64,000 nt of DNA from Spirochaetota bacterium (GTDB taxonomy: Bacteria > Spirochaetota > Spirochaetia > Treponematales > UBA12059), in NCBI GenBank assembly GCA_029560805.1, contig JAKQKE010000284.1, positions 1-64,000 on the forward strand, written 5' to 3'. Of this stretch, positions 1-64,000 are shown piece by piece; within the stretch, counting starts at the first letter, position 1; the number at the start of each line of letters is the position of its first letter. A program made the translations under genes and the position numbers. Under the pieces are notes generated by a model. That model was given only the letters and a program-made list of their open reading frames with translations, had not been told where the DNA came from and did not search any database.

Positions 1-60
1 GAGTCGAACCCTCGTCTCCAGCTTGGAAGGCTGGGGTAATAGCCGTTATACGACTGGCGC
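1..60 (-). tRNA. tRNA-Gly (TCC), 3' end cut by window edge
   Basis: On the minus strand the 5' half starts at position 60 with acceptor GCGCCAG. A D-arm follows, then the anticodon stem-loop CCAGC-CTTCCAA-GCTGG with anticodon TCC, and then the start of a T-arm (GGGTTCGACTC). The last ~12 nt, including the 3' acceptor strand, lie outside the window. The anticodon reads GGA/GGG glycine codons. Seen directly by folding; not scored with a tRNA model. Confidence 0.9.
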
Positions 61-300
61 AGTGCGAATGTGTGCGCTGGAAGCGCACGGGTCGTCCAAG
101 GTACCAGTCGTTCATCTCGTCGCCCCGGTAGGGGCTCCTCGCTGTACGCCTGGCGCATCGTCGTTCGGTACGTGCGGAAGATAGCATCGAGGCCGGGCTC
201 GAGTCAACGGCCGGGTTCGGACGCCATCACGGAGCGGAGCAGCGCGGGGCGGAGCTGAGTCCCGTCAAGCGACGGGAGGGGGTGGCGCTCGGCGATGGTC
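61..300. other. Intergenic region, no convincing gene
   Basis: About 240 bp upstream of the V-ATPase promoter. The one short open frame (70-258) is arginine/serine-rich low-complexity translation without a ribosome site, and I do not accept it. Two perfect inverted repeats are visible: GTGCGCT/AGCGCAC at 72-88 (3-nt loop) and TCCCGTC/GACGGGA at 260-277 (4-nt loop). Neither is followed by a T-run, so they are not standard terminators. The first lies just upstream of the tRNA-Gly gene. Their function is unknown. Confidence 0.5.
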
Positions 301-329
301 TTGCGTCCGAAATGGCCGTCCACGATACT
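301..329 (+). promoter_or_regulatory. Sigma70-type promoter of the V-ATPase operon
   Basis: TTGCGT (301-306), a 17-bp spacer, then GATACT (324-329), 32 bp upstream of the first start codon. Spacing and hexamers match the other promoters in this window. A G-rich ribosome site (AGGGGG) follows before position 362. Confidence 0.55.
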
Positions 330-361
330 TAGTTCATCGCGGGACAAGGGGGTATCTGACG

Positions 362-721
362 ATGAGTAGCGAAGCGAGGCATTTTGCCAAGCTGTTCAGG
401 GTCGAGCTCGACGACCTTATAGACGAGATAGGCCTGCTCGTCGATAGGATGGAGAATCGCTACGAGCGCGGCGAGCTGACCGAGTACGTTCACCTGGAGA
501 ACGCCGCATTCTATAAGAGGATGTCCGATTCGCTACTTAAATTCGCGGGCATTGTTGACGGAATCGATCCGTCGATCTATAAATGTATGGCTGATATTGA
601 AGCGGACTTGTTGGCTAGGTCGAGGGATTTTACTATAAAACTAGAGGATCCCGAGGCCGTACATATTTTACTGAGGCGAAAGCTCGATAAAGTCAAGAAA
701 TTCATCTCGTCGGACGAATGA
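362..721 (+). CDS. Hypothetical protein, first gene of the V-ATPase operon
   Basis: A 119-residue predicted soluble, charged, mostly helical protein with no signal peptide or membrane segment. I do not recognise a family. It follows the operon promoter and lies 39 bp ahead of subunit E in the same direction, so it is probably co-transcribed with the ATPase. Its second half is visibly richer in A/T (stretches such as TTTTACTATAAAACTAG) than the very GC-rich genes after it. Similar small unknown genes head V-ATPase operons in other spirochaetes as far as I recall. It could be an assembly factor or an accessory stalk protein, but nothing in the sequence decides this. The start has a GGGGG ribosome site. 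Confidence 0.7.
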   Translation: MSSEARHFAKLFRVELDDLIDEIGLLVDRMENRYERGELTEYVHLENAAFYKRMSDSLLKFAGIVDGIDPSIYKCMADIEADLLARSRDFTIKLEDPEAVHILLRRKLDKVKKFISSDE

Positions 722-760
722 GCGCCAGCGTTCTAACTATCGACCGGGAAAGAGGATGCC

Positions 761-1381
761 ATGGATATTCGGGTGCAGGAACTACTGGAGAAGATCAAGC
801 GCGACGGCGTGGAACATGCCGAGGCAGAGGCGGCGAAGATACTCGCCGATGCCGAGAAGAAGCGGGCCGACGTCATCGCGGCCGCCGAGAAGGAAGCCAA
901 GGCCATAGTCGCCAAGGCAGAGTCCGACGCGGCCAGGGCCGCTGAGTCCGGCAGGGCGGCGCTGACGCAGGCGTCGCGGGATCTGATCCTCGCCTTCTCG
1001 GGCGAGGTCCAGAACCTGCTCGCCGAGCTGGTCAAGGCCGAGGTCGAAGCCTCGTTCGATGCCGGGACCGTCAAGAAGGCCCTGCCGACCATCCTCGAAG
1101 CCTGGTCCAAGGATGGTCGAGACGAGCTGTCGGTGCTGTTGCCCGCCAAGGACCTCAAAGACCTCGAGGCGTTCTTCAAGGAGAAGCTCGCCGCCTCGTT
1201 CAAGAAGGGCGTCGAGTTCAAGCCGCTCAAGGACGCGAGAGCCGGGTTCAGGATCGTGGAGAAGGGCGGGGCGGCCTACTACGACTTCTCGGCCCAGGCC
1301 GTGGCCGAGATGCTCGGTTCCTACCTGAACGCCAGACTGGCCGCGATCGCGGCCTCGTCCGTCGCGGAGGCGGCGAAGTAG
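761..1381 (+). CDS. ntpE: V-type ATP synthase subunit E (peripheral stalk)
   Basis: 206 residues. Residues ~10-75 form a long alanine/glutamate/lysine-rich helix, as expected for the peripheral stalk that links the A3B3 head to subunit I. A small globular C-terminal part follows (~110-206) and includes the segment FRIVEKGGAAYYDFS, typical of the family. The start at 761 follows the ribosome site AAAGAGGA with 5-nt spacing. It is the first recognisable ATPase gene of the operon, 7 bp before the DUF2764 gene. No subunit G partner for the E/G stalk heterodimer is seen in the operon. The family call rests on the stalk-like N-terminus, the C-terminal pattern and position; homology in E subunits is weak. 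Confidence 0.88.
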   Translation: MDIRVQELLEKIKRDGVEHAEAEAAKILADAEKKRADVIAAAEKEAKAIVAKAESDAARAAESGRAALTQASRDLILAFSGEVQNLLAELVKAEVEASFDAGTVKKALPTILEAWSKDGRDELSVLLPAKDLKDLEAFFKEKLAASFKKGVEFKPLKDARAGFRIVEKGGAAYYDFSAQAVAEMLGSYLNARLAAIAASSVAEAAK

Positions 1382-1388
1382 GGCCGCC

Positions 1389-1973
1389 ATGTCTTCCTAT
1401 TATTACTTCGTGGCGACGCTCCCGTCGCTGCTGGCCGGCGCTTCGGCCCCGCCGCTATCTCACGCCGAGTTCCTGGAACGCTCCTCGCGCTTCCTATCCG
1501 AGAAGGACATGGCCGTGCTCGAGGGGGCCAGGCTCTTCATTCCAGAGGACGGCTCCTTTCCGACGGCGGCCGGCTCGTCGCCGCTACTGGCAAGGTACTA
1601 TCGCTGGGAGCTGTCATTGCGCAACGAGCTGGCGAGACTTCGCGCCGGGAGGCTACAGAAACCGGTCGAGAAACACGTGAAGCCGGGCGAGCCGGAGTGG
1701 GACGGGCTCAAGGTAGCCCAGGCCGCGATGCAGGCGGACGATCCGCTCCAGGGCGAGCTATTGATCGAGCGGGAGCGATGGTCGTTCGTCGAGTCGCTCG
1801 CCGTGGGTCGGTTCTTCGATCTAGAGTACCTCGTGTCGTACGCGTTGATGCTGCAGGCGCTCGAGCGCCGGGCTCGCTTCGCCGCGCAGCGAGGCCAGGA
1901 AGGCTACGAGACCGTTTACCGGTCCGTCCTTGAAACCGCGGACTACCGCGATGAATCCGGAGAGAGCAAATGA
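1389..1973 (+). CDS. DUF2764 family protein of V-ATPase operons
   Basis: 194 residues, beginning SSYYYFVATLPSL, the typical opening of the DUF2764 family found between the E and A genes of V-type ATPase operons in spirochaetes, Chlamydiae and Bacteroidetes. The protein is helical and has no signal peptide. These operons lack recognisable subunit C and F genes, and this gene occupies the C position. A role as the central-stalk/rotor adaptor, replacing subunit C (d), is therefore reasonable but is inference. Its stop overlaps the subunit A start by 4 bp (ATGA), which implies translational coupling. Confidence 0.85.
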   Translation: MSSYYYFVATLPSLLAGASAPPLSHAEFLERSSRFLSEKDMAVLEGARLFIPEDGSFPTAAGSSPLLARYYRWELSLRNELARLRAGRLQKPVEKHVKPGEPEWDGLKVAQAAMQADDPLQGELLIERERWSFVESLAVGRFFDLEYLVSYALMLQALERRARFAAQRGQEGYETVYRSVLETADYRDESGESK

Positions 1974-3739
1974 CAAACACCAAAGGGGCGGTCACCGGCG
2001 TTAACGGCAACATGGTCAGCGTCCGCGTCGACGGCACCGTTTCGATGAACGAGGTCGCCTATATCGTCGTCGGCGGTAAGCGGCTCAAGTCCGAGATCAT
2101 CCGCGTCCAGGGCGATATCGTCCAGACGCAGGTCTTCGAGATGACCAAGGGCATCAAGGTCGGCGACCCGGTCGAATTCACCGGCGAGATGCTCGCGGTC
2201 GAGCTCGGGCCGGGCCTGCTCGGCAAGATCTACGACGGGCTCCAGAACCCGCTGCCCGAGGTCGCGGCCCAGACCGGCTACTTCCTCGAGCCCGGCGTGT
2301 ACCTGGAGGCGCTTCCGAGGAACGTAAAGTGGTCCTGGACGCCGGTAGCCAAGGCCGGCGACAGGGTGGAGCGCGCCGACCTGCTCGGCACCGTGCCCGA
2401 GGGCGCGTTCACGCACCGCGTGATGGTGCCGTTCACCATGTACGGCTCGTATACGGTCAAGTCGATCAAGCCGGCCGGCGAGTACGCGGTCACCGACGAG
2501 GTAGCCGTGCTCGAGGACGAGTCCGGCGCGTCGACGCGCGTGACGATGATGTTCCAGTGGCCGGTCAAGCGCGCCATCGACTGCTACGCCGAGCGCCTCA
2601 AGCCGGTCGAGCCGATGGTCACGAAGACGCGCATCATCGATACCTTCTTCCCGGTGGCCAAGGGCGGCACCTACTGCATCCCCGGCCCCTTCGGCGCCGG
2701 CAAGACGGTACTGCAGCAGGTGACGAGCCGCAACGCCGACGTCGACATCGTCATCATCGCCGCCTGCGGCGAGCGCGCCGGCGAGGTCGTCGAGACGCTC
2801 AAGGAATTCCCCGAGCTTCTCGACCCGCGCACCGGCAAGTCGCTGATGGAACGTACGATCATCGTCTGCAACACCTCGTCGATGCCGGTCGCGGCGCGCG
2901 AGGCCTCGGTGTATACCGCGGTGACGATGGCCGAGTACTACCGGCAGATGGGCTTGAACGTGCTGCTCCTGGCCGATTCGACGAGCCGCTGGGCCCAGGC
3001 CATGCGCGAGATGTCCGGCCGCCTCGAGGAGATCCCCGGCGAGGAGGCCTTCCCGGCCTACCTGGAGTCGGTGATCGCCAGCTTCTACGAGCGCGCCGGC
3101 ATCGTGCGGCTCAAGGACGGCTCGAAGGGCTCCGTCACGATCGGCGGCACGGTGTCGCCGGCCGGCGGCAACTTCGAGGAGCCGGTCACCCAGGCCACGC
3201 TCAAGGTGGTCGGCGCCTTCCACGGCTTGTCCCGCGAGCGCTCCGACGCCCGCAAGTACCCCGCGATCCACCCGCTCGACTCCTGGTCCAAGTACGGAGG
3301 CCTGCTCGACGCGTCATCGGTAGCCTGGGCGCATTCCTTCCTTAAGCGCGGCACCGAGGTCGGCCAGATGATGAAGGTGGTAGGCGAGGAGGGCACGAGC
3401 CTGGACGACTTCCTCGTGTACCTCAAGGGCGAGTTCCTCGACGACGTGTACCTGCAGCAGAACTCGTTCGACGCGGTCGACGCATCCGTGTCGCCGGAGC
3501 GGCAGAAGGCGTCGTTCCGCTCCTGCGTTCGCATCCTCGGCTCGTCGTTCGACTTCAAGGACAAGGACGCCGCCCGGGCCTGGTTCAACCAGCTCAGGCA
3601 GCGCTTCCTCGACGGCAACGGCATCGAGTGGGGTACCGACGCGTACGTGTCGGCCGAGGCCGAGCTCAAGGCCTTCATCGACGAGCGGGTATCGGGGCTC
3701 GATAAGAAGGCGGCCCGGATCATTGAGAGCCTGGAGTAA
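1970..3739 (+). CDS. ntpA: V-type ATP synthase catalytic subunit A
   Basis: 589 residues, the usual length. The N-terminal beta barrel (~1-75) is followed by the non-homologous bulge region that separates A from F-type beta subunits. The catalytic P-loop GPFGAGKT lies at ~239-246, then the GERAGE segment and the SRWAQAMRE switch. A C-terminal helical domain completes the protein. Three copies form the ATP-hydrolysing or -synthesising sites of the A3B3 head. The ATG lies in a 4-bp overlap with the DUF2764 gene, and subunit B starts 5 bp after the stop. Confidence 0.97.
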
Positions 3740-3744
3740 CGGAT

Positions 3745-5043
3745 ATGAAGAAGGTATATTCCCACATTGAATCGATCAAGGGCAGCGTCATCACCGTGCG
3801 GGCCACCGGCGTGACCTATGGGGAGCTGGCCGAGGTCAAGACGCGCTTCGGCGTTTCGCTCGCCGAGGTCAATAGGCTCGACGAGGATATGGTCTCGCTC
3901 CAGGTCTTCGCCGGAGGCCGAGGCATCTCGACCGGCGACGAGGTGCGTTTCCTGGGCAACCCGATGCGCGTCAGCTTCGGCGACTCGCTCAAGGGCCGTA
4001 TCTTCACCGGCTCGGGCGAGCCTCGTGACAACGGTCCGACGCTGAGCGAGAACCTGATCCCGATAGGCGGCCCGTCGGTCAACCCGACGAAACGCATCAT
4101 CCCGCGCGAGATGGTGCGCACCGGCATCCCGATGATCGACCTCTTCAACACGCTCGTGAAGAGCCAGAAGCTGCCGATCTTCTCGATCTCCGGCGAGCCG
4201 TACAACCAGCTACTGGCCCGTATCGCGATGCAGGCCGAGGTCGACCTGATCATCCTCGGCGGTATGGGCCTCAAGTACGACGACTACCTGTTCTTCAAGG
4301 ATACCCTCGAGGAGGGCGGCTCCCTCCAGAAGACGATCATGTTCGTGCACACCGCCGCCGACCCCGTCGTCGAGTGCCTGATGGTGCCGGATATCTCCCT
4401 GGCCGTAGCGGAGCGTTTCGCCCTCAAGGGCCTCAACGTGCTCGTTTTGCTGACCGATATGACCAACTTCGCCGACGCGATGAAGGAGATAGCCATCACG
4501 CAGGAGCAGGTGCCGTCGAACCGCGGCTATCCCGGCGACCTGTACTCGCAGCTGGCCTCCCGCTACGAGAAGGCTGTCGACTTCGCCGACTCAGGCTCGA
4601 TCACGATCCTCGCGGTGACGACGATGCCCGGCGACGACGTGACCCACCCGGTGCCCGACAACACCGGCTACATCACCGAGGGCCAGTTCTACCTGAAGGG
4701 CGGCCGCATCGAGCCGTTCGGCTCCCTATCGCGCCTCAAGCAGCAGGTCAACGGCCGCACCAGGGCCGACCATCGCGCCATCATGGACGGCATGATCAAG
4801 CTGTTCTCCGCCTACCGCGACACTCTCGAGAAGAAGTCGATGGGCTTCCAGATGTCGGCCTGGGACCAGAAGCTGCTCAAGTACGGCGAGCTGTTCGAGA
4901 GCGAGATGATGGACCTGTCGGTCAACATCCCGCTCGAGGGCGCGCTCGACAAGGGCTGGGAGATACTGGCGGCCTGCTTCGAGCCCCAGGAGACCGGCCT
5001 CCAATCCAAGCTGATAGACCAGTTCTGGCCCAAGAAGGCATGA
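3745..5043 (+). CDS. ntpB: V-type ATP synthase subunit B
   Basis: 432 residues. It has the beta-barrel N-terminus and a nucleotide-fold domain in which the P-loop position reads [15 protein letters not shown]. This is the degenerate, non-catalytic form expected for B subunits (compare SASGLPHN in other species). The downstream blocks [18 protein letters not shown] and [20 protein letters not shown] are diagnostic. It forms the alternating non-catalytic positions of the A3B3 ring. The spacing to subunit A (5 bp) and D (3 bp) shows a single transcript. Confidence 0.97.
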
Positions 5044-5046
5044 GTC

Positions 5047-5661
5047 GTGGCAAAGATCAAGCTGACTAAGAACGAGCTCAAGAAGCAGAAGGACGCGCTC
5101 AAAATGTACAAGCGCTACCTCCCGACGCTCCAGCTCAAGAAACAGCAGCTGCAAACCGAGATCCGCGGGATCGAGGCCAGGGCGCGGGACATCGCCGCCG
5201 AGCGCGACCGGCACCTGGCCGAATTCCAGGCCTGGGTAGCGGTCTTCGGCGAGGAGGACGCGATCAAGCGCCCCGACGGCGGCTGGATCATCTCCTCGGG
5301 GACGATACGCACGAGCGTCGGCAACATCGCAGGCGTCGACATCCCCGTGTTCAAGGACGCCGATTTCGCGATCGACGAGTATGACCTGTTCGCCAAGCCG
5401 CTCTGGATAGACCGGGCGCTCGAGCGCCTGCGGGCCATGCTGACGCTCGACCTCGAGATCAAGGTGCTCGAGGAGCAGATAGCCCGGTTATCCCGGGAAC
5501 TGCGCACGACGACGCAACGCGTCAACCTGTTCGAGAAGGTCAAGATCCCGGAGACCGCCGCGAGCATCAAGAAGATCGGCATCTACCTCGGCGATCAGCA
5601 GACCGCCCAGGTCGTCCGCGGCAAGATGGCCAAGCGCAAGGTCGAGAGGATAGCGTCATGA
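5047..5661 (+). CDS. ntpD: V-type ATP synthase subunit D (central shaft)
   Basis: 204 residues beginning at a GTG. The N-terminus (AKIKLTKNELKKQKDALKMY) and C-terminal helix are long coiled-coil helices that form the rotating shaft inside A3B3, with a small globular middle. Its family match is clear from the LTKNELKKQ start and the NLFEKVKIPE motif near residue 160. The 3' end overlaps the subunit I start by 4 bp (ATGA). It normally binds subunit F, but no F gene is seen here. Confidence 0.94.
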   Translation: MAKIKLTKNELKKQKDALKMYKRYLPTLQLKKQQLQTEIRGIEARARDIAAERDRHLAEFQAWVAVFGEEDAIKRPDGGWIISSGTIRTSVGNIAGVDIPVFKDADFAIDEYDLFAKPLWIDRALERLRAMLTLDLEIKVLEEQIARLSRELRTTTQRVNLFEKVKIPETAASIKKIGIYLGDQQTAQVVRGKMAKRKVERIAS

Positions 5662-7520
5662 TAGCCCCGATGAAACGCGCCTTCGTCATGATGATGGAGC
5701 GCGAGAAGAAAGAGGCGCTCCACACGCTACGCAGGCTCGGTAGCCTCCACGTCGAGCCCCTCGAGGGCGTAGGCGGGGATTATGACGAGTTGTCGGCCTC
5801 GGTTGCGGCTATGCGCGAGGCGATCGGGCTCCTGTCGGAATTCAAGGCCGAGAAGCAGCTCGAGGAGCTGAACATGCGCGACGGTCTCGACCTGGCCAAT
5901 CGAGTGCGCCGCCTCGATGCCGAGTCCAAGGCGGCGAACGACGAGGCCGCGGCGACGGCCCGCGAGATAGAGCGCATCAGGCCGTGGGGAGACTTCGACC
6001 CGTCCGCGATCGCGGAACTATCCGGCAAGGGGATACCGCTCCGCCTCGTCGAGCTGTCGGCCAAGAAGCTGGAGGCCGCGTCGTTCGGGTCGGACTTCAT
6101 CCGCCTCGGCGAGGCGAAGGGGTCGGTCAGGCTGGCCGTGATCGCCGGACCCGAAGCGGCTTTGCCGAGCGACTGCGTCGAGTTCCGCCTGCCCGCCAAG
6201 GGGCTTTCAGAGCTGGAGGCCGAGCTGATCGACGCCCGCTCGAGGGCCTCGGCGGCCCGCCAGGCGATGGCCGCCGAGGCGCCGCGCTCCGAGGGTCTCA
6301 AGAAGGCGCTGGCCAGGGTCGAGCGCGACATGGCCTTCGAGGCCCTGCGCTCCGGCATGTCCGCCGGCGACGGCGTATCCTGGCTGGCGGCGTGGGTGCC
6401 TGCCAAGGAGGAGAAGCGCCTGTCGGACCTCGCCGCCAAGGAAGGCTGGGGGCTACTCCTCGACGACCCGCTCGAAGAGGAGCAGCCGCCTACCAAGATA
6501 GAGAATCCGGCTATCATCAGGATGATACAGCCGGTATTCGACTTCCTCGGCACCGTGCCCAACTACCGCGAGTACGACATCTCCGGCCTGTTCCTCCTGT
6601 TCTTCTCGGTTTTCTTCGCGATGATCTTCGGCGACGGCGGCTACGGCGGCATCCTGCTACTGGCCGGTGCCGCGCTGGCGATCAAGTCGAAGGCCTCCGG
6701 CAAGCCGGTGCCCGACTTCATCAGGCTCCTCATGGTGCTCGCGGCGACGACCGTCGTCTGGGGAGCGCTGACGATGAGCTGGTTCGGCCTGCCGCCCGAG
6801 CGCGTGCCGACCCTTCTCAAGTCGCTGTCGGTGTACTGGGTATCGAACGCCAATCCCGATTCGGGTAACAACGTCAAGATACTCTGCTTCATGCTCGGCC
6901 TGGCGCACCTGTCCATCGCCCACCTGATGAACATCCGCCGCGACTTCCCGTCGCTCAAGTTCATCGGGCAGCTCGGTCAGTTCGCGATGGTCGCCGGCAT
7001 GTTCTTCGTCGTGCTCAACCTCGTGATCAGCTCCACGCAACACCCGATACCGACCTGGTCGCTGGTTTCGATAGGGGCGGGCTTCGTCCTCAACTTCATG
7101 TTCGCCAACTACGAGGGCGGCGGCAACTTCTTCTCGGCGCTCGGCAAGAGCGTGCTCGCCAGCATGGCGAACATCGTCTCGGTGTTCCTCGGCGTCGTCA
7201 ACATCTTCGCCGACATCGTCTCGTATATCCGCCTGTGGGCAGTAGGCCTCGCGGGGTTAGCCATAAGCCAGACGGTCAATAATATGGCTGGACCGATGTT
7301 CGGCAAGGCTATAATGTTCGCGGCCGGCATAGCCCTGCTCGTGTTCGGGCATGGCCTCAATATCATCATGAGCGTGCTGTCCGTCATCGTGCACGGCGTA
7401 CGGCTCAACGTACTGGAGTTCTCGGGCCACCTCGGCATGGAGTGGTCCGGCTATAAATACGAACCGTTCAGGGATACCGTTCAGGCAGAACGGACCGACA
7501 TGGAAAGGAGCATCTCATGA
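5658..7520 (+). CDS. ntpI: V-type ATP synthase subunit I (membrane stator, a-subunit)
   Basis: 620 residues. The N-terminal ~285 residues are a cytoplasmic, coiled-coil-rich arm that contacts the peripheral stalks. The C-terminal half holds about seven or eight membrane segments beginning near FLLFFSVFFAMIFGDGGYGG. The essential ion-channel arginine is in SYIRLWAVGLAGLAIS (Arg525). This arginine releases the ion from the rotor glutamate of subunit K. Both ends overlap neighbours (D by 4 bp, K by 4 bp), so stator and rotor are translationally coupled. Confidence 0.95.
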   Translation: MIAPMKRAFVMMMEREKKEALHTLRRLGSLHVEPLEGVGGDYDELSASVAAMREAIGLLSEFKAEKQLEELNMRDGLDLANRVRRLDAESKAANDEAAATAREIERIRPWGDFDPSAIAELSGKGIPLRLVELSAKKLEAASFGSDFIRLGEAKGSVRLAVIAGPEAALPSDCVEFRLPAKGLSELEAELIDARSRASAARQAMAAEAPRSEGLKKALARVERDMAFEALRSGMSAGDGVSWLAAWVPAKEEKRLSDLAAKEGWGLLLDDPLEEEQPPTKIENPAIIRMIQPVFDFLGTVPNYREYDISGLFLLFFSVFFAMIFGDGGYGGILLLAGAALAIKSKASGKPVPDFIRLLMVLAATTVVWGALTMSWFGLPPERVPTLLKSLSVYWVSNANPDSGNNVKILCFMLGLAHLSIAHLMNIRRDFPSLKFIGQLGQFAMVAGMFFVVLNLVISSTQHPIPTWSLVSIGAGFVLNFMFANYEGGGNFFSALGKSVLASMANIVSVFLGVVNIFADIVSYIRLWAVGLAGLAISQTVNNMAGPMFGKAIMFAAGIALLVFGHGLNIIMSVLSVIVHGVRLNVLEFSGHLGMEWSGYKYEPFRDTVQAERTDMERSIS

Positions 7521-7939
7521 ATATGGGCATGATCGGCGTCGCGGCCGTTCTAGGGATCGCGGCCATAGGGTCGGCGATCGGCATCGGCATCGCCGGGCAG
7601 GCGGCTATCGGGGCCTGGAAGCGCAATTACATGGCCAACAAGCCGGCGTCGTTCCTCCTCGTGGTGTTCGCCGGAGCGCCGCTTACGCAGACGATCTACG
7701 GCTTCATCCTGATGCAGCGCATGGCCGTCTCGACGAAGGACCCCGCGCTTCTCCTCGGCGCCGGCGTGATCGGCGGCCTGGCGATGGCGCTGTCCGCGAT
7801 CGCCCAGGGACAGGCCGGCGCGGCCTCCTCGGACGCGTTCGGCGAGACGGGCAAGGGCTTCGGCCAGTACATTACCGTCGTCGGCCTTTGCGAGACGGTG
7901 GCGCTGTTCGTGATGGCCTTCACCTTCGGCGCTATCTAG
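7517..7939 (+). CDS. ntpK: V-type ATP synthase subunit K (rotor ring, double-hairpin proteolipid)
   Basis: 140 residues with four membrane helices, i.e. a fused pair of c-type hairpins. The first hairpin carries Thr57-Gln58 (APLTQTIYGF) and the second Gln97 (AIAQGQ) and Glu126 (LCETVALF). There is therefore one ion-binding carboxylate per four helices, as in V-type rings. These four positions match the Na+ ligands described for Enterococcus hirae NtpK (Thr64, Gln65, Gln110, Glu139), so sodium coupling is predicted. It is the last gene of the operon, followed by an intrinsic terminator. Confidence 0.95.
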   Translation: MNMGMIGVAAVLGIAAIGSAIGIGIAGQAAIGAWKRNYMANKPASFLLVVFAGAPLTQTIYGFILMQRMAVSTKDPALLLGAGVIGGLAMALSAIAQGQAGAASSDAFGETGKGFGQYITVVGLCETVALFVMAFTFGAI

Positions 7940-7961
7940 GCCGTAGCGATTAGGCCTTCGG

Positions 7962-7998
7962 GACTGGAGGGGGCGCGAGCCCACTCCAGTCTTTTTTT
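7962..7998 (+). terminator. Rho-independent terminator of the V-ATPase operon
   Basis: Perfect 8-bp stem GACTGGAG (7962-7969) / CTCCAGTC (7984-7991) followed directly by seven T residues. It lies 22 bp after the subunit K stop and before the ispG promoter. Confidence 0.92.
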
Positions 7999-8061
7999 AG
8001 GCAGAGCGTCTGGATCGGCTCCTGTCCGACTGAGGCGCTCCCATTTCGTTCCGCTTCCGTA

Positions 8062-8067
8062 TATAAT
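8062..8067 (+). promoter_or_regulatory. -10 box of ispG, leaderless geometry
   Basis: A consensus TATAAT stands 7 nt before the ATG at 8075, so transcription would start at or next to the start codon. No good -35 hexamer is visible at 17-18 bp (TCCCAT). No ribosome site is present. Confidence 0.5.
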
Positions 8068-8074
8068 GGCTCCC

Positions 8075-9121
8075 ATGGTAAGCAAGACAAGGCCCGTCAA
8101 GGTCGGGCGCGTCATAATTGGCGGCGGACACCGGCCGTCGGTGCAGACGATGTGGAAGGCGCCCCTGCGCTCGGGAGGGCTCGAGTCGGTCGCCGACGGC
8201 GTCCGCGGTCTCGAGGCCCTCGGTTGCGATATCCTGCGGTTCTCTACGCCGGACATGGAGCAAGCGGAGCTACTCGGCGCCCTCGCGTCGAGGGTCGACC
8301 TGCCGCTCGTCGCCGACATACACTTCGATTGGCGTATCGCGCTGCGCTGTCTCGATTTTCCCATAGCCAAGATACGCGTCAACCCGGGAAACCTGGGCGA
8401 GCCGTGGAAGCTTCGCGAGGTGGCCGCGAAGGCAGCCGACAAGGGCGTGCCGATACGGATAGGCGTCAACGCGGGCAGCCTGCCGGCCGACCTGCGGGAC
8501 GAGCCTGACCGCGGTACGGCGATAGTCGCCGCGGCCGAGCGCGAGGTCGCCGCTCTCGACGAGCTGGGCTTCCGGGACGTGATCGTATCGATGAAGGCCT
8601 CCGGCGTCGAGGAAACGGTGCGCGCCAACCGCCTGTTCTCGTCGAAGCACGATATACCGCTCCATATAGGCGTTACCGAGGCCGGTCCCCTCGTCCAGGG
8701 CTGCGTGCGTAGCGCCGCGGCGATATACCCGCTGCTGCTCGACGGCGTCGGAGACACGATACGCGTCTCGCTATCAGCCGACCCCTCGAACGAGGTGCTG
8801 GCCGGCGTCGAGCTGGTAGCGCTGGCGACCGGCTCGCGCAGGAGCGCCGACATCGTATCCTGTCCTCGCTGTGGACGGGCCGGCTTCGACACGCACGCGT
8901 TCACGGAGCGCTGGTGCGAGCGTATCTACGCGATACGGAAGCCGGTCACGGTCGCGGTCATGGGCTGCGTCGTCAACGGCCCGGGAGAAGCCAGGCACGC
9001 GGATATAGGCATTACCGGGGCGGGTGACAAGGTGATGGTATTCCGCAAGGGCGAAATAACGCGAACGTGCGCGCCCGAAGACGCCGATACTGTATTCGGG
9101 GAGGAACTCGCCCGATTATGA
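8075..9121 (+). CDS. ispG: 4-hydroxy-3-methylbut-2-en-1-yl diphosphate synthase
   Basis: ~348 residues. It catalyses the penultimate MEP-pathway step, reductive ring opening of MEcPP to HMBPP, using a [4Fe-4S] cluster. The TIM-barrel part includes GCDILRFSTPD, LVADIHFDW and RVNPGN. The C-terminal cluster domain has SCPRCGRAGFD and MGCVVNGPGEA, which supply the three cysteines and a glutamate. It is the short bacterial form without the insertion seen in Chlamydia and plants. An ATG at 8066 is also in frame, but it overlaps the TATAAT box, so I prefer 8075. The stop overlaps the next gene by 4 bp. ispE of the same pathway lies elsewhere in the window (40086). Confidence 0.95.
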   Translation: MVSKTRPVKVGRVIIGGGHRPSVQTMWKAPLRSGGLESVADGVRGLEALGCDILRFSTPDMEQAELLGALASRVDLPLVADIHFDWRIALRCLDFPIAKIRVNPGNLGEPWKLREVAAKAADKGVPIRIGVNAGSLPADLRDEPDRGTAIVAAAEREVAALDELGFRDVIVSMKASGVEETVRANRLFSSKHDIPLHIGVTEAGPLVQGCVRSAAAIYPLLLDGVGDTIRVSLSADPSNEVLAGVELVALATGSRRSADIVSCPRCGRAGFDTHAFTERWCERIYAIRKPVTVAVMGCVVNGPGEARHADIGITGAGDKVMVFRKGEITRTCAPEDADTVFGEELARL

Positions 9122-10320
9122 CCAGAGGATTACGCGTCGCCGTGGCGGCGCTTCTAGCCGTCATCGCGTCGGCGGCCCCGATCGTCGCTCAGTCGTCCCA
9201 ACCGGCGTGGCTGAGCCTGGAGCTGGGTAAGCGGGCGTACGCCGACAAGGACTTCGGGGCGGCCCTCGTGCACTTCGACCGCGCGCTGATGATCCGGCGC
9301 GACGCGTTCACGTCGGCGGCCGTACGCCTCGACCAGGGGCTCGATTCCAAGGCGGCTCGAGAGGCCGGCGACTCCATCGAGGCGGTATTGTCGTCGTTGG
9401 CTCGCGAGGACTTCATCCAACGAGACTACGCTCGACTCGCCGCCGGGCGCAGGCCTGGCGATAGCGGCCTCCTCGAGGACCTGCGACGTGAACGCATATC
9501 CGATAGCCACCGCGCCCTCGTCGAGGTGCTCCTGCTCGTGATCGAGTACCGATCCCTGGGCGAGCTCGGCGACTCCATCGAGCGCCTGCGAGAGTGCGTG
9601 CGCCTCCTCGCCCTCTATCCTGAGGCTGAGTACTGGAAGGGCCGGCTGTTCTTCATCGAGGGGGAGCTCGCCCTCGCCGAGCTCCAGTACGAACGCGCCT
9701 ACGGGATGCGCGAGGCTCTGGAGGTACCCGGCGAGGCCTATTCGATACTCTACGCCATGGCCGAACTGTACGAGGCGAGATCGGAGTATGTCGCCTGGGA
9801 GAACGTGATGCTGCGCGTCATAGAGGGGCTCGACTCAGGCGTGGACCGGTACCTCGAGGAGGCGATGTTGGCGACGCTGACGGAGCAGGGCTTCAATCGC
9901 TTCATGACGCTGTACCGCCTAGACGACTCCTACTCGAAGTCAGCTCATGCCTCCCTGGCGGCGTTCTACCTGGAGCGGGGGAGGGCCGCCGCCCCGAGGC
10001 ACGCGGCCATAGCCGTCAACATGATCCTCTCGAGGGCGATAGCCATGCTCAAGGCCAGAGACGGCGACTATGTGTGGACGGACCTGCAGAACTTCATGGC
10101 GAGGGCTCGGGGCAGGAGGGACGTCATGGCCTACTTGGACGAGACTGGCTTCGCGGCGAACTTGTTCACCTTGGCCGACGCGCTGTACGTCGCCGGCGCC
10201 AGGGCTCCGGCCCTGATGCTGTGGGGGGTGATAGCCGATCAGGGGATCGCGCCGCTATCGGCGCGGGCCGGCGCGAGGCTAAGCGATCCGCGCTCGGCGG
10301 TCAGGAGAGGCCAGCCCTGA
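9118..10320 (+). CDS. Secreted TPR-like repeat protein
   Basis: 400 residues. An N-terminal signal peptide (residues ~5-24, ending SAAPIVAQS) has no lipobox. A helical repeat protein follows, with TPR-like pairs such as LELGKRAYADKDFGAALVHF (residues ~33-52), so it is probably a periplasmic protein-protein interaction scaffold. The ATG at 9118 overlaps the ispG stop (ATGA) and follows GGGGAGG, so I choose it over the longer frame from 9067. I do not recognise a named family. Its coupling to ispG looks positional rather than functional. Confidence 0.8.
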   Translation: MTRGLRVAVAALLAVIASAAPIVAQSSQPAWLSLELGKRAYADKDFGAALVHFDRALMIRRDAFTSAAVRLDQGLDSKAAREAGDSIEAVLSSLAREDFIQRDYARLAAGRRPGDSGLLEDLRRERISDSHRALVEVLLLVIEYRSLGELGDSIERLRECVRLLALYPEAEYWKGRLFFIEGELALAELQYERAYGMREALEVPGEAYSILYAMAELYEARSEYVAWENVMLRVIEGLDSGVDRYLEEAMLATLTEQGFNRFMTLYRLDDSYSKSAHASLAAFYLERGRAAAPRHAAIAVNMILSRAIAMLKARDGDYVWTDLQNFMARARGRRDVMAYLDETGFAANLFTLADALYVAGARAPALMLWGVIADQGIAPLSARAGARLSDPRSAVRRGQP

Positions 10321-10332
10321 TCGCGTCGGCCT

Positions 10333-10629
10333 TTAGGCCTCGGTTACCATCTTCCTGATCATGTCGCTGATGAACGGATCGCTGATCGAGTAGACGCGCT
10401 TGGTCTTCTGGACCTCGGCGCTGACGATCCCGGCCTGCTTCAGTATGGCCAGGTGCTGGGAAATGACCGGCTGGGGCTGTTCGAGACACTGCCAGAGGTC
10501 CGATACGCATGGATCCTGTTCTCGGGCGATGAGGCATAGCAGCCTGAGCCGTATGGGATGCCCGACTGCCTTCAGTTTTCTAGCGAAATCAGCGATTCGT
10601 TGCTGATCGCACGGTACGTTGACATTCAT
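10333..10629 (-). CDS. ArsR/SmtB-family transcriptional repressor
   Basis: 98 residues forming one winged-helix domain. The HTH region (DLWQCLEQPQPVISQHLAIL) and wing (VQKTKRVYSISD) are typical of ArsR-type repressors. Cysteines are Cys7, Cys32, Cys41 and one at residue ~48 or nearby, but the classic metal motif CVCDL reads CVSDL, so the canonical alpha-3 arsenic/cadmium site is incomplete. The inducer could be another metal, a thiol/persulfide or a non-metal signal. It is expressed from its own promoter, which overlaps the end of the upstream gene, apparently as a leaderless mRNA. No obvious transporter target lies next to it; the nearest downstream gene is convergent. Confidence 0.88.
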   Translation of the reverse strand: MNVNVPCDQQRIADFARKLKAVGHPIRLRLLCLIAREQDPCVSDLWQCLEQPQPVISQHLAILKQAGIVSAEVQKTKRVYSISDPFISDMIRKMVTEA

Positions 10630-10635
10630 GTCGAC

Positions 10636-10665
10636 ATAATAGCACCGAGTGCTTCAACGGTTCAA
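10636..10665 (-). promoter_or_regulatory. Promoter of the arsR gene, with possible operator
   Basis: Minus strand: TTGAAC (10665-10660), an 18-bp spacer, then TATTAT (10641-10636), six bases before the ATG at 10629. The spacer contains the short palindrome AGCAC-CGA-GTGCT, a plausible autoregulatory operator. The -35 overlaps the stop region of the upstream gene. Confidence 0.7.
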
Positions 10666-11385
10666 CAGGGCTTTTATCTCGCGCTCGGCCCTTCCGGCTA
10701 TGTAGTCGGCGATGGCGTCGCGCTCAGGCTCGCATCCCTCGAACGAGAAGGCCATGACCGGCCCATTGCGTATCAGCTTGCAGCGTAACGATAGGATGTC
10801 CCTATCGAGCCTGAGTGACGCCTCTTCGAGCACGAGGCCGGGTTCCATGTCGCTGACCGCGGCGTTCGTCTCGGGTATGAACGACAGGCCGGAGCTTGAA
10901 ATGGTCTCGATGGCTCCGGCTATCGGCTGGTAGGTTACAGGATGACAGAAGATGAAGCCGAGCCGGTCCCAGGGGCCGGGCGCGTGGCGGTCGGAGACTC
11001 TGGCGTCGTCCACCTCGACGTAGCGCTTGAGCAATTGCTGGAAGCGGTCGAGCTCGGCCTTGTCGGAGAGGTCCTCCTTGACGACGCCGTTCACGCCGAG
11101 GTAGGCGGCCTTGGCCGCCTCCTCGAACGGGAAGTAGTCGCCCTTGAGCAGGATGACCGCGCAGGCCGACTTGGGCCTCGCCGAACGTAGTCCGACGACG
11201 ATGGCCTTCCAGTGCCGCGGGAAGTCCCGGGCGCTCATGATCACGGCGTCTGGCATGATCTCGTCGAGGTTGTCCAGGGCCTTGAGGGGATCCCGGTAAT
11301 GGATGATGTCCAGGCCGAGGGGGTGCAGGTAGAAGCTGACCACCTCCGCCACGGCGTCGTCCTGGACGACGATGAGAGCCTTCAT
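10654..11385 (-). CDS. Receiver-like plus PilZ-like protein with degenerate motifs
   Basis: 243 residues. Residues 1-~120 have the fold pattern of a response-regulator receiver: acidic pair Asp9-Asp10 after the first strand and Lys103 near the fifth. The phospho-acceptor position is Ser51 (DAVIMSARD), so it is a pseudo-receiver. The C-terminal ~110 residues resemble a PilZ domain, with TISSSG (161-166) in place of the [D/N]xSxxG motif. I cannot place the upstream RxxxR motif, so c-di-GMP binding is doubtful. The start at 11385 overlaps the upstream stop (ATGA). This suggests a two-gene operon with the secreted protein. Confidence 0.7.
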   Translation of the reverse strand: MKALIVVQDDAVAEVVSFYLHPLGLDIIHYRDPLKALDNLDEIMPDAVIMSARDFPRHWKAIVVGLRSARPKSACAVILLKGDYFPFEEAAKAAYLGVNGVVKEDLSDKAELDRFQQLLKRYVEVDDARVSDRHAPGPWDRLGFIFCHPVTYQPIAGAIETISSSGLSFIPETNAAVSDMEPGLVLEEASLRLDRDILSLRCKLIRNGPVMAFSFEGCEPERDAIADYIAGRAEREIKALLNR

Positions 11386-12323
11386 TCGGTACCCTTGTTC
11401 CGTACGGTGTACGCCACAATATACCATATATCGTCGCGGCGCTCGAGCTCGTAGGTATATTCCTTTACCATCTTGAAGCCGTCGTAGTCGAACTTCTGCG
11501 TTACGCGCACCGTACCGTACGAGGCTCCGTACCGCGTCTCGAGTATATCGAAGGAGCTCGGTACCACGACAATGTCGGCGTCTACGACGCTGGCCATCAA
11601 GTCGGCCTTGTACGAATCGATCATACGCCGCCGCCCGTCGTCGGACTCGCGGTCGTATGACCGGCTCTTGTCGCTATTGGCCTTGAGGAGGCGCTCGACG
11701 TCAAGATAGAGGAAGAACTCGTTCCATCGGCCCTTCTGCCTGGCCCGTATGGTCCTGGAGACGACCTCGTCGGGCCCGATGCGCTCGGCCTTGAGGATCT
11801 CCGCGGTGCCGGCCACGAAACGCTCGGCCACGGCGGGGGTCGGCGCTCCGGGCCTGATCGAGAGGGACAGCGCGTTCGAGCGTATCGTCGACGATTCCGC
11901 CGTCCTGCCCGAGAGCTCCGGATAGAGGGTGCATACGACGAAGAAGGCGCCCGGTTCCGATAGGGCCACGTAGTCGGCCACATTCTCGACGAAGGAGTAT
12001 TCCTCGCCGGGCTGGATGGCGAGCTCGCGGTAGTAGACCGGAGCGCTCGACGACATGGCCCGTTTCCAGGAATCGCTCGCCTCGAGCCGGCGATTGGCCA
12101 GGGAGCGGACCTCGAAGCCGACCGACAGGCGTTTCTCGTCGGCCAGCTTGAAGCGCCAGGTTGACGGCGAGTCGTTCCTGACGGTCACCTTGACGTAGAC
12201 GTCCGAGCCAGGCGTATAGACCGCCTTGTCGAAGAAGCTAATGGTTAGTTCGGCTTGGGCGGCCGCGGCGCCCAGGCAGAGGGCGGCGACCAGCGCGGCC
12301 AAGACGCCTCGATTCGGATGCAC
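11382..12323 (-). CDS. Secreted protein of unknown function
   Basis: ~313 residues starting at a GTG (12323) that follows AAGGAGA with 7-nt spacing. The longer frame from 12389 would start inside the promoter and is rejected. A signal peptide spans about residues 5-25 (VLAALVAALCLGAAAAQA). The N-terminal half looks like an immunoglobulin-like beta domain (ELTISFFDKAVYTPGSDVYV, then a run of strands). The C-terminal half has alternating strands ending in YTYELERRDDIWYIVAY. I do not recognise the family. It is divergent from mfd and transcribed with the receiver/PilZ-like gene. Confidence 0.75.
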   Translation of the reverse strand: MHPNRGVLAALVAALCLGAAAAQAELTISFFDKAVYTPGSDVYVKVTVRNDSPSTWRFKLADEKRLSVGFEVRSLANRRLEASDSWKRAMSSSAPVYYRELAIQPGEEYSFVENVADYVALSEPGAFFVVCTLYPELSGRTAESSTIRSNALSLSIRPGAPTPAVAERFVAGTAEILKAERIGPDEVVSRTIRARQKGRWNEFFLYLDVERLLKANSDKSRSYDRESDDGRRRMIDSYKADLMASVVDADIVVVPSSFDILETRYGASYGTVRVTQKFDYDGFKMVKEYTYELERRDDIWYIVAYTVRNKGTE

Positions 12324-12335
12324 TGCTGCGTCTCC

Positions 12336-12389
12336 TTGTGCGCGCCGCCGCGATTCGTGTACTATGGTCGGCGCGCTATCCTCCTTCAA
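12336..12389. promoter_or_regulatory. Overlapping divergent promoters for mfd and the secreted-protein operon
   Basis: Plus strand: TTGTGC (12336-12341), 18 bp, TACTAT (12360-12365) for mfd. Minus strand: TTGAAG (12389-12384), 17 bp, CATAGT (12366-12361) for the gene starting at 12323. The two -10 boxes occupy the same bases (ACTAT shared), so the promoters are mutually exclusive. Predicted leaders are ~30-35 nt on each side. Confidence 0.65.
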
Positions 12390-12405
12390 ATATCGGACGT
12401 TTTAT

Positions 12406-15828
<3,423 letters not shown>

Positions 15829-15853
15829 GCGGCGCGGCGACGGTCAGGCTCGA

Positions 15854-16666
15854 TCAGGCCGACTGGTCCGGCGCGGCAGCCGGCTTGCTGGCTATGCGCT
15901 CCGAGAAGCGGTACTGCTCGATGATAGAGACGAGCTCCGACGAGAACTGTAGCGCGACCCGCGCCTTCTGGACGCCGTTCTGTAGCCTGGCTACCGAGGC
16001 CACGGCGCCGGCCACCGTGAACTGGTAGCTCTGGAAGAACAGCTTGAGTAGGATAGGCTTGTCCTGCTCGAGGATCGGCCCGTTCATCGGCACGAGGAAG
16101 TCGGCCGTATCGCTGGCCAACGCGAACAGCGCGACCTTGGCCTGGGCCCCGGCGTAGCCTATCGTACAGTAGTTGTTGTAGCCCATCGTCTTGGCGGTAT
16201 CGGGGTTGATCGATATCGGCTTGCCCTTGTAGTCGTCGTACTCGACCTTGAGCCGGTCGAGCAGCATGAAGTAGTCGATCAGTGTCTGGACGAGGTCGGG
16301 CGGGCAGGGCTTGAAGAGGACGTCGATCAGCCCTATCGACTCGCGGCCCTTCATGGGGCTGACCGAGCGCAGGGTACAGCGGGCGAAGATCTTCATCGGG
16401 TTCTGGGCGTTGCCCGGCTGGAACACGAGGGTCAGGCCAGCCAGGCCGTTGACGTACTTCTGGAAGAAGGCCAGCTCCTCGCGGGAGAAGGACGCGACGA
16501 GGACCGCACCGGCCATCGATAGGCGGTACGGTACGCAAATGATCCCGTAGGTGTCGAGCTTGACGACGGTCTGGCCCGGCTTCAGGCCCATGCGGGCCTG
16601 GGCGAACGGCGTTATCGCGGCGGTTTCGTTCTGGTATTGGGCTAATAGGTCCGTTTGATGATGCAT
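15854..16666 (-). CDS. PilZN3/PilZ-like protein with eroded c-di-GMP motif
   Basis: 270 residues. The arrangement follows the spirochaete PilZ proteins with a PilZN3 N-terminal domain: an opening helix LLAQYQNE, a strand-rich N domain (~25-130), a linker with INPDTAKTMGYNN (equivalent to ITPETLRKLG), then a PilZ-like barrel. Where an active PilZ has Arg residues and DLSxxG, this one reads AKVALFALASDTADF, so I see no c-di-GMP-binding residues. It is the last gene of the eight-gene minus-strand run, 33 bp after the methyltransferase, and may be a structural or protein-binding relic. The family assignment is from memory of treponemal homologues. Confidence 0.6.
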   Translation of the reverse strand: MHHQTDLLAQYQNETAAITPFAQARMGLKPGQTVVKLDTYGIICVPYRLSMAGAVLVASFSREELAFFQKYVNGLAGLTLVFQPGNAQNPMKIFARCTLRSVSPMKGRESIGLIDVLFKPCPPDLVQTLIDYFMLLDRLKVEYDDYKGKPISINPDTAKTMGYNNYCTIGYAGAQAKVALFALASDTADFLVPMNGPILEQDKPILLKLFFQSYQFTVAGAVASVARLQNGVQKARVALQFSSELVSIIEQYRFSERIASKPAAAPDQSA

Positions 16667-16699
16667 GGCTATGCCAGTGTAACCTTCAATGCGGAATCG

Positions 16700-17530
16700 T
16701 CAAGATCCGCGTTTGCGGGGCGGCGCCTTTCGATCGGGCGGCGCCTTTCGATCGGGCTGCGCCTTTCGATCGAAAGGCGATCCTCCGCGCCTGTCCCGGC
16801 CGCTGGCCCCGCCCCGGTTGCCGTCGGCGGCCTTCAGCAGGAATACCGTCGGCTTCTTGCCTATGCGCACGGGCCCGGCTTTCCAGGCGGCGGCAGTCAT
16901 GCGAACGATGCGCTCCTCCGGTGTCGATAGGCCGATCGCGGCGCAGAACACGGTATCGGGAGCCAGTGCGCAGGCCGCGCTGGCGACCATGGCGTCGTTG
17001 CGGTATGGCGTCTCGATGAAGGCCTGCGTCGAACCCTGCCGCCTCGAGTCGGCCTCGAGCGCGCGCAGGGCGGCCTCCCTGCCGGCCTGGTCTGGCGGTA
17101 GATAGCCGGCGAACGCGAAGCGCTGGCCCCCGAGGCCCGAGGCCATGACGGCCATCAGGATCGAGCTCGGGCCGGGCAGGGGGACGACTCTGATCCCCGC
17201 CTCGGCTGCCTCCGCCACCAGGGCCGCTCCCGGGTCGGCGACGCAGGGGCTACCGGCCTCCGACAGTATGGCCACGTCCCGCCCGGCCAGCAGGGGCGCC
17301 AGCAGCGCCCGCACATCCTCGGGCCGCGTATGCTCGTCCAGCACGCCGAAGCGCGACGCATCGAGGGCGTCCTGCGCCATGACGCGGCATAGGAAGCGCC
17401 TGGCGCTGCGCTCGTTCTCGACGACGAAGTCGCGAATGCCGGCCGCTATCCTGAGTACCCTCGGGGCCAGTTCGTCCGCCGGGTCGCCGTCGCCTATCGG
17501 CACCGGCACCAAATATAGTGAGCCGTTCAT
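16700..17530 (-). CDS. RsmI/YraL-type SAM-dependent (tetrapyrrole-methylase fold) methyltransferase
   Basis: 276 residues. The fold signature includes LSEAGSPCVADPGA, the PLPGPSS loop and ETPYRND. RsmI enzymes methylate the 2'-OH of C1402 in 16S rRNA. This variant opens SLYLVPVPIGDG and has ENERSARRFL, as in the shorter RsmI-paralogue group, so its exact target is uncertain. The last ~45 residues form a basic, repetitive tail (PDRKAP repeats) encoded by an 18-bp tandem repeat. The start overlaps the FAD-subunit stop by 4 bp. Confidence 0.82.
   Translation of the reverse strand: MNGSLYLVPVPIGDGDPADELAPRVLRIAAGIRDFVVENERSARRFLCRVMAQDALDASRFGVLDEHTRPEDVRALLAPLLAGRDVAILSEAGSPCVADPGAALVAEAAEAGIRVVPLPGPSSILMAVMASGLGGQRFAFAGYLPPDQAGREAALRALEADSRRQGSTQAFIETPYRNDAMVASAACALAPDTVFCAAIGLSTPEERIVRMTAAAWKAGPVRIGKKPTVFLLKAADGNRGGASGRDRRGGSPFDRKAQPDRKAPPDRKAPPRKRGS
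16720..16773 (-). repeat. 18-bp tandem repeat, three copies, inside the methyltransferase C-terminus
   Basis: Units of 18 bp at 16720-16737, 16738-16755 and 16756-16773 (GCGGCGCCTTTCGATCGG, third copy with three changes). The repeat is in frame and encodes six-residue PDRKAP-type repeats in the basic tail. Copy number could vary without shifting the frame. Confidence 0.9.
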
Positions 17531-18363
17531 CTCCCGCCTTCCTGGACGTTGGCCAGGAACGACATGACGTACGCGCCGAAGCGTTCGGCCAGCCTGGCCG
17601 GGAAACCAGCCTCGATCGCCTGTTCGCGCGCGGCCTCCTGGGCCTCCTCGACGTCCTTTACGGTCAACGGCAACCTCTTTCCTATCAGCGAAAGCTCGAG
17701 GGCGCGGTCGCGCGCCAGCGTCCTCCCCGACGCTATGAGCCGCAGCTCCGATATGGTCTCTTTCTCGAAACGGGCGGCGGCGGCGAAGGTCGACGCGAAG
17801 GCGTCCCCCTTCGTCGGCTCGCCGAGCCGGTGGAGCGCGAACGCGTCCCAGGGGGCGGTAGGAATGCGTATCCGGGTCAGCAGGGTAGCGGCCGGGAAGG
17901 CCGGTCGCCCGGAACCGTCGACGAGGGAGTGGATGCCGGTCCAGCGCGAGCCCGAGGCGTCGCGGAGCTCCACGGTCGCGTCCATACAGGCCAGGGACGG
18001 AAAACAGGTCATGAACGAGTCGCGCGAGGCGACGTTACCGCCGAGCGTGGCCAGATTGCGTACTGTAGCCGTGCCGACGAGCCCGATGGCGTCTCGCAGG
18101 GGTTGGAGCGCTAGGCTCCCCGGCAGGGCCTGTATCGTCGCCAGCCTGACGCAGGCGCCTAGTTCCAGGTAGCGGTCCGAGCGGCTGACGGCCCTCAGCT
18201 CGGGTATCCTACCGAGGTCGAGCACCGAGACCGGGGCGCCATCGCTACCGCGGGACGTCAGTATCAGCGTGCCGCCCGCCCAGGGCAGCGCGCCGGGTTG
18301 ACGCTTCAATACGGCGACGGCCTCCGCTATCGTCTGGGGCGCGGATACATCGTCAACGCGCAC
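17527..18363 (-). CDS. FAD-binding subunit, molybdenum-hydroxylase (CoxM/XdhB) type
   Basis: 278 residues. It has the FAD-binding landmarks of the xanthine dehydrogenase/CO dehydrogenase medium subunit: WAGGTLIL near the N-terminus, GTATVRNLATLGGNVAS in the middle, and a CO_deh_flav_C-like tail with CPxA-poor sequence. The usual role is to pass electrons from the [2Fe-2S] subunit to NAD or another acceptor. It overlaps the iron-sulfur gene by 11 bp and the methyltransferase by 4 bp, so it is part of one transcript. The substrate is unknown. Confidence 0.88.
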   Translation of the reverse strand: MRVDDVSAPQTIAEAVAVLKRQPGALPWAGGTLILTSRGSDGAPVSVLDLGRIPELRAVSRSDRYLELGACVRLATIQALPGSLALQPLRDAIGLVGTATVRNLATLGGNVASRDSFMTCFPSLACMDATVELRDASGSRWTGIHSLVDGSGRPAFPAATLLTRIRIPTAPWDAFALHRLGEPTKGDAFASTFAAAARFEKETISELRLIASGRTLARDRALELSLIGKRLPLTVKDVEEAQEAAREQAIEAGFPARLAERFGAYVMSFLANVQEGGR

Positions 18364-18838
18364 GGCCGTACTTCCCTCCGAGGCTCGACTCGAGCGCCGC
18401 CTTGACCGCCCCGAGGGCTCGCGACGGCGTGACGCAACGGCAGTATACCGAGGACAGTACCTCCATGATCTCCTCCTCGGAGGGGCGGACGGTCGCTTCG
18501 ATCAACGAGCCGGCGGCCATGAACAGCGCCGAGTCGCAGAAGCCGCATAGCTCGGCCCCCGCCTCGCGAAAGGAGCGTTCGACGGTCGCGAACGATTCGG
18601 TGCTCTTGAAGCCCTCGTAGGTGACGACCTCGGTGCCCCTCGCCTTGAAGGCGGGTACCATACAGGAATTGACCAGGAGCCCGTCGAGGAAGACGACGCA
18701 CTTGCCGCAGACGCCCTCGCGGCAATCGCTCATAAGGCTCGTCAGGTCGAAGCGCTCGCGTAGGAGATCGGATAGCCGCTCGAGGGGGTCGGCCTTCAGG
18801 CTGACGTCCTCTCCATTCAGGATGAATTCAACTATCAT
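18353..18838 (-). CDS. [2Fe-2S] subunit, molybdenum-hydroxylase (CoxS/XdhC) type
   Basis: 161 residues. All eight cluster cysteines are present: Cys39, 44, 47 and 59 for the plant-ferredoxin cluster (DCREGVCGKC...C) and Cys98, 101, 133 and 135 for the second cluster (LCGFC...CRC). The usual QCGFCTPG reads LCGFCDSA and the CRCTGY motif reads CRCVTP, so the surroundings of the second cluster are altered while its ligands are kept. Electron transfer therefore looks intact. It overlaps both neighbours by 11 bp. Confidence 0.9.
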   Translation of the reverse strand: MIVEFILNGEDVSLKADPLERLSDLLRERFDLTSLMSDCREGVCGKCVVFLDGLLVNSCMVPAFKARGTEVVTYEGFKSTESFATVERSFREAGAELCGFCDSALFMAAGSLIEATVRPSEEEIMEVLSSVYCRCVTPSRALGAVKAALESSLGGKYGRAR

Positions 18839-20897
18839 CGTCGACGCCCTCCGATCGGCGACAGGTCGGCAACGCGTTCCACGGCGAGTCGAGCGCCTGG
18901 CTCAGCGCGTTGGCGAACGCGGCGGGTACGAGCGAGTAGGCCAGCTCGCCTATGCCCTTGGGCTCGGCGTCGTCGTCGACGAACTCCACCTGAATGGGAG
19001 GTGCGTCCTTGATCCGCCAGAGGCCGTATCGCCTGAGGTCGCCAGGATCAGCCGGCCCGTCGGACAGGTCGAGGCACTCGGCGACGCAAAGCCCGAGCGC
19101 CACGGCGGCGTCGCGCTCGAGCGCCGCTGCGGCGTCCTCGCGCGACAGGATGCGGCCCGCCTTCGCCACGAGCCAGATGCCGCGTACCGGCGGAGCGGCG
19201 TCCACCGGGTCGAGCTCAAGCTCTACGACGGCGGCGCCCCATGACGCGTCGTCGAGGGGCGACTCGGGCGCGGCCTTGGCGGACCTAGCCCGCTGCGACT
19301 TCCTGACGGTGATCGGCAGCGCTTCCCTGAAGCGCTTGGAGGCCAGACCGTCGCAGGCGGAGCCTATCAGCCTCGTCACGACGCCGATCCGCCGCGAGAA
19401 CACGTTCGGCCCCGAGTCGGGTACCTCGTCGGTGCTGGGCGTCGCGACCTCCACCGCCTCGGGCGAGAGTCCGAGGGACGTCGCGGCTATCCGCTTCCAG
19501 ATCCTCGTCACGGCGCCCGAGCCCGACGCCACGCTCGAGCGGATGGTCAGCGTCGAGTCCTTCGACAGGGTCACTTCGACCGAGGGAGCCTGGGCGTCGC
19601 GGCAGGAAAGCGCCGTGGCCGGCCGCTGAGGGCCGAAGGCCAGCCCGATGCCGTAGCCGGGCGGGGACGACGGGTCGGGGCGTCGTTTGCGTATCAGCTC
19701 GAACGACGATCGCTTGCGCGGGTAGTCGCTGATGGCGAGCAGCCTGTCGCAGACCGCATCGAGCGGCGCGCCCTTCCTGAGCGGTGGGCCGAGCGTCTGG
19801 TCGCCGCGCCTGGCCACGTTCATGGCGCGCCATTCGTATGGATCCATACCGGCGGCGTCGGCCAGGTCCTCGGCCAGGCGCTCGACGGCGAAGGCTACCG
19901 GCCCGGTGCCGAGCCCCATGAAGGCGCCCATCGGCGGCAGGTCCGTCGAGACCGCCCGGGCCGCGACGCGCAGGGATGGGCAGGCGTAGGCGCCGGCGAC
20001 GGCCTTGGCGGCCCGCTCGACCAGCTCCGCGCCGAACGGCGCGTAGGCGCCGACGTTGATCATCACGCTCGCGTCCATCGCTACGAGTTTGCCAGCCTCG
20101 TCGAGTCCGGCCCGGTACGAGACGAGGGTCGGCGCCCGTTTCGTCGTGTACATGAAGTCGTCGGTCCTCGATAGGAGCAGGAGCGCGTTCTTGCCGCTCA
20201 GCCTGGCAGCGATCGCCGCGTGGCAGGCCAGGAGCGACGGGTACCATAGCTTGCCGTCCAGGTGGGAGCCGAGCGACGTGGTCCGGACCACCACCTCATC
20301 CTTCCTGACTCCGAGCGCCTGGGCGACGGCGTCCCTGGCCTGGAAGGGCCATTGAGTCGACGAGAAAACGATCAGCTTGTCGTAGTCAAAGCCGGCCGCG
20401 GCGCCCTGGGGCTCCGGGTAGTAATGGTCCTGCGGACCCATCCTGTATTCTCCGTCGACCACCCGGGCGGCCTTGGCCAGCGCCGCGTCGACGGAGCCGC
20501 TATCGGTCGAGTAGGCGGCGACGAGTCTCCTCGACTCGCAGGCCTCGTATCCGAACGACGCCGGCTCCTCGTCGACGCGTACCGCCGTCATCGATACGGC
20601 CTCGGCTACCCTGAGCCGGTCCGGCCCGACGATCAGCGCCACCGGCTCGCCGCGGTACGCGACGCGCCCCGAGGCCAGGACGGGCACCGAGGCGCCTATA
20701 CTGTCGATACGGGCCGAGCCTGGGATATCGTCCGCCGTGACGCTCCGGTAGCCGCGTGGCAGGTGCGGCACGCTGATGGATCGTATGGCTCCCCTCGATA
20801 CGGGCGAGCGCACCGTCCCGACGTAGACCGCGTCGAGGAGAGGGAAATCCGACAGGCGCCCTACCATCGAGAGGTCGCTCGCCCGGGCCGTCCTCAT
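18828..20897 (-). CDS. Molybdopterin-binding large subunit-like protein (CoxL/XdhA type), altered cofactor loops
   Basis: 689 residues, slightly short for the family. The start shows the xanthine-dehydrogenase a/b hammerhead (LDAVYVGTVRSPVSRGAI). Further blocks align well: FSSTQWPFQARDAVAQALG, AERLAEDLADAAGMDPYEWR, SGPNVFSRR and PKGIGELAYSLVPAA, whose Glu is the catalytic base position. The cofactor loops differ: GGFGGK reads LGSHLDGK, AYRGFGxPQ reads AFMGLGTGP, and the QG.. loop near GSGAVTRIW lacks the glutamine. Either the substrate or cofactor handling is unusual or the subunit no longer binds Moco. It overlaps DegT by 4 bp upstream. Confidence 0.82.
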   Translation of the reverse strand: MRTARASDLSMVGRLSDFPLLDAVYVGTVRSPVSRGAIRSISVPHLPRGYRSVTADDIPGSARIDSIGASVPVLASGRVAYRGEPVALIVGPDRLRVAEAVSMTAVRVDEEPASFGYEACESRRLVAAYSTDSGSVDAALAKAARVVDGEYRMGPQDHYYPEPQGAAAGFDYDKLIVFSSTQWPFQARDAVAQALGVRKDEVVVRTTSLGSHLDGKLWYPSLLACHAAIAARLSGKNALLLLSRTDDFMYTTKRAPTLVSYRAGLDEAGKLVAMDASVMINVGAYAPFGAELVERAAKAVAGAYACPSLRVAARAVSTDLPPMGAFMGLGTGPVAFAVERLAEDLADAAGMDPYEWRAMNVARRGDQTLGPPLRKGAPLDAVCDRLLAISDYPRKRSSFELIRKRRPDPSSPPGYGIGLAFGPQRPATALSCRDAQAPSVEVTLSKDSTLTIRSSVASGSGAVTRIWKRIAATSLGLSPEAVEVATPSTDEVPDSGPNVFSRRIGVVTRLIGSACDGLASKRFREALPITVRKSQRARSAKAAPESPLDDASWGAAVVELELDPVDAAPPVRGIWLVAKAGRILSREDAAAALERDAAVALGLCVAECLDLSDGPADPGDLRRYGLWRIKDAPPIQVEFVDDDAEPKGIGELAYSLVPAAFANALSQALDSPWNALPTCRRSEGVDDDS

Positions 20898-22063
20898 GCG
20901 TGCAGCGCCTCCGCGACGGCTAGGACGGCGTCGGCGACGCGCCGCGCCGCGTCGAGTCCCATGCCCTGCCAGATCGGCAGGCTGAGGGTGCGCTCGAACA
21001 TGGCCATGGCGTTGGGCATGGATCCCGGCTCGAGGCCGTAGCGCCCCGCGTAGTAGGGCATGGTGTGGAGCGGGATGAAATGGACCGACGTGCCGACGCC
21101 CCGCTCGGCGAGCGACTCGATGAACTCGTCCCTGGCTAGGCCTCCGCGCTCCGGCAGGGTACGCAGCGAGTATAGGTGCCAGGCGTGCCCATCGCCCCTC
21201 GGCGGAAGTTCGAGCCCTCGAACACCCGAGAAGGCCTCGTCGTACAGGGCCGCGATCGCCCGTCGCTCCTCGAGGAAGCGCTCGGCCTTGGTCAGCTGAA
21301 CCCGTCCGATCGCGGCGAGCAGGTCGGGTAGGTTGTACTTGAAGCCGGCCTCGACGACCGAGTAGCGCCAGGACGCCTTCTTGGCGGTATAACGGTCCCA
21401 GGCCGCCCGGTCGAAGCCGTGCATACGCATCTTCTCGGCGCGGGCCGCCAGGCGCCCGTCCCGCGTGACGAGCATGCCGCCCTCGCCGGTCGTGATGGTC
21501 TTGGTGGCGTAGAACGAGTAGACGCCCACGTCGCCTATCGCGCCGGCGTAGCCATCGGCGGTCTTCGACGGGAAGGCGTGGGCCGCGTCCTCGACGAGAG
21601 CGCAGCCGTAGCGATCGGCTAAGGCGCGCAGGGCGCGAAGGTCGCAGGGCAGCCCGCCGACGTGGACGGCGACGATCGCCCGGCAGTTCTTGGTCGTCGC
21701 CAGGAGCCTGCCGAGCGCGTCGGAGTCGATGTTGTACGATCCGGGCGCCACGTCGCAGAAGGCCACCTCCGCGCCCAGGTGGCGTATCACGGCGGCGCTC
21801 GAGGTGAAGGTGTAGGGGCTGGTGACGACGACGTCGCCCGGGCCGATGCCGAGCGCCTCGAGCGCCAGGTGCAGGCCGCTCGTGGCCGAGTTGACGGCCA
21901 GGGCGCGGGGCGCGCCGACGAAGTCCGCGAATTCCTTCTCGAAGGCCAGCGCCTCGGCCCCGGTGGTAAGCCAGCCCGAGCGCATCACGCGGAGGACGGC
22001 TTCCTCCTCCTCGGGACCGATCGACGGCCGCGCGAACGGGATGAAGTCAGTATTCGGGTTCAT
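20894..22063 (-). CDS. DegT/DnrJ/EryC1/StrS-family sugar aminotransferase
   Basis: 389 residues. PLP-dependent aminotransferases of this family convert 4-keto (or 3-keto) nucleotide sugars to amino sugars for surface glycans or glycosylation. Seen: SATSGLHLALEALG (phosphate-binding), VEDAAHAFPS, and the Schiff-base lysine Lys188 in FYATKTITTGEGG. A C-terminal HFIPLHTMPYY block is also typical. The gene overlaps the CapD-type dehydratase by 17 bp, and a 4-keto-6-deoxy-sugar product of that enzyme would be its natural substrate. Annotated in some genomes as a spore-coat polysaccharide protein (SpsC). Confidence 0.93.
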   Translation of the reverse strand: MNPNTDFIPFARPSIGPEEEEAVLRVMRSGWLTTGAEALAFEKEFADFVGAPRALAVNSATSGLHLALEALGIGPGDVVVTSPYTFTSSAAVIRHLGAEVAFCDVAPGSYNIDSDALGRLLATTKNCRAIVAVHVGGLPCDLRALRALADRYGCALVEDAAHAFPSKTADGYAGAIGDVGVYSFYATKTITTGEGGMLVTRDGRLAARAEKMRMHGFDRAAWDRYTAKKASWRYSVVEAGFKYNLPDLLAAIGRVQLTKAERFLEERRAIAALYDEAFSGVRGLELPPRGDGHAWHLYSLRTLPERGGLARDEFIESLAERGVGTSVHFIPLHTMPYYAGRYGLEPGSMPNAMAMFERTLSLPIWQGMGLDAARRVADAVLAVAEALHA

Positions 22064-23534
22064 CGGGAAGCTCCTCTACCGTGGGTATGAAGGACCTGAG
22101 CGCGGCCCGAAGACGCCTGCGGTTACGGTACGCGTCCGGCCTATCGTCGCTCCTGAAGCATATCGGCTCGAGCGCGCGCATGGCAGCCTCGAGGTCGAAG
22201 CGGGGCCCATGCCGCTCCAGGCGGTTGATCTTGTGGAATTCCGTAGCGGCGAGGCTCTCGTCGGGCGAGTACAGCCGCTCCTCGAGGCGCTCGCCGGGCC
22301 TGAGCCCGATGTACTCGATGGCGATGTCATCGTAGGGTCTGAGGCCGGAGAAGCGTATGACCTGCTCGGCTAGCTCGCGTATCAGTATGGGCTCGCCCAT
22401 GTCCAGGAGGTACGATTCGCCGCCCAAGCCGACGCCGCCGGTCTTGAGCACGAGGGAGCAGGCCTCGGGGATGGTCATGAAGTATCGGCTGGCGGCGGGG
22501 TCGGTGACGGTTACCGGGCCGCCGCGCTCGACCTGGCCCTTGAACAGGGGCAGGATGGAGCCGCGCGAACCGAGCACGTTGCCGAAGCGTACGACCATGT
22601 AGTGCTCCCCGGCCCCGGCCCGATCCTGCGCGTCGAGCACGAGGCGCTCCGACAGGAACTTCGAGGCGCCGTAGACGCACAGCGGCTCGACCGCCTTATC
22701 GGTACTGACGAGCACGAAACGCTTGACGCCGGACGCGAGGCAGGCGCTTACGAGGTTCCGGGTGCCGAACGCATTGTTCTCGATGGCGGCGACCGTGTTG
22801 GCCTCCATCATCGGGACGTGCTTGTACGCGGCGGCGTGAAACACGACGTCGGCCTTGAGCCTGCGGCAAACGTCGGTCATGTAGTCGCGGTCCTTGAGCT
22901 CTCCTATCACGGGGACAATGGCCGTCGACACGCCGACGCCTCCCGACTGGAGGCCCCTGAGCTCGCGGTCTATCTGGTAGATCGAGTTCTCGCCGTGGCC
23001 GAACAGGTACAGGCGCTCGACTCCGGCCGACAGGAGCTGCCTCGCGAGCTCGGAGCCTATCGAACCGCCGGCCCCGGTGACGATCACGCGCTTTCCGGCC
23101 AACCACTCGATGCTCTTCTTGAGTCCTATCGAGACGGGGCTGCGCCCGAGCAGGTCCTGTGGGTCTATCTCGCGGGCCTGGACGAGGTGGGCATCGCCCT
23201 CGACTATCTGCGCTACATCCGGGAGTATGCGTATCCGCGCGAAGCCCGCGTGCTTGAGCGTGAAGTACAGCTCGCGCAACAGTTCCCTCGGTGCGCTTGG
23301 CATGGCGATGATGGCTTCGTCGGCCGGCTCCCTCGCAAGCAGCCTGACCACGTCGCGGATGGGGCCGAGTACTGGCACGCCGTCGACGCGCCTGCCCAGC
23401 TTGCCCTCGTCGTCGTCGAGGAAGGCGACGATGGTGCCGAGGACCGCCTTGGCCCGGATCTCCCGCGCGATCGCGCGTCCGGCGAAGCCGGCGCCGATGA
23501 TGTATATCCTAGGGTTGTCGGGATTCATCTCCAT
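22047..23534 (-). CDS. CapD/FlaA1-type UDP-sugar 4,6-dehydratase, soluble form
   Basis: 495 residues. It has two Rossmann modules: an N-terminal CoA/NAD-binding-like domain (IYIIGAGFAGRAIA, ~10-130) and an extended SDR domain with GAGGSIGSELARQL (153-167) and the catalytic Tyr288-Lys292 (VYGASK). Related enzymes make UDP-4-keto-6-deoxy-hexoses for capsule, LPS-like glycans or protein glycosylation. The four membrane helices that precede the N domain in WbpM/PglF are missing, so it should be cytosolic. Most homologues have Met rather than Tyr at 288. It overlaps the NusG-like gene by 26 bp; an internal ATG at 23528 is also possible. Confidence 0.92.
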   Translation of the reverse strand: MEMNPDNPRIYIIGAGFAGRAIAREIRAKAVLGTIVAFLDDDEGKLGRRVDGVPVLGPIRDVVRLLAREPADEAIIAMPSAPRELLRELYFTLKHAGFARIRILPDVAQIVEGDAHLVQAREIDPQDLLGRSPVSIGLKKSIEWLAGKRVIVTGAGGSIGSELARQLLSAGVERLYLFGHGENSIYQIDRELRGLQSGGVGVSTAIVPVIGELKDRDYMTDVCRRLKADVVFHAAAYKHVPMMEANTVAAIENNAFGTRNLVSACLASGVKRFVLVSTDKAVEPLCVYGASKFLSERLVLDAQDRAGAGEHYMVVRFGNVLGSRGSILPLFKGQVERGGPVTVTDPAASRYFMTIPEACSLVLKTGGVGLGGESYLLDMGEPILIRELAEQVIRFSGLRPYDDIAIEYIGLRPGERLEERLYSPDESLAATEFHKINRLERHGPRFDLEAAMRALEPICFRSDDRPDAYRNRRRLRAALRSFIPTVEELPDEPEY

Positions 23535-24069
23535 CGCTGCCCTCGGTTCCTTTCGCCGCCCGGTCGAGTATCTCGAAACCCATGTCGACGAGGAACGAGT
23601 TCTCGCACATGTCCAGGCGTATCTTGGCCCGGCGCTTGCGCGCGTCGACCCTGACGATCAGGCCCTCGAGCCCCTTGAGCGGGCCCTCGACGACGACGAT
23701 GCGATCGTCCGCGTCGAAACGTACCTTCGATATATCGGCAACTTTCCCGAACGACATGAAGTGGGCGAGTAGCCTCCGGTCCTTCTCCTTGACCGGCCTC
23801 GGCTCGGCGTTGTTCGGGAGCGCCCGTACGAAGTTCCTCGAGCCACGCAATAACCAGCGCTGGTCGTCGCTCAGGCGATCGGCGTCGGTCGCGATGAAGA
23901 CGTAGCCCGGGAAGAGGGGGCGCTCCTCGCGCCGTACCTTGCCCGCCCGCCGTATCTCGAGGGCCCGCTTGGGCACCATAGCCTTGGCCTCGACGCGCGG
24001 ATCGGCCGATAGCGCGTCGGCGAACTCATCCTCTTTGCCGGTCCATACCTGTACGGCGAAATACTCCAT
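23509..24069 (-). CDS. NusG-family antitermination factor, LoaP/RfaH-like
   Basis: 186 residues. The NGN domain has the RNA-polymerase-binding block PLFPGYVFIATD, followed by a KOW domain (VVEGPLKGLEGLIVRVDARK). Housekeeping NusG normally sits with secE and rplK. Here the gene heads a sugar-enzyme operon and opens EYFAVQVWTGKEDEF, as in specialised paralogues such as LoaP, UpxY or RfaH. It probably promotes read-through of its own long operon. The ribosome site GGAGG precedes the ATG. Downstream genes overlap in series to 16700. Confidence 0.85.
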   Translation of the reverse strand: MEYFAVQVWTGKEDEFADALSADPRVEAKAMVPKRALEIRRAGKVRREERPLFPGYVFIATDADRLSDDQRWLLRGSRNFVRALPNNAEPRPVKEKDRRLLAHFMSFGKVADISKVRFDADDRIVVVEGPLKGLEGLIVRVDARKRRAKIRLDMCENSFLVDMGFEILDRAAKGTEGSDGDESRQP

Positions 24070-24154
24070 CGCTCCTCCGTGATCGCCGTTCCGCCCGATG
24101 AACGAACCCTCCCGAGGCTAGCACGAAGGGGAGAGGGCCGACAAGGCTGAGCCC

Positions 24155-24169
24155 CGTATCGACGATACG
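24155..24169. repeat. Perfect 15-bp palindrome in the divergent intergenic region
   Basis: CGTATCG-A-CGATACG (7-bp arms, 1-nt centre) lies 86-100 bp upstream of the NusG-like start and 55 bp upstream of the divergent gene. It could be an operator or, in RNA, part of a leader hairpin. A second imperfect pairing (CCCTCCC with GGGGAGAGGG, 24109-24137) lies closer to the start. No promoter could be placed with confidence. Confidence 0.6.
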
Positions 24170-24223
24170 CCTAAATCATGTCGTCCGTCTGGCCGATATT
24201 CCAAGAAGAAAAGGATGCGAACG

Positions 24224-24742
24224 ATGAGAAGACTCGCGATTGCGGCTTTTTTCGCCCTGGCGGCGGCCGCCCCTCGCCTGGTCGCGCAGACCATCGAGGT
24301 CTCCGTTATGGAGCGGGGCGTCGAACCCGACGGACCGGCGTCGCTATCCTCCGAGCACGTCATCGCCGGTATGCTCGACGGCCTATTCGAGTCCGGTTTT
24401 ATCGCTACGAACGCCAGGCCGGCCCCGGGCGACGACGCGTCGTTCGAGGCGTTCTCTCCGGGAGCCGACGCTGTCGAGGGGTTCGTCGACTTCGTCATCC
24501 TGGTACTGGCCGAGTACGCGCCTGAAACGGTCGTGCCGGCCTGCAGCTACAGGATACTCAGGGTACCCGACGGCGCCGAGGTATCGCGAGGGAAGGTTCC
24601 GGCGGCTACGCCCGTCTCCAAGGCGAGCATCGATATAGAGAAAGCGTGCATGGCCGTCGGATCGGCCATTTCGGCCGCCTGCGGCGGCGCGTTGCGGAGC
24701 CTTAGCGTTTCGCGGGGGGATGACGGATATGAAGAGGCATAA
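24224..24742 (+). CDS. Small secreted protein of unknown function
   Basis: 172 residues after a signal peptide (RRLAIAAFFALAAAAPRLVAQ). The mature part is acidic, has two cysteines in the C-terminal third and ends in a short polar tail. I do not recognise the family. The ATG at 24224 is preferred because AAAGG lies 9 nt before it; an ATG at 24215 is 3 codons upstream with the AAAAGG directly abutting. It overlaps the next gene (an RlpA-like SPOR protein) by about 14 bp, so the two are probably translationally coupled and both act in the envelope. Confidence 0.7.
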   Translation: MRRLAIAAFFALAAAAPRLVAQTIEVSVMERGVEPDGPASLSSEHVIAGMLDGLFESGFIATNARPAPGDDASFEAFSPGADAVEGFVDFVILVLAEYAPETVVPACSYRILRVPDGAEVSRGKVPAATPVSKASIDIEKACMAVGSAISAACGGALRSLSVSRGDDGYEEA

Positions 24743-27125
24743 TATCGCGTTGACGCTCGGCCTGGCGGCGCTCGTCGCCCTCGCGTCGGCTTCGTCATGG
24801 GAAGGCAGCGCGATGATGGGAGCCTACGGGGATTTCCCTTCGTCGGGCTACTACGCCGCGTGCAACTCCTTCGCGCGTAATACCTCCATCGATGTGGTTA
24901 ATCTCGAGAACGGACGCTCGGTCACGGTGATCGTGACGCGCGGCCTCGAGAGCTCCGGCGTCTTCATGATGCTGTCCGTCGAGGCCGCGGAGGCGCTCGG
25001 CCTGCAGCGCGGCGGCGTGACGAGGGTCAGGGCCTCGGAGCCGCGGAGCGCCGTCGAGCTCGCCCCCTCCGCCGGGACGAGCGCTTCGATGGATCCGGAC
25101 ATCAATCCGCGTCTCCTGGCGGCCGCCGAGCTCAGGCGCCTCGGCTACGAGCTGGCTCCCGCGGCCCCGTCCACCTCCAGGCAGCCGGCGGTATCCGCCG
25201 TCCGCGTCCAGCCCGAGGCCCCGTCTAAAACCGTTCCAGCCGTCGCCGAACCCGCCGCCCCGGCAGTCTCTGCTCCGGCGATCCCGGTTTCGCCTACCGC
25301 CGCAGCAGAGGCTCGGCCTCAAGCCGCGGCCCCGGCCGTCGCCTCGGCTCCGCCTCACGTAGCCGCGCCTTCGGCCATTGGCCGCGAGGCTCCCGCCGTG
25401 GCTCCCGCCTCCAGCCGTGTGGCCATAGCCGAACCTAAGCCGATCGGCAAGGAAACGCCCGAATCGCTCGCCTCGTCGAAGCCGAGGCCGGTCCGTACGA
25501 TCGTGTTGCCTCAGCTGCCCGAGCCAGAAGGGCCGACAACCAAGGCAGCCGTCGCGGCGCCCGTGGCTACGCCACAGTCGGCTCCCGAGGCTCCTGCCGC
25601 GACCGCTCCGGAGGCGGTGGCGATGTCGCTGCCCGTGCCGGACGAGACGCCGCTACGCGTCGCGGTCGGCGCTACCCCGAAGCGCTACGAATCGCCGGCC
25701 GCCAGGCCGGACGTGGCCGTGCGCGGCCCATCCGCCCCTGCGCTACGCGTTCCGGCCATAGCCTTGGCCGACCCGGTGACCGTCTCCGAGGCCAGGGCGG
25801 CGGCCTTCGCGCTGGCCGTACCCGAGCGATACAAGCCGCAGGCTAGCGCCGACCTGCGCGACCCTATGGCCCCCTCGTCCGAGAGTGCCAGCGCCCTGGC
25901 GCTGAACTCGCCGTCCCGAGCGTCGTTCGACGGGTCGTACGCCATGTACGACCCGGCCGTCCCGGACGCCGAGAGGGCCGAAGCCTTCGCCCGAGCCGCG
26001 CCGTCGCTCGGTCAGGCTAGGCTCGGTCTCGAGCTGGCCTGGCCCGAGCTCGAGGCCGACGAGATACCTGAAGTCATGCTGGCCGGCCTGAGCGCCCCGG
26101 TCCACGATATCCCCGCGACCAGCCTGGCCGAGGGCGAGATCCTGGTACCCGCGTCGGTCGGGCCGTCCGCCCTGGCGCTCGAGACGCCGGAGTTCGGCGC
26201 CGCCGAGACCTACGTGGCCATGGAGGATGCCGAGCTAAAGCCCGAGGAGAAGCCGAGCGTGGTAATGTCCGGCGGCCTGGGCCCCTACGGCGAGGAGGTC
26301 GCGGTCGAGCTGGCCGAGGCCGAGGGAAAGCCTGAGGAGAGCCCGGTCGTCGACGTGGCCGCCGGACTGGCACCGATGGGCGACGAGGCCTACGAACTGG
26401 CCGAAGCCGGAAGGCAGCCGGCCGTCGATGCGGCCGCCGGACTTGAGCCCTACGCCGAGAAGGCCGACGTGGCGCTCAGCGAGGCCGAGGCGACGGCGAC
26501 AGGTGGTCCCGAAGTGGAGGCGATGGCCACCGGTACCCCGGTCGACGGCGCCGCCGGCGTCGAGCTGGCCGAGGCCGGAAGGCAGCCAGCCGTCGACGCG
26601 GCTGCCGGACTTGAGCCCCTTGCCGAGAAGGCCGACGTGGCGCTGGCAGACGCCTCGGAGCAGAAGCCCGAGACCGCTCCCTACGTGGTCGAGCCGACCG
26701 AGGAGAAGACTCCGGCCGTAGCGCTCGACTCGCCCAAGGAGTACCTCGTCGCCATCGAGCCGACAGGCCCGAAGCCGCCCGTTCAGACGGCGCCGGCCGT
26801 GGAGACGAAGCCGGCGGGTACCAAGGTCGCTCCAGCGGCTCCCGCTCCAGCGGCTTCCGCTCCAGCGGCGACGATCGTCTCGGGCGCGCTCGAGAAGGGC
26901 CGCTACTACATACAGATAGGCGCCTACGCCAGCGAGGCGGCCGCTAAGGACGCGGCCTCGCGTCTGAGCGTCGGCTACATGGTGGTCGTCCAGCAGGTGA
27001 CGACCGGAGGCAAGGCCACTTGGAAGGTCTTCGTAGGCCCCCTATCCCGAGACGAGAGCGGCGTGGCCCTCGTGCGGGTCAGGTCGATGGGCTACCGCGA
27101 CGCCTTCGTGAAGAGCGGCGGCTGA
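24729..27125 (+). CDS. RlpA-like (catalytically inactive) plus SPOR-domain envelope protein
   Basis: 798 residues. A signal peptide is followed by a double-psi-barrel domain matching RlpA (VVNLENGRSVTVIVTRG, residues ~56-72). In RlpA lytic transglycosylases the key residues are a His and an Asp; here the aligned positions are Cys45 (AAC for AAH) and Thr70 (VTRG for NDRG). Residues ~110-720 are a long Ala/Pro/Glu-rich linker with internal repeats. The last ~75 residues form a SPOR domain (YYIQIGAYASEAAAKDAA), which binds denuded septal peptidoglycan. The likely role is structural at division sites. The start at 24729 follows GGGGGG; 24720 is an alternative. Confidence 0.82.
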   Translation: MKRHNIALTLGLAALVALASASSWEGSAMMGAYGDFPSSGYYAACNSFARNTSIDVVNLENGRSVTVIVTRGLESSGVFMMLSVEAAEALGLQRGGVTRVRASEPRSAVELAPSAGTSASMDPDINPRLLAAAELRRLGYELAPAAPSTSRQPAVSAVRVQPEAPSKTVPAVAEPAAPAVSAPAIPVSPTAAAEARPQAAAPAVASAPPHVAAPSAIGREAPAVAPASSRVAIAEPKPIGKETPESLASSKPRPVRTIVLPQLPEPEGPTTKAAVAAPVATPQSAPEAPAATAPEAVAMSLPVPDETPLRVAVGATPKRYESPAARPDVAVRGPSAPALRVPAIALADPVTVSEARAAAFALAVPERYKPQASADLRDPMAPSSESASALALNSPSRASFDGSYAMYDPAVPDAERAEAFARAAPSLGQARLGLELAWPELEADEIPEVMLAGLSAPVHDIPATSLAEGEILVPASVGPSALALETPEFGAAETYVAMEDAELKPEEKPSVVMSGGLGPYGEEVAVELAEAEGKPEESPVVDVAAGLAPMGDEAYELAEAGRQPAVDAAAGLEPYAEKADVALSEAEATATGGPEVEAMATGTPVDGAAGVELAEAGRQPAVDAAAGLEPLAEKADVALADASEQKPETAPYVVEPTEEKTPAVALDSPKEYLVAIEPTGPKPPVQTAPAVETKPAGTKVAPAAPAPAASAPAATIVSGALEKGRYYIQIGAYASEAAAKDAASRLSVGYMVVVQQVTTGGKATWKVFVGPLSRDESGVALVRVRSMGYRDAFVKSGG
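26394..26644 (+). repeat. Two 83-bp direct repeats inside the SPOR protein linker
   Basis: Copies at 26394-26476 and 26562-26644, 168 bp (56 codons) apart, differ at a few third positions. They encode the same block, beginning ELAEAGRQPAVDAAAGLEP and ending EKADVAL. This is an in-frame internal duplication in the low-complexity linker. Confidence 0.88.
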
Positions 27126-27131
27126 TTGCGG

Positions 27132-28352
27132 TCAGACGCGGGCCTTCGGATGACGATGGCCCGCGTAGACCATGACGGCCTGCGCGGCCGCTCCGGCGCC
27201 CAGTAAGAGGGCCAAGCCTATGAACACTGGTGGCATCGATAGGGCCTGGTAGACGAAGCCGCCGCTGACCGATCCGGTTATCTGGCCGAAGGTCAGGACC
27301 GATTCGTGCACGCTCGCCCGCTTGTCGCGGTCGGACGCCCCGCTCACCCCGTAGAACAGCGAGTTATTGTACACCATGGCCTGGAGTAGCCCGATGACCG
27401 TGAAACCTAAGGCGAAGCCCGCAGCGTTCCGGGCCGCCGCCAGGAGGGCGACCGTGGCGGCGGCGGCGATGGACAGGGCCGGGATGGCGGCTCGCTTGAA
27501 CTGCCAGAACGTCAGCCTGCCGAGCGCCAGGAACCCGACCGTCGTGGCCGCGGCTCGTATCGTCAACGCTAAGCCTATCGTCGACTCGCTTAGGCCGAGC
27601 TCGTCGCTCGCGAATACCGGGAATACGTTGATCACGACGCCCATCACCGCGTAGGCGAGGAATACGCCGAGCCAAGCCGGATAGCGGAGGGGGGTCGAGC
27701 GGTCGACGACGGCTTCAACCTCGGCGGCCTCGGCCGATGGCTCCTCGTCCAAACGGACGAATAACCTCGAGACGGTGACGAAGGCCGCGTTGACGAGCAG
27801 GAGGGCCGCCGCGACGATGATCGGCAGGAGTTTGCCGCGCTCGGACAGGAGGCCGGCCATATACGAGCTGATGATGCCGCCTATGCTCCATGAAAAGCTG
27901 AACATGCTGGTGGCGCGGTTGAGTTCGGCGCCCTCGTAGCCCTTGGACAGCCAGCCCATCATAGGCGGCCAGAAGAAGGCCGTCAGGAAACCGAAGCACG
28001 CGTACGAGGCGAAGGCTTGCCACAGGCCCGGGTAAGCCAGGAACGCCGACACCGAAACGGCGCTACCGAGAAGCATGACGGTCATCGCCGTCCTCGGCCT
28101 CAGGCGCCTGGCCGGGACGCGCAGGACGATACAGCCTGTCAGGTAGGCCGTGGACCACAGCGCACCGAGCGACGCCACGAGGCCAGGCCCGGCGCCGAAC
28201 AGGTCCTTGACGGCGAACAGCATGCCGAGCGACATGCAGCCGACGGCCAGGCTATTGATGAACGCCGACGGAAGAATAACGGCCATCTTACCGGAAAAGA
28301 AACCAGCGCCTCTCGGCATACGTCCCGCCTTCGGGTCCTCGAACGAGCCCAA
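27132..28352 (-). CDS. Major facilitator superfamily transporter
   Basis: 406 residues with about twelve hydrophobic segments split into two halves by a charged central loop (~RLFVRLDEEPSAEAAE, residues 197-225). The first cytoplasmic loop has RVPARRLRPRTAM in place of the typical GxLaDrxGrr motif. The substrate cannot be told from the sequence; the overall pattern suggests a drug/metabolite efflux-type or sugar-efflux MFS protein. It is transcribed alone, convergent with the SPOR gene (6 bp apart) and divergent from ligA. An internal ATG at 28319 is possible. Confidence 0.85.
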   Translation of the reverse strand: MGSFEDPKAGRMPRGAGFFSGKMAVILPSAFINSLAVGCMSLGMLFAVKDLFGAGPGLVASLGALWSTAYLTGCIVLRVPARRLRPRTAMTVMLLGSAVSVSAFLAYPGLWQAFASYACFGFLTAFFWPPMMGWLSKGYEGAELNRATSMFSFSWSIGGIISSYMAGLLSERGKLLPIIVAAALLLVNAAFVTVSRLFVRLDEEPSAEAAEVEAVVDRSTPLRYPAWLGVFLAYAVMGVVINVFPVFASDELGLSESTIGLALTIRAAATTVGFLALGRLTFWQFKRAAIPALSIAAAATVALLAAARNAAGFALGFTVIGLLQAMVYNNSLFYGVSGASDRDKRASVHESVLTFGQITGSVSGGFVYQALSMPPVFIGLALLLGAGAAAQAVMVYAGHRHPKARV

Positions 28353-28394
28353 GCGAACGGTAGTTCGGCCGGGCCCCTCGGGTCAAGCGGGGAT

Positions 28395-28446
28395 GCCTTC
28401 GGCGTAGTGCCTTCGGCGTAGTGCCTTCGGCGTAGTGCCTTCGGCG

Positions 28447-28450
<4 letters not shown>
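28395..28450. repeat. 14-bp tandem repeat, four copies, abutting the ligA promoter
   Basis: Units GCCTTCGGCGTAGT at 28395, 28409 and 28423, plus a fourth copy at 28437 in which the end changes to form the -35 box TTGACC. Three copies are identical. It lies in the divergent region between the MFS gene and ligA and could vary in copy number. Confidence 0.93.
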
Positions 28451-30454
<2,004 letters not shown>

Positions 30455-30479
30455 CCCTGCGACTATAGGACCTTCGTCG

Positions 30480-30508
30480 TTGCGCTCCGCTCGAAGCGCG
30501 TCTATAGT
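30480..30508 (+). promoter_or_regulatory. Promoter of the iron alcohol dehydrogenase operon, leaderless geometry
   Basis: TTGCGC (30480-30485), 17 bp, TATAGT (30503-30508), then only six bases before the ATG at 30515. No ribosome site is visible. Confidence 0.72.
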
Positions 30509-30514
30509 AATGAC

Positions 30515-31675
30515 ATGAGCCGCTTGTACCAGATGAGGAAATTCGTGGTTCCCGAGACCGTATTCGGCGACGGCGCGGCCTATCTGGCCGGCCGCTACGC
30601 CAAGAACCTCGGCGCCGCGCGTCCTATGCTCGTCAGCGACCAAGGCCTCGTGAGCGCGGGCTGGACCTCGGCTGTCGTCACGGCCTGCGAGGCCGAGGGA
30701 CTCGAACCGGTCCTGTTCACCGAGGTGAGCCCGAACCCGCGCTCGACCGAGGTACGCCTGGGCGTCGAGGCCTTCAAGGACGGCGCTTGCGACGCGATAG
30801 TCGCCGTGGGAGGCGGTAGCCCGATGGACGCCGCGAAGGGTATCGTAGCCTCGGTCGCCAACGGCGTCGACGTGCTGGCCTTCGAGGGCGTCGACAAGGT
30901 CAGGCTGCCAGGGCCGCCTCTCGTCTGCGTCGCGTCGACGGCGGGTACCGGCTCGGAGGTATCGCGCTTCGCGATAGTCAACGACGTCGACCGTCAGGTC
31001 AAGATAGCCATCGTCAGCCCAAAGATGGTCCCGGACGCGGCCCTCGTCGATCCGAGGCTCCTATCGACCGTGCCGACCGCGCTGGCGGCGGCGACCGGCA
31101 TGGACGCCCTTACCCACGCCTTCGAGGCCTACGTTTCGACCGCGTCGTCGGCCCTTACCGATATCGACGCGCGACACGCCGTGCGGCTGATAGCCGCCAA
31201 CCTGGCTAAGCTCATAGCCGATCCCCTCGACGACGACGCCCGTGGGGCCATGGCGCTGGCCAGCATGCTGGCGGGGCGCGCGTTCTCGAACGCGGGCCTC
31301 GGGGTCGTGCACGCGATGGCCCACGCGCTCGGCGGCCTCCTGGATGCGCCCCACGGCCTCTGCAACGCGCTGCTCCTCGACGCGGGCATCGAGGTCAACT
31401 TCGAGGCGGCGGGCGATCGCTACGCCGACCTGGCGCTCGACCTGGGCGCGTCCCCCGGCGATATAGCGTCCGGAGGCGTCAAGGCCCGTCTACTCGAGCT
31501 GGTTCGCGGGCTTAGGGCCCGGGTTGGCATAGCCGCCGGCCTCTCGGGCATCGGAGTGTCGCGGGCCGACCTGTCCCGGCTGGCCGGTTTCGCCTCCATG
31601 GACGCCTGTCTGGCCACCAACCCCGTGTCGTTATCCGCCGACGATATCGAAAGGATCTATGAGCGGGCGCTCTGA
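30515..31675 (+). CDS. Iron-containing alcohol dehydrogenase
   Basis: 386 residues of the group III (FucO/AdhB-like) family. The NAD(P) loop is VGGGSPMDAAKG (~residues 98-109). Metal ligands appear as the Asp and His of MDALTHAFEAY, the His of VVHAMAHALGG and the His of DAPHGL. It reduces aldehydes or oxidises primary alcohols or diols; the actual substrate is unknown. It is a stand-alone dehydrogenase, not the AdhE fusion. The 3' end overlaps the histidine kinase gene by 17 bp, so it may be co-expressed with the two-component pair. Confidence 0.93.
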   Translation: MSRLYQMRKFVVPETVFGDGAAYLAGRYAKNLGAARPMLVSDQGLVSAGWTSAVVTACEAEGLEPVLFTEVSPNPRSTEVRLGVEAFKDGACDAIVAVGGGSPMDAAKGIVASVANGVDVLAFEGVDKVRLPGPPLVCVASTAGTGSEVSRFAIVNDVDRQVKIAIVSPKMVPDAALVDPRLLSTVPTALAAATGMDALTHAFEAYVSTASSALTDIDARHAVRLIAANLAKLIADPLDDDARGAMALASMLAGRAFSNAGLGVVHAMAHALGGLLDAPHGLCNALLLDAGIEVNFEAAGDRYADLALDLGASPGDIASGGVKARLLELVRGLRARVGIAAGLSGIGVSRADLSRLAGFASMDACLATNPVSLSADDIERIYERAL

Positions 31676-32870
31676 CCTGCCCGGCGACTTCGGGGACACC
31701 TACAGCAAGCTCCTCGGTCTCGACGAGTCGTTCTCCGTTAAAAGCCATTACCCTGAATTCAAGGCCGCGGAGCGGGCCCTACTCGATATAAACGAGAACC
31801 TCGAGCGTTTGGTCGATGAGCGCACCCGTGAGCTCGGCTTGGCCAACGCGGAGCTCGCCGCTAGGGGGCGCTCCCTCGAGCGAGCCCTGGCCGAGTTGCG
31901 TAATACCCAGGAGCGTCTCGTCCAGACGAGGTACCAGGCCTCGGTCGGTCGTGTCCTCGCGGCGATAGCCCACGAGCTCAATAGCCCGCTCGCGTCCACC
32001 CAATCGGCCGCCGATCACCTTGCCTCGATCAGGCGGGAAGCCATCGAAGCCATCGTCGCCTACCGAGCGATGCCGGCTCCCCTGGCCGGGCTGGTCGATC
32101 GGCTCCTCGAACGGCAGGACGATCCGCCCCTTGTCGGCAGGGAGCGGCGCGAAGCGCTCGCCAAGCGGCTAGCCGAGGCCGGTTGCATCGGGGCCGACGA
32201 CTTGGCCGACGACCTGTGCGATCTGGGGCGGGTCGACGTAACTGAAGACGACGTGGCGCTCCTGTCCGGGCCCCGCGGCCCCGAGGCTGTCAACGTCGCC
32301 TGGGTGCTCGGATCGATGTTCGGCTCATCGTCGCTCGTCGCGAGGGCGGCGAGGCGTTCAGCCGGAGTCGTACGATCGCTGAACGCCTATCTGGAGCTGT
32401 CCCCGCCGGACGAGTCGGCCCTCGTCGATTTCGATATAGCGGAGAAGCTTCTCGGCCGCTACTGCGAGGCCGGGTCCACGGGCCGAACCGTTCGCTTCGA
32501 GCTCGAGGATGGCGTGAGCGCCTACGGCGACCCCGATAGGCTCGACCTGGTTTGGGAGAATCTCATATCGAACGCGCTGTTCGCGGCCGGGATAGACGGG
32601 AATGTCACGGTCAGGGCGCGTTTCGACGGAGCGGCGACCGTCGTGGAGGTGGAGGACGACGGCCCGGGCGTCGATCCGGCCATCCGCGATCGGCTGTTCG
32701 AGCCATACGTATCGGCCAAGGCGCTCGAGGAGGGCAAGGGCTTGGGCTTGGACATATGCAAGCGAATAGTGGATACTCATAGGGGTACGATCACATTCGA
32801 GAGCCGTCCTGGACGTACCGTCTTCACGGTGCGCCTGCCAGGCGAACCCGACGGAGCGGACAGTCTATGA
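31659..32870 (+). CDS. Sensor histidine kinase with an insertion in the dimerisation domain
   Basis: 403 residues, no membrane segment and no recognised sensor domain. A coiled coil (~40-95, ERLVDERTRELGLANAELAA) leads to the phospho-acceptor His105 in AAIAHELNSPLAS. The ATPase domain has the N box (WENLISNAL, Asn301/Asn305), G1 (VEDDGPGVDP) and G2 (GKGLGLDICKRIV). His105 to the N box is ~200 residues instead of ~110, because ~90 residues (130-220) are inserted between the two dimerisation helices; this may be the sensory part. It overlaps the downstream receiver gene by 4 bp, which should be its partner. Confidence 0.9.
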   Translation: MSGRSDLPGDFGDTYSKLLGLDESFSVKSHYPEFKAAERALLDINENLERLVDERTRELGLANAELAARGRSLERALAELRNTQERLVQTRYQASVGRVLAAIAHELNSPLASTQSAADHLASIRREAIEAIVAYRAMPAPLAGLVDRLLERQDDPPLVGRERREALAKRLAEAGCIGADDLADDLCDLGRVDVTEDDVALLSGPRGPEAVNVAWVLGSMFGSSSLVARAARRSAGVVRSLNAYLELSPPDESALVDFDIAEKLLGRYCEAGSTGRTVRFELEDGVSAYGDPDRLDLVWENLISNALFAAGIDGNVTVRARFDGAATVVEVEDDGPGVDPAIRDRLFEPYVSAKALEEGKGLGLDICKRIVDTHRGTITFESRPGRTVFTVRLPGEPDGADSL

Positions 32871-33274
32871 AGAGCGAAGCGATCCTGTGCGTCGACGACG
32901 AGGCCATCATCCTGATGGCCATGAAGCGCGAGCTCAAGACGCATTTTAGGGATCGGTTCCGGTTCGAGACCGCTTTGGACGCGGCCGAAGGGCTCAGGAT
33001 CATCGATGCCCTGTCCGAGGACGGGGTCTCGGTCATACTCGTCATTTCCGATTGGCTCATGCCCGGCATGAAGGGCGACGAATTCCTCCTGAGGATACGA
33101 TCCCTCCATCCCGATATACGGACCATCATGGTCACTGGCCACGCCGATCCCGCCTCCATCGAGCGGACGATCAAGGAGGCCGGGGCCTTTACGGTGCTCC
33201 AGAAGCCCTGGAACAGGGGCGAGCTCATAGCGGCGATCTCCGCCTGCGTCGGGCCGGAGCGAAGCTTGGCCTAG
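32867..33274 (+). CDS. Single-domain response regulator
   Basis: 135 residues, one receiver domain. Acidic pair in LCVDDEAIILMA, phospho-acceptor Asp in VISDWLMPGMKG (~residue 62), Thr in MVTGHAD and Lys in LQKPWNRGEL. There is no output domain, so it acts by protein contact or in a phosphorelay. The ATGA overlap with the kinase gene gives the cognate pair. The TGHAD/QKPW pattern is of the RpfG/HD-GYP receiver type, but no effector is attached. Confidence 0.93.
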   Translation: MKSEAILCVDDEAIILMAMKRELKTHFRDRFRFETALDAAEGLRIIDALSEDGVSVILVISDWLMPGMKGDEFLLRIRSLHPDIRTIMVTGHADPASIERTIKEAGAFTVLQKPWNRGELIAAISACVGPERSLA

Positions 33275-33289
33275 CCCCGGCTCGACTCG

Positions 33290-33318
33290 TTGAAACGAGC
33301 CGCCCTATTCGTTACACT
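33290..33318 (+). promoter_or_regulatory. Promoter of argS
   Basis: TTGAAA (33290-33295), 17 bp, TACACT (33313-33318). It lies 59 bp upstream of the chosen GTG. The nominal longer reading frame of argS begins inside this -35 box, which argues against the longer start. Confidence 0.8.
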
Positions 33319-33376
33319 GGCGTCCATACCATGGCGGCCCGGCCTCGAGTCGGGTATCGCCCAGCAGGAGCCAGCC

Positions 33377-35137
33377 GTGAGATCCGTACGAGAAGCGTGG
33401 AAAGCCGCGGTGGCGGCGACCGTAGCCGATATGCTCGCAGAGAAAGGCGCCGACCCGGCCCTCTCCGAGGCCGTCGCGGCCGAGGCGCCGCCCGACGCCG
33501 CCATGGGCGACGTCGGCTTTCCGATGTTCCCGTTCGCCAAGGTCCTCCGCATGGGGCCTCCCCAGATCGCCGCGGCGCTGGCCGAGCGCCTGTCGGCCAA
33601 GGCCGGCCAGGCGCCTGCCGGCACCGTCAAGGCCGTCGGGCCGTACTTGAACGTGTTCCTGGACCGGGCCTCCGTCGCTGAACAGGCGCTCTCCTCGCGG
33701 TCGCTCGGCGCGTCGTACGGCCGCTCGTCGTCTCTGGCCGGCTCCAAGGTAATGATAGAGTTCTCCAGCCCGAACACTAACAAGCCCCTGCACCTCGGCC
33801 ACCTGCGGAACGACGTGCTTGGCGAGAGCTCGGCGCGCATCCTCAGGGCCAACGGCGCCGAGGTGATGAAGATCAATCTGGTCAACGACCGCGGCGTGCA
33901 TATCTGCAAGTCGATGCTGTCGTACATGGCCTACGGCGGCGGCCGGACCCCCGAGGACGAGGGCAAGAAGACCGACCACTTCGTCGGTGACTACTACGTC
34001 AAGTTCAACGAGCTGAAGAAGGAAGACCCCAGGGCCGAGGAGAAGGCCCAGGAACTGCTCGTCAAGTGGGAAGCCGGCGACCCCGAGACGATCGCGCTCT
34101 GGAAGAAGATGAACGAGTGGGCCGTCGGCGGCATCAGGCGGACCTACGAGCGGACCGGCGTATCCTTCGACAAGTACTACTACGAGAGCCAAATCTACCT
34201 GACCGGTAAGGACGAGGTTCAGAAGGGGCTGGCCTCCGGCGTCTTCTTCAAAGCCGAGGACGGTTCGGTCCGCGTCGACCTGACGCCGATCGGGCTCGAG
34301 GAGAAAGTGCTGCTACGCAAGGACGGTACCTCCATCTACATGACCCAGGACCTGGGCTTGGCCATCCACCGGCATGCGGACTGGCCCTTCGACCGACTGG
34401 TCTACGTCGTCGCCAACGAGCAGCAGTACCATTTCAAGGTGCTGTTCTACATACTGAAGCGCCTCGGCTACGAGTGGGCGGATAGCCTGTTCCACCTGTC
34501 GTATGGCCTCGTCAACCTGCCCGAGGGCCGGATGAAGACCCGCGAGGGCACCGTCGTCGATGCCGACTCGCTGCTCGACTCGCTCAGGGAGCTGGCCCTC
34601 GAGGAGATCCAGGCCAAGGGCCGCGAGGACGCCGTCGGCGACCCCCAGGATACGGCCGAGAAGATAGCGCTCGGCGCCGTGCACTACTACCTGGCCCAGG
34701 CCACGCCTTCCAAGGACATGATCTTCAACCCCAAGGAGTCGCTGTCGTTCAACGGCGACACGGGCCCCTATATCCAGTACATGGGCGCCAGGATCTCGAG
34801 CCTCCTGCGTAAGCGCGACCGGGGCGAGGGCGGCGCCGCGAAGGGAGAGGTACGTCCGGAGCTACTGTCGTCGCCGACCGAGTGGGAGCTCGTCAGGCTC
34901 GTCTCCTCCTATCCGGAGGCCGTCGAGCAGGCCGGCGCCGAGTACAACCCGGCTATCGTCGCCGCCCATATGTACGCGGTCGCGAGCGCCTTCTCCAAAT
35001 TCTACCACGACGAGCCTATCCTGAACTGCGACGAGCCGGACCGGGCCGCGACGCGTCTGGCCCTGTCGGAGGCGGTGCTCGTCGTGCTCAAGAACGGGCT
35101 CGAGCTCCTGTGCATACCGTTCCTGGAGGCGATGTAG
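33377..35137 (+). CDS. argS: Arginyl-tRNA synthetase
   Basis: 586 residues, class I synthetase charging tRNA-Arg. The HIGH-type motif is in SSPNTNKPLHLGHLRNDVLG. The KMSKS position reads MKTREGTVV, the usual ArgRS variant. The N-terminal Add-1 domain recognises the tRNA D-loop and the C-terminal helical domain (DALR, ~460-586) ends with QAGAEYNPAIVAAHMYAVA. The GTG start at 33377 follows AGGAG (33366-33370) with 6-nt spacing. Transcribed alone from its own promoter. Confidence 0.96.
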   Translation: MRSVREAWKAAVAATVADMLAEKGADPALSEAVAAEAPPDAAMGDVGFPMFPFAKVLRMGPPQIAAALAERLSAKAGQAPAGTVKAVGPYLNVFLDRASVAEQALSSRSLGASYGRSSSLAGSKVMIEFSSPNTNKPLHLGHLRNDVLGESSARILRANGAEVMKINLVNDRGVHICKSMLSYMAYGGGRTPEDEGKKTDHFVGDYYVKFNELKKEDPRAEEKAQELLVKWEAGDPETIALWKKMNEWAVGGIRRTYERTGVSFDKYYYESQIYLTGKDEVQKGLASGVFFKAEDGSVRVDLTPIGLEEKVLLRKDGTSIYMTQDLGLAIHRHADWPFDRLVYVVANEQQYHFKVLFYILKRLGYEWADSLFHLSYGLVNLPEGRMKTREGTVVDADSLLDSLRELALEEIQAKGREDAVGDPQDTAEKIALGAVHYYLAQATPSKDMIFNPKESLSFNGDTGPYIQYMGARISSLLRKRDRGEGGAAKGEVRPELLSSPTEWELVRLVSSYPEAVEQAGAEYNPAIVAAHMYAVASAFSKFYHDEPILNCDEPDRAATRLALSEAVLVVLKNGLELLCIPFLEAM

Positions 35138-35156
35138 CGAGCCGTCGCCGCTTCGG

Positions 35157-35186
35157 TTGACATTGGCGGGAGTTGCGTAGTATAAA
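35157..35186 (+). promoter_or_regulatory. Strong promoter of the rplU-prp-rpmA operon
   Basis: Consensus TTGACA (35157-35162), 18 bp, TATAAA (35181-35186). This is the best match to the sigma70 consensus in the window, as expected for a ribosomal-protein operon. Confidence 0.88.
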
Positions 35187-35192
35187 ATCGAG

Positions 35193-35315
35193 CCGGTACG
35201 CCGTTCCGAGGCGCCGGTTCTTGGTCGGGCTCGGCCATGATCATTGTACGCGTCGGCCGATACCGGATGGCAACGTCCCTCGGCCTCGGCATACGAAACA
35301 TAAGAGGTTGACAGG
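35193..35315 (+). promoter_or_regulatory. ~120-nt 5' leader of rplU, possible L21 autoregulatory RNA
   Basis: From the promoter, transcription should begin near 35193, leaving an unusually long leader for this compact genome. It can pair TCGGCC with GGCCGA (around 35230-35260) and contains further CCGG/GCCGG complementarities. L21 leaders are known in other bacteria. I cannot show homology to a described class. Confidence 0.4.
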
Positions 35316-35627
35316 ATGTACGCAATCGTAGAAGTGCAAGGCAAGCAGTACCGCGCCGAGAAGGGCGCCGTTCTCCGCGTGGACCGCATGGACGGCGAGG
35401 CCGGAACCCCGGTCGCCATCGATTCTGTTCTGCTCGTGTCCGGTGATACGATCAAGATCGGCGCTCCCTACGTTCAGGGCGCCCAGGTGAAGGCGACGAT
35501 CAAGGCCCAGGAGAAGGGCGACAAGATCATCGTGTTCAAGTACAAGCCCAAGAAGGACTACCGCCGGACCCAGGGCCATAGGCAGCGCTACACGCTCCTT
35601 ACGGTCGAGGATATCGTTGGGGCCTGA
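35316..35627 (+). CDS. rplU: 50S ribosomal protein L21
   Basis: 103 residues, standard length for bL21. Opening MYAIVEVQGKQYRAEKG, central DTIKIGAPYVQGAQVKATI and the C-terminal KPKKDYRRTQGHRQRYTLL are all family signatures. It binds 23S rRNA near domain I. First gene of the rplU-prp-rpmA operon; its end overlaps prp by 11 bp. AGAGG precedes the ATG. Confidence 0.98.
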   Translation: MYAIVEVQGKQYRAEKGAVLRVDRMDGEAGTPVAIDSVLLVSGDTIKIGAPYVQGAQVKATIKAQEKGDKIIVFKYKPKKDYRRTQGHRQRYTLLTVEDIVGA

Positions 35628-35958
35628 TAGGCTTATCGTTAGGCTATCGTTCTGGCCGGACGGGGCGCTCAAGGGCGCCCGCGCCGACGGACACGCCGGC
35701 GACCGCCGGGCGGGCGCCAACCTGGCTTGCGCCGCAGTCACCGTCCTCCTGAGGACGGCGTACGAGACGGCCGCCGGCTACGAAGGCGTTACGGTCAGGG
35801 GCATAGCCCCGGCGCCGGGTAGCCTGAGCTTCGAGATTGGGCGGTACCCGCCCGCGATGGCCGAGAGGCTGCGCGGCGTCGGTGACTTCCTGACCGTGGG
35901 ATTGTCCAGCGTGGATCGCGAGTATCCGGGCTTGATAGATTTTCTATTAGAGAGATGA
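35617..35958 (+). CDS. prp: Prp-type ribosomal-processing cysteine protease
   Basis: 113 residues with a TTG start after GAGG (6-nt spacing). The catalytic dyad is His26 (ADGHAG) and Cys38 (ANLACAAV), 12 residues apart as in Staphylococcus aureus Prp (His22/Cys34). Prp removes an N-terminal extension from L27 in Firmicutes and relatives. It sits in the canonical place between rplU and rpmA. Here, however, L27 has no extension (stop codon just upstream, no alternative start), so the substrate must differ or the gene is vestigial. Confidence 0.88.
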   Translation: MGPDRLIVRLSFWPDGALKGARADGHAGDRRAGANLACAAVTVLLRTAYETAAGYEGVTVRGIAPAPGSLSFEIGRYPPAMAERLRGVGDFLTVGLSSVDREYPGLIDFLLER

Positions 35959-35970
35959 CGGAGGTTCTAT

Positions 35971-36210
35971 ATGCCACATAAGGGTAACGGCCGCGATTCG
36001 AATCCGCAGCATCTGGGCGTCAAGGCGTACGGCAACGAGCTCGTGCGCGCAGGCTCGATCATCGTGCGCCAACGCGGCTCCAAGATCCATCCCGGCGAGA
36101 ACGTCGGCAAGGGCAAGGACGACACGCTGTTCGCCAAGGCCGACGGCCGGGTTGTATTCTGCGAGCACCGCGGCCGCAAGTACGCCGGCATCGAGCCGAT
36201 AGAGTCCTAA
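35971..36210 (+). CDS. rpmA: 50S ribosomal protein L27
   Basis: 79 residues. The body is standard ([36 protein letters not shown]). The N-terminal tail that reaches the peptidyl-transferase centre is only MPHKG before NGRDS, against about 11 residues in Escherichia coli, so it is ~6 residues shorter. GGAGG lies 6 nt before the ATG. In frame, only four codons (RRFY) separate the ATG from the prp stop, so no longer start exists. Confidence 0.97.
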
Positions 36211-36242
36211 AGGCCTCGCCGCGGCGACGCGGCCAGCATCGA

Positions 36243-36265
36243 GCGCGACTTTCGGATAGTCGCGC
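36243..36265 (+). repeat. Perfect 8-bp stem-loop after rpmA
   Basis: GCGCGACT (36243-36250) / AGTCGCGC (36258-36265) with a 7-nt loop and no T-run. It may stabilise the 3' end of the rplU-prp-rpmA message or act together with the terminator that follows. Confidence 0.6.
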
Positions 36266-36270
36266 CTCAC

Positions 36271-36307
36271 GCCGTCGCGTCCGGCCATCGGCCGAGCGGC
36301 GGCTTTT
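36271..36307 (+). terminator. Terminator or attenuator between rpmA and obgE
   Basis: Outer stem GCCGTCGC (36271-36278) with GCGGCGGC (36296-36303) around an inner CGGCC-ATC-GGCCG hairpin, followed by TTTT. The T-run is short, so partial read-through into obgE is likely. Confidence 0.55.
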
Positions 36308-36334
36308 CTATCTCCGGAAGGGACGGGTAGCGCG

Positions 36335-37366
36335 ATGGTACATTTCGCCGACGAGACGAGGATCACCGTATCTTCCGGCAACGGGGGCAACGGTTGCGTG
36401 GCGTTCAGGCGCGAGGCCCACGTGCCGCTCGGAGGCCCGGCTGGTGGCGACGGTGGCCGCGGCGGCGATGTCGTCTTCGAGGTGCGACGCAACCTGAGGA
36501 CGCTCGTGCATATCCGCTATGCCAAGCATTACCGTGCCCAGGCGGGTCAGGACGGCATGGGTCGGAATCGCCATGGCAAGGACGGAGAGGACGTCGTCAT
36601 ACCGGTACCCCCGGGCACGGTCATCAAGGACTCCGGGACCGGCGAAACCCTCATGGACTTCGGCACTTCCGGCGAGGGACGGTGGGTCTTCCTGCGCGGC
36701 GGCAATGGCGGCTGGGGCAACGTGCACTTCAAGTCGAGCGTCAACCAGGCGCCGCGCACGGCCCTGCCGGGCAAGCCGGGCGAGAGCGTCGAGCTACGCG
36801 TCGAGCTACAGCTGATGGCCGACATTGGCTTCGTCGGCTTCCCGAACGCGGGGAAGTCGAGCCTGCTCGACCGCTGTACGAACGCGCGGCCGAAGATAGC
36901 GCCGTACCCCTTCACGACCAAGATACCGAACCTCGGCGTGCTGACCGTGGCCGAGCGCGACATCATTCTGGCCGATATACCCGGCATCATCGAGGGCGCC
37001 CACGAGGGGGCCGGCCTGGGCATACGCTTCCTTAAGCATATCTCGCGCACCGCGGCGCTGGCTTTCCTCGTCGACCTTTCGGACGACGGCTTCCTGGGTG
37101 CCTTCGAGGTGCTGCTCGCCGAGCTCGGGGGCTTCTCCGCCGAGCTGCTAGCGAAGCCGCGCATCGTTATAGGCACCAAGCTCGACCTGCCGGAGACGGC
37201 CGGCCGCCTCGACGAGCTCCGCGCGGCCTTGCCGGACGAGCGCGTCGTCGGGCTCTCCGTCTTCTCGGGCGAGGGGCTCGGCGCCATCTCGCAGGCGTTC
37301 CTGTCGTTCGTACTGGAGGCCGAGCGAGCCCAGGCGTCCGGGGGCCTGGCCGGCGCCGAACCATGA
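36335..37366 (+). CDS. obgE: GTPase Obg/CgtA (ribosome assembly)
   Basis: 343 residues. N-terminal glycine-rich Obg fold (RITVSSGNGGNGCVAFRREA, ~1-158) then a G domain with P-loop GFPNAGKSSLLDR, switch II DIPGIIEGAHEGAGLG and GTKLDL. There is no C-terminal OCT domain, which is common outside Firmicutes. It binds 50S precursors and couples ribosome maturation to nucleotide levels. Overlaps nadD by 4 bp. Confidence 0.97.
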   Translation: MVHFADETRITVSSGNGGNGCVAFRREAHVPLGGPAGGDGGRGGDVVFEVRRNLRTLVHIRYAKHYRAQAGQDGMGRNRHGKDGEDVVIPVPPGTVIKDSGTGETLMDFGTSGEGRWVFLRGGNGGWGNVHFKSSVNQAPRTALPGKPGESVELRVELQLMADIGFVGFPNAGKSSLLDRCTNARPKIAPYPFTTKIPNLGVLTVAERDIILADIPGIIEGAHEGAGLGIRFLKHISRTAALAFLVDLSDDGFLGAFEVLLAELGGFSAELLAKPRIVIGTKLDLPETAGRLDELRAALPDERVVGLSVFSGEGLGAISQAFLSFVLEAERAQASGGLAGAEP

Positions 37367-37935
37367 AGCTCCTGATCCTCGGCGGCACCTTCAACCCCAT
37401 CCATGTCGGTCACCTGATGCTGGCCGAGGAGGCCGCGCTGGAATTTGGCTACGACCGGGTGGCGCTCGTGCCCTCGAGCATACCGCCGCATAAGAGGCCG
37501 GAGGGCGATCCCGGACCCGCGGCGCGGCTCGAGATGACCCGGGCGGCCGTCGACGGATACGGCGCGTTCATCGTGGAGGACTGCGAGATCGAGCGCGGCG
37601 GCACGTCGTATACGGTCGATACGCTCGAGCGTATCGTCGCGGCGTACCCATTGGAGGGACGCCCGGGCTTGCTGATCGGCGACGACCTGGCGTCCGGGTT
37701 CGAGTCGTGGCGGGACCCCGACGGCGTTTGCCGCCTGGCTGACCTGATCGTGGCCAGGCGCCTCGGCGGGCTGGACGCCCTGGAACGCCCCCATAGGCGA
37801 GCCTCCAATATGCTACTCCCAATCTCGTCGACGGATATTCGCTCCAGGATACGTTCTGGACGGCCCTGGACCTGGCTGGTACCTGAGCCGACCGTACGGT
37901 ATATTCTGCTGAACGGCTTATACGGTAGCGCGTAG
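37363..37935 (+). CDS. nadD: Nicotinate-nucleotide adenylyltransferase
   Basis: 190 residues. It transfers AMP from ATP to nicotinate mononucleotide in NAD synthesis. The nucleotidyltransferase signature GGTFNPIHVGHL (HxGH) is at the start and ISSTDIRSRIRSG near residue 150 is the second ATP motif. The conserved bacterial order obgE-nadD-(LCP)-rsfS supports the call. It shares the ATGA overlap with obgE. Confidence 0.95.
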   Translation: MKLLILGGTFNPIHVGHLMLAEEAALEFGYDRVALVPSSIPPHKRPEGDPGPAARLEMTRAAVDGYGAFIVEDCEIERGGTSYTVDTLERIVAAYPLEGRPGLLIGDDLASGFESWRDPDGVCRLADLIVARRLGGLDALERPHRRASNMLLPISSTDIRSRIRSGRPWTWLVPEPTVRYILLNGLYGSA

Positions 37936-37972
37936 CGGTCCCGGCCGTCGCGAGCTGAAAGAGTAAGGTAGC

Positions 37973-39148
37973 ATGGGTCGATCACGGATAGACATAAGCA
38001 TCGCGTTCCTCGCGGGTATTCTCCTCATCGCGGTGGCGGGCGTCCTGATCATGGTGTCGGCGCTACGCGTCGACCCGGTCGAGGAGGCGGTGGCCGAGGA
38101 GCGGATCATCAACGTCGCCCTCATCGTCGAACGGTCCGGTAAACCCGCGTCGACCCAGCTGCTGATGTACTACCCCGGCAACGCGAGGGCGGCCATGCTC
38201 GACATACCGTCGGAGACCGGCCTGATCATCTCGTCGCTCAACCGCGTCGACAGCATAGACGCGCTGTACGAGCCCGACGATCCGCGGCCCTTCCTCGACG
38301 AGGTGCAGCGCCTGACCGGCGCGACGATAGACTGGTACCTGATACTCGACGAAGGGTCGCTGTCGTCGCTCGTCGATCTGCTCGACGGCATCTCGGTGTT
38401 CCTGCCCGAGCGGATATCCGACATGGTCAACGAGGTGCCGGTATCGCTGCCGTCTGGCTTCGTCGTGCTGGATGGACGCAAGACTCTCGTCTACGCCTCG
38501 TATACCCAGGCGGACGCGATGGACTCGGAGCTGGTCGCCAAACGCCAGTCACTCAGCCAGGCCGCACTCAGGCGGCTAGGCGAGCGGTCCGACTACGCGA
38601 TGCGCGACGACGTGTTTCCGGTCATGAGGTCGCTGTTTAGGACAAATCTGAAGCCTGAGTCGCTCAGGCGCCTGTTCGAGGAATTCGTCCGACTCGAAGC
38701 CGACAGGATAGTGCTGCAACGCCTGACCGGCGCCAATCGCTATGTCGAGGGCAAGTTGCTCCTGTTCCCGTACTGGGACGGCGAGCTCGTCAAGGACATA
38801 GTCAAGCAGTCGCTCAACGCACTGCTCAACGCGGACGCTACCGCCATTGCCGACAAGGTCTTTACGCTCGAGATCCTGAACGGCACCGCGACGAGAGGAC
38901 TCGCCCAGAAGACTGCCGACATATTCGAGAGCTTCGGCTACGAGGTCGTGTCCGTCGGGAACGCCGAGTCGAGCGACGTAGCGAAGACCAGCGTGATCGA
39001 CCGCTACGGAGACCTCGTCTCGGCCACGAGCGTGGCCAACGTGATCCGCTGCAAGATCGTCGAGGCGGAGGCGATTCCGAGCGCCAGTCCAGCCGACTTC
39101 GTCATAATACTCGGAAAGGATTTCAATGGGAGGAACTGTGGCGACTGA
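37973..39148 (+). CDS. Diverged LytR-CpsA-Psr-like protein with LytR C-terminal domain
   Basis: 391 residues. One N-terminal membrane anchor (~10-31), an LCP-like domain (~45-260) and a LytR_C domain (~290-390, EILNGTATRGLAQKTADIFE). LCP enzymes attach glycans to the wall or peptidoglycan and need an IPRDT-type Arg/Asp site. Here the segment reads IPSETGLII, so the key charged residues are missing, while TGATIDWYLIL and LVDLLDGISVFLP still align. It is probably non-catalytic. It sits between nadD and rsfS as in treponemes. TAAGG is the ribosome site; the 3' end overlaps rsfS by 23 bp. Confidence 0.78.
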   Translation: MGRSRIDISIAFLAGILLIAVAGVLIMVSALRVDPVEEAVAEERIINVALIVERSGKPASTQLLMYYPGNARAAMLDIPSETGLIISSLNRVDSIDALYEPDDPRPFLDEVQRLTGATIDWYLILDEGSLSSLVDLLDGISVFLPERISDMVNEVPVSLPSGFVVLDGRKTLVYASYTQADAMDSELVAKRQSLSQAALRRLGERSDYAMRDDVFPVMRSLFRTNLKPESLRRLFEEFVRLEADRIVLQRLTGANRYVEGKLLLFPYWDGELVKDIVKQSLNALLNADATAIADKVFTLEILNGTATRGLAQKTADIFESFGYEVVSVGNAESSDVAKTSVIDRYGDLVSATSVANVIRCKIVEAEAIPSASPADFVIILGKDFNGRNCGD

Positions 39149-39545
39149 GGTACGAGAGGCGGCCTTCGGCTGCGCGGCCATGCTAGCCGAGCATAACGGG
39201 GGCGATACGGTCGTCCTGGACCTGAGCAAGCTGTCGACCTGGACTGATTTCTTCGTGGTAACGAGCGCGACCAGTTCGACGCACCTGAGGGGCCTCGCGC
39301 GCCGCGTCGAGGAGTACCTCGGGCCGCTCGGCTTCTCGCCGCTCAGGCGGCCTGGCCTGGCCGATGACGAGCAGTGGTGCCTGCTCGATTTCGGGGACTT
39401 CGTGGTGCATATCATGACCGCCGAGGCCAGAGGCTTCTACGAGCTCGAGAAACTGTGGTTCGGAGCCGAGATCACGGCCCTCAGCGCCCCGACGGCTCCC
39501 GCGTCCACGGCTCCCGCGTCCGCGGCTCCCGCCCGCTCGGATTAA
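39126..39545 (+). CDS. rsfS: Ribosomal silencing factor RsfS
   Basis: 139 residues. The RsfS domain (~10-115) has LDLSKLSTWTDFFVVTSA and DDEQWCLLDFGDFVVHIM. It binds L14 and blocks 30S-50S joining in starved cells. The C-terminus adds a short Ala/Pro/Ser-rich tail (APTAPASTAPASAAPARSD), unusual for the family and apparently from a small repeat expansion. The ATG at 39126 has AAAGGA 5 nt upstream; a GTG at 39138 is a weaker alternative. Confidence 0.93.
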   Translation: MGGTVATEVREAAFGCAAMLAEHNGGDTVVLDLSKLSTWTDFFVVTSATSSTHLRGLARRVEEYLGPLGFSPLRRPGLADDEQWCLLDFGDFVVHIMTAEARGFYELEKLWFGAEITALSAPTAPASTAPASAAPARSD

Positions 39546-39581
39546 AAAAGGCCGCGCCTCCGGTCCGGGGGCGCGGCCTTT
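39544..39581 (-). terminator. Bidirectional terminator between rsfS and the acidic-protein gene
   Basis: Perfect stem GGCCGCGCC (39550-39558) / GGCGCGGCC (39570-39578). On the minus strand it is followed by TTTTTT, making a strong terminator for the acidic-protein gene. On the plus strand it is followed by TTTCGTCGTCTT and could stop the nadD-rsfS transcript. Confidence 0.88.
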
Positions 39582-39597
39582 CGTCGTCTTGCCGAGG

Positions 39598-39891
39598 CTA
39601 TTCGTCGAAATCGTTATAGTCGATATCGTCCTCGTAGTCGAAATCCCCTGATTCTCCGTCTTCTTCGTCGAAGTCGTCGTCGAAGTCGTCATCCTCGTCG
39701 TCGTCGAAGCTCTCTTCTTCTTCGGAAAAGTCGTCGAAGTCGTCCTCGTCTTCGAAGTCGTCCTCGTACTCATCTTCGTAGTCGTCGAAGCGGACGAAAG
39801 GAGCCTCGGGAACCTGGGCGTACTCGCCGACGCCCATGAGCGCTAGCTCCAACGCGTTTCCCGGCATCGCCGTATCCCGTATAGGATCCAT
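39598..39891 (-). CDS. Small protein with highly acidic C-terminal tail
   Basis: 97 residues from the ATG at 39891, which follows GGGGAGG with 6-nt spacing; the frame is open to 39906. Residues 1-40 look folded (MDPIRDTAMPGNALELALMG, then AQVPEAPFVRFDD). Residues ~40-97 are almost only Asp, Glu, Phe, Tyr and Ser. Acidic tails of this type occur in RNA polymerase delta subunits, but the N-terminus has no HARE-HTH domain, so I do not call it RpoE. Function unknown; it may mimic nucleic acid or bind cations or basic proteins. Its own terminator follows. Confidence 0.8.
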   Translation of the reverse strand: MDPIRDTAMPGNALELALMGVGEYAQVPEAPFVRFDDYEDEYEDDFEDEDDFDDFSEEEESFDDDEDDDFDDDFDEEDGESGDFDYEDDIDYNDFDE

Positions 39892-40049
39892 TTCAATCCT
39901 CCCCATAAAGTATCGTCGTATGAGCCCTCTTGTGGCTTCCCCGCTCCCGCACGGCCTTAAACCGGACTAGTGGGTACGGAGAAATCTAAAAGAGACCAGA
40001 GCGGTCTGTCAACTATAATCGCGATGGAAACATGCGTTTTATTCTGCGC

Positions 40050-40079
40050 TTGGCGTAGGCGGCCGTCGATCGCTATAGT
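40050..40079 (+). promoter_or_regulatory. Promoter of ispE, leaderless geometry
   Basis: TTGGCG (40050-40055), 18 bp, TATAGT (40074-40079), six bases before the ATG at 40086. No ribosome site is present between. Confidence 0.72.
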
Positions 40080-40085
40080 ATGCCC

Positions 40086-40991
40086 ATGACCAAGCCAAAG
40101 ATAGTGATGGCGCCCGCTAAGATCAACCTCCATCTTGCTGTCGGATCGTCCAGGAACGATGGTTTCCATACAATCGCTAGCATCTTCCAGGCCATCTCCC
40201 TCTGTGACCGGGTGAGCCTCGCGGCCATCGACGGGGACGAGACGACCCTCGCCTGCGAGTGCGACTGCCCGGTAGAGAAGAATACGGCCTGGCGCGCCGC
40301 GATGGCCTTCCGCCGGGCGGCGGCGGTACGGGTCGTTATCCCGGCCCTGTCCATTGTCGTAGAGAAGGGTATTCCGGCCGGGGCGGGACTCGGCGGCGGC
40401 TCGAGCGACGCCGCGGCGACGTTGATCGGGCTCTACCGGATGTTTCCCGGCGCCGTGGACCGGCTCGAGTTGCTTCGTATCGCCGAGGGTATCGGCTCCG
40501 ATGTGCCCTTTTTCATGGAAAGCGCCTGCGCCGCGGTATCGGGCCGGGGCGAGAGGCTGACGCCGATTAAGCCGAGGCTCGATTACGCCCTGGTGATCGT
40601 CGACCCAGGGTTCCCGATCTCGACGAAAGACGCGTACGATCGCCTCGACCAGGCCAGGGCGGCGGGCCGCGTACCGCCGGCCACCGGCGATGCGGCCATG
40701 GACAGGGAACTCGAGGCCATGGTCGACTCGTACGAGCGCGTCCAGCTTGCCGCTTGGCCGTTCCGGAACGATTTCTTCGAGGCGCTCGTACCCGACTATC
40801 CTGCCCTCGAGGCCTGCAAGGCCGAACTCTTGGCCAGCGGAGCCGTATTCGCCTCGATGAGCGGCTCCGGTAGTGTCGTCTTCGGCATCTACGCCTCTTC
40901 AGACCATGCCGAACATGTTCGCGCATCCTTTTCGAAACGCTATCGCGCGTACACGGCCTTTCCGCTTGCGCGGCTTCATCAGTCGATATAG
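40086..40991 (+). CDS. ispE: 4-diphosphocytidyl-2-C-methyl-D-erythritol kinase
   Basis: ~301 residues, GHMP kinase of the MEP isoprenoid pathway. Motifs: APAKINLHL at the start (substrate-binding Lys), the ATP loop PAGAGLGGGSSDAAAT (~residues 98-113) and the C-terminal SGSGSVVFGIY. An ATG at 40080 is also in frame but abuts the -10 box directly, so 40086 is preferred. Followed by spoVG 42 bp downstream, a linkage common in Gram-positives and spirochaetes. Confidence 0.95.
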   Translation: MTKPKIVMAPAKINLHLAVGSSRNDGFHTIASIFQAISLCDRVSLAAIDGDETTLACECDCPVEKNTAWRAAMAFRRAAAVRVVIPALSIVVEKGIPAGAGLGGGSSDAAATLIGLYRMFPGAVDRLELLRIAEGIGSDVPFFMESACAAVSGRGERLTPIKPRLDYALVIVDPGFPISTKDAYDRLDQARAAGRVPPATGDAAMDRELEAMVDSYERVQLAAWPFRNDFFEALVPDYPALEACKAELLASGAVFASMSGSGSVVFGIYASSDHAEHVRASFSKRYRAYTAFPLARLHQSI

Positions 40992-41033
40992 AATTACTGC
41001 GAAGTAGCGCAAACGGTAAGGAGAGAGCGCCGC

Positions 41034-41312
41034 ATGGACATCACCGATATCCGCATCCGTAGGGTCTCCGGCGAAGGAAAGCTCAGGGCGTACGTTACGG
41101 TTACCTTCGATAACTGCTTTGTTATCCATAATGTCAAGCTCATAGACGGCCGTGCGGGTATCTTCATGGCAATGCCGAGCCGTAAGACCAAGAACGGCGA
41201 TTATAAGGACGTCGCGCATCCCATCTGCCCGAGCTTCAGGAGCATGATGGAGGAGAAGATCCTGGCCCTCTACACGGCCGGCGCCGGCGTCGAAGACGAC
41301 GGGCAGGACTAG
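41034..41312 (+). CDS. spoVG: SpoVG family nucleic-acid-binding regulator
   Basis: 92 residues, typical size. MDITDIRIRRVSGEGKLRAY, VTFDNCFVIHNVKLIDG, FMAMPSRKTKNGDYKDVAHPI are all signature blocks. In Borrelia and Firmicutes SpoVG binds DNA and RNA and regulates gene expression; in sporeformers it also affects septation. A strong AAGGAGAG ribosome site precedes the ATG. The presence in a non-sporulating lineage fits the spirochaete assignment. Confidence 0.96.
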   Translation: MDITDIRIRRVSGEGKLRAYVTVTFDNCFVIHNVKLIDGRAGIFMAMPSRKTKNGDYKDVAHPICPSFRSMMEEKILALYTAGAGVEDDGQD

Positions 41313-41337
41313 CGACCGTCGGAGCCGCGATACCCCC

Positions 41338-41367
41338 GTGACACGATAACGCCTTTTAGGGTATAAC
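41338..41367 (+). promoter_or_regulatory. Promoter of tRNA-Gln (and probably rplY)
   Basis: GTGACA (41338-41343), 18 bp, TATAAC (41362-41367), 36 bp upstream of the mature tRNA 5' end. Confidence 0.7.
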
Positions 41368-41403
41368 TACTGGCCGTACGTCCCTTGCGCGGCGGCGTAC
41401 CAC

Positions 41404-41475
41404 TGGGACGTCGACAAGAGGTAAGTCAGCGGGCTTTGGTTCCGCCATTCGCAGGTTCGAATCCTGCCGTCCCAA
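41404..41475 (+). tRNA. tRNA-Gln (TTG)
   Basis: Acceptor TGGGACG (41404-41410) pairs with CGTCCCA (41468-41474), discriminator A at 41475. The anticodon stem-loop is GCGGG-CTTTGGT-TCCGC with anticodon TTG. The T-arm GCAGG-TTCGAAT-CCTGC is perfect. The U1-A72 pair is a known GlnRS identity element. CCA is not encoded. It lies 36 bp before rplY and is probably processed from the same transcript. Confidence 0.95.
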
Positions 41476-41511
41476 CGCGACACATTACGATCAGTACGAG
41501 GAGAGACATCC

Positions 41512-42156
41512 ATGACCCAGCATGTCATTAACGCCGGAGCCCGCGAGGTCGGCACCAAGGGCGCCCTGAACGAGCTTCGAAGAAACGGCGGCATCCCCGC
41601 GATCATCTATAACCGCCATGGCAAGACCACGGCCCTTTCGCTCGACGCGAAGGAGTTCCAGAAATCGCTGGAAGGCGTATCGGAGAGCACGATCGTCAAG
41701 CTGAACGTCGGTTCCGAGTCGTTCGATTGCCTCGTCAAGGATCGCCAGATCGATTGGCTCCACGGCAAGATCCTGCACGTCGATTTCTTCGAGGTCGAGA
41801 AGGGCGTCGCTATGCGCGCCAAGGTGCCCGTGCACCTTATCGGAATCCCTGTCGGCGTCCGCAACGGCGGTATCCTCGAGAATCCGGTCCACGAGATCGA
41901 GGTCGAGTGCATGCCCAAGGATATGCCCGAGAAGTTCGAGCTCGATATCTCCGGCCTCGAGGCTAACCACTCGATCCACGTACGTGATGTCGCCCATGCC
42001 GACGCCGTCAAGCTGCTGAGCGCCGCCGACCAGGTCGTGGTGCTCGTCAAGTTCGCCAAGGCCGAGGCTGAGCCGGAGGCCGCCGCCGCTCCGGCCGCCG
42101 CCGCTGCCGCTCCGGCCGCCGCTGCCGCTGCTCCCGCGACTCCCGCCGCGAAGTAA
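41512..42156 (+). CDS. rplY: 50S ribosomal protein L25 (CTC/TL5 type)
   Basis: 214 residues. The N-terminal 5S-rRNA-binding domain (~5-95) has ARE.G.KGALNELRRNGGIPAIIY and ILHVDFFEV. The second beta domain (~100-185) of the CTC form follows (VPVHLIGIPVGVRNGGILE). A C-terminal tail of ~30 residues is nearly all Ala, Pro and Glu. GAGGAGAG is the ribosome site. The pth gene that usually follows is not here; tilS follows instead. Confidence 0.95.
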   Translation: MTQHVINAGAREVGTKGALNELRRNGGIPAIIYNRHGKTTALSLDAKEFQKSLEGVSESTIVKLNVGSESFDCLVKDRQIDWLHGKILHVDFFEVEKGVAMRAKVPVHLIGIPVGVRNGGILENPVHEIEVECMPKDMPEKFELDISGLEANHSIHVRDVAHADAVKLLSAADQVVVLVKFAKAEAEPEAAAAPAAAAAAPAAAAAAPATPAAK

Positions 42157-42177
42157 TAGAACCAGAACACGCATTAC

Positions 42178-42207
42178 GGGGCCGTCGATTTCGGCGGCCC
42201 TTATCAT
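42178..42207 (+). terminator. Weak terminator-like hairpin after rplY
   Basis: GGGCCG (42179-42184) can pair with CGGCCC (42195-42200) over a 10-nt loop, followed by TTATCATT. The loop is large and the T-run is broken, so read-through into tilS is likely. Confidence 0.4.
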
Positions 42208-42242
42208 TGTACGGCTATTGCGACTCGTGGAGGCAGTGCGTC

Positions 42243-43683
42243 ATGAACCGTGTCGGACGGCCTGGAACGCGCGCGTCGGCTATTCCGGCCGCCGTGCGGA
42301 CCTTCCTGGCCCGCGAGCCGAAGCGCCTAGGAGCCGTTCTCGTGGCGCTATCCGGCGGGCCCGACTCCGTAGCCTTGCTCCATGCGACGGCGATCGAGGC
42401 TAAGGCCGCAGCTGTCTCCGTCACAGCTTGCTGGGTAGACCACGCGATCCGCCCCGAGGCCGAGCTCGCCGCGGAGCGTGAATTCGTCGTAGGGCTGTGC
42501 GAACGCCTCGGCGTTCCGCTGATCGTCGAGGCGCTGAGGCGGGGCGCCGTCGAAGCGGCCGCCAAGGCGGAGGGCGGGATAGAGGCGGCCGCGAGGAGGT
42601 TCAGGTACGACGCCCTCGAGCGCGCCAGGATCGCTTCGTCGAGCGACCTCGTCCTGACCGGCCATAACGCCGACGATCGCGTCGAGACGCTCCTGATGCG
42701 CTTCTGCTCCGGCTCAGGCGTCGCAGGCCTGCGCGGTATCCCCGCCGTTGCCGGGATGATCGGCCGCCCCCTCCTCGGCCTGGCCAAGGCCGACATCCTT
42801 GCGTACCTCGACGCCGAGGGACTGGATTACCGCGTCGACTCGACCAACGACTCCGATGCATACCTGCGCAACCGGGTCAGGCATAGGCTCGTGCCCGCTG
42901 CGATGGACGTCTTCCCGTCGCTGCGCGCGTCGTTGGCTACGGTCGCCGAGAAGGCCAGCCTCGATGAGGAAGCCCTCTCGGCTCTGGCCGACGCTTTGTT
43001 CGGGTTAGGAGACGATGGCGCCCGCGCCGATTGGCTCGAAGCGGGTCGCTACGACGCCGCGCCGGAGGCCGTCAGGATACGAGCGCTCTACTCGCTGGCC
43101 ATGCCGCTGTTCGAGGGCGCAGGAGCGACGAGACTGCCGTGGCGGCTCGTCCGGGCGGCCGCGTCGTCCGCTAGGCGCGAAGGGGTGCTGGCTTCCGGGG
43201 CCGGCGTCCTGTTCTCGCGGAACGGCGGCAGGATCGAGGCCCGACAGGCCCTCGGCCCGCACCTGTCGCGCCTGTCCGCCCCGGCCGGTGCCGACAGGGC
43301 CGACTCCGGCTTCAGCCTCATCGCCAACGGTCCCGGATCGTATCGAATAGGCAAAGGCGGCGGCTGTACGATATACTCGTGCGGGCAAGCGCCTGGATTG
43401 CGCGCGGACGCCTTCTCGTGGCCGCTGTGCGTCCGCTCCAGGCGGCCCGGCGATCGTCTAGCCACGCGGGGCGGCGCCAAGAGGGTCGACGCCATCCTAT
43501 CCGAGCTCGGCTTGAGCGGGGCTTCGCGCGAGGCTACGCCCGTCGTGGAGGACGCCTTGGGCCTGGTCGCCGTCCTCGCCTCGAGTGTTGGCCTGTGCGA
43601 CGTCTATAGGCGGAATGATGCCCTGGTCGGTGAACCGGTCGGCGGCTACCTGGTAGTGGAGTTGAAAGGAGTCATGTACATCG

Positions 43684-43700
<17 letters not shown>
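42243..43700 (+). CDS. tilS: tRNA(Ile)-lysidine synthase
   Basis: 485 residues. It converts C34 of tRNA-Ile(CAU) to lysidine so that it reads AUA. The PP-loop ATPase signature is LVALSGGPDSVALLH (~residues 33-47). TGHNADDRVETLLMRFCSGSG and the VDSTNDSDAYLRNRVRH block define the family, and a C-terminal TilS_C-like domain is present. I chose ATG 42243, 9 nt after GTGGAGG; the frame is open to 42207. Overlaps ftsH by 17 bp, the conserved tilS-ftsH neighbourhood. Confidence 0.93.
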
Positions 43701-45561
<1,861 letters not shown>

Positions 45562-47490
45562 GCCGGGACGCGGCGGGGCAGCCATCTCGCTAGCCCTCGC
45601 CGCGTCGCTATTGCTCATCTCGACGCTGCCCGCGGCGGCTGACTCGACCGCCAGGGACGCCGCCATCTGCGCCTCGCTGACCCAGGGCGCCGTCGCGGCC
45701 CTGGCGCTCGGGCATACCGACCAGGCCCTGGCCCTGCTGGACGAGGCCCTGAGCTACCGGCCGACCGACCCGGACGCCTGTTACCTGTCGGCCCTCGCTC
45801 GACTGTCGCGAGGTGACGGAGTCGGTCCGGCGGCCGGGTTGCTCGAGGTCGCGCTATCCGTCGGCGGCTTCAGGCTGTACGACGAGGGCGGCGCGAGGCT
45901 GCTGTACGCGGGGATACTCGAGCGAACCGGACGGCCGGCCGAGGCGCTACGCTTCCTGTCGGGACTGCCCCCGAGCGCCGAGTCGCTGTTCATTGGAGCC
46001 AAGGCGGCCCTGGCCATGGGCGACGAGGCCGAGGCCCGCGCGGCCGTGCTATCGTCGTTACGAAGGTATCCCTTCGACCCGCGCCCCCTTCTCGCCTGGC
46101 TACGATACGATGAACGGCCGTCCCTGAAAGCCGAGGACGCCGCCGTGGTCGCCTCAGGCTTCGCGGCCCTCGACCGGCTGAAGTCGGTCGACCCGTCAGT
46201 CCTCGCCGCGCTGGCGCCGTACGCGTCATCCGCGGACCGGGCCAGGCTGATGCTCCGGGAGTACCGCGCCGCCGGGGGCCGTGATGCCGACTCTACGGCG
46301 CTCGCCCTGCGCTACGGGCTGATAGACGAGCGGCGGGCTATATCCGAGCTCCTGTCCGGCGACTATCGCCCGACGGTATCGGCGCTCGAGTCCGTCTATT
46401 CCCTGCTGGCCAGCGACGAGTCCCGATCCGCGTTCGGTCGCGAGTTCGCCGGGTATACGGGAGCCGTGTACCGCGACGACGACCGCGATGGCTATCCTGA
46501 ATCGGTCACCGAGTACCGTGACGGCCTACCTTCGTCGTGGTCCCTCGACGCCGACCAGGATGGCGAGCCTGAATTTGCCGCGTCTTTCGACTCCGGCGCT
46601 CCAGCCAGGCTGTCGGCGCGATCGGGCTCGACGACCGTCGTCGTCGCGTATGCGCCGTGGCCCTATGCTGAGAACGTATCGTACGCGGACACCTCTGGTT
46701 CGAGGATGTATTCCTTCGGCCCCTCATCGATGCCGCTCCCGCTGCTGTCGCTGAGCCGCATCGCCGGGCTCGCGGGGGCGCCGTACGCCGTATCGCGGAG
46801 CGGCTACGGGCTACCGACCGAGGCCGCCGCCAAACGGGCCGCGTACGCTATGATCGAATCCGGACCTCGCGGCGCTTCTACCACGGTGGAACTGAGCGAC
46901 GGCCAGGCCTCGCGCTCGTGGTGGGTGGACGAGTGGCGCCGCGTCGGCAGGACCGTCTATCGGAACGGCGTGCCTGACGATGAGCGTATGGACGTCGACG
47001 CCGACGGGCGTTTCGAGTCGCGCCGGGTCTGGGCCCGCGGCCCTGACGGCGTGCCGGCGCCGGCCTACGCCGAGGCCGACCTGGACGGCGACGGGCTCTA
47101 CGAGTATCGTGAGACGCTGTCCGGCCCGTCCGTACAGTCTTGGGACTACGATGGCGACGGCGCCATCGACCTGAGCCTGGAACGCCTGCCGGGCGGCCGT
47201 AGCCTGTATCGCGTATTCGCGCGCGACGGCGGCTTGACCGAGGCGATGCTCGAGGGAGGGCGGCTGTCGAGCGTGGTCGAGCGCGGAGCGCCGGTACCAC
47301 TCGTCGACGACTCCGGCGGGCTGGTGCGCTGGATAGGCGCGAAGCCCTTCGATTTTGGCGGCCGGGTCCCGCCAACCGGGCGCGGTTCGCGAGATGGCGT
47401 CATGTACGCCGTGCACGATATCGGGGGCCGGTTGTACGCCCAGGTCGTACGGGAATAGGCGGAGCACGCGGGGGTCCCGGCGATTCCTGC

Positions 47491-47519
47491 TTGCGGACCC
47501 TGCGCGTAGCCAATACACT
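47491..47519 (+). promoter_or_regulatory. Promoter of the cheR-cheB operon
   Basis: TTGCGG (47491-47496), 17 bp, TACACT (47514-47519), 41 bp upstream of cheR, with GGAGG before the start. It is a sigma70-type signal; no sigma28-type (TAAA-N15-GCCGATAA) sequence was seen. Confidence 0.75.
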
Positions 47520-47560
47520 GATATCGACGAACGCCCACGGTACGCGTATGGAGGATGCCG

Positions 47561-48409
47561 TTGCCCATGCTCGCTGAGAGTCAAACCGCCGTCGGTATCT
47601 CCGACAGGCAGTTCAAGCGCTTGTCGGCCTTCATAGAGAAGGAACTCGGCATCAAGATGCCCGACACCAAGCGGGTAATGCTCGAGAGCCGCCTTCAGAA
47701 GCGGCTGCGCGCGTTGCGGATCGATACCTACGACGAGTACATCGACCGCGTCTTCTCCGGGGACGACGCCGAGCTGATCCACATGATAGACGTCGTCACC
47801 ACCAATAAGACCGATTTCTTCAGGGAGCCGGACCATTTCGAGATCCTGACTAAGCGGCTCCTACCCAAGGCGCTCGAGCGCGACGGCGAACGCGGCACGA
47901 TGTCATTCTGGTCAGCGGGCTGCGCCACCGGCGAAGAGCCCTATACCCTCGCCATGGTCCTCGAGGAGTTCGCCGTAGCCCATAGGGGCTTCGACTACCG
48001 CATCATCGCCTCGGACATTTCGACGAGCGCCCTCGACGCGGCGATACACGCCGTCTACGACGCCAATAGGGTAATCCCTGTGCCGCCGTCGTACAAGAAG
48101 AAATACCTGCTCAGGAGCCGCGATCCCGCGAAGAACGAGGTGCGCATCAAGCGAGAGCTACGCGACAAGGTCGGCTTCCTGCGCATCAACTTCATGGACG
48201 ACAGTTTCCCGTTCGACGGGCAGTTCGACGTGATATTCTGTAGGAACGTGATCATCTACTTCGACAGAGCGACGCAGGAGCGCATACTCGGGCGCATGTG
48301 CCGGTACCTGCGGACCGGCGGCAACCTCATCCTCGGACACTCCGAGACGCTGACGAGCATGGACCTCCCGCTGCGCGGGCTTGCGCCCACCGTCTACGAG
48401 CGCTTATAG
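47561..48409 (+). CDS. cheR: Chemotaxis protein methyltransferase CheR
   Basis: ~282 residues. It methylates glutamates of chemoreceptors with SAM. The N-terminal helical domain binds receptors (~15-85, MLESRLQKRLRALRIDTYDE). The SAM site has FWSAGCATGEEPYTLAM (~110-126). ASDISTSALDAA and IFCRNVIIYFD are typical. Start codon is unclear: TTG 47561 is 6 nt from GGAGG; ATG 47555 abuts it and ATG 47567 is 12 nt away. No C-terminal receptor-tethering extension. cheB follows 19 bp later. Confidence 0.95.
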   Translation: MPMLAESQTAVGISDRQFKRLSAFIEKELGIKMPDTKRVMLESRLQKRLRALRIDTYDEYIDRVFSGDDAELIHMIDVVTTNKTDFFREPDHFEILTKRLLPKALERDGERGTMSFWSAGCATGEEPYTLAMVLEEFAVAHRGFDYRIIASDISTSALDAAIHAVYDANRVIPVPPSYKKKYLLRSRDPAKNEVRIKRELRDKVGFLRINFMDDSFPFDGQFDVIFCRNVIIYFDRATQERILGRMCRYLRTGGNLILGHSETLTSMDLPLRGLAPTVYERL

Positions 48410-48428
48410 TTGACCCGAGGGGAGCCAG

Positions 48429-49499
48429 ATGGAACGCATCAAGGTCATGGTCGTAGACGACTCCGCCGTAGTCAGGCAGACGCTCAAGGAACTCCTGGAT
48501 TCTGACCCGGGCATAGAGGTCCTGGCCGTAGCCTCCGATCCCATCTTCGCGCTCAAGAAGCTTGAAACCGAGCGCCCCGACGTCATTGTATCCGACGTCG
48601 AGATGCCGAGGATGGACGGCCTTTCGTTCCTGCGGAAGATTATGGAGACCAGCCAAATACCGGTGGTCATCTGCTCGAGCAAGACCGAGGCCGGTTCGGA
48701 TAACGCCATCAAGGCGATGGAATACGGCGCTGTTGAAATCATCCAGAAGCCGAAGCTCGGCACGAAGCAGTTCCTGGAGGAATCGAAGGTCGAGATCTGC
48801 GACGTCGTCAAGGCCGCCTATGCGGCGCGGCATCGTAGACGCGCGCCAGCCGCTCCTATACGCGACGTGGCTCCGAAACTCACCGCCGACGTAATGCTGC
48901 CTGCCCCCGGCTCGGGGCATATCATCGAGACGACCGAGAAGGTCGTGGTGGTAGGCGCGTCTACCGGGGGTACCGAGGCGCTTCGGGAATTCCTCGAGGT
49001 GCTACCGGAGGACACGCCGGGCATCGTCATCGTCCAGCACATGCCGGAGCACTTCACCGCGGCTTTCGCGCGGCGCCTGGACGGGCTCTGCCGCGTGAGC
49101 GTCAAGGAAGCCGCCGATAACGACACGGTCATTCGCGGAAGGGTGTTGATCGCTCCCGGAAACCAGCATACACTACTCAAGCGATCCGGCGCCCGCTACT
49201 ATGTCGAGGTCAAGGAAGGCCCGCTGGTATGCAGGCACAGGCCGAGCGTCGACGTGCTGTTCAGGTCGGCGGCCAGGTACGCCGGCAATAACGCCGTCGG
49301 CGTGATCATGACCGGCATGGGGGACGACGGCTCGCGAGGCATGAAGGAAATGCACGACGCGAAGGCCTGGACTATAGCCCAGGACGAGCAGTCATGCGTG
49401 GTCTTCGGCATGCCGAACGAGGCGATCAAGCTCGGGGGGGTGGATGTGGTGTTGCCCCTCGGCAAGATAGCGTCCGAGGTCTTGAGGGCGGCCAAGTAA
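48429..49499 (+). CDS. cheB: Protein-glutamate methylesterase/deamidase CheB
   Basis: 356 residues. Receiver domain (~1-120) with phospho-acceptor Asp in [11 protein letters not shown], a linker (~135-165), then the methylesterase domain. The catalytic triad is visible as Ser in [10 protein letters not shown], His in QHMPEHF and Asp in MTGMGDDG. It demethylates receptors and resets adaptation together with CheR. GGGGAG precedes the ATG. No CheA, CheW or receptor gene lies in this window. Confidence 0.96.
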
Positions 49500-49503
49500 C
49501 GCG

Positions 49504-49532
49504 TTCGCTTTGAACGGCGCTAGCAATACATA
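49504..49532 (+). promoter_or_regulatory. Possible promoter of the cheY-like gene
   Basis: TTCGCT (49504-49509), 17 bp, TACATA (49527-49532), just after the cheB stop. The match is weaker than for the other promoters here. Confidence 0.35.
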
Positions 49533-49570
49533 AGGGTCCGGCGTCGAGCCGCGCGGCCCGAGGAGAGATC

Positions 49571-49939
49571 ATGGCGAAGAGTATCTTGATTATCGACGAT
49601 TCGGCCGCCATACGGCAGAGCATTTCCTATATCCTGCAGCAGGAAGGCTACGCTACGGTAGAGGCGGGAGACGGCGTCGAAGGGCTCCAGCGGCTCGACG
49701 AGGGCACCCGCTTCGATTGCATCATCACCGACGTCAACATGCCGAACATGGACGGCATCACCTTCATCCGCAAGGCCAGGGAGAACCCGAAATTTAAGTT
49801 CGTGCCGATCCTCGTGCTGACCACCGAGTCGCAGGGCGGCAAGATGAACGAGGGCAAGGAAGCCGGCGCTACCGGTTGGATAGTCAAGCCGTTCAGCGCC
49901 GATAAGCTACTGGCCGTCGTCAAGAAGGTCGCCGAGTAG
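49571..49939 (+). CDS. CheY-like single-domain response regulator
   Basis: 122 residues. Acidic residues in LIIDDSAAIRQS, phospho-acceptor Asp in IITDVNMPNMDG (~residue 54), Thr in LTTESQGGK and Lys in IVKPFSADKLL. The TTESQGGKMNEGKEAGATGW block is characteristic of the CheY variants found next to cheR/cheB in alternative chemosensory clusters. Its job is either flagellar-switch output or a phosphate sink. GAGGAGAG ribosome site. Confidence 0.92.
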   Translation: MAKSILIIDDSAAIRQSISYILQQEGYATVEAGDGVEGLQRLDEGTRFDCIITDVNMPNMDGITFIRKARENPKFKFVPILVLTTESQGGKMNEGKEAGATGWIVKPFSADKLLAVVKKVAE

Positions 49940-49993
49940 CATGCGTACGCCGACTCCGCGTCCGCCGAGCGCGGGGAACGCCTCGAGGCGCGG

Positions 49994-51922
49994 ATGAGCG
50001 GCCTCGAGGATCGCACAGCGCGTATAATCATCTGCGAGGACGAGCGCATCGTCGCCCTCGACCTTCGCGCCTTCCTCCAGCGTAATGGCTACGAGGTGCC
50101 GTCCCTCTTCGCCTCGGCCGAGGATCTGCTCGAGTCCGTCGAGGCCTTGGAACCGGACCTCGTGCTGATGGATATCCACCTGCAGGGCGCTATGGACGGC
50201 ATCGAGGCCGCCGCCATCCTGCTCGAGCGCTGGGCCATCCCGGTCATCCTCCTCACCGCCTACGCCGACGGCCCGACGATCGAACGGGCCAAACTGACCC
50301 ATCCCTACGCCTACATCCTCAAGCCCTATGACGAGCGCGAGCTGCGGACGGCCATCTCGATAGGTTTGTACCGGGCCTCGATGGAGAAACGCCTCAGGAC
50401 GAGCGAGGAACGCTATCGGGGGCTTTTCGAGCATGGCCTGGCAGCGACGATGCTCGCGGAGCCGGGCGGCCGCGTACTGGAGGCGAACAATGCGTTCGCG
50501 GCCTTGGCTCCCGACGCAGGAAACGCGCAGGATATCCTGGCCGATCCAGTCGACGCCGAACGCTTGGTCGCCGCGATGGAAAAGGGCGACTCGTATGGGC
50601 CGGTCGAGGTGCGTATCAAACGAGCCGACGGCGCTGAAGCCTGGGTGCTGCTCAGCGCCGCGCCGATGCGGCTGTCCGACGGCACTGCGGCGTATCAGTT
50701 CCAGGCGGTCGACATCACGGAGCGGAAGTCCCTGGCGGACCAGCTCCTCCACGCCCAGAAGCTATCGGCGCTCGGGCGCTTCGCCGGCGGTGTCGCCCAC
50801 GACTTCAACAACGTGCTCACCGCGGTCATGGGCTATTCGAGGCTGCTCCGAAGCGACCTCGAGGAGGAGGGCCATCCGCTCGAGGAGCTCGATGGCATCG
50901 ACCAGGCCGCGAAACGGGCAGCGGCCCTCGCCAGGCAGCTCCTCCTGTTCTCGAGGCGGGAGGATATGAAGCTGGCGGTGTTCAGCCTGTCGGAGTTGGC
51001 TCGCGAGGACGAGCGTATGCTCAGGCGCATCATCGGAGAGGGAGCCACGCTCGTCATCCGGGCACTCGCCGACGACGACCTGGTTCGCGTTGACCGCGCC
51101 CGCGTCGAGCAGGCGGTCGTCAACCTGATAGCCAACGCCAGGGACGTTACCGACCGGGGCGGACGCATCTACCTCGCGACCGGAACCGTCCGGTACGACG
51201 AGCCGGTCATGGGCGCCATCGAGCCGGTGCCGGCCGGCGACTGGTCGTACATCGAGGTCGTCGACGAGGGGCCGGGCATCCCGCCGGAGCTACTGGATAA
51301 GGTGTTCCAGCCGTTCTTCACCACGAAGCCCGCGGATCGGGGCACGGGTCTCGGCTTGTCCACCGTCGCCGGCATCGTCCGCCAGGCCGAGGGGCGGATA
51401 GCCCTGGTCTCCAAGCCGGGCGCCGGTACGACGATGCGCCTCCTATTCCCCAGGGTGCAGGGCGGCCAGCCGCGGGAAGAAGCGGGGGCGCACGATCGGG
51501 GCGCCGTACGCGCGAGACACGGATCGTTGCCAGCGGGGGCCTATCGGCCCAGGATACTCCTCGTCGAGCACGACGACTCGGTCCGGGCCATACTCGAGGC
51601 GCTGATGGAAAGGGCCGGCTACGCGGTGTTCTCAGCTACCCATCCCGGCGAGGCCCTGCTCATCGCCGAAAATATGGCTAACGGACCGGACTTGCTCGTC
51701 GCCGATGACGAGCTGCCGCTGATGGGCGGGGTTGAGCTGGCTGGCAGGCTGCGCGCCGGGGGCAGGGCCGTACCAGCCCTGTACCTCAGGGCGGCCGACG
51801 GGAACCACGAGGACCGGCCGGCCGTCGATTCGGCTACGGGCGCGGAGGCGTTCCTCGATAAGCCGTTTACTGAGGACGAGCTCATGGACGCCATGGAGGG
51901 ACTGCTCCCTCGCCGCTCCTAG
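49994..51922 (+). CDS. Hybrid sensor kinase: receiver-PAS-kinase-receiver
   Basis: 642 residues, soluble. N-terminal receiver (~10-125) with Asp in [13 protein letters not shown] and Lys in [11 protein letters not shown]-like domain (~140-245). HisKA with the phospho-acceptor in [16 protein letters not shown] (~272), the HDFNN type of hybrid kinases. ATPase domain with [24 protein letters not shown] and [12 protein letters not shown]-terminal receiver (~515-640) with Asp in [13 protein letters not shown] and Lys in [10 protein letters not shown]. The two receivers on one kinase suggest input and output phosphorelay steps. The stop overlaps the convergent ABC gene stop (CTAG). Confidence 0.93.
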
Positions 51923-52629
51923 GACAGTATGGATTCGTACAGGCGCGCCTCGAAGGAGGCCGCAGCGCGACTGGCGAAGCCGCGATCCTCCTTGGCCAGC
52001 GTCAGGTCGAAGACATCCCTGGTCTTGGCGGGCTTGTCCGACAGCGTGGCTATCCTCGAGCCCAGGTAGATAGCCTCGCGTACGTCGTGGGTCACGACGA
52101 CGGCGCTGCGTCCGTCGCGCTCGCGCAGATCGAGGAATAGATCCATCACGGAGATGCGCGTACGCAGGTCGAGCGACGAGAAGGGCTCGTCGAGCAGCAA
52201 CACCTCCGACGGGTAGGCGAAGGCCCTGGCGAGCGCTACCCTGCGCCGCATGCCACCGGACATGGCCCCGGGTTTCGAGCCGCGAGAGCCGTGGAGCCCT
52301 ACGGCCGCCAGGGCCTCCTCGGCCGTCGCCATGGCGTGGTCGCGGTCCATGAAACGCCTGAGCACCAGCGCTACGTTGTCCATAGCGCTCATCCAGGGCA
52401 TCAGGCGGTCTTCCTGGAATACGTAGCTGGCCTTTCCGGGTCCGAACCCGAGCACCTCTCCGGAATAGTCCTCGTCGAGACCGGCGAGTATGTTGAGGAG
52501 GCTCGTCTTGCCGCATCCCGACGGGCCGAGCACAACCGTGACACGGCCGGCCGGGAATTCCAGGTCGAGCCCGCCGAGTACTCGCAGCTCGCCGAAGGAC
52601 TTCGCGAGGCCCTTTACTTCGTAGCCCAC
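51919..52629 (-). CDS. ABC transporter ATP-binding protein, SsuB/TauB/ThiZ-like
   Basis: 236 residues from the GTG at 52629, which follows GGAGG with 5-nt spacing; the longer frame to 52806 runs inside the permease gene and is rejected. Walker A GPSGCGKTSLLNIL, Q-loop FQEDRLMPW, signature MSGGMRRRVALARAF and Walker B VLLLDEPFSSLD are all present. This subfamily powers import of nitrate, sulfonates, taurine or thiamine precursors. It overlaps the permease by 16 bp. Confidence 0.93.
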   Translation of the reverse strand: MGYEVKGLAKSFGELRVLGGLDLEFPAGRVTVVLGPSGCGKTSLLNILAGLDEDYSGEVLGFGPGKASYVFQEDRLMPWMSAMDNVALVLRRFMDRDHAMATAEEALAAVGLHGSRGSKPGAMSGGMRRRVALARAFAYPSEVLLLDEPFSSLDLRTRISVMDLFLDLRERDGRSAVVVTHDVREAIYLGSRIATLSDKPAKTRDVFDLTLAKEDRGFASRAAASFEARLYESILS

Positions 52630-53375
52630 GAGAGCCTCCTGGACAGCAGGTCGAACAGAGCGTCGCTCACCGCGCAGAGCAGTATCCCGACGGTCACCCA
52701 GGCGAATACCTCGGCGGTTTCTAGCATGACGCGGGCGTTCTGCATGCCCGTGCCCACGGCTCGGGCCGGCTGGCTCAGTACTTCTCCGGCGACGACGACC
52801 TTCCAAGATAGGCCGATGACATTCCTGGCGGCCGAGGCGAGATGCGGCGCGGCCGACGGAAAGCGTATCCTGGCCGCTATGTCGCGGGCCGGCACGCCGA
52901 AGCTTCTAGCCATGTCGAGCAGGCGAGGGTCGGTGGACCGGACGCCGGCTGCCACGTCGGCGACGGCGACGGGGAAGGCCATCACGACCGCCGAGAAGAC
53001 CGGTACGATTCCCGATGGGAACCAGATCATCGCCAGCAGGATGATGGCCAGGACCGGGGTGGCCCGCGTGACGGTCAGCGCCGGGGCGAGCATGGCCCTA
53101 CAGCGGTCAGACAGCCCGGCTGCGAAGCCGAGCGAGACGCCCAGGGCCATCGATATGCCGAACGAGGCGAGGCCCCGGAGCGCCGTAGCCGACAGGGCGG
53201 CGGCGAAGCCATCGTCGGACGCAACGCGGAGCAGGGTCGATAGGACGCGCTCGGGCGCCGGCAGTACGATGTCGGCGCCTATGGCCATCGAGCCTAGCTT
53301 CCAGACCGCCGCGAGTACGGCGACGGCCAGGACAGCATCCGCTTTAGCGCGCGAGGTCCGCGTACCAGGCATCAT
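52614..53375 (-). CDS. ABC transporter permease, SsuC/TauC/ThiX-like
   Basis: 253 residues with about six membrane segments. The cytoplasmic EAA-like loop reads MARSFGVPARDIAARIRFPSA, where the permease docks on the ATPase. The protein is typical of the nitrate/sulfonate/bicarbonate BPD_transp_1 group. A second Met one codon later is equally possible. It overlaps the substrate-binding gene by 32 bp, a large overlap that supports coupled translation. Confidence 0.92.
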   Translation of the reverse strand: MMPGTRTSRAKADAVLAVAVLAAVWKLGSMAIGADIVLPAPERVLSTLLRVASDDGFAAALSATALRGLASFGISMALGVSLGFAAGLSDRCRAMLAPALTVTRATPVLAIILLAMIWFPSGIVPVFSAVVMAFPVAVADVAAGVRSTDPRLLDMARSFGVPARDIAARIRFPSAAPHLASAARNVIGLSWKVVVAGEVLSQPARAVGTGMQNARVMLETAEVFAWVTVGILLCAVSDALFDLLSRRLSWATK

Positions 53376-54351
53376 CCGGCAGCTTCCCTCCGACCGACGC
53401 GGGTACCGAGGCGAGGAACACCGATAGGAGCGCCTCGACGGCCGGCCTGGCCTCGGGCGCAGCGACGAAGGTGAAGGCGCAGGCCGGGATGGCGGCCGCG
53501 GCGATGGGCGCCTTGAGCCCCATGTCGTGCTTCTCGACCAGGGTCCCCGCGGCGGCGGGATCGGCCAGCGTCGACCGTATCGATGCCTCGTAGGCGGCCG
53601 CGAGGGCGGCTACGGCCGCAGGGCGCTCGTCGATCAGCGTGGATCGCACGACGAATACCGTCATCGGATAGTCGTCCTGGCCGGTAGCGCGCTTCCAAAG
53701 CTCCGTCAGGGAGAAGGGTACGACCGCGTTCTTGTTGCCGGACAGGGCCAGCGTGGCGAAGGGCTCGGGGAGCACCGCGCTGGAGATGCGGCCGGCTACC
53801 AGGCTGGCCGCCATCTCGGGATACGGCATGTTGAACGCTAGCCGCAGGTCGCGCGATGGGTCGAGGCCGACCTCGATAAGCACGGTCCGCATCAGGAACT
53901 CCGGCGTGGCGCCCTGGCCGGCGACGTATAGCTCGCGGCCGCGCAGGTCGGCGGGCGACGATAGGCTCGGGTCGGTGGTGACGAGCTTGACCATGCCATT
54001 GCCCACGACGGCCACGAGCCTGTAACCGAGGCCGGAGTTATAGAGCTTCGCTGCCAGGTTGACGGGCAGGGCCGCGGCGTCCAGCTCCCTCGATAGAAGC
54101 TTGGCTGCCATCGCGTCGGCCGAAGGCACGGCTTCGAAGGAGGCTGTCGCCGCCTGGGGCAGGGCCGGGGGATTCTCGAACAGGCCTATCATACCGATGC
54201 CCGAAGGTCCCTTGATAGCGCCGACCCGGAGGACGAGTGGCTCGAGCGGGGTTGCCTGGGAGACCTCGCGGGAAGGTTCTTTGCCGCCAAGGGCGAAGGC
54301 GGAAGAGGCTAACGATAGAACCGCTAAAGCGGCGATACAACGACGATGCAT
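53344..54351 (-). CDS. ABC transporter substrate-binding protein, NMT1/SsuA-like
   Basis: 335 residues from the ATG at 54351, preceded by AAAGGA. Signal peptide ~1-22 (ALAVLSLASSAFA). The mature part has the two-lobe NMT1/THI5-like pattern: LRVGAIKGPSGIG at the start, DLRGRELYVAGQGATPEFLM mid-protein and a helical C-terminus. Ligands of this family include hydroxymethylpyrimidine, sulfonates, nitrate and riboflavin; no ligand can be assigned. It is the first gene of the three-gene importer, divergent from mcsA. Confidence 0.85.
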   Translation of the reverse strand: MHRRCIAALAVLSLASSAFALGGKEPSREVSQATPLEPLVLRVGAIKGPSGIGMIGLFENPPALPQAATASFEAVPSADAMAAKLLSRELDAAALPVNLAAKLYNSGLGYRLVAVVGNGMVKLVTTDPSLSSPADLRGRELYVAGQGATPEFLMRTVLIEVGLDPSRDLRLAFNMPYPEMAASLVAGRISSAVLPEPFATLALSGNKNAVVPFSLTELWKRATGQDDYPMTVFVVRSTLIDERPAAVAALAAAYEASIRSTLADPAAAGTLVEKHDMGLKAPIAAAAIPACAFTFVAAPEARPAVEALLSVFLASVPASVGGKLPDDAWYADLAR

Positions 54352-54361
54352 AGACTTCCTT

Positions 54362-54380
54362 TCGACGGCATGGCCGTCGA
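54362..54380. repeat. Perfect 19-bp inverted repeat before the importer operon
   Basis: TCGACGGC-ATG-GCCGTCGA (8-bp arms, 3-nt centre) lies 11-29 bp upstream of the substrate-binding-protein start. It could be a repressor operator or an RNA hairpin just before the ribosome site. Confidence 0.65.
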
Positions 54381-54439
54381 CTACGATGATATCGTCCAGC
54401 CTACGCAAGGGCAAGCCTGGCCGCTTCAGGCGATGGCGC

Positions 54440-54468
54440 TTTCATCTAGCCCGCATTTAGCATATAGT
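54440..54468 (+). promoter_or_regulatory. Promoter of mcsA-mcsB-clpC, leaderless geometry
   Basis: TATAGT (54463-54468) six bases before the ATG at 54475, with a weak -35 TTTCAT (54440-54445) at 17 bp. No CtsR heptad repeat (GGTCAAA-N3-GGTCAAA) was seen nearby. Confidence 0.6.
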
Positions 54469-54474
54469 AATACC

Positions 54475-54942
54475 ATGCGATGCGATGCCTGCGGTTCGAT
54501 CGACAGTGTCTTCTTCATCAAGCCGGACGGTGCTGGAGGCGAACAACGCCTCTGCAGGCGCTGCGCGCTGGCCCGCGGCTACGCCGTCGGCGGCGACGGC
54601 GTACTAGGCGCCATTGTCGATCCGGATCCTGGCGAGGGGCCGGAGCCCGTCTGCCGCGACTGCGGCTGGACCGCAGAGCGGCTTCGGGCCACCGGAAGAT
54701 TAGGCTGTTCTTCCTGCGCCTCGACGTTCAGGAGCCTGGTATCGGCCATGCTGGCCCGTGCCGGCGCTCGCGGCGCGTACGACGGTAAGGTGCCCAGGAC
54801 GGCGGCGCCGGCCCGCGACGCCGATGGATCGCGGGCGGCCATGACGCTATCGCTCGAGCGGGCCGTCGCCCGCGAGGATTTCGAAACCGCGGCCTCCATT
54901 CGAGACCGGCTCCGCGCCGCCGCGGCTAAGGCTAGGCCGTGA
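54475..54942 (+). CDS. mcsA: McsA-like zinc-finger/UVR-motif protein
   Basis: 155 residues from the ATG at 54475; the open frame to 54346 crosses the promoter and is rejected. Two Cys pairs form each of two zinc fingers: CDAC...CRRC (residues ~3-29) and CRDC...CSSC (~60-84). The C-terminal UVR motif ERAVAREDFETAASIRDRL matches UvrB/UvrC and ClpC. In Firmicutes McsA activates the arginine kinase McsB. The GTGA overlap with the next gene gives tight coupling. Confidence 0.88.
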   Translation: MRCDACGSIDSVFFIKPDGAGGEQRLCRRCALARGYAVGGDGVLGAIVDPDPGEGPEPVCRDCGWTAERLRATGRLGCSSCASTFRSLVSAMLARAGARGAYDGKVPRTAAPARDADGSRAAMTLSLERAVAREDFETAASIRDRLRAAAAKARP

Positions 54943-56021
54943 CGCTGCACGGTCCCGCCTCGATGCCACCTCCGCGCGGGGATCATCCCGAGTACGATGT
55001 CGTCGTCCAATCCTTCGTCCAGGCGGATCGCAACCTGGTCGGAACACGCTTTCCCCACGCCATGAGGCCGGGCGAAGCCGGTGAGCTGCGCGCCTGCCTC
55101 GGCGCCGCCGCGCGTGCCTGCGCTTACGCGGTCGCGCGGGTCGGTGACCTCGACGCCCAGTGCCGCTCGAACCTCGCGGAACGGGAACTGTACTCGCGGC
55201 CATACCTGCTCGATGACGAGAACCTAGCCGCCCTGAGGGTCGATAGCGCCGCCTGGCTGGCGTTCAACGACACGAATCACCTATCCCTGCGCTCGGCCCT
55301 GCCGGGCCTGGCCTTGGAGGCCGCGTGGGACCTCGTATCGGCGGCTGACGACCAGATCTCCGCTTGCCTCGGCGACCGTCCCTGGGCCTTCGATACGGAT
55401 ATGGGCTACATCATGTCCGAGGCTTCGCGTTGCGGTAGCGGCTTATCTGCACGCATCACCGTGCATGCGCCCGCCTTGGTCCTGTCAGGACTGGCGGAGA
55501 CCGCGTTTAAGCGCGCCATGGAGGCGGGCTTCGTCGTGTCCGGCTCCTACTCGAGCCTGGCCGCCTCCGGAGGCTCGCTGTTCGACCTGTCCTTGCCGTA
55601 CGCAAGCCGCGGGCCGGAGCGCGACTCGTTGGGGCGCTTATCGTCGGCGGCCAAGGCCATAGCCGAATACGAGAGGCGGGCCAGGGCGGAGTTGCTGTCG
55701 AAAAGCCCCTGGGACATACTGGATACCATAGGGCGGGCCGCTGGCAAGGCGGGCGGAGCCAGGCTACTGTCGCGCGACGAGGCTACGGATATATGCTCCG
55801 GGCTTAGGCTCGGGCTGGCCTGCGGCGTCCTCGAGGGGCTGAGCCTCGAGGACGCGACCGACCTGTGGCCGGGGCTACGGGTCAAGCCATCGCCGTCGGA
55901 CGCGAGTATTGGGCCTTCGAGCCAGGCGGGCTCGGAAGAGCCCGAGGCGGCGCGCAGGGCGACGAGTCTCAGGCTCGCGGTCGCGGGCCTACGTTTATCG
56001 CAGGGGTACATCGATGTTTAA
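54939..56021 (+). CDS. mcsB: McsB-like guanido-kinase homologue, catalytic residues lost
   Basis: 360 residues from a GTG. It aligns end to end with McsB protein-arginine kinase, but nearly every active-site motif is changed: SSRIRLARN reads QSFVQADRN (24-32), NEEDH reads NDTNH (110-114), the SCPTNxGTGLRA loop reads EASRCGSGLSA (161-171), and the GEGSE loop with the second catalytic Glu reads SYSSLAAS (203-210). Structural segments such as ERELYSRPYLL and VHAPALVL remain. It is best viewed as a pseudokinase. The C-terminal ~25 residues form a polar tail. Overlaps clpC by 8 bp. Confidence 0.82.
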   Translation: MTLHGPASMPPPRGDHPEYDVVVQSFVQADRNLVGTRFPHAMRPGEAGELRACLGAAARACAYAVARVGDLDAQCRSNLAERELYSRPYLLDDENLAALRVDSAAWLAFNDTNHLSLRSALPGLALEAAWDLVSAADDQISACLGDRPWAFDTDMGYIMSEASRCGSGLSARITVHAPALVLSGLAETAFKRAMEAGFVVSGSYSSLAASGGSLFDLSLPYASRGPERDSLGRLSSAAKAIAEYERRARAELLSKSPWDILDTIGRAAGKAGGARLLSRDEATDICSGLRLGLACGVLEGLSLEDATDLWPGLRVKPSPSDASIGPSSQAGSEEPEAARRATSLRLAVAGLRLSQGYIDV

Positions 56022-58542
56022 GGGATTGACTAAGCGGGCGCAGCGCGTGCTCACGGTCGTGGCTCAGGAAGAGGCCAGGCGTTTCCATGCCGGCGAGCTG
56101 GCGCCGGAGCACGTGCTACTGGCCCTGTTAACCGAAGGCGAAGGAACCGGGTATCGACTCCTATCGTCCCTGAAGCTGGACATGCGCGAGTTGGCGCTCG
56201 AGCTCGAGCGGGCCGCTTCCGGCCGCAAGGGAGGTTTTCTGCTCGGCGACGCCCCCTTGTCCAGGCGGCTCAAGTCGATGCTCGAGACCGCCGCGGAGGA
56301 AGCCAGGACGATGGACGGGGAGTACATAGGAACGGAACACCTCGTCATCGCGGCCGCGCGCGAGAACGGCTCGCCGTTCGACCAGTTCCTATCGCGGTAC
56401 GGCATCTTCTACGAGCAACTTCGTGCCGCGCTCAAGCTATTGGCTTCGCCCGGGCCGGACGAGCCGCGTGACAGATCCGATGACGCCGCCCGGCAACAAG
56501 CCCGGCCGGTCATCCAGGGAACGCTCGGCTCGGCCCCGAGGCGCTCGGGCGGCGCTACCCCGCTGCTCGACGAGCACTCGCGCGATCTAACGGCCTGGGC
56601 TCGCGACGACCGTATCGACCCGGTGATAGGCCGGGAGACCGAGACCAGGCGGGTGATACGCATCCTGTCGCGCCGTAGCAAGAATAATCCCGTACTGATC
56701 GGCGACCCCGGCGTCGGCAAGACGGCTATCGTCGAGGGCCTCGCCCTCAGGATGGCCAAGGGCGACGTGCCGGACGGGCTTATGGGCAAACGCCTGCTCG
56801 TCCTCGACATGGCCTCCATCGTCGCCGGAACGAAGTACCGCGGCGAGTTCGAGGAGCGCCTCAAGCGCATCATGAAGGAGATTGCCGCCTCCGGCAACGT
56901 GATCCTCTTCATCGACGAGCTGCATACCATCATCGGGGCGGGTAGCGCCGAGGGCACGATCGACGCTTCGAACATGCTCAAGCCCGCCCTGTCGAGGGGC
57001 GAGCTACAGTGCATCGGCGCGACGACGCTCGACGAGTACCGCAAGTACTTCGAGAAGGACGCCGCGCTCGAGCGCCGCTTCCAGACCGTCCTCGTCGAGG
57101 AACCGACGATAGAGCAGACCCAGGACATCCTGTCCGGCATCAAGGAGCGCTACGAGCGCTACCACGGGGTCACGTACGCCGCCGACGCGATCGAGGCGGC
57201 CGTCAGGCTCGCCGGCCGATACGTCAGCGACCGTTTCCTGCCGGACAAGGCCATCGATGTACTCGACGAGGCCGGCGCCCGTAAGAAGGTCGAGTATCCG
57301 GCGAAGGGGCCGGAGCTGAGCTCCATCGAGGAGGAGATCAGGCGCCTTACCGAGGAAAAGCTTGCCCTGGTATCCACCCAGAATTATGAGCGGGCCGCCG
57401 AGGTGCGCGACAGGGTGCGCGAGCTCAAGGCCAGCCTCGAGAGCCTACGGGCCAAGACCAAGGCGGCCTCGGGCGACGGCTACGCCGTCGGGGTGGACGA
57501 CGTGAGGGCCGTGGTCTCGGAGATGACTGGAATCCCCCTCGAGCGCATCGCCGAGGGCGAGTCGGAGCGCCTGACGAGCCTCGAGGAGGAGCTGCACCGC
57601 CGGGTGGTCGGCCAGGACTACGCGGTCAAGGCGCTCGCCGCCGCCGTCAGGCGATCCAGAGCCGGCATCTCCGACCCGAGGCGTCCGCTCGGCTCCTTCA
57701 TCTTCCTCGGACCGACCGGCGTCGGCAAGACCCTACTGGCCAAGACCCTCGCCGAGAGCCTGTTCGGCAGTGAGGACGCGCTGATCCGCATCGACATGTC
57801 GGACTTCATGGAAAAGCATAACGCTGCCAGGCTCGTCGGCGCGCCTCCGGGCTATGTCGGTTACGACGAGGGCGGCATGTTGACCGAACGGGTCAGACGC
57901 AAGCCGTATAGCGTGGTGCTATTCGACGAGATCGAGAAGGCCCATCCGGACGTGTTCAACCTGCTCCTGCAGTTGCTCGAGGAGGGCGAGCTGCGCGATA
58001 ACCTGGGACACGCCGTTTCGTTCAGGAACTGCGTCGTGATCATGACCAGCAACGCCGGCACCCGCGAGCTGACGAGCGGGGTTAGGCTGGGCTTCGGGGC
58101 CGAGACGAGGCGTTTCGACTACGATGCCGTCAAGTCGGCGGCGCTGGCCGAGCTTAAGCGTCTATTCAACCCGGAATTCATCAACCGCGTCGACCAGGTG
58201 GTCGTCTTCCACCCGCTCGACCGCGACCAGGTGCGCGTCGTGCTCGAGCTGGAGCTGTCCAGGCTACGTAGGCGCCTCGCCGAGCGTGGCGTCTCGCTGG
58301 AGCTCGACCGCAAGGCGATGGATCGGCTGATCCGCGACGGCTACGACGAGGCCTACGGAGCCAGGCCGATGCGGCGCATGATCTCCAAGCTCATCGAGGA
58401 TCCGCTCGCGGCCATCATGGTCGAGGGCCGCTGCCCTCCCGGGGCGACAGCGAGGGTGCGCGAGAAGGATGGCGAGCTGTCGATCAGGGTGTCGACGCCG
58501 CAACGCGCGCCGTCCGTACCGAGCGCCGTCTCCAAGGACTGA
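56014..58542 (+). CDS. clpC: ClpC-type AAA+ unfoldase
   Basis: 842 residues. N domain (~1-145) keeps Glu32 (PEHVLL) and Glu108 (TEHLVI), aligned with the phospho-arginine pocket glutamates of Bacillus ClpC. AAA1 has Walker [14 protein letters not shown]. The middle domain includes a UVR-like helix ([17 protein letters not shown]). AAA2 has [12 protein letters not shown] and [11 protein letters not shown] ClpP-docking loop should lie in AAA2; I see IxGF-like segment candidates only weakly. The start at 56014 follows AGGGG. Third gene of the mcsA-mcsB-clpC operon; no clpP in the window. Confidence 0.94.
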
Positions 58543-58557
58543 GCCTCGCCACCGAGG

Positions 58558-59961
58558 TTAGTCGCCGTCCCGGCCGATGAGGCGCCTGAGCTCCTTGAGC
58601 CGTCCCTCGTCGAGCTTGACGCGCAGGTTCTTCTCCTGGGTCGGGATAACCAGGCCCTTGGGGCCGTTCTTGGCCCGCCGGAGGTACTTGGCCTGCGTGT
58701 AGTATAGGTCGCCGGCGCCGGATGAGCGGCCCTTCGAGTAGTACAGGGCCAGGGAGCCGGCGTCGAGCATGATCTCGAGCGGCACGCTCTTGTTCGCCTT
58801 GGCCTTGACGAACACGTACGATCCCGAGTAGTCGCGCGCATGGAACCACAGGTCGTTGCCGCGGACATGGCGGCGCAGGAGTTCGTCGTTCTCGACCGCC
58901 GAGCGGCCGATCAGGAACAGCCAGCCGTCGCGCTCGAGCGACAGTCCCGGGAAGCGCTTCGGCCCCTGGGACGGGGCGGTCCTCCGCTTGGCCAGGAAGG
59001 CGCGGATAGCGTAAGGGTTCTCGGTGGCCTCGACGCGCCGTCGCTCTTCATCGAGCGCCGCGATGGCTTCGCGTAGCTCGTCGAGCTCGGCGGCCGTCTC
59101 CAGGGCGCCAGAGCGGGCCTTCTTGGCCTTCTCGTAGAGGGCCTTGGCGTTGTCGACAACGCTCTTGGATGGATCGACGCGTATGACCACCTCGCCACCG
59201 CGGAAGAAGTCTTCCGCTCTGAGCGACGGACCCGATAGCGCCTGGCCCGAGTTGGCCATCAGGATATCTCCCAGCTCGCGGTAGCGGTCGGCGTCGGCGT
59301 ACTCGGTGGCCGCCTTCTCCAGGGCCTCTAAACGCGACTCGAGCTGGGCGCGCCGTTGGCTGAAGTACTTGGCCGCGCGTTCGAGCAGCGCGGCCCGGGA
59401 TAGCTCCGAGCCGTGCTCGGCGTAGTAGGCATCGATGCGCTCGTTGAAGGAGCCATCGCCGGGCAGCTCGCGCACGGCGAACTCCTTGGCCGGCGCCGCT
59501 CCGGCTTGGGGCTCGTAGCGCCCGCCCGCCAGCTCGCCGCGCGCCGGCTTCCTGGCCAGTGCGTCGACGATAGTGCCATCGGGTCTGCAGAGTATGATGT
59601 TCGCGGCGCCGGACCACAGTCGCGCGTACAGCACGCGCCGCTCGTCGTCCTTGCCGGCGACCAGCCTGACGATGCGCTCGGAACCGAGCTGCTCGACCGA
59701 CTCTATCCTGAGCCCGCGCAGCTGGGCGCGCAACAGTTCCATGAAGCGCTGGGGTTTCTCGGCCTTTGGCACTCTGACGCTGGTGGCGTGGATGCGGCAG
59801 GCGCCATGGGCCACGCAGAACAGGAGCTCCGTCGCCGCGCCGGGCTTGTAACACGATAGGAGCAGCGTGTCGTAAGACGGTTGGACCACTTTCTGGATCT
59901 GGGCCCCGACGAGGTCGAGCTCCGACAGTACGACCTCTATCTCACGCCAGTTAAGCGACAT
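58558..59961 (-). CDS. rqcH: RqcH/NFACT-family ribosome quality control protein
   Basis: 467 residues. NFACT-N domain (1-~170, opening LNWREIEVVLSELDLVGAQI), coiled-coil middle (~190-320) and C-terminal NFACT-R domain with RGNDLWFHARDYSGSYVFVK. RqcH binds 50S subunits with trapped peptidyl-tRNA and adds alanine tails. The Bacillus Asp-Arg pair needed for tailing aligns with Glu95-Arg96 (GSERIVRL). Short for the family because the HhH insert is small. Convergent with clpC; the 15-bp gap holds only a 5-bp hairpin. Confidence 0.9.
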   Translation of the reverse strand: MSLNWREIEVVLSELDLVGAQIQKVVQPSYDTLLLSCYKPGAATELLFCVAHGACRIHATSVRVPKAEKPQRFMELLRAQLRGLRIESVEQLGSERIVRLVAGKDDERRVLYARLWSGAANIILCRPDGTIVDALARKPARGELAGGRYEPQAGAAPAKEFAVRELPGDGSFNERIDAYYAEHGSELSRAALLERAAKYFSQRRAQLESRLEALEKAATEYADADRYRELGDILMANSGQALSGPSLRAEDFFRGGEVVIRVDPSKSVVDNAKALYEKAKKARSGALETAAELDELREAIAALDEERRRVEATENPYAIRAFLAKRRTAPSQGPKRFPGLSLERDGWLFLIGRSAVENDELLRRHVRGNDLWFHARDYSGSYVFVKAKANKSVPLEIMLDAGSLALYYSKGRSSGAGDLYYTQAKYLRRAKNGPKGLVIPTQEKNLRVKLDEGRLKELRRLIGRDGD

Positions 59962-59978
59962 ATATGAACCTATTCATA

Positions 59979-59996
59979 GTATCGCGACAGCGATAC
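59979..59996. repeat. Perfect inverted repeat upstream of rqcH
   Basis: GTATCGC-GACA-GCGATAC (7-bp arms, 4-nt loop). On the minus strand it overlaps a possible -10 box TACTAT (59981-59976) of rqcH, so it may be an operator or an mRNA hairpin. Confidence 0.6.
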
Positions 59997-60009
59997 AGGA
60001 AAGAAGCAG

Positions 60010-60160
60010 ATGATTTGAAAAAGCAGACCACGGAGGCACGGAGGAAAGCGCAAGAGCGAATCCAGAGAAAACCGGCTTTTTCTTCAAACCCTCTCTGTTT
60101 TTATTCGTAGTGTCGTTCCTACTCCGTGTCTCCGTGACTCCGTGGTTCAAATTCCATCAT
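60010..60160. mobile_element. Low-GC inverted-repeat element (MITE/REP-like) between secA and rqcH
   Basis: ~151 bp with imperfect terminal inverted repeats of ~40 bp. The left end has ATGATTTGAA then ACCACGGAGGCACGGAG; the right end is the complement of ATGATGGAATTTGAA and ACCACGGAGTCACGGAG. Each arm contains short CACGGAG repeats. The centre is A/T-rich (GGCTTTTTC, TGTTTTTATTC) and stands out from the ~65% GC context. No open reading frame. It resembles intergenic palindromic repeats spread by a transposase in trans, but a second copy is not present in this window. Confidence 0.6.
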
Positions 60161-60178
60161 CACTTTCTTCAGTGCCTG

Positions 60179-62959
<2,781 letters not shown>

Positions 62960-62966
62960 GTCGTTT

Positions 62967-62996
62967 AATCTATATCTTTTAACGATAAGCGGTCAA
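62967..62996 (-). promoter_or_regulatory. Promoter of secA, near-leaderless
   Basis: Minus strand TTGACC (62996-62991), 18 bp, TAGATT (62972-62967), seven bases before the ATG. Alternatively TATAGA two bases further upstream with a 16-bp spacer. No strong ribosome site is visible. Confidence 0.6.
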
Positions 62997-63047
62997 GCAA
63001 GACCCGGGCGGTCGGGCGGAACCGATTCTCGATCCGGAGGTCGCGGC

Positions 63048-64000
63048 GTGGTAGGCAAGAGGCTCAACGTAGGTTTGATCGCGGCCACGCTGGTGGCTAT
63101 GCTCGCTTCCTGCTCCGACGCGCGCGAGGTTACGGCGTTGCAGCGCGAACAGCTCTTCACCCTCGGCTACGGCGTGCTCGAGGACCAGCTCAACCTGTTC
63201 AGCCTCGAGGGCAACGCGCCGCCAGCGAAGACCGCCCTGGCGATGCGCGACGGCATCTTCTTCGTCTCGAACGGCAACGCCGCCAAGGTCATGACCCTGT
63301 CGTCGTTCGGCGACCTCCTCGCGATGGTCTATAATCCAGAGCGTAACCCGCCGCCCCTGACCCTGCAGGCGGCGGAGACCGGCGCGGTAGCCCAGGGCCG
63401 CGTCGCCCGGGCCTATCCATTCGGCTCGCCCGGCGAGATAGCGGTCGACTCGAAGCGAACCATCTTTGTCGAGGACCGCGTGCCCGATTCCCGCCGGTCG
63501 TACGACGACTCGTCGATGGCCAGCCTCGAGTACGTCGTGTTGCGCTTTTCCCGCGACGGCGAGTACCTCGATTACCTCGGCCAGGAGGGCGTCGGGGGTA
63601 CGCCGTTCCCGAGCATCGTCGGCCTCTACATCACCGCGGCGGACGATTGCGTCGTCGTCTGCCTGACCGGCATGGGCTGGACGGCCTTCGTCTTCGACCG
63701 CTTCGGCATCCTGGAGTCGACGGTCTCGATACGCCGTAACGAGCTACCGAGGCCGCCTGAAGAGGCGGGAGGCATCGCCTCGCTCGATCGGATCGTCGCG
63801 GCGCCAGACGGCTCCGGCCTGATCATCAAGATCGATTACTATAGGGAGATAGTCGACCAGGAGACCCATACCCAGGCTGGCATCGAGTTCTCGTCGTCAT
63901 GGGCCTGGGTCATGGACGGTTCGAACGGCGCCTACGTCGAGCGCTACGAGCTCCAGCCCTTCGAGTCCCTGGTCAAGGACGAGGCGCGGCCGGTACCGAG
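63048..64000 (+). CDS. Lipoprotein with beta-propeller-like repeats, 3' end outside window
   Basis: Open from a GTG at 63048, 7 nt after GGAGG, to the window end with no stop (317 codons seen). A lipoprotein signal peptide ends at the lipobox LASC with Cys22. The mature part alternates short strands in NHL/propeller style: YPFGSPGEIAVDSKRTIFV, VVLRFSRDGEYLDYLGQEG, AFVFDRFGILES. This points to a 6-bladed-propeller-type surface or periplasmic lipoprotein. Treponemes have similar lipoproteins of unknown role. Divergent from secA. Confidence 0.85.
   Translation, partial: MVGKRLNVGLIAATLVAMLASCSDAREVTALQREQLFTLGYGVLEDQLNLFSLEGNAPPAKTALAMRDGIFFVSNGNAAKVMTLSSFGDLLAMVYNPERNPPPLTLQAAETGAVAQGRVARAYPFGSPGEIAVDSKRTIFVEDRVPDSRRSYDDSSMASLEYVVLRFSRDGEYLDYLGQEGVGGTPFPSIVGLYITAADDCVVVCLTGMGWTAFVFDRFGILESTVSIRRNELPRPPEEAGGIASLDRIVAAPDGSGLIIKIDYYREIVDQETHTQAGIEFSSSWAWVMDGSNGAYVERYELQPFESLVKDEARPVP

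Follow-up and report, generated by a model that had tools for sequence, protein, structure and literature searches.

The presence, within a single operon, of genes for nucleotide sugar synthesis and genes for a three-subunit protein with the plan of a molybdenum hydroxylase raises the question of what such a protein does in this company and whether it still uses molybdenum. The locus lies within a 64,000-nucleotide stretch of a Spirochaetota genome (hereafter, the window; the source genome, denoted G000, is assembled in 304 contigs) and, in the original prediction, was read as a surface-modification system in which a trio resembling a molybdenum hydroxylase may act on a sugar or glycan. The explanation that best accounts for the locus as a whole, to which we assign a probability of roughly 55%, is a two-module operon that combines a sugar module, CapD and DegT, with a Moco-free, flavin-centred trio.

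A re-check of the ORFs of the window, together with Pfam and NCBIfam searches, reproduced the eight overlapping genes first reported, with their coordinates, overlaps and family guesses: of the eight ORFs on the minus strand (Table 1), the first seven overlap in succession by 26, 17, 4, 11, 11 and 4 bp, and 33 bp separate the seventh from the PilZN3 gene. The families broadly match those guesses, except that the match of the large subunit to MoCoBD_2 is weak and partial (43 bits in Pfam), and the RsmI-like gene, at 91 bits, falls under the cut-off of the RsmI equivalog (167.9 bits), which a different locus of G000 exceeds. A scan of both strands over positions 15600-24400 revealed no terminator-like site.

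Table 1. Genes of the operon and its conserved neighbours, in window coordinates
Feature	Coordinates	Strand	Profile match
LoaP-family NusG paralogue, first gene of the operon, 186 aa	23509..24069	-	NCBIfam NF033641, 148.1 bits (cut-off 125)
CapD/PseB-like nucleotide-sugar 4,6-dehydratase with N-terminal CoA_binding_3 domain, 495 aa	22047..23534	-	Polysacc_synt_2, 350 bits
DegT/PseC-like PLP aminotransferase, 389 aa	20894..22063	-	DegT_DnrJ_EryC1, 386 bits
Large subunit, xanthine-dehydrogenase fold, molybdopterin site destroyed, apparent pseudoenzyme, 689 aa	18828..20897	-	MoCoBD_1, 194 bits
Small subunit, two putative [2Fe-2S] sites, 161 aa	18353..18838	-	Fer2 + Fer2_2
Medium FAD-domain subunit, 278 aa	17527..18363	-	FAD_binding_5, 104 bits
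RsmI-like methyltransferase paralogue with repetitive basic tail, local addition	16700..17530	-	TP_methylase, 57 bits
PilZN3-domain protein, local addition, 270 aa	15854..16666	-	PF20424, 36.8 bits (cut-off 27.4)
Divergent pair outside the operon, 175-aa ORF and 801-aa SPOR-domain protein, conserved neighbour	24215..27125	+	SPOR, 41.6 bits

Gene order across the class Spirochaetia

A search for the large subunit in 296 genomes of the phylum yielded matches in 139; 60 regions, each of at most 20 kb, were extracted, and the operon genes were placed in them by tblastn. The order LoaP-CapD-DegT-large-FeS-FAD, with or without LoaP at its head, recurs throughout the class Spirochaetia, in most families, and a LoaP orthologue heads the operon in many of these. 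DegT shares the strand of the large subunit and lies about 1.7 kb upstream of it in 37 of 38 loci, as do CapD, about 3 kb upstream, in 33 of 34 and LoaP, about 4 kb upstream, in all 19; the SPOR-domain gene lies upstream of the operon, on the opposite strand, in 30 of 30. In an independent named collection, 49 of a further 80 species-level loci have the complete order; these 80 loci served for gene order only, the search pattern spanning one Moco loop and, hence, being biased for that motif. Because the order recurs across the class, the adjacency is neither a matter of chance nor peculiar to this genome: LoaP, CapD, DegT and the trio form an old cluster of Spirochaetia, as the neighbourhood analysis suggested along with the original prediction now makes plain. 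The RsmI-like and PilZN3 genes, however, adjoin the operon only in the family of the window and one neighbouring family (L036, L037/L058 and L040) and are local additions, so that the eight-gene unit holds only for its LoaP-CapD-DegT-trio part.

The first gene product exceeds the cut-off of the LoaP family, and heads a biosynthetic operon as LoaP antiterminators do. We envisage an ancestral Spirochaetia operon, probably under the control of its own LoaP antiterminator and consisting of two separable modules; LoaP itself is known from Spirochaetota (PMC12691694). No description of the LoaP-CapD-DegT-trio operon was found in the papers searched, and the expectation of a conserved, undescribed spirochaete operon was borne out, down to a genome of 1.14 Mb. 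This carrier, G056, is a single contig of 1,139,633 bp with the operon (L091) at about 84-91 kb, a size and position that fit T. pallidum with its locus tags TP0077-TP0081. The L091 genes are probably TPASS_0079 and TPASS_0081 of T. pallidum, which a published table annotates as xanthine dehydrogenase, with "molibdoprotein binding" and "FAD binding" (PMC4403809); literature searches turned up nothing on TP0080, nor anything linking T. pallidum to quinoline 2-oxidoreductase.

The molybdopterin site and the supply of Moco

In the AF2 model (pLDDT 87.5, pTM 0.89), the large subunit has an intact xanthine dehydrogenase (XDH) fold: the top Foldseek matches all belong to the xanthine oxidase (XO) family, the best being 1jro_B, the B chain of R. 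capsulatus XDH (TM 0.87, 22% identity). Purifying selection maintains the protein, with dN/dS of 0.09-0.18 in close operon-type pairs. We aligned 47 operon-type large subunits with 12 homologues of the trio (families f12, f19 and f24) and R. capsulatus XdhB from the PDB match. The motifs GGxFGGKE, AFRGFG and GQG are retained by all 12 canonical homologues but not by the operon-type sequences; all three loops are altered in the large subunit of the window. At the equivalents of XDH R912 and Q1040 (R327 and Q461 in the alignment), and at Gly214 and Glu217 of the GGxFGGKE loop, not one of the 47 operon-type sequences has the canonical residue, which is present at each position in 12 of 12 relatives. 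Across 20 positions of the Moco site, the canonical homologues keep all 20 residues and the operon type between 0 and 12, on average 7.5 in genomes with MoaC vs 4.1 in genomes without it. These columns are retained at 24%, compared to 40% for 130 other columns invariant among the relatives (P 0.004, random column draws), and the GG.FG.K motif is also absent from nine further large-subunit copies in families f7, f9 and f12. A canonical paralogue in the source genome, L004, varies at two Moco residues as well, showing that single residues are not decisive; it is the loops taken together that make the case for Moco loss. Given that a branch with SH-aLRT of 100 separates the operon type from the other sequences, in a tree the rooting of which is not independent, one ancestral loss of the site would be the simplest reading of the alignment.

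The degree of erosion varies. The large subunit of the window keeps 10 of the 20 site residues, among them the catalytic Glu (GIGE), which is retained in 19 of the 47 operon-type sequences; that of L091 keeps 3. With up to 12 residues left in the least derived copies, and 10, this Glu among them, in that of the window, the operon type may still bind a pterin weakly or in an altered way. Relative to the homologues, the columns newly conserved at >90% are W183, L527 and P528; no polar residue is newly conserved at this level in the 47-sequence alignment. The large subunit is, apparently, a selected, Moco-free pseudo-hydroxylase, and the trio would then truly be without Moco.

The other half of the case is the supply of the cofactor. 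MoaC is present in 116 of the 296 phylum genomes and in 13 of the 75 class genomes that carry a large-subunit match and were followed further, and 11 of these 13 also have MoeA; both are absent in the remaining 62, including such single-contig genomes as G019, G056, G126, G130, G194, G200 and G203, so that the proposed check for moa and moe genes turned against a working hydroxylase. MoaA (TIGR02666) was counted only above the cut-off or where adjoining moaC or moeA, because radical-SAM cross-hits make low scores useless; in G056, matches to MoaA, MoaC and MoeA are all absent. Molybdoenzymes of the DMSO-reductase family occur in 7 of the 13 genomes with MoaC but in only 2 of the 62 without it (G000 and G231), which suggests that ordinary molybdenum enzymes largely track Moco whereas the trio does not. 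In G000 itself, MoaC and MoeA were not found, yet canonical molybdoenzyme homologues are present; in G063 and G169, which are closely related, moa genes lie on the contig of the operon, about 35 kb away, a distance that in G000 falls beyond the contig end. Given these homologues and the 304 contigs, a gap is likely, and the absence of Moco genes in G000 is not used as proof. Family f12, where XDH homologues with intact motifs are present although MoaC is absent except in G240 and MoeA in all genomes, is an exception that makes the absence of Moco genes alone no proof and the residues the stronger half of the evidence.

The sugar module and the separability of the trio

Across the operons, CapD retains TGAGGSIGSE and YxxxK, in keeping with the SDR motifs TGxxGxxG and YxxxK, and the PLP lysine of DegT is retained in every operon-type row. 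With the PseB and PseC equivalog models, the two proteins score 178 and 346.5 bits, under the respective cut-offs of 407.75 and 423.5. The module shares with the PseB/PseC-PseI pathway of nonulosonic acid synthesis a dehydratase and an aminotransferase, along with NeuB and CTP_transf_3 encoded elsewhere, and differs from it in the subthreshold scores and in NeuB being unlinked or loosely linked. CapD and DegT probably make a UDP-4-amino-4,6-dideoxy sugar, which the products of genes outside the operon, NeuB and a CMP-sugar transferase, would convert to a nonulosonic-acid-type sugar most likely destined for a flagellin glycan. Of 57 genomes, 39 have DegT, NeuB and CTP_transf_3 together and 12 have none of the three. 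The NeuB gene lies outside the operon. In several genomes, it is located within about 10 kb, with ruvCAB, queA and yebC (recognised by eye) in between, but these intervening housekeeping genes point to old synteny, and we relied on co-occurrence rather than linkage.

The operon-type DegT is absent genome-wide from families f9 and f12, which lack CapD as well; of the class genomes examined for flagellin, the ones without it are precisely the members of these two families. The flagellins of T. denticola bear a 450.2-Da glycan that is essential for filament assembly (PMC9481697); the papers searched yielded no assignment of biosynthetic genes to this glycan. From this phylogenetic profile and the T. 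denticola literature, it appears that CapD and DegT probably feed a nonulosonate-type flagellar glycan and, with NeuB and the CMP-sugar transferase, are a candidate route to the essential T. denticola modification. The predicted surface-modification system thus stands as a conserved system that is better read as one for a flagellar glycan. The flagellar link is imperfect, with flagellated genomes that have no operon-type CapD or DegT (G215, G177 and the Borrelia-like family f6), and no more than two loss events underlie it.

The trio goes its own way. In family f12, it is located between ligA and dnaE, without LoaP, CapD or DegT (L098-L101 and L103), and in family f9, LoaP directly precedes it (L087 and L104); family f7 has the full order with a very divergent trio and no match to the small subunit (L096 and L097). 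The trio follows neither flagellin nor the sugar genes, and because it persists in f9 and f12 without CapD, DegT or flagellin, its function is separable from theirs. The notion that it acts on the CapD/DegT sugar is weakened accordingly, and the trio must have a further role besides the neighbouring sugar genes.

Remaining cofactors and the role of the trio

All 8 cluster cysteines are present in the small subunit of the window and are in register in 38 of 54 operon-type small subunits; in many of the others, an adjacent CC replaces CxC in the second motif. Most or all cluster cysteines are lost in L043 and L088, and those of the plant-type cluster are lost in L091 and largely lost in L067 and L094. 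Among the medium subunits, which would bind FAD, the loop motif G30 + T106xGG is retained in 41 of 47, the FAD glycines are lost in L087, and the NASPxxD stretch of the canonical protein is gone in the operon type. As read from these sequences, Moco is lost in all lineages, FeS in some and FAD in the fewest, an order that leads us to rank a flavin-centred function ahead of a purely structural one. The trio would then descend from an XDH-type three-subunit enzyme in which the molybdopterin site was lost and the large subunit became a Moco-less scaffold bearing the [2Fe-2S] and FAD subunits. In its present form, it is most likely a flavin-centred, molybdenum-independent redox or sensing complex with an active FAD subunit and a structural large subunit. 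It is quite likely that a former molybdenum hydroxylase gave rise to an ancient, class-wide, molybdenum-free complex that has taken on a new role and that even the reduced genome of T. pallidum has retained. What we infer from this combination of evidence is which sugar is made, that its target is the flagellum, and what the trio does.

With FeS sites missing or impaired in a number of lineages, and a few no longer keeping an intact FAD motif, the role may conceivably be purely structural. The trio would then be a structural or regulatory scaffold, or a metabolon organiser, without redox activity, its FeS and FAD sites being slowly fading remnants. The universal loss of the Moco site, the cysteine losses in L043, L088, L091, L067 and L094, and the loss of the FAD glycines in L087 are all consistent with this possibility, to which we give a distinctly lower, though appreciable, likelihood; the persistence of the 8 cysteines and the FAD loop in large majorities after Moco was lost is not expected of a mere scaffold.

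A role for the FAD and FeS subunits as a reductase of a CapD/DegT intermediate, a dedicated sugar partner comparable to the E1/E3 pair of ascarylose deoxygenation, appears unlikely. The tight, ancient CapD-DegT-trio order with its overlapping genes speaks for it, as does kinship: FAD_binding_5 and the UDP-sugar reductase MurB belong to one flavoprotein superfamily. However, the PLP lysine in every operon copy of DegT implies that this is not an E1-type dehydratase, which led us to reject ascarylose-type deoxygenation as the main idea; furthermore, the trio survives in f9 and f12, where the sugar enzymes are missing, and L043 and L091, which have lost FeS sites, keep CapD and DegT. By far the least probable reading is the one originally proposed, a functional molybdenum hydroxylase that oxidises the CapD/DegT sugar. 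The shared operon, the retained XDH fold and small-subunit cysteines, and the moa genes on the operon's contig in G063 and G169 fit it well enough, but the Moco loops are gone in 47 of 47 sequences, most host genomes are without MoaC and MoeA, and the trio outlives CapD and DegT.

The flavin-centred reading affects how the trio is filed. By fold and subunit plan, it belongs with the XO family of molybdenum hydroxylases in their three-subunit bacterial form (PucCDE/XdhABC, CoxLMS), sharing the three subunits, the XDH fold, the two [2Fe-2S] sites and the FAD_binding_5 subunit; it lacks the molybdopterin loops, has a shorter large subunit, and occurs in hosts mostly devoid of Moco synthesis, and we do not classify it as a molybdenum hydroxylase. 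Unlike that family, it is found with sugar genes; only the canonical homologues with Moco motifs (f12, f19 and f24) are among purine-catabolism-like genes, contrary to what might have undone the original prediction. If this is correct, the reading of the treponeme and T. pallidum proteins as a molybdenum-dependent xanthine dehydrogenase is contradicted. The annotation of TPASS_0079 and TPASS_0081, which assumes a molybdoprotein (PMC4403809) where G056 has 3 of 20 site residues and none of the three Moco genes sought, is then probably wrong. A survey of XO-family "orphan molybdoproteins" in genomes without the Moco pathway considered molybdenum independence possible and found no sequence feature that sets such proteins apart (PMC6147048). 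The operon clade, which shares this genomic setting but shows clear loss of the Moco loops, is a concrete, sequence-defined candidate for a molybdenum-independent branch of the XO family, the features of which would explain part of the orphan puzzle.

Surroundings of the operon

The upstream neighbour of the operon is constant: in the window and at 30 loci, it is a divergently transcribed gene for a SPOR-domain protein, which contains internal repeats and has an N-terminus that, judged by eye, is RlpA-like. In two close relatives of the window's genome, the operon contig (G063:C21 and G169:C50) also holds moeA-moaA-moaC, ~35 kb downstream of the operon; these genes are absent from the window's own, fragmented assembly (G000).

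Coordinates of features
Feature	Position	Strand	Context
SPOR-domain protein gene	window 24720-27125	+	upstream of operon, divergent
Repetitive basic tail (SPFDRKAQPDRKAPPDRKAPPRKRGS)	window 16700-16800	-	end of RsmI-like protein
NeuB+SAF protein (L106)	G056:C1:611206-611895		T. pallidum-sized genome
CTP_transf_3 domain	G056:C1:302366-303028		within 862-aa frame; T. pallidum-sized genome

Molybdenum cofactor and sugar genes elsewhere

Genomes of family f12 (for example, G224, G226, G249, G250, G265 and G275) encode several XDH homologues (L080, L081, L083, L084), with purine-catabolism-like genes nearby; those homologues that were inspected have kept their Moco motifs intact. No MoeA was found in f12 genomes and, except in G240, which has MoaC and MoaA, neither was MoaC nor any MoaA match above the cut-off. 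These homologues may be true orphan molybdoproteins or else obtain Moco from an unrecognised source.

The genes for the NeuB+SAF and CTP_transf_3 proteins of G056 belong to the core of a nonulosonic-acid-like pathway. In G212, a DMSO-reductase-family match (C1:1085043-1086335) contains one in-frame TGA, possibly encoding selenocysteine.

Follow-up and report, generated by a model that had tools for sequence, protein, structure and literature searches.

A spirochaete xanthine-oxidase-like complex with erased molybdenum-cofactor loops, putatively a Moco-free FAD/Fe-S oxidoreductase

Does a protein built on the fold of the molybdenum hydroxylases still hold the molybdenum cofactor (Moco) when the loops expected to contact it have been rewritten? 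The question is raised by the gene for a xanthine oxidase (XO)-like large subunit in the window analysed here, by which we mean the whole stretch of 64,000 nucleotides at the start of contig JAKQKE010000284.1, from a spirochaete of the order Treponematales. The original prediction had offered two answers: a new substrate class with changed Moco contacts, or an electron-transfer protein that has dropped Moco.

The large-subunit gene stands in a string of overlapping genes, in the order LoaP, dehydratase, aminotransferase, large subunit, Fe-S subunit, FAD subunit and RsmI (Table 1). The LoaP-type protein, a putative antiterminator, was recognised by profile NF033641 with 148.1 bits against a cut-off of 125, and the FAD partner usual in the XO family was recognised by Pfam (PF00941, 103.7 bits). 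The other partner, of 161 aa, has exactly eight cysteines, all in [2Fe-2S] positions as had been predicted, and thus has the two-cluster arrangement of the XO family.

Table 1 Features of the gene string and of the large subunit, with their positions in the window
Feature	Position	Strand	Basis
Large subunit, XO-fold, 689 aa, Moco loops erased	18828..20897	-	ORF, Pfam, phmmer, AF2, alignment
2x[2Fe-2S] subunit, 161 aa, eight ligand cysteines	18353..18838	-	ORF, Pfam, alignment
FAD subunit, 278 aa, PF00941, motifs AGGT and RNLATLGGN	17527..18363	-	ORF, Pfam, alignment
DegT-family sugar aminotransferase, PLP Lys (YATKTITTGEGG)	20894..22063	-	ORF, profile matches
PseB/FlaA1-like nucleotide-sugar 4,6-dehydratase	22047..23534	-	ORF, profile matches
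LoaP-type NusG paralogue, gene 1 of the overlapping string	23509..24069	-	NF033641
RsmI-like methyltransferase, downstream, overlapping	16700..17530	-	ORF, profile matches
T181-Q182-W183: canonical active-site Gln kept, then family-specific Trp	20349..20357	-	alignment
Residues 207-221, TSLGSHLDGKLWYPS, replacing the GGxFGGK(E) Moco loop	20235..20279	-	phmmer, alignment
Residues 324-333, GAFMGLGTGP, replacing (A)FRGFGGPQ; Arg lost	19899..19928	-	phmmer, alignment
Residues 454-465, SSVASGSGAVTR, replacing the GQG loop; Gln lost	19503..19538	-	phmmer, alignment
Residues 492-503, VPDSGPNVFSRR, replacing the canonical ...TAAS-type loop	19389..19424	-	alignment
Residues 646-655, PKGIGELAYS, canonical catalytic Glu present; not constant in the family	18933..18962	-	alignment

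The fold of the large subunit is that of the XO family. Pfam matched MoCoBD_1 with 193.6 bits and MoCoBD_2 in part (model positions 24–131 of 283), while Ald_Xan_dh_C fell slightly below the cut-off. An AF2 model (mean pLDDT 89.4, pTM 0.90), built from an alignment of 46 rows all taken from the window or related loci, grouped with XO-family enzymes in Foldseek and VIA-align 2, and its best structural match was the xanthine dehydrogenase (XDH) of R. capsulatus (Z 37.3, rmsd 2.6, 663 residues aligned). At the same time, the loops are changed. The strings LGSHLDGK, AFMGLGTGP and PKGIGEL, on which the prediction had been built, were all found in the open reading frame, and phmmer aligned the protein to the R. 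capsulatus and human XDH with GSHLDGK(L) opposite GGGFGGK(E), AFMGLG opposite AFRGFG and ASGSGA opposite MGQGL, which bears out both the altered Moco loops and the absent Gln of the QGxGT loop.

To place these changes in the wider family, we compared 55 family rows (fragments from G010 and two pieces from G019 being excluded) with 26 canonical paralogues that also come from this order; the large-subunit protein was found in 57 of 58 relatives. The motif GG[GAS]FG[GA]K of the pterin loop occurred in every one of the 26 canonical paralogues and in none of the 55 family rows. For the Arg of RGFG (RGFG/RAYG) the counts were 0/55 versus 25/26, and for the Gln of GQG 0/55 versus 24/26; in XO-family enzymes these three sites are Moco contacts. 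The loss extends further, as 12 positions that are at least 95% conserved in the canonical paralogues are conserved in less than 15% of a core family of 38 rows (the rows left after setting aside 12 rows of family f3 and those of G013, G030, G036, G044 and G049), most of them in or beside the Moco loops and including residues 211, 213, 214, 327, 460, 498 and 500. A Trp, W183, is new and nearly constant, being seen in 54 of 55 family rows and in 10 of 11 rows from outside the order. The catalytic-base Glu, which had been noted as retained, is indeed present in the window protein but varies across the family, being found in 37 of 54 family rows versus 26/26 canonical ones. Loop erasure is thus a family trait and not a matter of chance.

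We then asked whether the hosts of these proteins can make Moco. Profile searches, each of which was positive in 11 of 14 control genomes, detected MoaC in 33 of the 58 relatives, the C-terminal domain of MoaA in the same 33 genomes (mostly below the Pfam cut-off, with 5 of 33 above it) and MoeA_N in 31. The remaining 25 relatives gave no match to MoaA, MoaC or MoeA, and all 25, closed genomes included, have the large-subunit protein; among them are four that are less than 90% complete (G006, G010, G017 and G047) and three drafts with canonical paralogues (G033, G052 and G044), these three drafts counting as weak evidence. One of the Moco-less genomes keeping the protein, G032, is probably T. 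pallidum. The same erased loops were seen in Moco-plus and Moco-less genomes alike.

A broader survey covered 218 genomes of the order that are at least 90% complete. MoaC was found in 61 and MoeA in 48, and comparison of the two lists left 155 genomes with neither. The large-subunit profile matched in 215 of the 218 (198 at E ≤ 1e-100), counts that serve as a guide because the closest canonical type (G023b, 502 bits; other canonical proteins at most 309) cannot be told by profile score from the family, whose lowest row scored 348. The genomes G045, G083 and G086, which are without the large subunit, also gave no match to the FAD subunit. Twenty-one genomes assembled on one to three contigs lacked both MoaC and MoeA, and all 21 matched the large-subunit profile; in eight of them (G024, G027, G031, G032, G046, G053, G054 and G057) the loops were inspected directly.

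The genome of the window itself gave no match to MoaA, MoaC or MoeA, but we rejected this as evidence: the assembly has 304 contigs and also encodes four canonical XO-like proteins, six of seven congeners have MoaC and MoeA, so that the host genus makes Moco, and the congener G003 has its three Moco genes clustered in some 2.5 kb, so that one missing contig could explain their absence. The closed genome G024, without MoaA, MoaC and MoeA, has an additional canonical-looking XO trio (L064) with XdhC- and MocA-like neighbours (named by eye), which means that missing Moco genes by themselves do not prove that Moco is unused. The case for a Moco-free state rests on the erased loops and the gene distribution together.

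The partner subunits have been kept along with the large subunit. An Fe-S gene was found nearby in 53 of 57 loci and a FAD gene in 52; in G042 the FAD gene is on another contig, while contig ends interrupt the remaining loci in which a partner was missed. In 46 of 54 family rows the Fe-S subunit has all eight cysteines aligned. Elsewhere, the last Cys pair is shifted in five rows of one genus, G049 and G036 have lost one ligand each, and G032 has lost all four plant-type cysteines. Outside the order all eight were present in 10 of 11 rows, the exception being G319, which keeps one and has lost seven. The FAD motifs are near-invariant across 53 rows (residue G109 in 53/53, T106 and R102 in 50/53 each), with a departure from AGGT in the FAD subunit of locus L215, outside the order. 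The suggestion of an electron-transfer protein would fit these Fe-S ligands and FAD motifs, which are mostly kept, but two members, G032 and G319, have lost one or both clusters, so that not every member can owe its function to electron relay alone.

Selection has also maintained the large subunit. Between pairs of Moco-less genomes that are closed or on two contigs, its dN/dS (Nei–Gojobori type) was 0.055, 0.094, 0.090 and 0.173, compared with 0.079–0.132 for the neighbouring aminotransferase, which indicates purifying selection rather than decay. With loops erased family-wide, the protein kept by 25 of 25 Moco-less relatives and purifying selection acting on it, the proposal that Moco was dropped is strongly supported, and we regard the complex as very probably Moco-free, as judged from sequence.

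The family is not confined to the order. We compared 20 additional loci from elsewhere in the phylum: 11 encode proteins with erased loops, drawn from families f6, f9, f10, f11, f12, f13 and f15, and nine encode a canonical 'QCP' type. Of the 11 genomes hosting the erased members, G382 and G379 gave a MoaC match. A carefully built 48-row tree, from which two near-duplicates were excluded as well as G009 and G030can, has the 29 erased rows on one side of a branch with 100/100 support, recovered in 100% of 200 bootstrap trees. A quicker tree of 79 rows, from which G041 and G047 were excluded besides the fragments, divided the rows of the order in the same way. The simplest reading of these sequences would be a single origin of loop erasure, in an ancestor within the class. 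The spirochaete 'QCP' proteins (G023 L042, G311 L213, G382 L209 and others) are among the top-scoring canonical relatives and share the gene order large–FeS–FAD with the window family, but all 10 keep GGxFGGK, RGFG, GQG and the Glu. They fall opposite the erased family across the 100/100 branch, while not forming one clade themselves in the 48-row tree.

The neighbouring genes offer a hint of function. Across 57 loci, LoaP was nearby in 36, the dehydratase in 42 and the aminotransferase in 44, some misses being due to contig ends, and the latter two genes adjoin eight of the 11 erased loci outside the order. However, in eight f4 genomes the trio stands without dehydratase and aminotransferase beside it. 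Searches of these genomes for the dehydratase gave no match anywhere in G033, G047, G038 and G044, weak matches in G052, G049 and G030, and a more distant one in G036, so that no close match exists anywhere in seven of the eight. Conversely, G045 has close matches to both sugar genes without the trio. An obligate link is ruled out by G045 and by the trio genomes without close orthologues of both genes; the association of trio and sugar genes is old, but not obligate.

The combination of a DegT-family protein with FAD/Fe-S neighbours led us to consider sugar C-3 deoxygenation by an E1/E3-like pair. In the PMP-dependent sugar C-3 dehydrase/reductase system (E1/E3), the DegT-fold partner has the PLP Lys replaced by His. 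We rejected this family assignment, since the aminotransferase keeps its PLP Lys in 39 of 44 loci (the other five being unmatched by the pattern) and in 8/8 outside the order.

The reading we favour is that the XO scaffold has been plugged and now carries a putative FAD/Fe-S oxidoreductase, which may serve a sugar pathway. Its ancestor would have been a three-subunit molybdenum hydroxylase of the XO family, in which, going by sequence and phylogeny, Moco was lost in an ancestor within the class. The large subunit keeps the XO fold, and bulky residues probably occupy its Moco cavity, chiefly W183 next to the former active-site Gln; the plug, to which W183 and W218 would contribute, is deduced from the alignment. 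The Fe-S and FAD subunits would have stayed with it, their ligands and motifs being kept in most members, and this retention makes a flavin/Fe-S oxidoreductase or electron relay the most likely role. As a joint prediction, a Moco-free, FAD/Fe-S redox complex has our cautious preference, held with not quite even confidence. The overlap with the LoaP, dehydratase and aminotransferase genes weakly suggests a role in the synthesis or modification of an amino-sugar glycoconjugate; that the complex serves the adjacent nucleotide-amino-sugar pathway is conceivable, though doubtful.

Conservation within the new loops bears on a different reading, in which the large subunit is still catalytic and the old Moco cleft has been re-purposed to bind another ligand (e.g. 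a nucleotide sugar of the neighbouring pathway), with the FAD and Fe-S subunits giving or taking electrons. In the 38 core rows D214, W218, Y219, P220 and S221 are each 87–97% conserved, and conservation of the new loop HLDGKLWYP leaves room for a ligand site; that the dehydratase and aminotransferase genes also lie next to the trio in families elsewhere in the class points the same way. Mean pairwise identity in loops versus the rest of the protein was 0.60 versus 0.37 in canonical proteins (35 rows) and 0.44 versus 0.37 in the family outside f3 (43 rows), a slight excess for the loops. Nevertheless, it was 0.30 versus 0.35 in the f3 Moco-less treponemes (12 rows) and 0.26 versus 0.26 in the members outside the order (11 rows), indicating that the extra constraint on the loops is gone where divergence is greatest. 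Y219, P220, D214 and S221 are kept in 8–33% of the 12 Moco-less treponemes, and the trio survives without sugar genes in several lineages. We judge a re-purposed pocket to be fairly unlikely, though a serious rival.

A second serious rival, which we also think fairly unlikely, is that the trio acts as a scaffold, assembly or regulatory complex, its conserved role being protein–protein or structural and redox chemistry secondary or lost. Such a role would agree with the stepwise stripping of cofactors from intact proteins, in which every member has lost the Moco loops, G032 also the plant-type ligands and G319 seven of its eight ligands. It would agree, too, with the 17 of 54 rows that have Asp, Asn, Thr or Ala where the catalytic Glu would stand. 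It sits poorly, however, with eight aligned cysteines in 46 of 54 rows and near-invariant FAD motifs, for which there is no easy explanation unless most members use them in redox chemistry.

The first of the two answers originally offered, a Moco enzyme that has altered its Moco contacts and taken a new substrate, has become very unlikely. In its favour, Moco is made in the host genus (six of seven congeners have MoaC and MoeA), Q182 is kept, the window protein has its Glu, and the Moco-less G024 has an orphan canonical XO of its own. Against this, the three loop signatures are gone in 55/55 rows, the loops are common to Moco-plus and Moco-less genomes, the 21 genomes on one to three contigs without MoaC and MoeA match the profile, and in two divergent sets of members loop conservation does not exceed that of the remaining protein. 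No proven Moco enzyme with the same loops was found among the proteins examined. Finally, a decaying relic of a lost molybdoenzyme is scarcely credible, for although the Moco loops are degenerate and a few members have lost Fe-S ligands, the open frames are long throughout, 198 of 218 genomes matched at E ≤ 1e-100, and dN/dS in Moco-less closed pairs (0.055–0.17) is like that of the neighbouring aminotransferase.

Compared with known XO-family hydroxylases (R. capsulatus XDH, bovine XO, PucCDE, 4-hydroxybenzoyl-CoA reductase), the window family shares the large-subunit fold, the Fe-S and FAD partners and the three-gene set, but lacks GGxFGGK, RGFG and GQG, leaves MoCoBD_2 partly unmatched, has no constant Glu and also occurs in organisms without detected Moco synthesis. 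A further structural relative, a CO dehydrogenase from H. pseudoflava, is a preparation of a true Moco enzyme, unlike the erased-loop family. According to its PDB title it is without Mo-pyranopterin (1ffu, Z 36.2), so that the XO fold can stand without Mo-pterin.

Among papers with open-licence full text, we found none on this complex as Moco-free. A survey (PMC6147048) described orphan XO-family proteins whose genomes have an incomplete Moco pathway and named a Mo-independent form as one possibility; its sections 5 and 11 report no sequence feature as a marker for such orphans, whereas the erased-loop family has a clear one. In T. pallidum, TPASS_0079 and TPASS_0081 were annotated in silico as xanthine dehydrogenase (PMC4403809), in a passage that mentions neither Moco absence nor erased loops; they most probably represent the same operon as in G032.

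Taken as a whole, the history may be one of a once-only conversion, in an ancestor within the class, into a Mo-free flavin/Fe-S machine for the biosynthesis of an amino-sugar glycoconjugate, whose cofactors were stripped stepwise in some lineages and which has persisted in much of the class, the syphilis spirochaete probably among its hosts; we offer this full account tentatively, its chances being well below even. The Mo-independence of orphan molybdoproteins was left open in PMC6147048, and the erased-loop clade supplies a sequence marker for it. This clade is under purifying selection in closed Moco-less genomes, and with it the question becomes directly testable. In treponemes, an annotation as xanthine dehydrogenase should not be taken to show that molybdenum is used, and the spirochaetes, pathogens included, have here a conserved, uncharacterised complex.

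The gene string of the window opens with a LoaP-type antiterminator gene. Lineages that lack the dehydratase and aminotransferase sugar genes likewise have a LoaP-like gene immediately upstream of the trio. Downstream of rsmI, a PilZN3-domain protein is encoded, which is found nearby in 21 of 57 loci.

Some Fe-S subunit homologues have lost cluster ligands. That of the single-contig genome G319 retains only one of the eight ligand cysteines, adjoining intact FAD and large subunits. In G032 (probable T. pallidum) all four cysteines of the plant-type cluster are replaced (by H, N, S and Y) and all four of the second cluster are kept.

The closed genome G024 has no match to MoaA, MoaC or MoeA, yet it encodes a canonical-looking xanthine-oxidase (XO) trio flanked by XdhC-like and MocA-like genes; this trio, whose loops are intact, is a candidate orphan molybdoprotein. 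In G031, a closed genome without Moco genes, a canonical XO-like gene containing an in-frame TAG is possibly a dying molybdoenzyme gene. The MoaC match in G122, covering about half of the model and containing one in-frame TGA, perhaps reflects a Moco pathway in the course of loss.

Coordinates of the features described
Source	Positions	Feature
Window	23509-24069	LoaP-type gene
Window	15854-16666	PilZN3-domain protein
G319, L207	8061-8597	Fe-S homologue
G032, L056	10157-10621	Fe-S subunit
G024, L064	3748-8986	XO trio
G031:C1 (L065)	670723-671844	XO-like gene
G122:C1	1142073-1142306	MoaC match
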